Below are positions 1 to 32,721 of a stretch of DNA of 32,721 nucleotides, in pieces; the first letter of the stretch is position 1, and every line of letters begins with the position of its first letter. The notes under the pieces are model-generated. The model was given only the letters and a program-made list of their open reading frames with translations. It searched no databases and had not been told where the DNA came from. The DNA lies in contig JAAEPW010001361.1 of NCBI GenBank assembly GCA_024232355.1, positions 1-32,721 of the forward strand, in the 5' to 3' direction. This DNA is from Chloroflexota bacterium (GTDB lineage: Bacteria; Chloroflexota; Anaerolineae; B4-G1). A program made the translations under genes and the position numbers.

Positions 1-440
1 CAAACCGAAAAACTGCCTTTTTTCTGCTTATTTTCTCCTCCTGCATTATTCTATTTCTTTTTTCTTGTGTAAAATCAGCATTCAAATTCTACTTCTGTTG
101 TTACAGCAGGGACTCGGTTCTTTACTTGCTAAAATGCATATTCAATTCTATCCACCCCCATATCTACTGGCGTTCAAATGGAAAATCCCATATCCAGGGT
201 CTGGCAAACTTGAAAATGATATTTTGGAATTGTAGGACTGAGTCCCTGTACAGCTTGTTGTATTTGCGATCTTTTTCACCTCCTGCTTGATTTTCATTTT
301 GGCCTTTGAAATTATGGTGCCCTGAACAATTCACCCAGTGTCTCAATTATTTTTGTTCCCTTCCATCTCTCTGGGGCACGGTTGACTCGTCTGGGTTTTT
401 GTGAACTCGCAATTCCAACGCTGTGATGTCCACACCCCTT

Positions 441-479
441 CCCGCTGACAGGGGAGTGACCGGCTCCCCCGCCAGCGGG
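441..479. other. Strong two-tier hairpin
   Basis: CCCGCTG (441-447) pairs with CAGCGGG (473-479), and inside it GGGGAG (451-456) pairs with CTCCCC (464-469) across a symmetric 3x3 internal loop, with a 7-nt apical loop. A second hairpin follows at 501-531. There is no T-tract, so this is not an ordinary intrinsic terminator. It may be part of a structured RNA or a folded repeat. Confidence 0.5.
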
Positions 480-613
480 CACCAAAAGGAGGAATTCGAG
501 CAGCGCGACCAATGGGCAATTGGCCGTGCTGGACTCTATATTTAAGCCGGATACTTTTCTCTTGCCCCGAATTAAGGCAACTGTAGATCGTACCGAATTT
601 ACACTAGGCTTTA

Positions 614-640
614 TTCGTGAAAATTTGTGCAATTCGTGGC
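614..640 (+). repeat. TTCGTG-rich 27-bp motif, copy 1
   Basis: This 27-bp stretch is built from three TTyGTG-like blocks and ends in AATTCGTGGC. It matches, with two mismatches, the reverse complement of 7674-7700 inside the putative small element. It is therefore a dispersed repeat in this genome. Confidence 0.55.
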
Positions 641-680
641 TAAAAGTATTTGGCAATAAAGCATTGAATGAAAAGACCGC

Positions 681-1190
681 CTATGGCAATCTTGGTGTTA
701 CGTCAACGATCTCGGTCGCATTCGCCGAGTCGGGCAGATAGAACAACTCGCTCCGGCCAAGCAATCTACCATTTTTGGTCCGGTAGACGGCCCAACGGAA
801 CGGTCCTCTCCCCAAGTCGTCAGTAGCAACCCACCACATCTTTTTGCCGATAACCAGGTTGTTCGCGTCTGTCGAAACGCTATCCAGGATACCCTGCCAC
901 CCTTGGACGGTGCGCCATACACCTTTTTCGTCTCGCCACTCGACCACAGTCCACAACTCTTGACAATGGACCTGGGACCACGTCTCGGAGAATTCAACTC
1001 GCAACTCGATCAAACCTCCGGCGGGTGCAGGGGAGGTTGATTCCCGCACAAAAGCCGAGGTCTCGTCGGGTAAAGACGTCGGGGGAGACGGAGCGGCCTG
1101 TGATGGCAGTGACAGCCCCGCTCCCAGCAGCAACAGGCTGGCCACAGCTATGGTCAGGATAAAGCAAACATAAATTGGGTTATTATTCAT
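681..1190 (-). CDS. Small exported protein of unknown function
   Basis: The frame encodes 169 aa from the ATG at 1190, preceded by a GGAGAGG ribosome binding site; an in-frame ATG 30 bases upstream lacks that spacing. The first ~33 residues form a typical signal peptide: a short polar start (MNNNPIYV), a long hydrophobic core and a small-residue end (LPSQA). A Pro/Ser/Thr-rich linker follows, then a compact ~115-residue domain rich in Trp (WTVVEWRDEKGVWRTVQGW, WWVATDD, FRWAVYR). I do not recognise the family. It lies downstream of two receiver-only regulators on the same strand and shares with them an upstream CATTTGGAG-like leader, so co-expression is likely. It may act as a secreted or periplasmic ligand-binding partner of the signalling genes; that is inference. 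Confidence 0.7.
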   Translation of the reverse strand: MNNNPIYVCFILTIAVASLLLLGAGLSLPSQAAPSPPTSLPDETSAFVRESTSPAPAGGLIELRVEFSETWSQVHCQELWTVVEWRDEKGVWRTVQGWQGILDSVSTDANNLVIGKKMWWVATDDLGRGPFRWAVYRTKNGRLLGRSELFYLPDSANATEIVDVTPRLP

Positions 1191-1207
1191 TGTACCTCTC
1201 CAAATGA

Positions 1208-1621
1208 TTATTCTCTGCACTCTTTATTGGTTGTCCGTGACACATGTTTATCCTTCACAGTTCCAAATGCAGCTTGCAACGTGGGGATCAGGTCGGTTTG
1301 CACCCGGCTTTTCGGCAGATAAGCCGTGGCCCCTGCCTCGATGATGCTTGCACGTCGAACCTCGGTTTCGTCGAGGCCAAAGGCGACGATCTGCACATCT
1401 GGCGCGCTTGTATGGATACGGCGCAGTGCTTCAAAGTCATTTTCTTGGGGGATATCCGTGTCTATGATGATGATATGCAATGTTGTGTTCTGGGCCAAAT
1501 CGATGGCTGCCGTCATGTCTGTTGCTTCGATCACGTGGCATTGAGGCAGATCTATTGCCAGCCAATCGCGCAGTGACTGGCGTAGGGGGTCATGATGTGC
1601 AATGAGTAGAATTGTAGTCAT
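1208..1621 (-). CDS. Atypical single-domain response receiver (copy 1)
   Basis: This encodes 137 aa from the ATG at 1621 (MTTILLIAHHD). The fold signature is that of a CheY-like receiver: beta-1 ILLIA, presumed phospho-acceptor D54 in IIIIDTDIP, and the conserved Lys in AYLPKS. The acidic pair after beta-1 that normally binds Mg2+ is replaced by His9-His10, and the usual Ser/Thr switch position reads FGL. Phosphorylation chemistry may therefore be lost or altered. There is no output domain. It is a tandem duplicate of the gene at 1668-2042. Its ribosome binding site looks eroded (TTGGAT) compared with the GGAGG of its twin. The C-terminal ~20 residues are charged and not shared with the twin. 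Confidence 0.8.
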   Translation of the reverse strand: MTTILLIAHHDPLRQSLRDWLAIDLPQCHVIEATDMTAAIDLAQNTTLHIIIIDTDIPQENDFEALRRIHTSAPDVQIVAFGLDETEVRRASIIEAGATAYLPKSRVQTDLIPTLQAAFGTVKDKHVSRTTNKECRE

Positions 1622-1667
1622 GGCAGTTTGCGAATATCCAACAAATGAACAGTACAAGGGACGTCAA

Positions 1668-2042
1668 CTAGTCTGCTGCGATTCCAAGTACATTTCTCAG
1701 TGTCGGGATCAGTTCGGTGGGCAGTGTGCCTTTTGGCAAATAGGCCGTGGCTCCCGCATTTGTGATCCCCGCGCGCCAGATATGGGTCTCTTCGAGGCCA
1801 AAAGCCACCATTTGCGCGTTCGGCACGGCGTCTCGGATGCTGTGAATGGCTTGGAGGCCGCTGGCGTATGGCGTATCAATGTCTACGATAATCACTTGTG
1901 GCTCATTATCCCCGGCCAACACGAGGGCTGTTGGGGTATCGCGCGCTTCAACGACGTGACATTGAGACATGTCGATTGCCAGCCAATCACGCAGTGACTG
2001 GCGCAAGGATTCATGATGTGCAACAAGTAGAATTGTGGTCAT
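1668..2042 (-). CDS. Atypical single-domain response receiver (copy 2)
   Basis: This encodes 124 aa from the ATG at 2042, with a GGAGG site about ten bases upstream. It closely resembles the neighbouring receiver (shared RQSLRDWLAID and QCHV blocks, D54 in VDIDTP, Lys in AYLPKG). It also lacks the Mg2+-binding acidic pair, having AHHE where CheY has VDDF. With no DNA-binding or enzymatic output domain, it would act through protein contacts, for example as a phosphate sink, a competitor, or a phosphorylation-independent adaptor for the kinase upstream. The three 23-bp repeats at 2147-2214 lie just upstream, in the position of a control region. Confidence 0.8.
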   Translation of the reverse strand: MTTILLVAHHESLRQSLRDWLAIDMSQCHVVEARDTPTALVLAGDNEPQVIIVDIDTPYASGLQAIHSIRDAVPNAQMVAFGLEETHIWRAGITNAGATAYLPKGTLPTELIPTLRNVLGIAAD

Positions 2043-2146
2043 TTTCTAGATACCTCCAAATGAACGCGACGCGAGATACTAAAAATCCAAATCGCCATAT
2101 CCAGAATACCACACAACTGGGGGTTTGTCTGTAGTGAAATCTCAAC

Positions 2147-2214
2147 ACTTTTTGTGGTGAAACTACGTGACTTTTTGTGGTGAAACTACGTGACTTTTTG
2201 TGGTGAAACTACGT
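2147..2214. repeat. Three tandem 23-bp direct repeats (iteron-like)
   Basis: Three copies of a 23-bp unit lie head to tail (2147-2169, 2170-2192, 2193-2214). Each contains CTTTTTGTGGTGAAACTACG; the last copy diverges at its final base. A weaker related stretch (GTAGTGAAATCTCAAC) lies immediately before the first copy. The array lies between the response regulator gene and the two receiver-only genes it probably precedes in transcription. The regular spacing near two helical turns suggests repeated binding of one regulator, possibly the NarL-type protein next door. There are no spacers, so it is not a CRISPR array. Confidence 0.8.
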
Positions 2215-2257
2215 ATTGAGGGGGGCAAGGAATCGGGTTGGCACAATAGCGGTCAAT

Positions 2258-2911
2258 CTATTCTAGCGAGATCAGCCCACACTGGATAGCAAATCTGACC
2301 AAACCGGGCAAATGAGGAATGCTCAGCTTTTGCATAATGCGGCTGCGGTAGGTATCTACCGTTCTGGGGGAAAGAGAGACAAAATTGCCGATCTCGGCCG
2401 ATGATTTGCCTTCCACGAGCAGTTGTAGGACCTCTCGCTCGCGTTGGGTCAGGCTCTCCAGTGGATCCGGATCAGTTTCACCCCGGTGCAGGTCCACGTA
2501 ATAGTCGAGGACCATGTCCGAAATCGACTGGCTCAGGTAGCGCTTTTCGGCATGAACGATGCTAATGGCCTCAATTACTTCATCGCTGGCCGATTCTTTC
2601 AACAAGTAACCTCTCGCTCCAGCTTGTAACGCCTGAGTGATGTGTTCGGGGGTGCGGTGCATAGAGAGGATGATCACCCGGGTGACCGGACACACACGAT
2701 AAATGCGCTCCGTCACCTGGATGCCGTTCATATGAGGCATACTGATATCGAGAATCGCCACATTGGGACGGAGGCGTTCGATCTGTTGGGCTGCATCGCG
2801 CCCGTTGTTTGCCACGCCGATGACTTGAAAATCGGGTTGTGCATCCAATAAAAACCGCAAGCTATCGCGCAGCACGGTGTGATCGTCGGCTAGAAAAATG
2901 GTAATAGTCAT
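2258..2911 (-). CDS. NarL/FixJ-family DNA-binding response regulator
   Basis: This encodes 217 aa. An N-terminal receiver domain (about 1-120) has the acidic pair D9-D10, phospho-acceptor D55 in AILDISMP, the switch Ser in IILSMH and the conserved Lys in YLLKES. The C-terminal LuxR-type helix-turn-helix (about 150-215) contains LTQREREVLQLL and SPRTVDTYRSRIMQKL. Unlike the receiver-only genes nearby, every catalytic residue of a phosphorylatable receiver is present. Its ATG overlaps the kinase stop codon by four bases (ATGA), indicating translational coupling, so the hybrid kinase upstream is its likely partner. It probably controls transcription on phosphorylation; the 23-bp repeat array beside it is a candidate target. 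Confidence 0.93.
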   Translation of the reverse strand: MTITIFLADDHTVLRDSLRFLLDAQPDFQVIGVANNGRDAAQQIERLRPNVAILDISMPHMNGIQVTERIYRVCPVTRVIILSMHRTPEHITQALQAGARGYLLKESASDEVIEAISIVHAEKRYLSQSISDMVLDYYVDLHRGETDPDPLESLTQREREVLQLLVEGKSSAEIGNFVSLSPRTVDTYRSRIMQKLSIPHLPGLVRFAIQCGLISLE

Positions 2912-5358
2912 AACACTACCTCCACGATAACGTTTGTTCCTTTACCAGGGGCGGACTCGATGTGGCAAGTGCCTCCTACCGCCTCGGCTCGCTCGGTCAT
3001 CGTCTGCAATCCCCAGCGTTGATGTTCGCCGGGCTGTGCCGGGCACTGATGGGTAAAGCCGATACCATTGTCGGCGATGATCATACGCACAACTTGGCCT
3101 TTTTCCTCCATACCTTCTTTTACCGTTATTTTGACCCATGTGGCCTTGGCATGACGGGCTACGTTGGTCAATGCTTCCTGGGTAATCCGAAACAGGGCCG
3201 TTTCTACGAACAAGGATAGTCGAGAGACTGGTTCTGGATCATGCACGGTCGCGACGATGTGCGTTCGGGTAGTAAATTCGTCTACATACCAACGTAGGGC
3301 GGCGACCAAGCCGTACTCTTCCAGTGCAGGAGGACGCAGGTTGTCCATCACATTGCGGATACGGGTGGTAATGTCGTTGACCAGGTTCGATGTATCCACC
3401 AGGCGTGTGAATAACCGGTCGGCAAGCTCCTGATCGTGTACAGCAGAGGGAATTTGTGTTTGCAAGATTTTTAGGTTGATGCTGAGGGCGGTCAGGTTTT
3501 GCCCTGCCTGATCGTGCAATTCGCGCGCCAGCCGTTGTCGTTCGGCCTCCTCGGTCTCGGTCAGACGGACGGTCAGTGCGCGCAACTGTTCGCGGGCGGC
3601 ACGCTCGGCTGCGTACAGCCGGGCATTTTCGATGGCAATGGATGCAGCGGCGACCAATGGTTCTAGCAGCGCCAGGTCCTGTGTGTCAAAACGACCAACC
3701 TCTGTGTCTACCACCTGAAGCACGCCGATCACATCTTGTTTAACTCGTAGCGGGATCGTAGCAATAGATCGCAGCCACAGCTCGGTTTGTTGGTCTATGG
3801 TCTCGAAATAGCGCTTGTCGGCCAGCGTGTCTGGCACGATCAGACTCACACCGTTGAGGGCTACCCAACCGGCGATTCCGTCTCCCGGCGGCAGCCGCCA
3901 TCCGCGCACGATTTCGTTTTTGGGGCCGGTGGCCTGTTGGCAAACCAACTCGCCCGTCTCGCTGTCGATCAACCAGATCGAACAGGCAATCACTCGCATC
4001 AAGCGGCGTACCTCTTCCAGAATGGTGAGAAACACCTGATCCAGGTCGAGGGTTGAACTGAACGCCTGCCCCGCTTGATTGAGCAGCGCCAACTCACGAT
4101 GTCGCTGCCGCAACGCATTCTCTGCCCGCTTGCGTTTGGTGATGTCACGGTTGCTGGCGCGCCGGCCCAGGTACTCTCCGGCACTGCTGCACACCGGTTG
4201 GCAGATGTGGTTGATCCAGCGTTCCTCTCCATTCCGGGCGATCACTCGAAATTCGACGTTGCAAACTTGTTCTTTCTCCAACTCGACTCGCGCGTGCTGG
4301 GTAATCAAGTCCAGATCGTCGGGATGGGTAATCTGGATCAAAAGTTTGGGAACTTTAACAAACTCATCAGGCCTGTATCCGGTGATGCGTTCGCAGGCGG
4401 GTGAAACGTAGACAAAATGCCCATTGAGATCGATCCAATACTCCCAATCGTAGGTAAAGTCGGCGACTGTGCGGAATCTTTCCTCACTCGCCCTCAGTTC
4501 TGCCGTACGCTTTTCCACCAGTTCTTCCAGATGCTCACGGTGACCCTGTAACTCTTCTTGGAGTTGGGCCTGCTCAGTCACGTTCGCCAGCGTCAGAATC
4601 AATCCTGTGGTCACTCCCTCCACATCCTTGATCGGTATCAGGCTCCAGTCCCAGTAAGAGATGCCGCGTTCTGGATGTTCTGCATACTCGAATGGCTTGG
4701 CATATGCCCAATAAGGCTCACCGGTCTCTACCACACGTCGAAAGATATCCTCGTTTTCTGCGTCAGGATACAGATCAAAATGATTCTTGCCAGGAAAAAA
4801 AGAAGGTTCACGTTCATCAGCTTGGGCATAGGCAAGATTGACCTGGATAAAGTCGAATTCGGGATCCAAATAAGCAACCAGTATGTGGGTGTGGTCGAAA
4901 ACCGTCGCCAGTAGGCGATTCACTTCTAATGCTGCTACCTCTGCTTGCTTGCGTTCGGCGATTTCGTGCTCGAGTTGTTTTTGCATGGCTCGTAGGGCCA
5001 GGTGCGTTTCCACGCGAGCCAGCATCTCTTCGATATGAAACGGTTTGGTGACATAGTCTATGCCGCCGACGGAAAACGCCTTTGTCTTGTTGATCACCTG
5101 CCCCGCCGCGCTGAGAAAGATCACGGGAATATCACGGGTCTGTTCGTCCGCTTTCAGTTGCTCGCAGACCTGGTAGCCATCCATCCGGGGCATCATAATG
5201 TCCAAAATTACCAAGTCGGGGCGCTCTGAATGGGCCTGGTTTATCGCCTCTTGCCCATTACTGGCAATCACAACCTCATAACTCTCAATTGCAAAGGTAT
5301 GCTGCAAGGCCGTCAGTAGGCCAAGATCGTCGTCAACAATCAGAATTTTGCTGGTCAT
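2908..5358 (-). CDS. Hybrid sensor histidine kinase, REC-PAS-PAS-GAF-HisKA_3-HATPase
   Basis: This encodes 816 aa. Domains in order: an N-terminal receiver (1-125; acidic triplet at 9-11, D53 in VILDIMMP, Lys in YVTKPF); a coiled linker; a PAS domain (about 150-270); a coiled coil; a second PAS/PAC (about 295-415; FVYVSPACERITGY and RRASNRDITKRK); a GAF domain (about 430-590); a HisKA_3 dimerisation segment with phospho-His in RLARELHDQAGQNL; and a HATPase_c domain (ADNGIGF, GLQTMTERAEAVGG). There is no membrane segment, so sensing is cytoplasmic, through the PAS or GAF ligands. HisKA_3 kinases normally pair with NarL-type regulators, which matches the overlapping downstream gene. The start has an AGGA site and lies ten bases after the alkyltransferase stop. 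Confidence 0.93.
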   Translation of the reverse strand: MTSKILIVDDDLGLLTALQHTFAIESYEVVIASNGQEAINQAHSERPDLVILDIMMPRMDGYQVCEQLKADEQTRDIPVIFLSAAGQVINKTKAFSVGGIDYVTKPFHIEEMLARVETHLALRAMQKQLEHEIAERKQAEVAALEVNRLLATVFDHTHILVAYLDPEFDFIQVNLAYAQADEREPSFFPGKNHFDLYPDAENEDIFRRVVETGEPYWAYAKPFEYAEHPERGISYWDWSLIPIKDVEGVTTGLILTLANVTEQAQLQEELQGHREHLEELVEKRTAELRASEERFRTVADFTYDWEYWIDLNGHFVYVSPACERITGYRPDEFVKVPKLLIQITHPDDLDLITQHARVELEKEQVCNVEFRVIARNGEERWINHICQPVCSSAGEYLGRRASNRDITKRKRAENALRQRHRELALLNQAGQAFSSTLDLDQVFLTILEEVRRLMRVIACSIWLIDSETGELVCQQATGPKNEIVRGWRLPPGDGIAGWVALNGVSLIVPDTLADKRYFETIDQQTELWLRSIATIPLRVKQDVIGVLQVVDTEVGRFDTQDLALLEPLVAAASIAIENARLYAAERAAREQLRALTVRLTETEEAERQRLARELHDQAGQNLTALSINLKILQTQIPSAVHDQELADRLFTRLVDTSNLVNDITTRIRNVMDNLRPPALEEYGLVAALRWYVDEFTTRTHIVATVHDPEPVSRLSLFVETALFRITQEALTNVARHAKATWVKITVKEGMEEKGQVVRMIIADNGIGFTHQCPAQPGEHQRWGLQTMTERAEAVGGTCHIESAPGKGTNVIVEVVL

Positions 5359-5367
5359 ATTTTCCTA

Positions 5368-5928
5368 TCAATAGTAGAATCGATCCACCAACACCTTGCC
5401 CGCTGGTGAGACCTCTATCCCTTCCATTTCGAGCAAAGCCCGCTTCATCTTGAGACCGCCCTGGTATCCGCCCAATTCCCCGTCAGCCTTGACCGCTCGA
5501 TGGCAAGGGATGATGATGGGAAAAGGATTACGTGCCAGGGCATTGCCCACGGCTCTGGCACCTCCCGGACTTTCCAAGCTTTTGGCGATTCTCCCATAGG
5601 TGCTCACCCACCCTCGGGGAATCTTGTGCTTGGCCAAAAGCACCCGCTGTTGAAACTCGGAACACCTATCAAGCTCTAGGAGAGTTAGACCAAAATCAAC
5701 GGCATCTCCCAGGAGGAAACGGTTCATTTGTTCGCTCAGCTCTGTGATTGCCGGGCGCGATAGCAGCTTGGCGTCGGGAAAGACCACGTGGACGACGTTT
5801 TGCACAGGCACGTGCTTGCTGGGGAGAAAGATTTGACACACTCTTGGCCCCGTTTTTTTCTTGCGCCAGACGATGCTCAAATCGCCAAAACCGGAGGGCA
5901 CCAGCACGTAGAAAAAAGGCCCCTTCAT
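5368..5928 (-). CDS. ogt: Methylated-DNA--[protein]-cysteine S-methyltransferase
   Basis: This encodes 186 aa from the ATG at 5928, chosen because AAGGGG lies eight bases upstream; in-frame GTG codons at 5934 and 5937 would overlap the preceding stop. It repairs O6-alkylguanine by moving the alkyl group to its own cysteine. The C-terminal domain carries the suicidal active-site motif PCHR in NPFPIIIPCHRAVKADGELGG and the helix-turn-helix region VSTYGRIAKSLESPGGARAVG. The N-terminal ~95 residues are the usual less conserved ribonuclease-like domain. It follows a Nudix hydrolase by two bases, so the two genes form a small nucleotide-damage unit. The hybrid kinase starts just downstream and could be co-transcribed. 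Confidence 0.9.
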   Translation of the reverse strand: MKGPFFYVLVPSGFGDLSIVWRKKKTGPRVCQIFLPSKHVPVQNVVHVVFPDAKLLSRPAITELSEQMNRFLLGDAVDFGLTLLELDRCSEFQQRVLLAKHKIPRGWVSTYGRIAKSLESPGGARAVGNALARNPFPIIIPCHRAVKADGELGGYQGGLKMKRALLEMEGIEVSPAGKVLVDRFYY

Positions 5929-5930
5929 CG

Positions 5931-6380
5931 TCACCACCCCTTTTCCGCCCGTTTTTCCTCTGCCAATTCAATGCTCTGGCACGTCCACGGCGGTGTCTCT
6001 GGACGATCCAGGATTTCGCGTGCCGTCATCCAGTGAACCTCGGCTACCTCATCTGGATCGGCAGCAATTGCTTTGCCACTTTGGTAGCGGCACAAAAAGA
6101 CAACGTCAACGACCGGATCGCCCTCGGCGACGAAGGAATGGCTCTCCACGTACACCATCTCGTCGGCGACCTCGACCCCCGTTTCCTCCCGTATCTCGCG
6201 GCGCAGTGTCTCTTCCAACACATTGTCCTCGTTTTCGACCCCTTCGACCTTGCCGCCAGGGAATGACAGTGCGCCGGGCATATAGCTTTCTCCCGCGCCC
6301 CGGACGACCATCAAATAGCGTCCGTCCGTAGGCCGGACGACTATGCCTTCGATGTTCACAATGTACCAGATTGCTTCCAT
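5931..6380 (-). CDS. Nudix hydrolase
   Basis: This encodes 149 aa from the ATG at 6380, chosen because GGAGGAGAG lies just upstream; the open frame extends further but that part overlaps the neighbouring gene. The Nudix box is visible as FPGGKVEGVE...RREIREETGV, with about four extra residues between the first conserved Glu and the REIREE helix compared with the canonical GX5EX7REUXEEXGU. The enzyme would hydrolyse a nucleoside diphosphate linked to another group; the substrate cannot be read from the sequence. Its gene overlaps the control region of the alkyltransferase and starts right after the flavoprotein stop, so the three form one transcription unit. House-cleaning of damaged nucleotides would fit the context. 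Confidence 0.87.
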   Translation of the reverse strand: MEAIWYIVNIEGIVVRPTDGRYLMVVRGAGESYMPGALSFPGGKVEGVENEDNVLEETLRREIREETGVEVADEMVYVESHSFVAEGDPVVDVVFLCRYQSGKAIAADPDEVAEVHWMTAREILDRPETPPWTCQSIELAEEKRAEKGW

Positions 6381-6382
6381 CC

Positions 6383-7603
6383 CTACTCTCCTCCGGCCGC
6401 CATCCCCGCAATGGCGCCGCTGGTAAACGCATACTGCAAGTTGTACCCTCCACACGGCCCCACCACGTCCAGCACCTCGCCCGCCAGGTAAAGTCCCTTT
6501 ACCCGGCGAGATGCCATGCTGTGCGGAACCACCTCGGTCACCGGCACGCCGCCGGTAGACAATTGGCTGAATTTGAATTCGCGTGTTCCTTTGACCTTGA
6601 CCGAGATGCTGATGAGCAAGCCCAACAACTTTTCCAAGCTCCGGTTTGATATCTGATTCAGGCAAACGTCCGGCCCTAATCCCGCCAACCACAAAAAGAC
6701 TGGCGGGATTTTGACCGGCAAGACCGCGCCCAAGATGACGCGCATCGAGATTGGATCGGCTCGCTTGCGGGCGATGAGTTGGCGCAGTTCTTCCAGGTGA
6801 TGGGGGATCAGGTTAAGCGTCAATCGCAGGGGCGGTCCCTCGTGGGTGCTGACCAGATGGCTCAAGTTCATCGAGGCCGGGCCACTGAAACCGAATCGAG
6901 TAAACAGCATGTTGCCCACCGTCTCGTGCAACTTGTTGTCCCCTTGAAAGAGAGCCAATCCCACGTCCAGCCGCACCCCCTGGAGTTTGTGAAAACGCTT
7001 GACGTCAGCACGGATGGGCACCAACGCCGGATGAATGGGCACGACAGTATGCCCCAGTTCCTTCAGCAGCGGAAAGCACTCCCCCTTGGAGCCCAGCACC
7101 GGGTGCGCCTTGCCGCCAGCCGCCACGATCACCCGCTCGACGGTATAGGTGCGGGCGCCATCGGGGACATCGGCCTCCAGGACGAATTTCCCTTTCGACC
7201 GCCGGATGTGGACGATCTTGTGCCACAAATGAATCTCTACCCCCGCCAACTCTAACGCGGCGGCAAAAGTATCCACCACGGTGGCGGCCGAGTTGGACAG
7301 CGGGTAGCACCAACCGTCGTGGGTAGCGTAGGTGAGGATGCCTAGTTCGCGTAGTGTGACGCTCAGGTGCTCGTGGCCGAATTTCGCCAGGGCCTGTTCC
7401 AAAAAGGCCGGATCGGCGCAGGTGTAACGGTCGGCGGCGGCATTGGCATTGCTCAGGTTGCAGCGACCATTGCCCGTCACCAATAGCTTGCGGCCCACCA
7501 TCGGGTTCGAGTCAAACAGCAGCACCCGCGCTCCGCGTTTGGCCGCTTCCAACGCTGCCATCATTCCGGCTGGTCCGGTCCCGACAATCCCAACTTTTCC
7601 CAT
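6383..7603 (-). CDS. BaiN/HI0933-family flavoprotein (NAD(P)/FAD-dependent oxidoreductase)
   Basis: This encodes 406 aa. The N-terminal Rossmann motif VGIVGTGPAGMMAALEAAKRG binds FAD and is followed by the family hallmark GRKLLVTGNGRCNLSN. The C-terminal FAD-contacting segment VPHSMASRRVKGLYLAGEVLDVVGPCGGYNLQYAFTSG is typical of HI0933-like proteins, which include BaiN. Length is normal for the family. The exact substrate is not predictable; many members are annotated only as aminoacetone-oxidase-like. It begins the unit that continues into Nudix and alkyltransferase genes, with an AAAGGTG site before the ATG. Just upstream lies the 127-bp inverted-repeat element, which may carry or disturb its promoter. 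Confidence 0.9.
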   Translation of the reverse strand: MGKVGIVGTGPAGMMAALEAAKRGARVLLFDSNPMVGRKLLVTGNGRCNLSNANAAADRYTCADPAFLEQALAKFGHEHLSVTLRELGILTYATHDGWCYPLSNSAATVVDTFAAALELAGVEIHLWHKIVHIRRSKGKFVLEADVPDGARTYTVERVIVAAGGKAHPVLGSKGECFPLLKELGHTVVPIHPALVPIRADVKRFHKLQGVRLDVGLALFQGDNKLHETVGNMLFTRFGFSGPASMNLSHLVSTHEGPPLRLTLNLIPHHLEELRQLIARKRADPISMRVILGAVLPVKIPPVFLWLAGLGPDVCLNQISNRSLEKLLGLLISISVKVKGTREFKFSQLSTGGVPVTEVVPHSMASRRVKGLYLAGEVLDVVGPCGGYNLQYAFTSGAIAGMAAGGE

Positions 7604-7627
7604 TCAAAGCACCTTTGATCGAATTTG

Positions 7628-7754
7628 CTACCGGACACTTTTCACATATAAGCGAGAGATGTTGATTTTTTCTGCCACGAATTGCACGAATTTTCACAAA
7701 TTTCTCTCTCCACATTCGTGGTAATTCGTGGCTGAAGAAAAAAGTGTCCGGTAG
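7628..7754. mobile_element. 127-bp MITE-like element with 15-bp terminal inverted repeats
   Basis: CTACCGGACACTTTT (7628-7642) and its exact reverse complement (7740-7754) bound a non-coding 127-bp segment. Short direct repeats GATCGAAT flank it at 7617-7624 and 7760-7767, set three and five bases outside the arms, which could be a degraded or offset target duplication. The interior holds the TTCGTG-rich motif (7674-7700) also found at 614-640, plus a further ATTCGTGG pair. This is the architecture of a miniature inverted-repeat element without a transposase. It lies between the methyltransferase and flavoprotein genes. Confidence 0.6.
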
Positions 7755-7775
7755 TGAATGATCGAATGCTGATCA

Positions 7776-8588
7776 TTACTCTGGTAACCGCATCCGCGCG
7801 ACGAGCACGGGCGGAATCTCGCTAAAATTCCCACTCCACGACAGTGGATTTCGACCACTCGGATGGTCCGGGGGAAATGCCCGCTCTTCGAGGCCGTCGA
7901 GTACAAACCCCGCGTCGAATCCTGCACCTAGCAACGCCTCCAACGGCCGATGGAATACGAGTTGCGGCTTGGGTTGGCCCCGTATCGCGGCGGCCTGGGA
8001 TATCTTGGGGGTAAGATAGTGAAATACCTTGACCGAGTAGACGGTGACAATGTCGCCGTCCCGGTCCTCCATCTCGGCCACGAATTTCATATCTGGGCTG
8101 TTGAAACAGGGATGGATCACCGAAAAAACAAAACGTCCGCCAGGCCGAAGCAGCCGGACAAGGGCGCGCATCAACGGCTGGATGTCGGCGATGTCAAAGA
8201 GCGCCATCTGGCAGATGGCGGCGTCAAATTGCTGCTCGCCGAGGGTCAGCAACGTGGCCTCGTCGGTGGCGTCCATCACCCGGTATTCAATGCGCTCCGC
8301 GTGCTCGGTCGTGCGAGCACGGGCACGCTCGATCAACTGGGATGAAAAGTCAAAGGCGACGACGTCACCGCCTATGGCAGCCAACCGTCGAGCGTAGAGA
8401 CCGTTGCCGCACCCGGCGTCGAGCACCCGCTTGCCCGGATGCAGTTGGAGCAGTCGCTGCGTCGCAGGCCAGATCAGTACGTTGACGAAATCGTTGCCCT
8501 CGCCGATGTGATCGTCCCAATACGCGGCGTTCTGTTCCCAGGCGTCGCGAGTTTTCTCGTTGGCTCGTTGCAAGTCTACAGTTGTCAC
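7776..8588 (-). CDS. Class I SAM-dependent methyltransferase
   Basis: This encodes 270 aa from a GTG at 8588 with GAGGAGA seven bases upstream. The SAM-binding motif I is VLDAGCGNGLYARRLA, followed by motif II acid VVAFDFS and a motif III-like region DAAICQMALFDIADIQPLMRALVRLLRPGGRFVFSV. The N-terminal WEQNAAYWDDHIGEGNDF resembles UbiE/COQ5-type and other small-molecule methyltransferases. The target cannot be inferred; the C-terminal half (HYLTPKISQAAAIRG...FHRPLEALLGAGFDAGFVLDGLEE) is the usual substrate-side region. It lies 68 bases downstream of the AIM24-family gene on the same strand and could share its transcript. Confidence 0.9.
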   Translation of the reverse strand: MTTVDLQRANEKTRDAWEQNAAYWDDHIGEGNDFVNVLIWPATQRLLQLHPGKRVLDAGCGNGLYARRLAAIGGDVVAFDFSSQLIERARARTTEHAERIEYRVMDATDEATLLTLGEQQFDAAICQMALFDIADIQPLMRALVRLLRPGGRFVFSVIHPCFNSPDMKFVAEMEDRDGDIVTVYSVKVFHYLTPKISQAAAIRGQPKPQLVFHRPLEALLGAGFDAGFVLDGLEERAFPPDHPSGRNPLSWSGNFSEIPPVLVARMRLPE

Positions 8589-8656
8589 GAGATATCTCCT
8601 CTGTTCGTAGTAGGCGCTTCAGCACACCAAAGTGCGTACTACAAACGTAAACAAAT

Positions 8657-9346
8657 CTACCGAGCCTGCATGTACACTTCTTCAAAGGGCTGCAATAGCA
8701 CCCACCCCTCGCCCTTGAACTCTAGTTGAAATGACTCGCCGCTTCCCCGCCCAAGAAAGGACTTGAATGATAGATCGGTGCGAATACCTGGGTTCAACGT
8801 CCCCGCCCACGCCACCGTCGCGTTGGGGTCGGTGTAGACCGGCTGTCCCCGTCGAACCTGCAGCGCCAGGGGATCATAGTGTGTTGTGATGGCGACCATC
8901 CCCGGCCCCTCCAGCCGCACGTTGAACAGTCCCCCCGCCATCATTCCTGCCATGCGCCGCATCATTTTGATGTCCCACTTGACCTTGTCCTCAAACGCCA
9001 GCAGGTCGTTGCCGTTCACGTGGATGGCCTCGTTTTGTAGATTCAGGACCTGGACCTTTTTTCCTTTGTCGGCCAGATAGACTCGTCCCTGGCCCTCAAC
9101 CTTCATCAACTTTGTTCCTTCTCCAGAGACCATCTTTTTCACGAGTTTACCCACCCCGTGCTCCAACGCACCCTCTCGCGTGAACTTGACCTGGCCCACG
9201 TATCCGATCATGCTGCCAAGTTTTGCCCACACCCGTCCCTTGAGATTGACTTCCAACAGATAAGGATTTTCAATCTCAAAGGGATTGTTCGCCGCATCGC
9301 TCTGCGCCGCAGACTTTATGAATTCTTCTACTGAATAGCTCGACAT
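8657..9346 (-). CDS. AIM24 family protein
   Basis: This encodes 229 aa with an AAGGAGAG site before the ATG. The sequence has the family's pattern of repeated beta strands and short motifs ([77 protein letters not shown], and a C-terminal [41 protein letters not shown]). Bacterial members are of unknown biochemical function; the name comes from a yeast mitochondrial inner-membrane protein. There is no signal peptide or membrane segment. A promoter candidate lies at 9419-9446. Confidence 0.88.
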
Positions 9347-9418
9347 TTTTCTCTCCTTTCTGAATCTGGACTATCTGATAGTTTCCAATGTTCTCATCCA
9401 AGATACAGTTGCTACCGC

Positions 9419-9446
9419 AGTTTACCACAGGAAAAGTATTTATCAA
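9419..9446 (-). promoter_or_regulatory. Candidate promoter for the AIM24-family gene
   Basis: On the minus strand TTGATA (9446-9441) and TAAACT (9424-9419) are separated by 16 bases. They lie about 75 bases upstream of the ATG at 9346 in an intergenic gap with no other gene. Confidence 0.45.
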
Positions 9447-9489
9447 AATCAAGCCGACGAGCAGTTGGAACTTTTTCGGTCAGGCTCGA

Positions 9490-11082
9490 CTAGTCGTTCC
9501 TCTTTACAAGCGGCAGATAGATGAGTGAGGGCTCGACCAGTCTGGGGTTGGCAAACTGCTGTCCCAATATCTCGATCTCGTCGGGTGCGAGGGTTCCGGT
9601 CTCGTCATCTCCCTGCCACACAGCCAGGACGATGCCGACAGCGTCACTGATGTGCGCCGCTATAGCGACCCGGTCGGCGTCAAAGGCGGGGTCGCCGTCG
9701 TTGTTCCCCGCGTCGCTGATGCGGAAATCGTCTTCGCCGAGCGCGGCGCCGGTGCTTCCATCCAGCCATTGGCCAAAGATCTCCATCTCGTCGTTAACCA
9801 AGGGGCCGTCACCAAAGTCACGGTCGTCGTCGCCCCGCCAGACGACCAGGTACTCGTCCAACGCAGGGATGTAAAGCGCCTCGGCGCCAAAGGTTTTAAA
9901 GGTCGGGTTTCCGTCTGGCCCCATATCGCTGATGCGAAAGTCGTTATCACCGGTTTCGGTGCCGTCGGCGGCCAAGTGTTGGCCAAAGACTTCTAGCTCA
10001 TCGTTGGACAGAGGACCACTGCCAAAGTCACGGTCGTCGTCACCTGACCAGACGACCAGGTAGGTGTTGGTGTCGCGGTTGTAGGCTACGGCGGGGTTGT
10101 CGGCGGCGTAGGCGGTATTTCCGTTTGGCCCCATATCGCTGATGCGAAAGTCGTTATCGCCGACGGGGCTGCCATCGTCGGCCAAGCGTTGGCCAAAGAT
10201 TTCCAACTCGTCGTTTACCAGGGGCAGGGTGTCGTCGTCCCCTTCCCACACCACCAGGTATTCGTCGTCGGTCGAGTTGTAGGCGACGGCAACGTCTTGG
10301 GCTCTAAAACGCTTGTCCGTATCGGAGGTGCCCATGTTGCTGATGAAAAAATCATCAGTGCCGATCTCGGCACCGGTGGCAGCGTTCAAGCGCTGGCCGT
10401 AGATTTCGATCACGTTGTCGAGCGCGTTGTCGCCGTGCCAGACAACCAGGTATTCGTTCTGGGTGGGATTGTAGGCCAAGGACGGGTTAAAGGCGTCGAA
10501 AGCAGGGTCGCCGTCGGTTCCCATCGTGCTGATGCGAAAATCGTCAGTGCCGACAGGGCTGCCACCGGCGTCCAATCGTTGACCATAGATCTCTATTTCG
10601 TCATCCACTCCGGCGTCCGCTTGCCAGACGACCAGATATTCGTCATCAATGCTGTTGTAAGCGACGGCGGGGTCGTAGGCGTCAAGAGTGGAATCGCCAT
10701 CGCTCCCGACGTTGCTGATGCGGAGCCTGGAACCGGTGGGGGCACCGGTAGCAGCGTTCACGCGCTGGGCATAGATTTCGAACTCGTCGTTTGCTAAATC
10801 CCCGCTCTCGTCGTCGGCTGCCCAGACGATCAGGTGTTCGTTTGCACTGCTGTTGTAGGCTATGGCCGGGTCGAGGGCAAAGAAACGGGTGTCCGCGTCT
10901 GGTCCCATATTGCTGATGCGGAAATCTTGGCCGATCAGTTGGGGCGCGGTGATACTCGATCCGGCGGGCGCGGGCGCAGCTCCGGCCAAGCGGGGTATCC
11001 GCCTGATCAAGATCGCCCCCAGGATGCACACGCCTATGAAGCAAAGTAATGGATACAGGGTTAGTTTTCTTCTAGGCATCAT
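9490..11082 (-). CDS. Exported seven-repeat protein, putative beta-propeller
   Basis: This encodes 530 aa (529 if the second ATG at 11079 is used; that ATG is better spaced from AGGAGGAT, which overlaps the upstream stop). The N-terminus has a positively charged start and a hydrophobic helix (LLCFIGVCILGAILI), then a Pro/Ala linker. Seven repeats of 60-70 residues follow, each with DFRISxMGxDG, PAVAYNxxxxEYLVVWxGDD and NDExEIFGQRL blocks. Seven such units suggest a seven-bladed beta-propeller; the many Asp residues could bind Ca2+. The protein ends in SLIYLPLVKRND, a tail typical of exported Chloroflexota proteins. It probably forms an operon with the S74-domain protein upstream. I do not know its ligand. 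Confidence 0.85.
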   Translation of the reverse strand: MMPRRKLTLYPLLCFIGVCILGAILIRRIPRLAGAAPAPAGSSITAPQLIGQDFRISNMGPDADTRFFALDPAIAYNSSANEHLIVWAADDESGDLANDEFEIYAQRVNAATGAPTGSRLRISNVGSDGDSTLDAYDPAVAYNSIDDEYLVVWQADAGVDDEIEIYGQRLDAGGSPVGTDDFRISTMGTDGDPAFDAFNPSLAYNPTQNEYLVVWHGDNALDNVIEIYGQRLNAATGAEIGTDDFFISNMGTSDTDKRFRAQDVAVAYNSTDDEYLVVWEGDDDTLPLVNDELEIFGQRLADDGSPVGDNDFRISDMGPNGNTAYAADNPAVAYNRDTNTYLVVWSGDDDRDFGSGPLSNDELEVFGQHLAADGTETGDNDFRISDMGPDGNPTFKTFGAEALYIPALDEYLVVWRGDDDRDFGDGPLVNDEMEIFGQWLDGSTGAALGEDDFRISDAGNNDGDPAFDADRVAIAAHISDAVGIVLAVWQGDDETGTLAPDEIEILGQQFANPRLVEPSLIYLPLVKRND

Positions 11083-11088
11083 ATCCTC

Positions 11089-12804
11089 CTACTCCTGGGC
11101 TGCCAGCAATGCGTCGATTTGGGCCTCGATAACCTCTAGCCGCTGCTCAAGTTCCTGGTTCTCTCGTTCGAGCTTTTCGATCTGGGTCTCTTGGGTCTGG
11201 AGCAAACGGGTCAATTCCTGCAAACCGGCCAGAGTGACGCCGTTGACGTCTAGGGGGGCGATGTGGGTATCGTCGGCACCGAGGCCAAAGGCGGCGTAAA
11301 AGTCTTGGGCCATCGGCCCCATATGACGGACGGATGAGCCATCGGCGATATAGTTCCAGGTGGTGATGGGCAGTTGCAGGATGCGAGCGAGAACAGTTTG
11401 CGCGTCTACCGACTCGAATCCCTCTTTGAGGGCAACATCTGAGGCTTCTGTGAGTGCTCCGGCGATGACGAGGTTGCCGCTGGCGTCGAGGATGAGTGTG
11501 ACAGTTGTGCCCAAGCCGACGGTCATCTGGCCGTTAGCCGCAATCGTGACGATGGGTTCGTCGTTCACGACCAAGCTCACGGGGTCGTCGGACTGGGAGC
11601 CAAGGTGGACTGTGTCCGTCATTGCACTGACTATGGCTGTCGCGCCGTCTGTCCGCTCGGCGATAAAGGTGGCGCTCTCCCCGGTCGTTTCCAGTTCCAG
11701 GGGAGCGGCGGGCGTCCAGGTGCCTATGCCCACGTTGCCGCCATCCCTGATGCACAAGCTGTTGTTGGGAGCGTTTGGCTGGATGCGGAAAGGCAGACGA
11801 CTGCCGTTGGTGACGTCGCGGATGTAAAAGTTGGTTTCGTTGCCGACTATGTCCCACGTCTGGGGTTCCCATCCATGCTCATTGGTCTGTTCCAGGCGGA
11901 CGCTGGGGCTGTCTGCATCGACGACGTGCAATTCGACGACCGGTGCGGAGGTCCCCAGGCCAACACGGCCATTCTCCTCGAGATAGAGGGTGTTGGTGGG
12001 CGTGCCGGACTCGATCACAAAGGGCGTGGATTGGATGGTGTAGCCGTTGTCTGCGTCAGGGCCTAGATCGTCGATGTAAAAGGCATTTTGCCCGCCATCA
12101 AAGAATTCGTTGACGCGGATCTGCCAATCGTTGTTTGGATAGCTCAAGGTGCCGCTGGTATCGTGGAACATGATACGCAAGTTGTCTTCTTTGAGGCGCA
12201 AGGTGTCATAGCCGAAAGATTCAGTGCCAGTACACTGAGTACCAAGGCATTGGCTGCCTATTACGTACAGGTCTTCGCTGATGACCTGGTCCGGGGCACG
12301 ACCATCCTTGGTGGCTTCGGCTCCCTCGGCGTCTGGTTTCGGGCCACTACCGGTGACAATGGCACCATCAGTGATGGTAAAGTGCCCGCTTATGAGAGGC
12401 ATTTCTGGCAATTCGTCAGCCTGGCGCAGCGATTCGATCGTTTGTTCGCGCTGTTCGCTTTGGGCAACGGCAGCCAGGGCAGCCTGGGTTTCGGGCGATA
12501 GGAGCGGACTGAAACGCAGTTCATAGTTGTATGACCCGTCAGGATAGGTCTGGTCTTGCACGTCAAAGCGGGGCGTGACGCCGGTTGGGAATTCTTGTCC
12601 GAGTATGAGGTCGCCCGGGCCAGAGATGGTGAGTGTGGCCTGGCTGTAGACAATTCCTAGATTCCAGACGATGGCGTCCGGGTAGATAGTGGTGCCCTTT
12701 GCATCCTCATCGGTCTGCGCGCCTGGTTGGGCCAGGGCGGAGCTATTTAGAACGAGGATACACAAAACGAATAACAATGTTGGATATGCGATTTGCTTTT
12801 TCAC
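11089..12804 (-). CDS. Exported protein with C-terminal Peptidase_S74 (intramolecular chaperone) domain
   Basis: This encodes 571 aa from a GTG at 12804, preceded by AGGAGG with seven-base spacing. A signal peptide (about 1-25, ending SALA) targets export. The middle contains beta-rich repeats such as GRVGLGTSAPVVELHVVDADSPSVRLEQ and GNVGIGTWTPAAPLELETTGESATF, typical of tail-fibre-like stalks. From residue 455, SDVALKEGFESVDAQTVLARI and HMGPMAQDFYAAFGLG mark the S74 domain, which in phage endosialidases and fibres assists trimerisation and then cuts itself off at the Ser-Asp step; that SD is present here. A C-terminal coiled coil (QTQETQIEKLERENQELEQ) ends the protein. It may be a cell-surface fibre. 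Confidence 0.88.
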   Translation of the reverse strand: MKKQIAYPTLLFVLCILVLNSSALAQPGAQTDEDAKGTTIYPDAIVWNLGIVYSQATLTISGPGDLILGQEFPTGVTPRFDVQDQTYPDGSYNYELRFSPLLSPETQAALAAVAQSEQREQTIESLRQADELPEMPLISGHFTITDGAIVTGSGPKPDAEGAEATKDGRAPDQVISEDLYVIGSQCLGTQCTGTESFGYDTLRLKEDNLRIMFHDTSGTLSYPNNDWQIRVNEFFDGGQNAFYIDDLGPDADNGYTIQSTPFVIESGTPTNTLYLEENGRVGLGTSAPVVELHVVDADSPSVRLEQTNEHGWEPQTWDIVGNETNFYIRDVTNGSRLPFRIQPNAPNNSLCIRDGGNVGIGTWTPAAPLELETTGESATFIAERTDGATAIVSAMTDTVHLGSQSDDPVSLVVNDEPIVTIAANGQMTVGLGTTVTLILDASGNLVIAGALTEASDVALKEGFESVDAQTVLARILQLPITTWNYIADGSSVRHMGPMAQDFYAAFGLGADDTHIAPLDVNGVTLAGLQELTRLLQTQETQIEKLERENQELEQRLEVIEAQIDALLAAQE

Positions 12805-12875
12805 GAGGATACCTCCTATTTTTGAGTTGAATTTTTAGTTTGGGATTATGCGGCTATGCGATTATGGGTATGGTT

Positions 12876-12893
12876 TTACATTTTTCACCTCCT
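12876..12893 (-). promoter_or_regulatory. Start-stop mini-ORF (AUG-UAA) with full Shine-Dalgarno in leader
   Basis: On the minus strand, AGGAGGT (12893-12887) is followed after five bases by ATG (12881-12879) and immediately by TAA (12878-12876). This lies about 75 bases upstream of the GTG start of the S74-domain gene. A minimal start-stop element can hold a ribosome and influence the downstream gene; chance is also possible. Confidence 0.35.
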
Positions 12894-12950
12894 CGTAGAT
12901 TTGAACTTGTCGGCTTTTCCCCGCAAACTGTCTGCCTCGCTAAACGCAAA

Positions 12951-12982
12951 TCGCCCTGACCACTTTTGGTTGGCCAGGGCGA
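12951..12982 (-). terminator. Hairpin downstream of the ferritin-like gene
   Basis: TCGCCCTG (12951-12958) pairs with CAGGGCGA (12975-12982), with a further CCA/TGG pairing inside. On the minus strand it lies about 30 bases after the stop of the ferritin-like gene and is followed only by a weak T-run (TTTGCGTTT). It is a plausible end for the redox cluster transcript. Confidence 0.5.
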
Positions 12983-13013
12983 CATCTAATCTCCGATCTC
13001 CGATCCTTTACCG

Positions 13014-13505
13014 CTATCCTCCCCACGGCATCTGCGTGTATTCCTCAAATGCCGTATCGTGGATTTGTTTAAAGAATGCTTCGTGGCCCCGTTCCCATCG
13101 GGCAAGCATCTCTAGCGCTGCTTTTGCCTCGCCCTCGGCCTCGCTCGCCGCCCTGGCATAGAACTCGGCCAAATCCCGCTCGATCAGATAGGCCGTGCGC
13201 AACACAGGCAAATCGGGCACCATCGCTTCCAGCACAGTCTGATCCAGAAATTCGGAAGCAGCACGTTGAGAGAAGAATCCTTCGTCTTCGAACCCAACGC
13301 CTACCATGACGTCCGACGCTTTATCCTCTCCCAGGGCGTCGAGCAAATCCTGGATGAACTCGATATGTTTTTGTTCTTCTTCTACCAGACGCTCGAATGC
13401 CCCTACTGCTGCCGCGTGACTCAAGCGCGCGGCGTTCTGTTCGAAAAATTTCTTACCTTCGTGCTCTCGTTGAAGCGCATACTTGTAGACTTTGCGAATA
13501 TCCAT
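13014..13505 (-). CDS. Ferritin-like/rubrerythrin-type di-iron protein
   Basis: This encodes 163 aa from the ATG at 13505, chosen because GAGGAGG lies six bases upstream. It is predicted to be almost all alpha-helical, with carboxylate/His ligands of a ferritin-like di-iron site: EHEGKKFFEQNA and EEEQKHIEFI in the first helix pair, IERDLAEFYARAA and WERGHEAFFKQI in the second. It lacks the rubredoxin-type CxxC domain of classical rubrerythrin. Such proteins often reduce peroxide or store iron in anaerobes. It is last in the hydrogenase/formate dehydrogenase cluster, where protecting O2-sensitive metal centres would make sense. An array of 21-bp hairpin repeats lies in the gap before it and may lower its expression relative to fdhA. 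Confidence 0.85.
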   Translation of the reverse strand: MDIRKVYKYALQREHEGKKFFEQNAARLSHAAAVGAFERLVEEEQKHIEFIQDLLDALGEDKASDVMVGVGFEDEGFFSQRAASEFLDQTVLEAMVPDLPVLRTAYLIERDLAEFYARAASEAEGEAKAALEMLARWERGHEAFFKQIHDTAFEEYTQMPWGG

Positions 13506-13518
13506 CTCTGTCCTCCTC

Positions 13519-13602
13519 ACATCGCTACACCGGTTTGACGAATCAAGCCGCAGGATTGACGAATCAAACCACCGGTTTGACGGATCAAACCACCGGTTTG
13601 AC
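13519..13602 (-). repeat. Tandem 21-bp hairpin repeats spanning the end of fdhA
   Basis: Four units of 21 bp lie head to tail (13582-13602, 13561-13581, 13540-13560, 13519-13539); the first two are nearly identical and the last is half degenerate. Each good unit, read on the minus strand, folds as TCAAACC-GGT-GGTTTGA, a 7-bp stem with a 3-nt loop. The first unit includes the last codons and stop of fdhA (VKPVV-stop). Because 21 is a multiple of three, every unit repeats the same reading frame with a stop. There is no T-tract. Likely effects are transcript stabilisation, partial termination or slippage-driven variation. Confidence 0.75.
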
Positions 13603-15633
13603 GCTTACCGCGCAAACCTTGAATTCTGGAATCTTGGCGATGGGGTCCATCGCGGGATTGGTCAGCGCGTTGGCGGCTGCCTCGGCAAAGTGGAACGGGA
13701 TAAAGACCACACCGGGTCGGATGTAGGGCGTGACCCGCGCCACCAATTCGATCTCTCCCCGGCGGCTGGCAACCCGCACCCGCTGGTGGCCGTTCAGCCC
13801 GATTTGGGCTGCGTCGTCGGGATGGATCTCTACGTAGGCTTCCGGCACCTCTTGATCCAGTTTTTCCGTGCGGCGCGTCATCGTGCCGGTGTGAAAGTGG
13901 AACATGATCCGTCCGGTGGTCAGGATAAAGGGATATTCCTCGTCCGGCAGCTCTACCGCTTCCTTGAATTGGATCGCGTGGAACTTGCCCAGGCCGCGGC
14001 TAAACTTGCCCTTGTGCAGGAATGGCGTGCCGGGATGGTCGGAGCCTGCCACTGGCCATTGGAGAGAACCTTCTTTTTCCAGCCGTTCGTAGGAAACCCC
14101 ACCATAAATGGGGGACACCTGCGCGATCTCGTCCGTCACCTTTGATGGCGAGTCGAAATCGAACCCGGCGGCTCCCATCTGCTGCGCCAGTTGGCGGATG
14201 ATCTGCCAATCGGCCTGGGCGTCTCCATCCAACTCGACTGCCTTGTGCACCAGTTGGACACGCCGGTCGGTGCCGGTGAATGTGCCGTCTTTTTCCGCAT
14301 ACGAAACCCCCGGCAGGACTACGTCGGCCAGTTCCGCCGTCTCGGTGAGGAAAATATCCTGCACCACCAAAAAGTTCAGTTCTTCCAGGCAATGGCGGAT
14401 GTGATTGACGTCGGCGTCAGACAGCATTGGGTTCTCGCCCATCACGTAGAGGGCTTTTAGACGGCCATCTCCGGCGGCGGCCATCATCTCGGTCACCGTC
14501 AGTCCGACTTGGTCAGACAAACCATCCACGCCCCACGCTTGCTCGAATTTTTCCTTCACCGGCGGCAGCGTGACCGCTTGGTAGCCAGGGTAGACGTTGG
14601 GCAGGCCGCCCAGGTCACACGCGCCCTGGACGTTGTTCTGCCCGCGCAGGGGATTGACCCCGCCTCCGGCAATGCCCATATTACCGGTCAGCATCGCCAG
14701 GTTGGCGCATGATTTGACGTTGTCGGTGCCGGTGGTGTGCTGGGTGATGCCCATCGCATAGAGGATGGCGGCGGGTTTGCTTGTCGCGTACATCCGGGCC
14801 GCTTCTCGCAGGTCGTCGGCTGGGATACCGCTGATCTCTTCCACCCGCTCCGGGGTATATTCCGCTACCACCGCTTTTAGTTCCTCGTACCCCTCGGTCC
14901 GTTCCTCGACAAAGGTCTTGTCCTCCAGTCCCTCACTGATGATGACGTTCATCATCCCGTTGATCCAGGCCACATCGGCGCCGGGCCGGAAGGACAGGTA
15001 GAGGTTGGCCAGGCGGCTGATCTGCACCTCTCGGGGGTCCACGACGACGATCTTGGCCCCTCGCTCCTTCGCCTCCATAATGTGGCTGGCGACCAACGGA
15101 TGAGCCTCGGTGGTATTGGACCCAGTGATAAGGAAGCACTCGGTGTGCGTGCCAAACTCTGGGACAGAGTTGGTCATCGCCCCACTCCCAAACGCGGCGA
15201 CCAAACCGGCCACCGTGGGAGCGTGTCAGAGACGGGCGCAGTGATCGACGTTGTTCGTCTTTATCACCGCGCGGGCGAACTTTTGCAAGAGATAGTTTTC
15301 CTCGTTGGTGCACTTGGCCGAGGTCAAAAAACCGACGCTGTCCGGGCCGGACTCGTCGCGGGCGGCGCCCAATTTCTCGGCCACTAGCGACAACGCCTCG
15401 TCCCACGTTGCCTTTTCCAATTTGCCATCTTTTCGGACGAGGGGGGTCTTGAGCCGCTCGGGATGGTTGACAAATGATCCTGCGTTCCAACCCTTGATGC
15501 ACAAACTCCCCCGGCTAATGGGATGCTCCTTGTCTGGGAGGACGCCCACGATTTCCCCGTCGAGCACCTGAAGATAGAGCCTGCAACCGGCTCCGCAATA
15601 GATGCAAGTGGTGAGTACATTTTTATATTCCAT
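13585..15633 (-). CDS. fdhA: Formate dehydrogenase alpha subunit, selenoprotein (in-frame UGA read as Sec136)
   Basis: This encodes 682 aa if the in-frame TGA at 15226-15228 is read as selenocysteine. The flanking sequence NNVDHCARLUHAPTVAGL matches the Sec site of molybdenum/tungsten formate dehydrogenases, where Sec or Cys binds the metal; no other stop interrupts the frame. N-terminal Cys10, 13, 17 and 45 (CIYCGAGC...SLCIKG) bind a [4Fe-4S] cluster. Later blocks (GSNTTEAHPLV, MGITQHTTGTDNVKSCANLAMLTGNMG, GVNPLRGQNNVQGACDLG) are the pterin cofactor region, and the C-terminal ~115 residues form the molydopterin dinucleotide-binding domain. Known reaction: formate to CO2 plus two electrons, reversible. 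It lies downstream of mvhA and hicBA, with GGGAG about ten bases before its ATG. A fitting SECIS hairpin follows the TGA. Confidence 0.93.
15183..15228 (-). promoter_or_regulatory. Bacterial SECIS element of fdhA
   Basis: Starting at the TGA (15228-15226), the minus strand folds with a lower stem CGCTCCCA/TGGGAGTG (15223-15216 with 15190-15183) and an upper stem CGGTGGCC/GGTCGCCG (15215-15208 with 15202-15195, two G-U pairs), closed by the loop GGTTT. The GGU of the loop begins 18 bases after the TGA, as in the E. coli fdhF element as I recall it. SelB would bind this loop to insert Sec. Confidence 0.8.
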
Positions 15634-15667
15634 AAGTTGTTGTCTCCCTATTCAACCTTTCTGGTCA

Positions 15668-15913
15668 TCACTCTGCATAGAAATGGGGCCTCAGTTCCTC
15701 AGCCAAGATATAGCGGCTTGCCTGTCGGAAAATGGCCCGCAAGGTACCAGTGTCGAGTTCTCGGTGTTGTGGAATGGTGAGGGTCTGTTTCACACCATCA
15801 GGGGCAATGCGCCGTAACTTGACGTGGCTTCCCCGTTGAGAATGCACGGTGAAACCAAAATGCTCCAAGATACGGATAACCTGAGCCCCTGAGAGACGGC
15901 GCAATTTAGGCAT
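15668..15913 (-). CDS. hicA: HicA-type toxin (mRNA interferase)
   Basis: This encodes 81 aa. It has the small double-stranded-RNA-binding-like HicA/YcfA fold: LRRLSGAQVIRILEHFGF, then the catalytic His30 in GSHVKLRR, then LTIPQHRELDTGTLRAIFRQA. HicA toxins cleave mRNA and block translation until bound by HicB. The gene starts inside the last codons of hicB (eight-base overlap), the usual arrangement with antitoxin first. It sits between mvhA and fdhA, inside the redox cluster, so any transcript from hdrA to fdhA must run through it. All motif residues appear intact. Confidence 0.9.
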   Translation of the reverse strand: MPKLRRLSGAQVIRILEHFGFTVHSQRGSHVKLRRIAPDGVKQTLTIPQHRELDTGTLRAIFRQASRYILAEELRPHFYAE

Positions 15914-16142
15914 AGACAGGTTCCATCTCCATAGTAACCAGCACAGGAGGGTTAGGCGCCAGTCCCATCTCTTTCAAGTCCTCCCCCTCCAAATGAAGTA
16001 GAATCGCCTCTCTCAAGTTCTGAACTGTCTCGTCCAGTGTCTTGCCCTGGGTGACCACAGCCAAATCCAAGCATTCGGCCACATATCCGGCCTTGTCTCC
16101 AGGATAAATCATTGCCTGGATAGTATAGCGTTGTGTACCCAT
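15906..16142 (-). CDS. hicB: HicB-type antitoxin
   Basis: This encodes 78 aa from the ATG at 16142, with AAGGAGGAG four bases upstream; the longer open frame upstream overlaps mvhA and is not used. The sequence YTIQAMIYPGDKAGYVAECLDLAVVTQGKTLDETVQNLREAILLHLEG is the HicB partial RNase H-like fold that masks the toxin. There is no C-terminal helix-turn-helix or ribbon-helix-helix domain, so it may not repress its own promoter by itself. It begins 32 bases after the mvhA stop, leaving little room for a separate promoter. Confidence 0.88.
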   Translation of the reverse strand: MGTQRYTIQAMIYPGDKAGYVAECLDLAVVTQGKTLDETVQNLREAILLHLEGEDLKEMGLAPNPPVLVTMEMEPVYA

Positions 16143-16174
16143 CAGTCTCCTCCTTGCCCCAAACGAAAAGCTCC

Positions 16175-17638
16175 TCAATCTCGACGGATCTCTTGTACCA
16201 ACTCGCGCTCGTGGTTGTAGATGTTGACGATCATCGGCATTTGCCCCGGCAGCGCGTGCGTGGCGCATCCAAGACAGGGGTCGTAGGCGCGGAAGGCCAT
16301 CTCGATCGTGTTGAGGATTCCGTCGCTCACCGGTTGGCCAGGCTGTACCAGGCCCTCGGCGGCTTTTTTAACCGACATGTTCATCGCGGCATAATTGTTC
16401 GTCGTGCCAACGATGAGGTTGACCTTTGTGAGCAGGCCGCGCTCGTCTGTGACATAGTGATGCGTCAACGTGCCGCGCGGTGCCTCGACGATGCCCACAC
16501 CCTCGGTCGGTGTCTCGGTCGGGATCGTATGTACGTCCGGGCTGGTGATCTCTGGGTCTTGCACCAATTCCAGCATCCGTTCGGCGGCGTAGAGCAACTC
16601 GATAAGGCGCGCCCAGTGCGTGGCCAGCGTGGCGTGGACGGGCTTGCCGCCCAGCGTGTCGTAGAAACGCTCGTACTCGGCCTGGGCCAGCGGCGTCGCC
16701 ATTCCGTCGGCGGCGTTGAGGCGGCTGAGCGGGCTGGCGCGATAGACGCCGCTGTCGGGGCCATCCACGAACCCCTTCCAACCGACTTCTTTGAGGTAGG
16801 GGAACTTGAGGTACGTCCACGGCTCGACGTGCTCGGCCACCACGTCCAGATACTGCTCAGGGCTGTACTTGACCAACTCTTTGCCGTCTGGCCCCACGAC
16901 GCGCACGTTGCCATCGTAAAAGTTGACGTGATTGTTCTCGTCCATCAGGCCCATATAATAGGTCTGGTGGTTGAACATGTCGCTCAGAATCAGATCGACG
17001 TAGGCCTGGTTCCCCAGCACCACGTCGTTAAAGAGTTGCAGCGAGAACTGGGCGATCTCGATCGAGTTCTTGGAGATCTCGAGGATGCGGTCCCGCTGCT
17101 CCTTGTCGATAGGCTTGCTCATTCCACCGACGATGCAGCTCACCGAGTGAATGTAGCGTCCGGCGATGATGGCGGCGACCTCGTGGTTCTCTTGCAAGAG
17201 CTGTACTACCTTGCCGCCAATCTCCAGACCGACCTTTTTGACGACGCCCAAGAGATTGCGTTCCTCCTTGGGCGCGTCAGGCCCGACGACAAAGTCTGGC
17301 CCGCCCAGCGCGTAAAAGTGGGTCGCGTGATCGGCGACAAAGAAAGACGAATAGACCAACTCGCGGAGCTTTTTGGCCGCCGGTGGCGGGTCTACGTGAT
17401 ACACGGCGTCGCCCGCCTTGGCCGCCGCCATGTGGTGTGCCAGGGGGCAAACACCGCAGATGCGCTGCGTGATGCGCGGCATCTCTTCTACGGGGCGGCC
17501 CTCGCAAAACTTTTCAAAACCTCGCAACTCGGGGATGATCAGGTAGGCGTTTTCCAACCCACCAGCCTCATTCAGAAACAGATCGATGCGGCCGTGCCCT
17601 TCGAGACGCGTGATCGGATCAATGCTAATTTTTTTCAT
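16175..17638 (-). CDS. mvhA: [NiFe]-hydrogenase large subunit, group 3 (MvhA-like)
   Basis: This encodes 487 aa. The active-site cysteines are present in both conserved places: [11 protein letters not shown] (C61, C64) near the N-terminus and DPCLGCATH (C455, C458) near the C-terminus; together they hold Ni and Fe(CN)2CO. A 26-residue extension follows H461 (ALPGQMPM...), the peptide that maturation proteases remove after nickel insertion, so the enzyme needs a HyaD/HycI-type protease, which is not in this window. The N-terminal [14 protein letters not shown] is also typical. It would oxidise or produce H2 in the cytoplasm with MvhG and pass electrons through MvhD to HdrA. Its gene follows mvhG by nine bases. 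Confidence 0.93.
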
Positions 17639-17647
17639 AACTATAAC

Positions 17648-18616
17648 CTACCTATACTTTAGCTCGCTCAAGACAGAGTTTGCCAGTCCAAAGCGATAAC
17701 TCAGTCCCGTCGGGTCGACGATGGTGCTCAGAATCTCTTGTAGCTTTTCCGGCTCGTCGGTATCGATCAGCGCACCGATGGCGCTCATCAACTTGGCTCC
17801 CTGATCGACCACACCTTCAGGTGGGCCGTAGCAGCCGCGGCACGGCATATTGCCACTGATGCACGGCAAGCCGCAACCGGCGCGAGTCGCCGGGCCGCAG
17901 CAAACGATGCCCTGCGCCAGGAAACACAAATCCGGATCGAGCGACACCTCGTGCGGGCGCTTCCATTCCTGAACACGAAAGCCGCTCTCGCCCTTTTCTC
18001 GCGGGCAGACGTCGCAATTAGTCTTGGGGTCCACACCGACGACGCTGCCCTTGGGCGGAAGTTCGCCACTCAACAGCACCTGCAACACGGTCCATATCTG
18101 ATCCGCCACCGGCGGACAGCCAGGCACAAAGTAATCCACGTCTACCGTCTGGGCCAGGGTCTTGACCTGCTCGTAAAAGTTTGGCAGCTTGATCTCGCCT
18201 TCGGGCACACGGGTCGTCGTCTGCGGGCGGACGCCGCGCGAGTCATCCAAAGACGGCACGGTATCATAGACGCGTTCCAGGATCGACTCGGCATCGTAAC
18301 AGTTTGCCAGGCCAGGGATACCGCCCGTGTGGGAGCACGATCCAAAAGAGATCATGATCTGAGATTTCTGACGCAACAGATTGGCGACGTGCTCATTCTC
18401 GTTGGAGCGGATCGCGCCGTTGAAAAAGCAAGCCGCAATCTCTTGGTCCGCCAGCGCCTCGACGTCGCTGTATTTAAAGTCCATAAGGCACGGCCAAAAG
18501 ACAATGTCTACCAGGTCACCGACTTTGATCAAATTTAAACCCAGTTCCACGACACTGATCTCACAACCTCCGCAACTGGCAGCCCAATAGAACGCAAGCT
18601 TTGGTTTTGCCGTCAT
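17648..18616 (-). CDS. mvhG: [NiFe]-hydrogenase small subunit (MvhG-like)
   Basis: This encodes 322 aa. It belongs to the NADH-ubiquinone oxidoreductase 20-kDa-related family: AFYWAASCGGCEISVVEL (C15, C18), ISFGSCSHTGGIPGLAN and DYFVPGCPPVADQIW supply the proximal [4Fe-4S] ligands. The C-terminal half adds a Cys-rich region (TNCDVCPREKGESG, CCGPATRAGCGLPCISGNMPCRGCYGPPEGVVDQG) for further clusters, as in group 3 hydrogenases. There is no twin-arginine signal, so it is cytoplasmic. It carries electrons from the NiFe site towards the MvhD/HdrA proteins. The ATG overlaps the stop of the upstream fusion gene by four bases with GAGGAGGT before it. Confidence 0.92.
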   Translation of the reverse strand: MTAKPKLAFYWAASCGGCEISVVELGLNLIKVGDLVDIVFWPCLMDFKYSDVEALADQEIAACFFNGAIRSNENEHVANLLRQKSQIMISFGSCSHTGGIPGLANCYDAESILERVYDTVPSLDDSRGVRPQTTTRVPEGEIKLPNFYEQVKTLAQTVDVDYFVPGCPPVADQIWTVLQVLLSGELPPKGSVVGVDPKTNCDVCPREKGESGFRVQEWKRPHEVSLDPDLCFLAQGIVCCGPATRAGCGLPCISGNMPCRGCYGPPEGVVDQGAKLMSAIGALIDTDEPEKLQEILSTIVDPTGLSYRFGLANSVLSELKYR

Positions 18617-19572
18617 TGCTGCACCTCCTCTTGGGCTGTCAGGTGTTCCAACATGCCGTCTACCTCGTTGCGGATAGCGCCGCGGTCCTGCGTGCCGATC
18701 TGTACAAAGCGGACGCGGCCATCGTTCACGTTGATCTGGTCAAACATTTGGTTCAGCAGCCCGATCTTGCAGGCGCTGACATAGGTACCCCGCTGATAGT
18801 GACACTCGCCCGGCTTGCAGCCGCAGATGAGCACGCCGTCGATGCCAGAGCGCAGCGCCAACAGCGCCATCTGTGGGTCATTTCGTCCGGAACAAGGAAT
18901 GTGGACAACGCGCACGTTCTCCGGGTAGCTCTCTAGCAAGGATACATCATCGGCAGCGCGCAAGCACCAGTCGCAAACAAAAACGAGCAAGCGCGGCGCG
19001 CCGTTCTGCTTGATATCGAGCTGAGCGACGATCTCATCATTGCTCAACCCCGGACGCGAGATCGCGCCCGGCGGGCAGGCCGCGACGCATATGCCGCAGC
19101 CCATACACTTGTTGGCGTCCACCTCAGAGACGCTGTCCATCTCACCATCGATCTCTTTCCCGACCAGGTGAAGGGCTTCGTAGGGGCAGGCCATCACGCA
19201 AACGGAACAGCCGGAACAGAGCGTCTCGTCCACCATGACGGTCTCTAGCGGTGACTCGTACCCCGCCTCGACGGCCAATTGCTTGACCGCGCCGATGACG
19301 CCCGAGATGTAAATCTCTTGCGGGCAGGCTGGGTAGCACAGGTCGCACGCCGAGCACTGCCATGTGGTTGGGCTCTTGAACGCCTCCTCCTCCAGCCCCA
19401 GCATCACCAGTCGCAGCAGGCGGCGCGGGTTGTACTCTGGCTCGACCTTTTGCTGGATCATGCACTTGCTGACGCACGTCCCGCAAGCATAGCACACCGC
19501 CAGGTGTTCGCCGCCAGGGATGGCCCGGACTCTATCGGCAAAAGTTTCTGTTAATTTACCGTGACTTTGCAT
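18613..19572 (-). CDS. HdrC-ferredoxin-MvhD fusion protein
   Basis: This encodes 319 aa combining three modules. Residues 1-90 resemble HdrC, with two clusters (CYACGTCVSKC from C27, and CSACDLCYPACP). Residues about 110-175 are a 2[4Fe-4S] ferredoxin (CSGCSVCVMACP, CMGCGICVAACPPGA). Residues about 190-305 are MvhD, with VFVCDWCLRAADD, VRVVHIPCSGRNDPQMALLALRSGIDGVLICGCKPGECHYQRG, which holds a [2Fe-2S] cluster and links hydrogenase to HdrA in methanogens. Such a fusion would give one protein bridging MvhAG and HdrA. HdrC normally partners HdrB, but no hdrB is present. The gene has an AGGAGA site and follows a 137-bp gap, which could contain its own promoter. Confidence 0.9.
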   Translation of the reverse strand: MQSHGKLTETFADRVRAIPGGEHLAVCYACGTCVSKCMIQQKVEPEYNPRRLLRLVMLGLEEEAFKSPTTWQCSACDLCYPACPQEIYISGVIGAVKQLAVEAGYESPLETVMVDETLCSGCSVCVMACPYEALHLVGKEIDGEMDSVSEVDANKCMGCGICVAACPPGAISRPGLSNDEIVAQLDIKQNGAPRLLVFVCDWCLRAADDVSLLESYPENVRVVHIPCSGRNDPQMALLALRSGIDGVLICGCKPGECHYQRGTYVSACKIGLLNQMFDQINVNDGRVRFVQIGTQDRGAIRNEVDGMLEHLTAQEEVQQ

Positions 19573-19709
19573 AACTATCTCCTGATTTTGATTGGGACAC
19601 GGACTATCTTTTTCGTCAAATCTGCATACTTGCCTAAAGATATATTACGATCTTTTTAGACAAATCAAAAATCGGTGTTTATCTGTGCCCTATCTCTTTA
19701 AATCTGATT

Positions 19710-20528
19710 TCAAAGCAATTCTGACTCTACCTGCAACGGCGCGTCGCTCAGTGTGAGAGAAACCGGGGGTTCGATTGCAATGTCCGCTCCCGGAATATAC
19801 CCCAACAGATCCCCTATATCCCGCCGGATCAGGTCGTAGAGGACGGTCAGCGGGATGTGGGAGGGGCAGGTCAACTCGCACTGGCGGCAGGCCACGCAAC
19901 GGCTCGACATGTGCATCGCCTTGATCAAGTGGAACATGGGGAAAGGCGGGGCCAGTACCCCCGGCTCTACCCACAGCGGGTCCTCCAGCGCGCAAGCCTC
20001 GCAAAAGCAGACCGGGCAAAAGTTGCGGCAGCCATAGCACTTTATGCATTTGAGGAATTGCTGTTGCCAGAATTCGCGCCGTTCATCCAACGACATCTCT
20101 TCGTACTCAACGACGAGTGGATTGGGCGGCGCGCCCTTCACTGGCGTTCCGAAGGCTTTTCCCTGCGGCCAGACGTCGACGTCAGGCGCGGGATCAGCGC
20201 AATAGCACGCCTCGGCCTCCTCGACAGTGCAGGCCATTCCCAGGAGGTATAGCCGGTCGGGGTCTATTTGATTTCGCTTGGACATCTCTACCATCGCGCG
20301 GGCATCACACCCCCGCGCCACGATGCCAAAGCGTGCCTCAGGGTATCGCTTTTGCAGCAGAGAGACCGTGGAAGCCAGCGGGTAGCGAGGGCCCAGCACC
20401 AATTGCTCAAGATCATCTCCCGCTCGGAAAAGGTGCGGCGCAACGCCTTCTGTTGTCCGTCGCAGCGCGACCACGCCGTCCAGTTCCTGTAATTTATCAG
20501 CTATGTGGGTTTTGAGTTCTTTTATCAT
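19710..20528 (-). CDS. FrhB/FdhB-like iron-sulfur oxidoreductase subunit
   Basis: This encodes 272 aa. The N-terminal part (FGIVARGCDARAMVEMSKRNQIDPDRLYLLGMAC) resembles the beta subunit family of F420-reducing hydrogenases and formate dehydrogenases. Two Cys-rich segments follow: CIKCYGCRNFCPVCFCEAC and CVACRQCELTCP, consistent with two or more [4Fe-4S] clusters. It probably passes electrons between formate dehydrogenase or another donor and the HdrA core; whether it binds flavin is not clear from sequence. The ATG overlaps the stop of mvhD by four bases, and the Shine-Dalgarno GGTGGAGG is part of the 24-bp repeat at the end of mvhD. Its exact partner is unsure. Confidence 0.75.
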   Translation of the reverse strand: MIKELKTHIADKLQELDGVVALRRTTEGVAPHLFRAGDDLEQLVLGPRYPLASTVSLLQKRYPEARFGIVARGCDARAMVEMSKRNQIDPDRLYLLGMACTVEEAEACYCADPAPDVDVWPQGKAFGTPVKGAPPNPLVVEYEEMSLDERREFWQQQFLKCIKCYGCRNFCPVCFCEACALEDPLWVEPGVLAPPFPMFHLIKAMHMSSRCVACRQCELTCPSHIPLTVLYDLIRRDIGDLLGYIPGADIAIEPPVSLTLSDAPLQVESELL

Positions 20529-20992
20529 GCGCCTGCCTCCACCGGATGTCGTTTATCCGCCTCCACCGGATGTAGTTCATCCGCCTCTTTTGCAATCGGT
20601 CCCAGCGCCCGTACCACCTCGACAAATTCATTCGTCACTTTGGCAAACTTGGGGGCCTCTGCCGACGATACCCAGTCCAGCCGGAACCGGTCAGGATGGA
20701 TACCCACATAGGTCAACAGATTGTGCAACAGCGGCATGCGTTTGATCGTCCGGTGATTACCGTCGATATAATGGCAATCGCCGATGTGGCAGCCCAGCAC
20801 CATCACGCCGTCGGCGCCGGATCGAAAGGCCCGCAGGACCATCTCTGGCGATACCCGCCCCGAGCACATCACGCGGATGGGCAGGACGTTGGGCGGGGAC
20901 GGCATGCGTGCGATGCCTGCGTTGTCTGCTCCAGCATAGGAGCACCAGTTACATAGAAAAGCTACAACTTTGGGTTCAAATAATTCGCTCAT
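20525..20992 (-). CDS. mvhD: Stand-alone MvhD, hydrogenase delta / iron-sulfur linker
   Basis: This encodes 155 aa. It matches the MvhD family: VVAFLCNWCSYAGADNAG, IRVMCSGRVSPEMVLRAFRSGADGVMVLGCHIGDCHYIDGNHRT, with five Cys positions for a [2Fe-2S] cluster. It is the second MvhD domain in this operon, the other being fused in the gene at 18613-19572. In methanogens MvhD bridges hydrogenase or formate dehydrogenase to HdrA. The C-terminus carries an in-frame eight-residue duplication (ADELHPVE, ADKRHPVE), unusual for the family. It follows hdrA by 16 bases. Confidence 0.93.
   Translation of the reverse strand: MSELFEPKVVAFLCNWCSYAGADNAGIARMPSPPNVLPIRVMCSGRVSPEMVLRAFRSGADGVMVLGCHIGDCHYIDGNHRTIKRMPLLHNLLTYVGIHPDRFRLDWVSSAEAPKFAKVTNEFVEVVRALGPIAKEADELHPVEADKRHPVEAGA
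20535..20582 (-). repeat. Two tandem 24-bp repeats at the end of mvhD
   Basis: Units 20535-20558 and 20559-20582 share GCCTCCACCGGATGT and ATCC, differing at two bases. They encode the repeated peptide AD(E/K)(L/R)HPVE. The copy nearest the stop supplies GGTGGAGG, the Shine-Dalgarno of the next gene. Confidence 0.85.
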
Positions 20993-21008
20993 TAGGCATC
21001 CTCGCTTT

Positions 21009-22988
21009 CTACACCGCCAGTTTCAGCAGCGCGTCGATCTGGGCCACGATCTGCTCGTCGGTAAAATGAAGAGCCGTAATGGCTCCAGACGGGCAAGTGG
21101 CAATGCACGTACCGCAGCCATGACACAGCGCTGGGTTGATCTCTGCCTTTCCTTCGACGCCGCGCGCGATGGCGGTGTACGGGCAGGACACAATACACTC
21201 GCCGCAGCCCACGCACCGCTCAGGGATCACCTCGGCAATGGTGGGCGAGATGGTGACTTCCCCTTGGTTGAACAGGCGGACTGCCTCCAACGCCGCCGCA
21301 CCGGCGTGAGCCACCGTGTCGGGCACGTCTCGTGGCCCCTGGGCGCATCCGGCCAAAAAAACTCCCGCCGTGGCCGTCTCTACCGGACGCAGCTTGGGAT
21401 GAGCCTCAGCAAACCAACCATCGGGCGTGCGACCGAGGCCAAAGGTGAATGCGATCCGGTCGGCGTCCGGCGGCGGCTCGATGGCCGTTGCCAGGACCAC
21501 CATATCCACGTCCAGTACCAGCACCCGGCCCAGTTGGATGTCCTCAACCTCGATATAGAGCTTGTTGGTGACCGGGTCTACCGTGACCTGAGATGGACGC
21601 CCTTGGATAAACTGGATGTCCTCGCTCCGATTCCGCCGGTAGAACTCTTCGTAATCCTTGCCAAAGGTCCGCATGTCCATGTAAATGCTATAGACCTCGG
21701 CCCCGGTCTTTTCCTTGATCTGGTGCGCCTGTTTGAGAGAGTACATGCAGCAAAAGCGGGAACAGTAAGCGTGCGCCCGTTCATCTCGACTGCCGACGCA
21801 ATGGATGATGGCCACCTTTTCCGGATTTTTTCCCTCGCTGGTTAAAATCTCGCCGTCGGTAGGGCCAACAGCGCTGGTGAGCCGCTCGAACTCGAGGCCG
21901 GTGAGAATGTTGGGCGATTTGCCAAAGCCATAATCGGGCAGTTGCGTGGGATCCCACATCTCAAAGCCCGTGGCGACGACGATGGCCCCGACCTGGAGAT
22001 CGACGAAGGTCTCTTCCATTTCGAAATCGATCGCCCCAGGCCCGCAAGCATCGACGCACTTTTGGGTGCATTTGCCCTTGGTCAATTGGAGACAACTGTT
22101 AGGGTCAATGACGGCTTTGAACGGTATCGCCTGGGCAAAGGGGATATAAGCGGCCGCGCGCTTGCCCATACCGGCTTCGAATTCGGACGGCACCATCAGC
22201 TTGCCCTTGCCTCTTCGGAGTATGCAAGCTTCTTGGCACTGACCGCAGCCGGTGCATTTTTCCACATCGACGTAGCGAGACTCGCGCCGCACCCGTACGT
22301 CGAAATTGCCCACGTATCCCTGTACCTCGACCACCTCGCTATAGTCTAGCAGTGTGATGTTGGGATGCCGACCGGCATCCATCATTTTGGGGCCGAGAAT
22401 TCATATACTACAGTCCAACGTGGGAAACGTTTTGTCCAACTGGGCCATATGGCCGCCGATGGTCGGCTTCTTTTCCACCAGGTAGACCTGGTAGCCAGAG
22501 TCGGCGATGGAGAGTGCGGCCTGAATGCCCGCGATGCCACCACCGACAACCAGTGCGGCCTGGGTGACCGGCTCCTGACGCGCCTCCAGTGGCACGTGAT
22601 AGGCCACACGCGCCACCGCCGAACGCACCAGCCGCTTGGCCTTTTCCGTCCCTGCTTCTTTGTCGCGGATTACCCAAGAGACGTGCTCGCGGATGTTGGC
22701 CATCTCGAAAAAGTAGGGGTTAAGCCCGGCCCCAGCGACCGCCCGCCGGAACGTAGGCTCGTGCATCCGGGGCGTGCAGGATGCAACGACGACCCGGTTA
22801 ATGCCCAGGTCACGAATATCCTCCTGGATCAGTACTTGGCCCGGCTCGGAACACGTGTACTTGTGCTGCCGGGCGATCACGACGCCGGGTAGTTTGGCGG
22901 CCATCTCTACCACGGCGGGCACATCGACCGTCGCTGCGATGTTGACGCCGCATTCACAGATATAGACGCCGATTCGAGGTTCTTCCAT
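21009..22988 (-). CDS. hdrA: Heterodisulfide reductase subunit A-like protein, selenoprotein (in-frame UGA read as Sec196)
   Basis: This encodes 659 aa if the single in-frame TGA at 22401-22403 is read as selenocysteine. The context TLDCSIUILGPKM aligns with the family motif in which this residue is Cys or, in some methanogens, Sec. The N-terminal region ([27 protein letters not shown]) binds a [4Fe-4S] cluster; [27 protein letters not shown] is the FAD-binding core where electron bifurcation occurs. Ferredoxin-like inserts follow ([24 protein letters not shown]) and a C-terminal 2[4Fe-4S] ferredoxin ([27 protein letters not shown]). It is first in its operon, with AAGGAG eight bases upstream and a promoter about 265 bases upstream. 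Confidence 0.92.
22355..22403 (-). promoter_or_regulatory. Candidate SECIS element of hdrA
   Basis: Downstream of the TGA (22403-22401) the minus strand forms GGATGCC (22380-22374) / GGCATCC (22369-22363) with loop GGTC, extended by TGAT/ATCA (22384-22381 with 22358-22355) across a 4-nt bulge. The loop begins 27 bases after the TGA, within the range I know for bacterial SECIS hairpins, and contains GGU as in fdhA. Confidence 0.65.
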
Positions 22989-23251
22989 AATGTGGACTCC
23001 TTATGTTATCCTTCAACAGACGTTCATCCTCTCAGACGTATCAATGCCTACCATAAATCGGAGATCGGTTCGTTGGCAAAAAGGGGGAAGCATGCACACA
23101 AAAGTCATCTATGTTTCATCCATGCCCTGTGCTCATAAGTTTGCATAGCCCAACGGAAAAGATGTGATAACAACAGATGTTTCCTTTACACATTGACAGG
23201 CATCAAGGCTGATCCGATTAACTGGTAGGAAAACAAGTGTGCAGTGGCCTT

Positions 23252-23279
23252 ATTTTACACCCCCGCCACGATCTGTCAA
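23252..23279 (-). promoter_or_regulatory. Promoter of the hdrA operon
   Basis: On the minus strand TTGACA (23279-23274) and TAAAAT (23257-23252) are separated by 16 bases, close to the sigma-70 consensus. Transcription would start near 23245. The -35 overlaps TGTCAAG, the same half-site that forms the palindrome at 23307-23321. Confidence 0.7.
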
Positions 23280-23306
23280 GGGTGGCAGCACGCTGCATCG
23301 GTTATA

Positions 23307-23344
23307 TGTCAAGTCTTGACACTCTCCATGCTATTCAGTACAAT
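23307..23344 (+). promoter_or_regulatory. Promoter with overlapping palindromic operator for the DUF1152 gene
   Basis: TTGACA (23316-23321) and TACAAT (23339-23344) are separated by 17 bases, an excellent sigma-70 match. The -35 is embedded in the perfect palindrome TGTCAAG-T-CTTGACA (23307-23321), so a repressor bound there would block polymerase. A further half-site TGTCAAG lies at 23274-23280, 33 bases away, in the hdrA promoter. Confidence 0.7.
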
Positions 23345-23394
23345 GAAATTAAAAGTTTGAGCAAAACTGAGAGGGCGGGCCGAAAGGAAATCTA

Positions 23395-24348
23395 ATGAAA
23401 TTGAACTTGCCTATCTTGGAGCAAATCGCCGATTGCCAAAATCTGCTCGTTGCCGGTATGGGAGGTGGATTTGACGTCCTGTGTGGTCTGCCGATCTACT
23501 GTGAATTGCGGAAACGTGGTCAGACCGTACATTTAGCGAACTTTAGTTTTGTGAACGTCGCAGCGCTCCGCCAGGGTATTCGCCTAACCGATACACTCGT
23601 AGGAGTGACAGACGAGTTTGAAGGATCAAGTCTGTATTTCCCTGAATTGTATTTAACTCGTTGGTTCAAAGAAAAACAGAATCAAACCACGACGGTATGG
23701 TGTTTTCACAAAACAGGGGCTGATCCATTGCTGAAAAACTATCGCAGGTTGATAGAGCATCTCTCGATCGATGGCATTCTGCTCGTCGACGGCGGCGTGG
23801 ATAGTTTGATGAGAGGCGACGAGGCAGAAATGGGCACGGTGCTTGAGGATGGGATATCATTGCACATAGTCAACCAACTGGACGAAATTCCCGTCCGGTT
23901 GATGGCCGCTACCGCTTTTGGCGCGGAACGCGACATCACGTATGCTCACGTTTTCGAGAATATCGCAACATTGACCAGGACCAATGGATTTCTGGGATCA
24001 TGTTCGTTGATACCTCAAATGGAGGTGTATCAGAGGTATGAGGATGCGGTGCTGTATGTCCAGGGCCAACCCTTTCAAGACCCAAGCGTTATCAATTCAT
24101 CCATCATATCGGCAGTGCGTGGGCATTATGGTGACTATCATCTGACAGAAAAGACGCACGGGAGCAAATTATGGATTTCGCCCCTGATGCCAATCTACTG
24201 GTTTTTCAATGTGCCCATCGTGGCGCAACACAATTATCTCTTGTCACAATTGTGGGGAACGCAGACGATTGATGACGCACTGGAAGTGTATGCGACAACG
24301 GCGAGTCTAATTCCCAGGAGATCGGCTTTACGTATTCCATTACCGTAA
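23395..24348 (+). CDS. DUF1152 domain-containing protein
   Basis: This encodes 317 aa with AAAGGA seven bases before the ATG. The N-terminal segment LLVAGMGGGFDVLCGLPIYCELRKRGQTVHLANFSF is the family hallmark, a Rossmann-like start with a Gly-rich turn, and GILLVDGGVDSLMRGDEAEMGTVLED is a second conserved block rich in acidic residues. The family has no established biochemical function; the layout resembles a nucleotide- or sugar-binding fold. It is the only plus-strand gene near the redox cluster and shares its divergent control region, so it may be co-regulated. A weak 5-bp hairpin (24349-24362) lies between it and the convergent permease gene. Confidence 0.85.
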   Translation: MKLNLPILEQIADCQNLLVAGMGGGFDVLCGLPIYCELRKRGQTVHLANFSFVNVAALRQGIRLTDTLVGVTDEFEGSSLYFPELYLTRWFKEKQNQTTTVWCFHKTGADPLLKNYRRLIEHLSIDGILLVDGGVDSLMRGDEAEMGTVLEDGISLHIVNQLDEIPVRLMAATAFGAERDITYAHVFENIATLTRTNGFLGSCSLIPQMEVYQRYEDAVLYVQGQPFQDPSVINSSIISAVRGHYGDYHLTEKTHGSKLWISPLMPIYWFFNVPIVAQHNYLLSQLWGTQTIDDALEVYATTASLIPRRSALRIPLP

Positions 24349-24365
24349 GGGCAGAGATGCCCCCA

Positions 24366-25880
24366 CTACCCCCCAAAAGTCCACACGACGATGGTGGGGG
24401 TCACATAGACCTCGATAGCGGCTGCCAATGCCAACATCGGCAGAACGAGGGCCACAAAGACCTTGACCGTATCAGCCAGCGCCCACAGCCACCCCTTGCC
24501 CACCGTCGTTCCTTGGGGTGGAGACATAAAGGTAGCTCCCAGCCGGACGGCCATCCCGGTCGCGATGATCGCGGCGGGGAGTTCCAATATTCCGTGGGGG
24601 AGAATAAAAGCGGCGAGAAATAGCCATGGGCTGTACCCCGCACTCCCAACCTGAGCGGCGAAAAAGAACACGATACTCATTGGTGCCATCAACAATGCCA
24701 CCGCCAAGGTGCCAAAGGAAAAGACCGCCAACAGCGTCGCCAAGAGCAGGGCCCGCACGTTATTACTCAGTACCCACCCAAAGGTCAGTGCTGGCACCCA
24801 GTCCACGGCGGGCATTTCGGCAAAGGTCTCAAAAGATATGTTGTCCAGACGCAGCACGTCTGGCGGAAGTTGGAAGCGAGCGGCAAAGTTGTAGCCAATG
24901 TAGATTGTGGACAACAATCCTACTGCGACCATCAAAATCGCCAGCCGCGAGTGACGTAGAATGGCTGGAATGTCACGCACGTAAAGGCCGACCAGAGTAC
25001 TTAGCCAACGCAAGCGGGGTGGCATCTTTTGAACGTCTCGTCCAAAGAACCAGGGTTCCCAGGATAGATGCTCGCGGAACGTGCGCCACAGAGAAGCCAC
25101 GTTCAACTCGTCGATTTCATGCCCCAATAATTCCTCGCGGTTAAAGATGCGGATGCCCATTCGCACCAAGATCACGTCCACAACGATCAGGAAAAGCGCG
25201 ACCCACCACAGCACGCCATAGTTGGCGTAGAACATGATGATGGCCTCACCTTGCACCAGGAGCGCCATCGGAATGATGATAAAGCTGGCCAAAAGGTTGG
25301 CCGCTCGGACACTCGTCGTCTGGCTGGAGAGCACTACCGCGCCAGAGACCATCACCACTCCCTCCGCCGTCGTCAGTACGATAATCAGCAGCAATAAAGT
25401 CAGTGATGGCGTCCAACCCTCGAAAAAGAACAATCCCAGCAGGTAGACGGTGATACCCAAATAAGCGGCCATCAGAGGAGGGATCATTGCGGCCAACGTC
25501 TTGCCCAGGTAGAGTTGAGCATCCGTCATGGGTGTTGCCAAAAGCGGCTCGAGACTGTTACGTTCCTTTTCCCCCACAAACGTTTCCAGCGCGATCACCA
25601 ACGAGAACGTGATTGGGAAAAACCCGACGATCATTAATAGGAAGGGGATCAGCCGCTCACCGATAATGGGATCACCGTACCTGGCAACCCAACTCAGAGC
25701 CAAATCGGCCACAATGCTCATTAGGACGGGAAAGAAAACCGTCAAGATCACGATGGGCACGACGATGCGCCAATCTCGCAAGGTGTCCCGGATTTCGCGC
25801 TCTACCAGGGCGAACACCATCCGTAGCTGCTCGCGTGTCTCGGTGCGCAATGGTTGTGATTGGTCGGTTGCTGTCGTCAT
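24366..25880 (-). CDS. ABC transporter permease with SpoIIM-like C-terminal half
   Basis: This encodes 504 aa, a multi-pass membrane protein. Residues 1-250 look like an ABC-2 (NatB-type) permease: a cytoplasmic start, MVFALVEREIRDTLRDWRIVVPIVILTVFFPVLMSIV, then FSLVIALETFVGEKERNSLEPLLATPMTDAQLYLGKTLAAMIPP. After a soluble linker (about 255-320), the C-terminal ~190 residues resemble SpoIIM/DUF95 proteins: NNVRALLLATLLAVFSFGTL, FILPHGILELPAAIIATGMAVRLG and LPMLALAAAIEVYVTP. I read this as a fusion of two membrane modules normally encoded separately. The start follows the ATPase stop by three bases with GGAGTAGGGG before it, so the two genes are one exporter operon. The exported substrate is unknown. 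Confidence 0.85.
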   Translation of the reverse strand: MTTATDQSQPLRTETREQLRMVFALVEREIRDTLRDWRIVVPIVILTVFFPVLMSIVADLALSWVARYGDPIIGERLIPFLLMIVGFFPITFSLVIALETFVGEKERNSLEPLLATPMTDAQLYLGKTLAAMIPPLMAAYLGITVYLLGLFFFEGWTPSLTLLLLIIVLTTAEGVVMVSGAVVLSSQTTSVRAANLLASFIIIPMALLVQGEAIIMFYANYGVLWWVALFLIVVDVILVRMGIRIFNREELLGHEIDELNVASLWRTFREHLSWEPWFFGRDVQKMPPRLRWLSTLVGLYVRDIPAILRHSRLAILMVAVGLLSTIYIGYNFAARFQLPPDVLRLDNISFETFAEMPAVDWVPALTFGWVLSNNVRALLLATLLAVFSFGTLAVALLMAPMSIVFFFAAQVGSAGYSPWLFLAAFILPHGILELPAAIIATGMAVRLGATFMSPPQGTTVGKGWLWALADTVKVFVALVLPMLALAAAIEVYVTPTIVVWTFGG

Positions 25881-25883
25881 CCC

Positions 25884-26825
25884 CTACTCCTCCACCACTC
25901 GCAGATAAACATCCTCCAAGCTGCGCGGCACCGCACTCAACGTGACCACTCCCACCTGGTGTGATGCCAGCGTTTGGAGCAAGAGGGGATTGATCTCGTG
26001 GGGATTTGGGGTGAAATAACGCAACCAATTTTCGCCCTGTGTCTCAATGTCAACCAGGTCAGAGACGATTTTTACTGCCCCATTAGAATGGGGGTCACCA
26101 ATCGAATGGCTCAGGTGTAACTCCATCAGAGGCGGACCCAGCAGGCTCGACTTGAGTTCTGCCGGTGTCCCCAGTGCGATGATCTGTCCCCGCCGGATGA
26201 TGGCAATGCGGTCGGCCAGCGCCTCGGCCTCAGCCAGATTATGTGTGCAAATGATAATGGTCCGCTGATGATGGCGCAGGCCCAGGACGGCGTCGCGGAC
26301 CAGTTTGGCGCTTTGGGGGTCCATTGCCGAGGTCGGCTCGTCCAATAGCAGAACAGAGGGATCGTGCAACATGGCGCGTACCAGAGCCATCTTTTGCCGC
26401 ATCCCCTTGGAGTATGTCCCCATACGGCGATTCCACGCTTCGGGCATTCCAAAGCGCGTCAACAAGTCTCTGGCACGGCGTTCACTCTCACCGGCATCCA
26501 GGCACATCAGGCGACCAAAAAAACTCAAATACTCTTTGCCCTTCATGCGGAGGTAAAGCCCCGGATGCTCGGTCAACAGCCCCACTTGTCGTCGGATCGC
26601 TTGTGGATTTTGTGTGACGTCGTACCCAGCCACAAATACCTGCCCTGCCGTCGGGTTCAAGATTGCGGCCAACATCCGCACGGTCGTCGTCTTGCCAGCA
26701 CCATTCGGCCCCAGCAGTGCCAGAATCTCACCCGCCGCCACGGAAAGCGTCACCTGATCAACAGCCGTAAAATCATCGAATTGTTTGGTCAGATTGACCA
26801 GTTCAATCATATTCGTTATCGTCAT
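25884..26825 (-). CDS. ABC transporter ATP-binding protein
   Basis: This encodes 313 aa from the ATG at 26825 (308 aa from the ATG at 26810, where family similarity starts with MIELVNLTKQF). Walker A is GPNGAGKTT, the signature reads YSKGMRQKM in place of LSGGQ as in many NatA/CcmA-type ATPases, Walker B is VLLLDEPTSAMDP and the switch His is in IICTHNLAEAEALADR. It powers export with the permease encoded three bases downstream. The promoter at 26836-26864 puts the predicted transcript start only a few bases before the 26825 ATG, and neither start has a Shine-Dalgarno, so translation may be leaderless. Confidence 0.9.
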   Translation of the reverse strand: MTITNMIELVNLTKQFDDFTAVDQVTLSVAAGEILALLGPNGAGKTTTVRMLAAILNPTAGQVFVAGYDVTQNPQAIRRQVGLLTEHPGLYLRMKGKEYLSFFGRLMCLDAGESERRARDLLTRFGMPEAWNRRMGTYSKGMRQKMALVRAMLHDPSVLLLDEPTSAMDPQSAKLVRDAVLGLRHHQRTIIICTHNLAEAEALADRIAIIRRGQIIALGTPAELKSSLLGPPLMELHLSHSIGDPHSNGAVKIVSDLVDIETQGENWLRYFTPNPHEINPLLLQTLASHQVGVVTLSAVPRSLEDVYLRVVEE

Positions 26826-26835
26826 ATTGTGGCTC

Positions 26836-26864
26836 ATTATACCAACGTTGGACTCTCCTGACAA
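26836..26864 (-). promoter_or_regulatory. Promoter of the ABC exporter operon
   Basis: On the minus strand TTGTCA (26864-26859) and TATAAT (26841-26836) are separated by 17 bases. The predicted start of transcription is near 26829, about four bases before the first usable ATG. Confidence 0.65.
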
Positions 26865-26931
26865 TGGGCTAACCAAAGAGGTTTTTACTTTCTTTTAGTC
26901 CTTCCTTCATATTCCGTGCACCAACAGATCG

Positions 26932-26937
26932 TATAAT
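26932..26937 (+). promoter_or_regulatory. Candidate -10 box for the PHP-domain gene
   Basis: A consensus TATAAT lies 58 bases before the ATG at 26995. The -35 region is poor, so the assignment rests on the -10 alone. Confidence 0.35.
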
Positions 26938-26994
26938 AAAGTAGAATCGGCAAGTAGACCTCGAGTCTGTCGGGGTCACAAAGGAATCAGAAAT

Positions 26995-27711
26995 ATGACG
27001 TTAAGCAAAGCAGATACTCACATTCACACAACCTTTTCGGACGGATTGATGACGCCAGAAGCAGTCGTCGAATATGCGGCGACCGAGACGCAACTCAGTG
27101 TCATCGCCATCACCGATCACGATACTATTGCGGGGGCAGTGGCTGCCCAGCGTTATTGGCGTTGCTATCAAGATGACTTTGGCCATCTGGACGTTATCAT
27201 TGGCTCCGAGATCACTTCCCGCGATGGCGACATTGTGGGGCTTTTTCTCAATGATGATGTGCCTGCTGGGATGAGTGCAGCCGAGACAGTGCACGCGATC
27301 CACGCACAAGGAGGCATAGCCATTGCCGTGCATCCGTACTCGTTTCTTCTCCCGATGATCATCAAAGGTGTCAAGGGGCACATTCACTCGGTGTCCTTTG
27401 ATGGCGTGGAGATTCGCAACGGCACACCCACGGAATTCTTCAGTAACTATTTCACCGAGTGGATCAACCGCCGCCGGGCGCTGCCCGAGGTCGGCGGCTC
27501 TGACGCCCACTATTTGCCCACCACCGGTCAGGCCTATACGCTTTTCCCTGGCCGCACCGGGGCAGATTTTCGCCGCGCTATCCAGACAGGCCAAACCCAG
27601 GCAAAGGGCCAAGTCTATAGCTTTTTTACCCTGGCGCAGGTGGCTACCCTCTCGCTCTTGGGCCGTATGCCGCTGGCAGAGCCCTCGACAGCTCGTTCGA
27701 TAGTCTGCTAA
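26995..27711 (+). CDS. PHP-domain metal-dependent phosphoesterase
   Basis: This encodes 238 aa. The N-terminus ADTHIHTTFSDGLMTPEAVVEYA and IAITDHDTIAGA are the first two PHP metal-binding motifs (H9, H11, D16; D and H of TDHDT), and GSEITSRDGDIVGLFL, GIAIAVHPYSFLLP and the C-terminal GSDAHYLPTTGQAYTLF supply the others. Members hydrolyse phosphoesters, for example nucleoside 3',5'-bisphosphates or histidinol phosphate; the precise substrate is open. Length matches the stand-alone YciV/TrpH-like class. An AAAGGA site precedes the ATG. It ends at a strong bidirectional hairpin shared with the convergent lipid-synthesis operon. Confidence 0.9.
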   Translation: MTLSKADTHIHTTFSDGLMTPEAVVEYAATETQLSVIAITDHDTIAGAVAAQRYWRCYQDDFGHLDVIIGSEITSRDGDIVGLFLNDDVPAGMSAAETVHAIHAQGGIAIAVHPYSFLLPMIIKGVKGHIHSVSFDGVEIRNGTPTEFFSNYFTEWINRRRALPEVGGSDAHYLPTTGQAYTLFPGRTGADFRRAIQTGQTQAKGQVYSFFTLAQVATLSLLGRMPLAEPSTARSIVC

Positions 27712-27730
27712 AGTCAGTATCCTTGAAAAC

Positions 27731-27762
27731 AAACTGCCGAGCCACATATGGCTCGGCAGTTT
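27731..27762. terminator. Bidirectional hairpin between convergent genes
   Basis: AAACTGCCGAGCCA (27731-27744) pairs perfectly with TGGCTCGGCAGTTT (27749-27762) around a CATA loop. It lies between the PHP gene stop (27711) and the phosphatidyltransferase stop (27790), so it can end transcription from both sides, though the T-tracts are short. Confidence 0.8.
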
Positions 27763-27789
27763 CACATTTCTGGCGATTTTTTATTGAAT

Positions 27790-28470
27790 CTAACTGCTCG
27801 GTTCCTCTTGCATAGAGATCGCATAGATATGCAGAATCCGCTGCACTACTGTGAATACAGATAACGCGGCCAACGCCCATACCATTATCAAAGGCAGTCC
27901 CAACGCCGTTAATACAGCGATGAGCACGATACGCTCCAGGCGGGTCAACACGCCAACCTTGCAAGAAAAACCCAGTGCCTCGGCTCGAGCGCGTATATAA
28001 CTGACCATCATCGCTGCCACCAAAGAGGTGAGAAGCAGCACGACCATTACGTACATTTCTTGGCTCATATAGTGCGCCGTGAGACCCAAGATCAATACCG
28101 CATCGGCAATTCGATCCAGGGTAGAATCGAGAAAAGCTCCAAAACGACTCTGCTTTCCCAGCGCCCTGGCTAGTGCTCCGTCCAGCGCGTCTATCGGCGC
28201 GACGATTAGCAACGCCCAGCCACCCAACCTGATATACCCAAAGCCGAACACAACCGCCACGCCAACTTGCAGCAGCATACCGATCACTGTGAGTGTATTG
28301 GGATGCACACCCAGTCGGCCCACAGCACGCGCGATAGGCATTGTGATCACACTGGCTTGAACGCGCGCCCAATCGGTGAACGAGTCCCAGCGCTTGCGCT
28401 CGCGTTGTTGCCGCCGCTGTTGCTTTCGTGACGCGCCTTTTTTGAGTTCGGCTCGTTGGGTACTATTCAT
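27790..28470 (-). CDS. CDP-alcohol phosphatidyltransferase, probably phosphatidylinositol(-phosphate) synthase
   Basis: This encodes 226 aa. The CDP-alcohol phosphotransferase motif is complete: [27 protein letters not shown], with the four Asp residues that hold the divalent metal. About six membrane helices follow from about residue 40; the first ~30 residues are highly basic ([19 protein letters not shown]). Class membership alone does not give the alcohol, but the gene overlaps inositol-3-phosphate synthase by eight bases, so transfer of a CDP-diacylglycerol (or ether lipid) phosphatidyl group to inositol 3-phosphate is the likely reaction. GAGGTGGT lies before the ATG inside the upstream gene. 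Confidence 0.88.
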
Positions 28471-29569
28471 CGTCTGTCACCACCTCATCGATATACGTTT
28501 CCAGTCGCCTCCGAGCCTCTTCGTCGGTAAACTGGACAGGCGGTGATTTCATAAAGTAGGACGATGGTTCAATGATCGCTCCACCGATCCCACGATCCAG
28601 TGCCAGCTTGCAGCAGCGCACGGCATCGATCACTACTCCAGCTGAATTGGGACTGTCCCACACCTCTAGCTTCATTTCCAGCTTGAGCGGCACATCGCCA
28701 AACGTGGTTCCCTCCATCTGGATATAACAAAACTTGCGATCCGTCAACCACGGCACATAGTCCGATGGTCCCACGTGGACGTCTTGAGCTGGCAATTCAT
28801 AGTCTAACTGGCTGGTTACAGCATTCGTCTTGGAGATCTTTTTGGATTCGAGTCGCTCCCGTTCCAACATGTTGTAGAAATCCATATTGCCGCCAAAGTT
28901 CAGCTGATAGGTGCGATCGAGCCGCACTCCCCGCTCGCCAAACAGCCACGTCATCACCCGATGGGCAATCGTAGCGCCTACCTGGCTCTTGATGTCATCA
29001 CCGATGACGGGAAGCCCTCGCTCCGAAAAACGTCCTTGCCAGTATTCTTCCTTGGCGATAAAAACGGGAATACAATTGACAAAACCACAACCAGCATCGA
29101 GCACCTGCTCTACGTACCACTTGGTCGCCATTTCGCTGCCCACTGGCAGGAAACTCACCACCACATCGGTTTTTGTCTCTTTAAGAATACGCACGATATC
29201 GTCGGTAGGGCCTGGCGCCTTGGTGATCACTTGCGACAAGTACTTGCCTACCCCATCGTGCGTCATGCCTCGGTGAACGGGCACATTCTGCTTGGGAACG
29301 TCTGCAAATTTGATGGTATTATTGGGCGGCTGCCAGATCGCTTCCGATAGGTCAAGCCCTACCTTGCTCTTGTCCACGTCAAAAGCCGCAGTGAACTCGA
29401 TATCACTCACGTGGTAACCACCCAGGTTCACATGCATCAATCCAGGGACAAAAGCATCATCTGGTGCATCCTTGTAAAAGTAAATCCCTTGTACCAGTGC
29501 CGAGGCGCAATTGCCTACTCCAATAATCGCCACGCGTACCTTTTTCCGTCTTGGCATCATTTTATCCAT
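28463..29569 (-). CDS. ino1: Inositol-3-phosphate synthase
   Basis: This encodes 368 aa from the ATG at 29569; later in-frame ATGs at 29560 and 29557 are also possible, with AAAGGGG upstream serving any of them. The Rossmann start [18 protein letters not shown] binds NAD. Further typical blocks are [82 protein letters not shown] and [36 protein letters not shown]. It isomerises and cyclises glucose 6-phosphate to inositol 3-phosphate. Length matches the short bacterial/archaeal class rather than the longer eukaryotic enzyme. It lies 20 bases after an ArsR-family gene and overlaps the lipid synthase. Confidence 0.93.
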
Positions 29570-29589
29570 ACCCCTTTGTAAGATTCTAG

Positions 29590-29904
29590 TCAAGCTGCTG
29601 CTTTGGCCAGTATTTCCATAAACTCGTCCTGATAACGTTGAATCCCAGATATATTGATAGAGCAATATACCTCACGTCCGGCCCGTCGCACTTGAACCAT
29701 CTCAAGTATGCGCAACGGACGCAAGTGAAAGGATACCAACGGTTGGCTGATATGAAGTGCTTGCGCCAGTTCAGTCACCGTCATCTCTCCGTTACTGGCC
29801 AACGTTACCAGAATGCGCAAACGCAGAATGTCCTTGAGCGCGTGGAAGTAACGCGCCATCTCTCGTAGCTCACCGTCAAGTGTCTTATGTTGTTGAACAA
29901 CCAT
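29590..29904 (-). CDS. ArsR-family winged-helix transcriptional regulator
   Basis: This encodes 104 aa. The winged helix-turn-helix is clear: [61 protein letters not shown]. The metal-binding Cys motif (ELCVCDL-type) of the arsenic and cadmium sensors is absent; the only Cys is in EVYCSI. It is thus a non-metal member of the family. As first gene of the inositol-lipid operon it probably controls that operon, and perhaps itself. No strong Shine-Dalgarno lies before the ATG (GAGAGACAATT). Confidence 0.9.
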
Positions 29905-29960
29905 AATTGTCTCTCGTCAATCACAACACATAAAAAACAATTTTATAAAAAACCGTTTAT

Positions 29961-29988
29961 ATGTTATCATAAAAGTTCAATGTGTCAA
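29961..29988 (-). promoter_or_regulatory. Candidate promoter of the ArsR-ino1 operon
   Basis: On the minus strand TTGACA (29988-29983) and TAACAT (29966-29961) are 16 bases apart, about 55 bases before the ATG. The A/T-rich stretch that follows could hold an ArsR operator, but I see no convincing palindrome. Confidence 0.5.
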
Positions 29989-30004
29989 GCAGGAACAAGA
30001 TGCC

Positions 30005-30032
30005 TTGCCAAACAAGTCGAATCGAGTATAAT
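30005..30032 (+). promoter_or_regulatory. Promoter of tRNA-Pro
   Basis: TTGCCA (30005-30010) and a perfect TATAAT (30027-30032) are separated by 16 bases, ending ten bases before the tRNA. Confidence 0.75.
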
Positions 30033-30042
30033 AGCACCCATT

Positions 30043-30116
30043 CGGGGCGTAGCGCAGCTCGGCAGCGCGCACGGATCGGGACCGTGAGGCCGGGAGTTCA
30101 AATCTCCCCGCCCCGA
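30043..30116 (+). tRNA. tRNA-Pro (anticodon CGG)
   Basis: The 74-base cloverleaf is complete: acceptor CGGGGCG/CGCCCCG with discriminator A, D stem GCGC/GCGC, anticodon stem CACGG/CCGTG around loop ATCGGGA, and T stem GGGAG/CTCCC around TTCAAAT. The anticodon CGG reads the proline codon CCG. The 3' CCA is not encoded and would be added enzymatically. Confidence 0.95.
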
Positions 30117-30119
30117 CTA

Positions 30120-30161
30120 TGGGTCTCACGGATACCATAAAACAGGCATCTGTGAGACCCA
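30120..30161. terminator. 14-bp hairpin after tRNA-Pro
   Basis: TGGGTCTCACGGAT (30120-30133) pairs with ATCTGTGAGACCCA (30148-30161), with one G-U pair, around a 14-nt loop. It starts four bases after the tRNA end. There is no T-tract, so it is either a terminator of unusual type or a processing structure. Confidence 0.5.
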
Positions 30162-30521
30162 AGGTGACTCTAAACCTCAAAGCCCTCCCCACCCCCTATG
30201 CTACTAACAAAACAACCAATTTTGCGCATAAAACAAGGTGCTAGATCATAATGCAATTGCCCTAGTTAGCGCAGTTTAGCCCCTTGTGAGCGTTCCTAGC
30301 GAGCACAAGGCCTTGTGCTACTCTTTAACTGAACCAATAGGTATTGGACCCCTAGTGGGCTTTTGTGACAGGCGATAAGGCATTGTTCCGAAACAACGTG
30401 GCACTTTTTGCGTGATTTCACTCGGAGAATGCACAAGTCGGACAGTCACGAACCGAATAAATCGCGCCATTCACTCGTTTGATACATGGTGCAAACAATT
30501 CAATCCATAGGGAGAGGTATC
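30162..30521. other. Intergenic region with a 16-bp perfect palindrome
   Basis: No gene is visible. GCACAAGG-CCTTGTGC (30303-30318) is a perfect palindrome, and an additional CCTTGTG copy upstream (30282-30288) can pair with the CACAAGG arm. A small TTGTT/AACAA stem is at 30383-30396. These could be a regulator site or a folded element before the membrane-protein gene. Confidence 0.4.
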
Positions 30522-31337
30522 ATGAAAATGTTCGACCGTCTACCGATCAAGCGCAACCTCACGCTCTCATACGTGCTGTCTCTCGTCGTTGCTCTCATTA
30601 TGACGGTCTCATCTGTCGCTGGTCTCTTGTACCAAACTCGTATCTATTCGACGGATGAGGTGATCGTGTCGTTTGTTCCCCTCGATGTACTCAATCTCGC
30701 CATTGGACTGCCAATCTTGCTTGGCTCGATGTGGCTCGCGCGACGCGGCAAACTCATTGGCCTGCTCTGCTGGCCGGGCGTGCTCCTCTATGTGTTGTAC
30801 AGCTATGTCAATTATCTCATCGGTGTGCCGTTTGGTGTGCTGTTTTTGCTATACGTCCTCTTGGTCGTGCTGGTCGTGTATACGATAATTGGCCTCGTCG
30901 CGAGCATCGACGGTGAGGCGGTACGCCAACGGATCGACGGCATCGTGCCAGCGAGAGCCGCCGGGGGCATCCTCTTTGTTCTCACCAGCCTGTTCATCGT
31001 GATAAATATTGCTGACATTGTCGCCGCGCTCACCAGCCAGGCGACAATTGGCCCACTAAAAGTCATGATCTGGATCGCCGACTTTACGACGATTGTCCCG
31101 GCGTGTCTAGTTGGTGGGTTCCTGCTGTGGCGGCGCGAGGCTCTCGGGTACGTAGCCGGCGCGGGGCTGTTTCTCCTGTACAGCATGCTATTTATCGGAC
31201 TGGTCCCCATCATGATGTTCCAAGCACGCTACTCTGCTTTACCGGTCGATGTGGTCGGAATTGTCATGATGCTCCTCATGGGTATGATCTGCTTTATACC
31301 CTTTGGACTCTTTGTACGCGGCATCGCCAGATCATAG
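30522..31337 (+). CDS. Multi-pass membrane protein of unknown function
   Basis: This encodes 271 aa from the ATG at 30522, chosen because GGGAGAGG lies four bases upstream; an ATG 36 bases earlier has no such site. After a short basic start (MKMFDRLPIKRN) there are about seven to eight predicted membrane segments, including YVLSLVVALIMTVSSVAGLLY, VLNLAIGLPILLGSMWLA, LLCWPGVLLYVLYSYVNYL, VLFLLYVLLVVLVVYTIIGLVASI and VVGIVMMLLMGMICFIPFGLFV. I do not recognise a family or any catalytic motif. It is a single gene with a strong hairpin downstream (31431-31466). Confidence 0.75.
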   Translation: MKMFDRLPIKRNLTLSYVLSLVVALIMTVSSVAGLLYQTRIYSTDEVIVSFVPLDVLNLAIGLPILLGSMWLARRGKLIGLLCWPGVLLYVLYSYVNYLIGVPFGVLFLLYVLLVVLVVYTIIGLVASIDGEAVRQRIDGIVPARAAGGILFVLTSLFIVINIADIVAALTSQATIGPLKVMIWIADFTTIVPACLVGGFLLWRREALGYVAGAGLFLLYSMLFIGLVPIMMFQARYSALPVDVVGIVMMLLMGMICFIPFGLFVRGIARS

Positions 31338-31430
31338 CTCGTTGCCTGCTCCGCTTGTAGATAGGAAGAAAAGGCGACCCAGAGATGTTAGACACGAAAG
31401 ATTTCCAACACCAGAAAAAGCGTTAAGCTG

Positions 31431-31466
31431 CAAGGAGCGTATCACTGAATCGTGATACGCTCCTTG
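31431..31466. terminator. Bidirectional hairpin terminator
   Basis: CAAGGAGCGTATCAC (31431-31445) pairs perfectly with GTGATACGCTCCTTG (31452-31466) around TGAATC. It lies between the convergent membrane-protein and ankyrin genes; a T-run (GCTTTTTC) follows a short distance away on the minus strand and TTTGTTG on the plus strand. Confidence 0.8.
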
Positions 31467-31494
31467 AGGTTTGTTGTGGATGTACTGTTTTACT

Positions 31495-32583
31495 CTAGAC
31501 TTGTGCTCCAAACTCTTGCAGCAATGTTGCTACCTTGCTGCGATCCGTCTCGTCCTCGTGCTCGGCTTGGGCCCAACCGAGGGGCGTCAGGTTCCTTTTG
31601 CTGTCTCTGGCGTTCACATCGGCACCGTGTTCCAGCAAAAGCCGGGGTATCTCTGGCAAAAGATAGTATACGCCGTGTTCCTGTGTGACTTGAGACATTG
31701 GCTTGACGTCGAGTTTTTTATGCCCACGCCATACGGCCATGTGGAGGGGCGTCATATTGTGGATGACGGGGAATTTGGCGTTGACGTCGGCCCCATGCTC
31801 CAGCAAGAGCTCGGCAATTTCAATGCGACCAAATTGCACTGTCAGGTGCAGGGCGGTCAAGCCGGGTTCGAGTGTGTGATCGTCATCCGTGACTGCGCGA
31901 GCCAGCGCGGGATCCGATTCGAGCGCAGACACCACGGTCTCCGTTTCGCCAAGGATACAGGCCAAAAAAATGTCAATTTCGACACCAGCTTGATCGAGCA
32001 GGAAGCGCAACAAGTTGATGGTGTTAAAGGTGCCCACCCCGTGGCTGGCGACCCAACGCAGCGGCGTGGTACGGCCCCATTTCGCGTCGAGCTTGGCGTG
32101 CAGATCAGCTCCGTGGTCCAACAAGAACTGTGCCCTTTCGATAGTATGTGCATAACAAAGAGGAGTGCCGTTGTCGGGGCCGACAGCATTAACCGCTGCG
32201 GGATCTTTTTCCAGGAGGGCTTTGATTCCCTCGTCGTCATCCGTCCACAAGAGGGCGAACATGTCCTTTTGTGCGCCGCGAGAGATGAGAAAATCGACCA
32301 TTCCCAGCTCGGCGTAATCGGGCATAAAGTCGGCCAGATCGATGGCATGGAGCAGGGCGTTGAACCCGTGCTTTTCGTCCTTTTCGTTGATGTCTGCCCC
32401 GTGAGCCAGCAAGAGATCGACGATGTCTTTGCGACCGTGCATCACAGCCACGTGCAAGGCCGTGGCATCCGCACGCCAAATCGCGGTCTCTACTCGCCCG
32501 GTGGCGCCGGCCAGAGCGGGTTCTTTTGCCAACAAAGCCTTGGCTTGAGTTGCATCACCTTTTATGGCCGCCGTAAAGAGCAA
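31495..32583 (-). CDS. Ankyrin-repeat protein
   Basis: This encodes 362 aa of ankyrin repeats from first to last residue. Clear units include ATALHVAVMHGRKDIVDLLLAHGADINEKD, GLTALHLTVQFGRIEIAELLLEHGADVNAK and IPRLLLEHGADVNARDSKRNLTPLGWAQ; weaker units fill the middle. There is no signal peptide, so it should act in the cytoplasm by binding a partner protein that cannot be named here. The start is uncertain: the frame opens with TTG at 32583 and has no ATG before residue 48 and no clear Shine-Dalgarno, though the first residues already fit a repeat. Upstream in frame there is a stop at 32605. An unusual start or a small upstream disruption is possible. Confidence 0.85.
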   Translation of the reverse strand: MLFTAAIKGDATQAKALLAKEPALAGATGRVETAIWRADATALHVAVMHGRKDIVDLLLAHGADINEKDEKHGFNALLHAIDLADFMPDYAELGMVDFLISRGAQKDMFALLWTDDDEGIKALLEKDPAAVNAVGPDNGTPLCYAHTIERAQFLLDHGADLHAKLDAKWGRTTPLRWVASHGVGTFNTINLLRFLLDQAGVEIDIFLACILGETETVVSALESDPALARAVTDDDHTLEPGLTALHLTVQFGRIEIAELLLEHGADVNAKFPVIHNMTPLHMAVWRGHKKLDVKPMSQVTQEHGVYYLLPEIPRLLLEHGADVNARDSKRNLTPLGWAQAEHEDETDRSKVATLLQEFGAQV

Positions 32584-32721
32584 TACCCGTGAATGAGTGA
32601 CTGCTCAGTGAGCATAGTAATGAGACCGAGACTTGGGATAAATCTATTCTGGAGGCGAACTACTTGTCTAACTGGGTAAACTCGCGTATTCTTGGGGAAA
32701 ATCAGTGTGGAGGGCAGAGAA

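Follow-up and report, generated by a model that had tools for sequence, protein, structure and literature searches.

A predicted selenocysteine-containing HdrA in a hydrogenase and formate dehydrogenase gene cluster of a Chloroflexota bacterium

The window analyzed here is a stretch of 32,721 nucleotides (32.7 kb) from a Chloroflexota bacterium, and its minus strand carries an hdrA gene (21009..22988) that would encode 659 amino acids with selenocysteine (Sec) at codon 196. Translated with TGA as U, the minus-strand frame running from 22988 to 21009 holds a single internal stop in its 659 codons, the TGA at 22401..22403 (minus strand), and the rest of the frame is free of internal stops, just as the original prediction had described; under translation table 11 the gene is split into open reading frames of 195 and 458 aa. 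The TGA lies in the motif TLDCSI-U-ILGPKM, a CxxU form in which the second Cys of the CxxC is replaced, and the aligned homologues have Cys, in agreement with the earlier placement of the codon at the Cys position of the family motif. The product resembles HdrA over its whole length: the best solved HdrA chain matches residues 1-655 with 761 bits (E 8e-228), and the NCBIfam HdrA model NF040770 scores 818.6 bits over residues 5-655. The latter match takes up model positions 1-641 of 777, while positions 647-776 match a separate mvhD gene behind hdrA. With each of the three NCBIfam models for HdrA, the score stays under the curated threshold (NF040770, 818.6 of 1100 bits; NF041778, 592 of 1400; NF041891, 551 of 1300).

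Behind hdrA on the same strand stand the mvhD/flpD-like gene for an electron-transfer subunit in its Cys form (20525..20992; PF02662, 1.4e-51), an fdhB/ElpB-like iron-sulfur subunit gene (19710..20528) that matches the beta chains of formate dehydrogenase in 9t1s, 7bkb and 8rvu (E 7.2e-33 to 3.4e-28), and one gene in which HdrC-like, ferredoxin and FlpD/MvhD parts are fused (18613..19572; family and solved-chain matches). Family matches then identify a vhuG-like small hydrogenase subunit (17648..18616) and a vhuA-like [NiFe]-hydrogenase large subunit without an in-frame TGA (16175..17638), followed by a small ORF without a Pfam match (15906-16268), a HicA toxin gene (PF07927; 15668-15913) and fdhA (13585..15633). 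Well apart from these, also on the minus strand, an ORF at 31495-32583 encodes an ankyrin-repeat protein of 362 aa. From its family matches and in-frame UGA, fdhA is a second predicted selenoprotein gene, for the formate dehydrogenase alpha subunit, and frame reading puts Sec136 at 15226..15228 (minus strand) in the motif CARL-U-HAPTVAGL, which we take to be the usual Sec site of the FdhA family. The Rfam model SECIS_3 (RF01989) matches 15173..15231 of the minus strand with 53.2 bits (E 9.7e-10), short of the Rfam gathering score of 63. At the end of the same gene, TGA serves as the normal stop.

The gene order is not the same in all relatives. Loci L001 and L002 are arranged hdrA-mvhD-fdhB-fdhA-hdrC/mvhD, followed in L002 by vhuG-vhuA, and because fdhA stands directly behind the fdhB-like gene in these loci and not in the window, one of the two orders is rearranged. 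In L001, the nearest relative, the cluster is followed by ORFs (6590-10433) that presumably encode FdhD, formate-tetrahydrofolate ligase and FolD and so hint at a Wood-Ljungdahl context. HdrB has two CCG domains; a regular-expression search found no HdrB-type CCG motif in the 32.7-kb window, and an hdrB may lie elsewhere in the genome. The same type of search found a CCG motif pair upstream of hdrA in 14 of 21 loci (L001-L018, L023, L024 and L028), three of which (L001, L016 and L024) hold fewer than 200 bases upstream of the gene; L002 has one unconvincing minus-strand match, and L009 has no such motif despite 10 kb upstream of hdrA.

Just behind the hdrA UGA, the minus strand contains a hairpin like a bacterial SECIS element (22363..22380), GGAUGCC-GGUC-GGCAUCC, with a stem of 7 bp, a folding energy of -12.3 kcal/mol and a loop 27 nt behind the UGA. 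According to the available text of a 2026 review that also covers Sec-HdrA, a bSECIS has an apical loop of 3-9 nt with G in the first two positions, a stem of 4-16 bp and a distance of 16-37 nt from the UGA (PMC13188914), and the window hairpin lies within these ranges in stem, loop and spacing. In the bacterial SECIS search that had been proposed, the hairpin agrees with the bSECIS rules, and Rfam returned zero matches to it at E values of up to 5. Taken from the window alone, the hairpin is weak evidence, because the same stem is kept in 551 of 20000 random trials of synonymous re-coding. GAT, GGT and CAT, the codons used in the hairpin, account for a minority of the Asp, Gly and His codons of these genes (30, 12 and 34%, respectively).

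Relatives were taken from a scan of GTDB-species contigs (77 loci, from the best 80 of 338 matches), and there the hairpin follows the codon. The complete 7/7 stem is present in 22 of 24 TGA rows as against 0 of 60 TGT/TGC rows, one of the 60 matching the weakest Sec rows in hairpin score; the motif expression used for these counts misses L001, which reads PKL and yet has both TGA and the full hairpin. The GGU-loop hairpin of the original prediction is confirmed as a GGUC loop that tracks TGA and not TGT/TGC. The motif recovers 47 distinct TGA rows, and when the best hairpin of each is chosen by search, every one fits the rules of the review (PMC13188914), the stem never being shorter than 6 bp and the loop being GGUC, GGC or GUU. 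The covariation in the hairpin was assessed on 37 hand-picked GGUC-loop rows, with near-duplicates left out; the copies in L023 (two, loop GUU) and in L089, L090, L113 and L117 (loop GGC) also lie outside this alignment and its pair counts. Among 31 distinct GGUC-form rows, pair 29/36 is C-G in 22, U-A in 8 and U-G in 1, and the change from C-G to U-A combines an Ala/Val replacement with a silent change of an Arg codon. Shuffled alignments reached the observed number of cells in 0 of 500 cases and the observed pairs and pair types in 475 of 500, and because of the latter figure the covariation rests on this one pair. The two tandem Sec-HdrA genes of L023 (L023:3022 and L023:5022) have a different hairpin, GGUGUCC-GUU-GGACGCC.

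The genomes of 17 relatives were searched for the Sec machinery, and matches over the curated cut-off were found for selB in 16, selA in 13 and selD in 16, the selD gene having one in-frame TGA in each of the 16. Among these 17 genomes, selA was absent from G003 and G004 and partial only in G013 and G016. A tRNA-Sec of at least 66 bits is present in 14 of the 17, a strong match being lacking in G004, G005 and G011; weaker matches, of about 45-49 bits, would raise the count to 15 of 17 but were set aside, since 5 of 14 control genomes also exceed the cut-off in this search. In G011, the Thermoflexus MAG of L012, whose completeness is not stated, selA is present and selB and selD are not over the cut-off. 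From the genomes of these relatives we infer that the organism of the window would likewise possess the machinery.

The Sec site is covered by 96 alignment rows, of which 24 have TGA, 70 have TGT or TGC (some of these being paralogues or poorly aligned) and 2 have another codon off the motif; L024, whose contig starts behind the site, was left out of the codon counts. TAA or TAG stands at the site in none of the 96 rows as against TGA in 24, which argues against an HdrA made as two chains, in which translation would stop at the UGA and restart at an ATG a few codons on, and the 458-aa product would assemble with the other half. The ATG directly after the UGA does fit such an arrangement, as does the C-terminal piece of 448-474 aa as which gene callers annotate Sec-HdrA among the matches listed. 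A protein search with the C-terminal 458 residues, whose length limits would have admitted full-length proteins, gave as its best 120 of 7999 scored proteins sequences that are 66-93% identical and all start directly behind the UGA. However, the FAD/NAD-binding domain matches in HdrA begin at residue 143-147, so the break would fall inside the FAD domain, and neither a hairpin of bSECIS shape and spacing nor the Sec machinery of the relatives is in keeping with a plain stop. We therefore consider it highly improbable that the protein is made in two pieces, and prefer the reading in which the UGA is decoded as Sec.

A lone stop in an otherwise intact frame would also fit a fresh nonsense mutation, a pseudogene or a sequencing error, the TGA then breaking a non-working HdrA gene. 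This reading has already been refuted by the conservation of the codon: among the loci retrieved, all 19 that span the site with an identity of 62% or higher carry TGA there (L001-L018 and L028, all Chloroflexota by title), and for this reason the TGA in hdrA is no one-off error or pseudogene. Furthermore, the TGA motif was found in 73 of 298 genomes, 9 of the 73 being already among the 77 GTDB loci, and a reversed control pattern had 0 matches in the same 298, which are an even draw from the class of the L002 genome (an Anaerolineales MAG), taken to be Anaerolineae. Coupled with a hairpin that accompanies TGA and not TGT/TGC, these counts leave a broken gene with almost no probability. The TGA is shared by another HdrA copy of L006, by the tandem pair of L023 (Chloroflexi) and by two copies of L077 (Zixibacteria). 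No Cys form of at least 60% identity is present among the best loci kept (best 80 of 338 matches), where the highest identity of a Cys-codon locus is 55% (L019, Bacillota), and Cys-HdrA is found in more distant Chloroflexota (L022, Dehalococcoidia, 53%, TGC; the second copy in L017, 41%, TGC). Least credible of all is a UGA read as another amino acid such as Trp, or read through without Sec, for although the inserted residue cannot be told from the open frame alone, fdhA on the same contig ends with TGA as a normal stop, Cys occupies the position in less closely related homologues, and fdhA is itself interrupted at what we take to be the usual Sec site of its family, with a SECIS_3 match. Insertion of Sec at UGA-196 in the organism of the window is, on these sequence comparisons, very probable.

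For the tree, 45 chosen loci of the 77 were combined with the window, and rows were accepted if they span from residue 20 or earlier to at least residue 600. This left 50 HdrA rows, 22 with Sec and 28 with Cys; L012, L024 and the second L023 and L077 copies are not among them. One supported clade (96/87) consists of 20 Sec rows including the window, whose HdrA groups with those of two Anaerolineales MAGs (100/100). The tree requires 3 changes between Sec and Cys, or 2 when well-supported branches only are counted. The two Zixibacteria Sec-HdrA (L077:10586 and L077:5447, 47% identity) have the same hairpin type as those of Chloroflexota, and in the tree the L077 copy adjoins, on long branches, the Cys-HdrA of an Altiarchaeota MAG. 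Perhaps the L077 Sec-HdrA reflects a separate gain of Sec, a loss or an exchange.

The alignment with Cys and Sec forms of HdrA that the original prediction had called for places Sec196 on Cys197 of PDB 5ODC chain A and on residue 197 of 9SFI chain A. The latter chain prints X, a non-standard residue, at this position, aligned with window 22401-22403; this X is probably Sec, and a solved Sec-HdrA thus probably exists. Cys197 of 5ODC HdrA is described in PMC9012536 as a cross-dimer ligand, bound to the partner's N-terminal 4Fe-4S cluster. This numbering is consistent with that of K409/E356, named in the 5ODC protein in the available part of PMC12054007, which fall on K419 and E368 of the window HdrA (the bifurcation Lys and Glu next to FAD). 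Residues C11, C13, C46 and C71 of the window HdrA likewise stand opposite Cys in the N-terminal domain of the 5ODC chain. Because Sec196 aligns with Cys197, its role is most likely that of a selenolate ligand of the 4Fe-4S cluster across the dimer. The hairpin just behind UGA-196 would direct SelB and Sec-tRNA to this codon and so give a full-length HdrA with Cys-x-x-Sec, and the selenolate would stand in for the Cys by which one HdrA protomer ligates the other's N-terminal 4Fe-4S cluster. That cluster would lie on the electron path between an arm of MvhD, hydrogenase and formate dehydrogenase and the bifurcating FAD.

Archaeal Sec decoding uses another SECIS type, which distinguishes the HdrAU of Methanococcus maripaludis from the system considered here. 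HdrAU is, in the accessible text of PMC11097638, a selenoprotein encoded with Vhu hydrogenase, a Cys isoform also being present. The earlier statement that Sec-HdrA is known in methanogens is correct as far as it goes, but Deltaproteobacteria and Firmicutes also have known members of the family: from what is accessible of the two reports, Sec-HdrA was described in 2006 in Syntrophobacter fumaroxidans, Syntrophus, Carboxydothermus and Moorella (PMC1794560), and HdrA1 of Desulfobacterium autotrophicum is another (PMC2702500). A table from 2016 gives the numbers 42 and 103 for HdrA (PMC5029168, available part). As in the window, genes for MvhD/FrhD and hydrogenase lie in one cluster with the Sec-HdrA genes of Syntrophobacter and Desulfobacterium (PMC1794560, PMC2702500). 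The window belongs to a different phylum and, with the proteins set side by side by description only, its mvhD and hydrogenase large subunit genes differ from those systems in having no in-frame TGA, and its cluster in holding an FdhB-like gene and the HdrC-MvhD fusion. Like the window cluster, the 9SFI entry contains hydrogenase delta and HdrC chains, and 9T1S also a formate dehydrogenase chain. The Cys-HdrA of 5ODC (HdrABC-MvhAGD), whose source is named Methanothermococcus thermolithotrophicus in the available text of PMC12350162 and M. wolfeii in that of PMC9012536, is a whole-length homologue of the window HdrA (748 bits), but has Cys where the window has Sec and works with HdrB, for which no gene was seen in the window. 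In the marine Chloroflexi single cell DscP3, as in the window, hdrA and mvhD adjoin a Sec formate dehydrogenase in a member of the Chloroflexota; unlike the window cluster, that of DscP3 has hdrBC, and the available text calls its formate dehydrogenase, but not its HdrA, selenocysteine-containing (PMC5736913). In their accessible parts, PMC5736913 and PMC4959059 both call formate dehydrogenases selenocysteine-containing and describe hdrA clusters, and a description of HdrA as a selenoprotein in Chloroflexota was not found in the accessible open-licence PMC literature, these two papers included. Sec-HdrA is thus an already described family, the spread of which in Chloroflexota we did not find in print in the open-licence PMC literature.

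Taken as a whole, we hold with high confidence that hdrA of the window encodes a selenoprotein, in which UGA-196 would be decoded by SelB and Sec-tRNA under the direction of the hairpin, the selenolate most likely replaces the Cys that serves as cluster ligand across protomers, and HdrA would serve as FAD hub in a soluble complex. As for this complex and its reaction, we infer from the gene cluster that it would comprise MvhD, the FdhB-like subunit, the HdrC-MvhD fusion, a VhuGA-type hydrogenase and the Sec formate dehydrogenase. A more specific proposal, which we offer tentatively and regard as rather doubtful, is that in this lineage an HdrB-free dimer of Sec-HdrA has become the centre around which a soluble H2/formate/ferredoxin enzyme is built, in which the MvhD and FdhB-like arm would bring in electrons from formate, the HdrC-MvhD fusion would bring in the hydrogenase, and the selenolate, as cross-protomer 4Fe-4S ligand, would link the two halves, Sec being the rule in this branch.

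Because gene callers split these genes at the UGA, such that the best 120 of 7999 matches are all C-terminal pieces, the annotation of this electron-transfer hub in anaerobic Chloroflexota is wrong. The placement of Sec at a reported cross-dimer 4Fe-4S ligand position makes the protein amenable to spectroscopy, and the occurrence of the TGA motif in roughly a quarter of the class genomes surveyed ties the H2 and formate metabolism of these bacteria to selenium.
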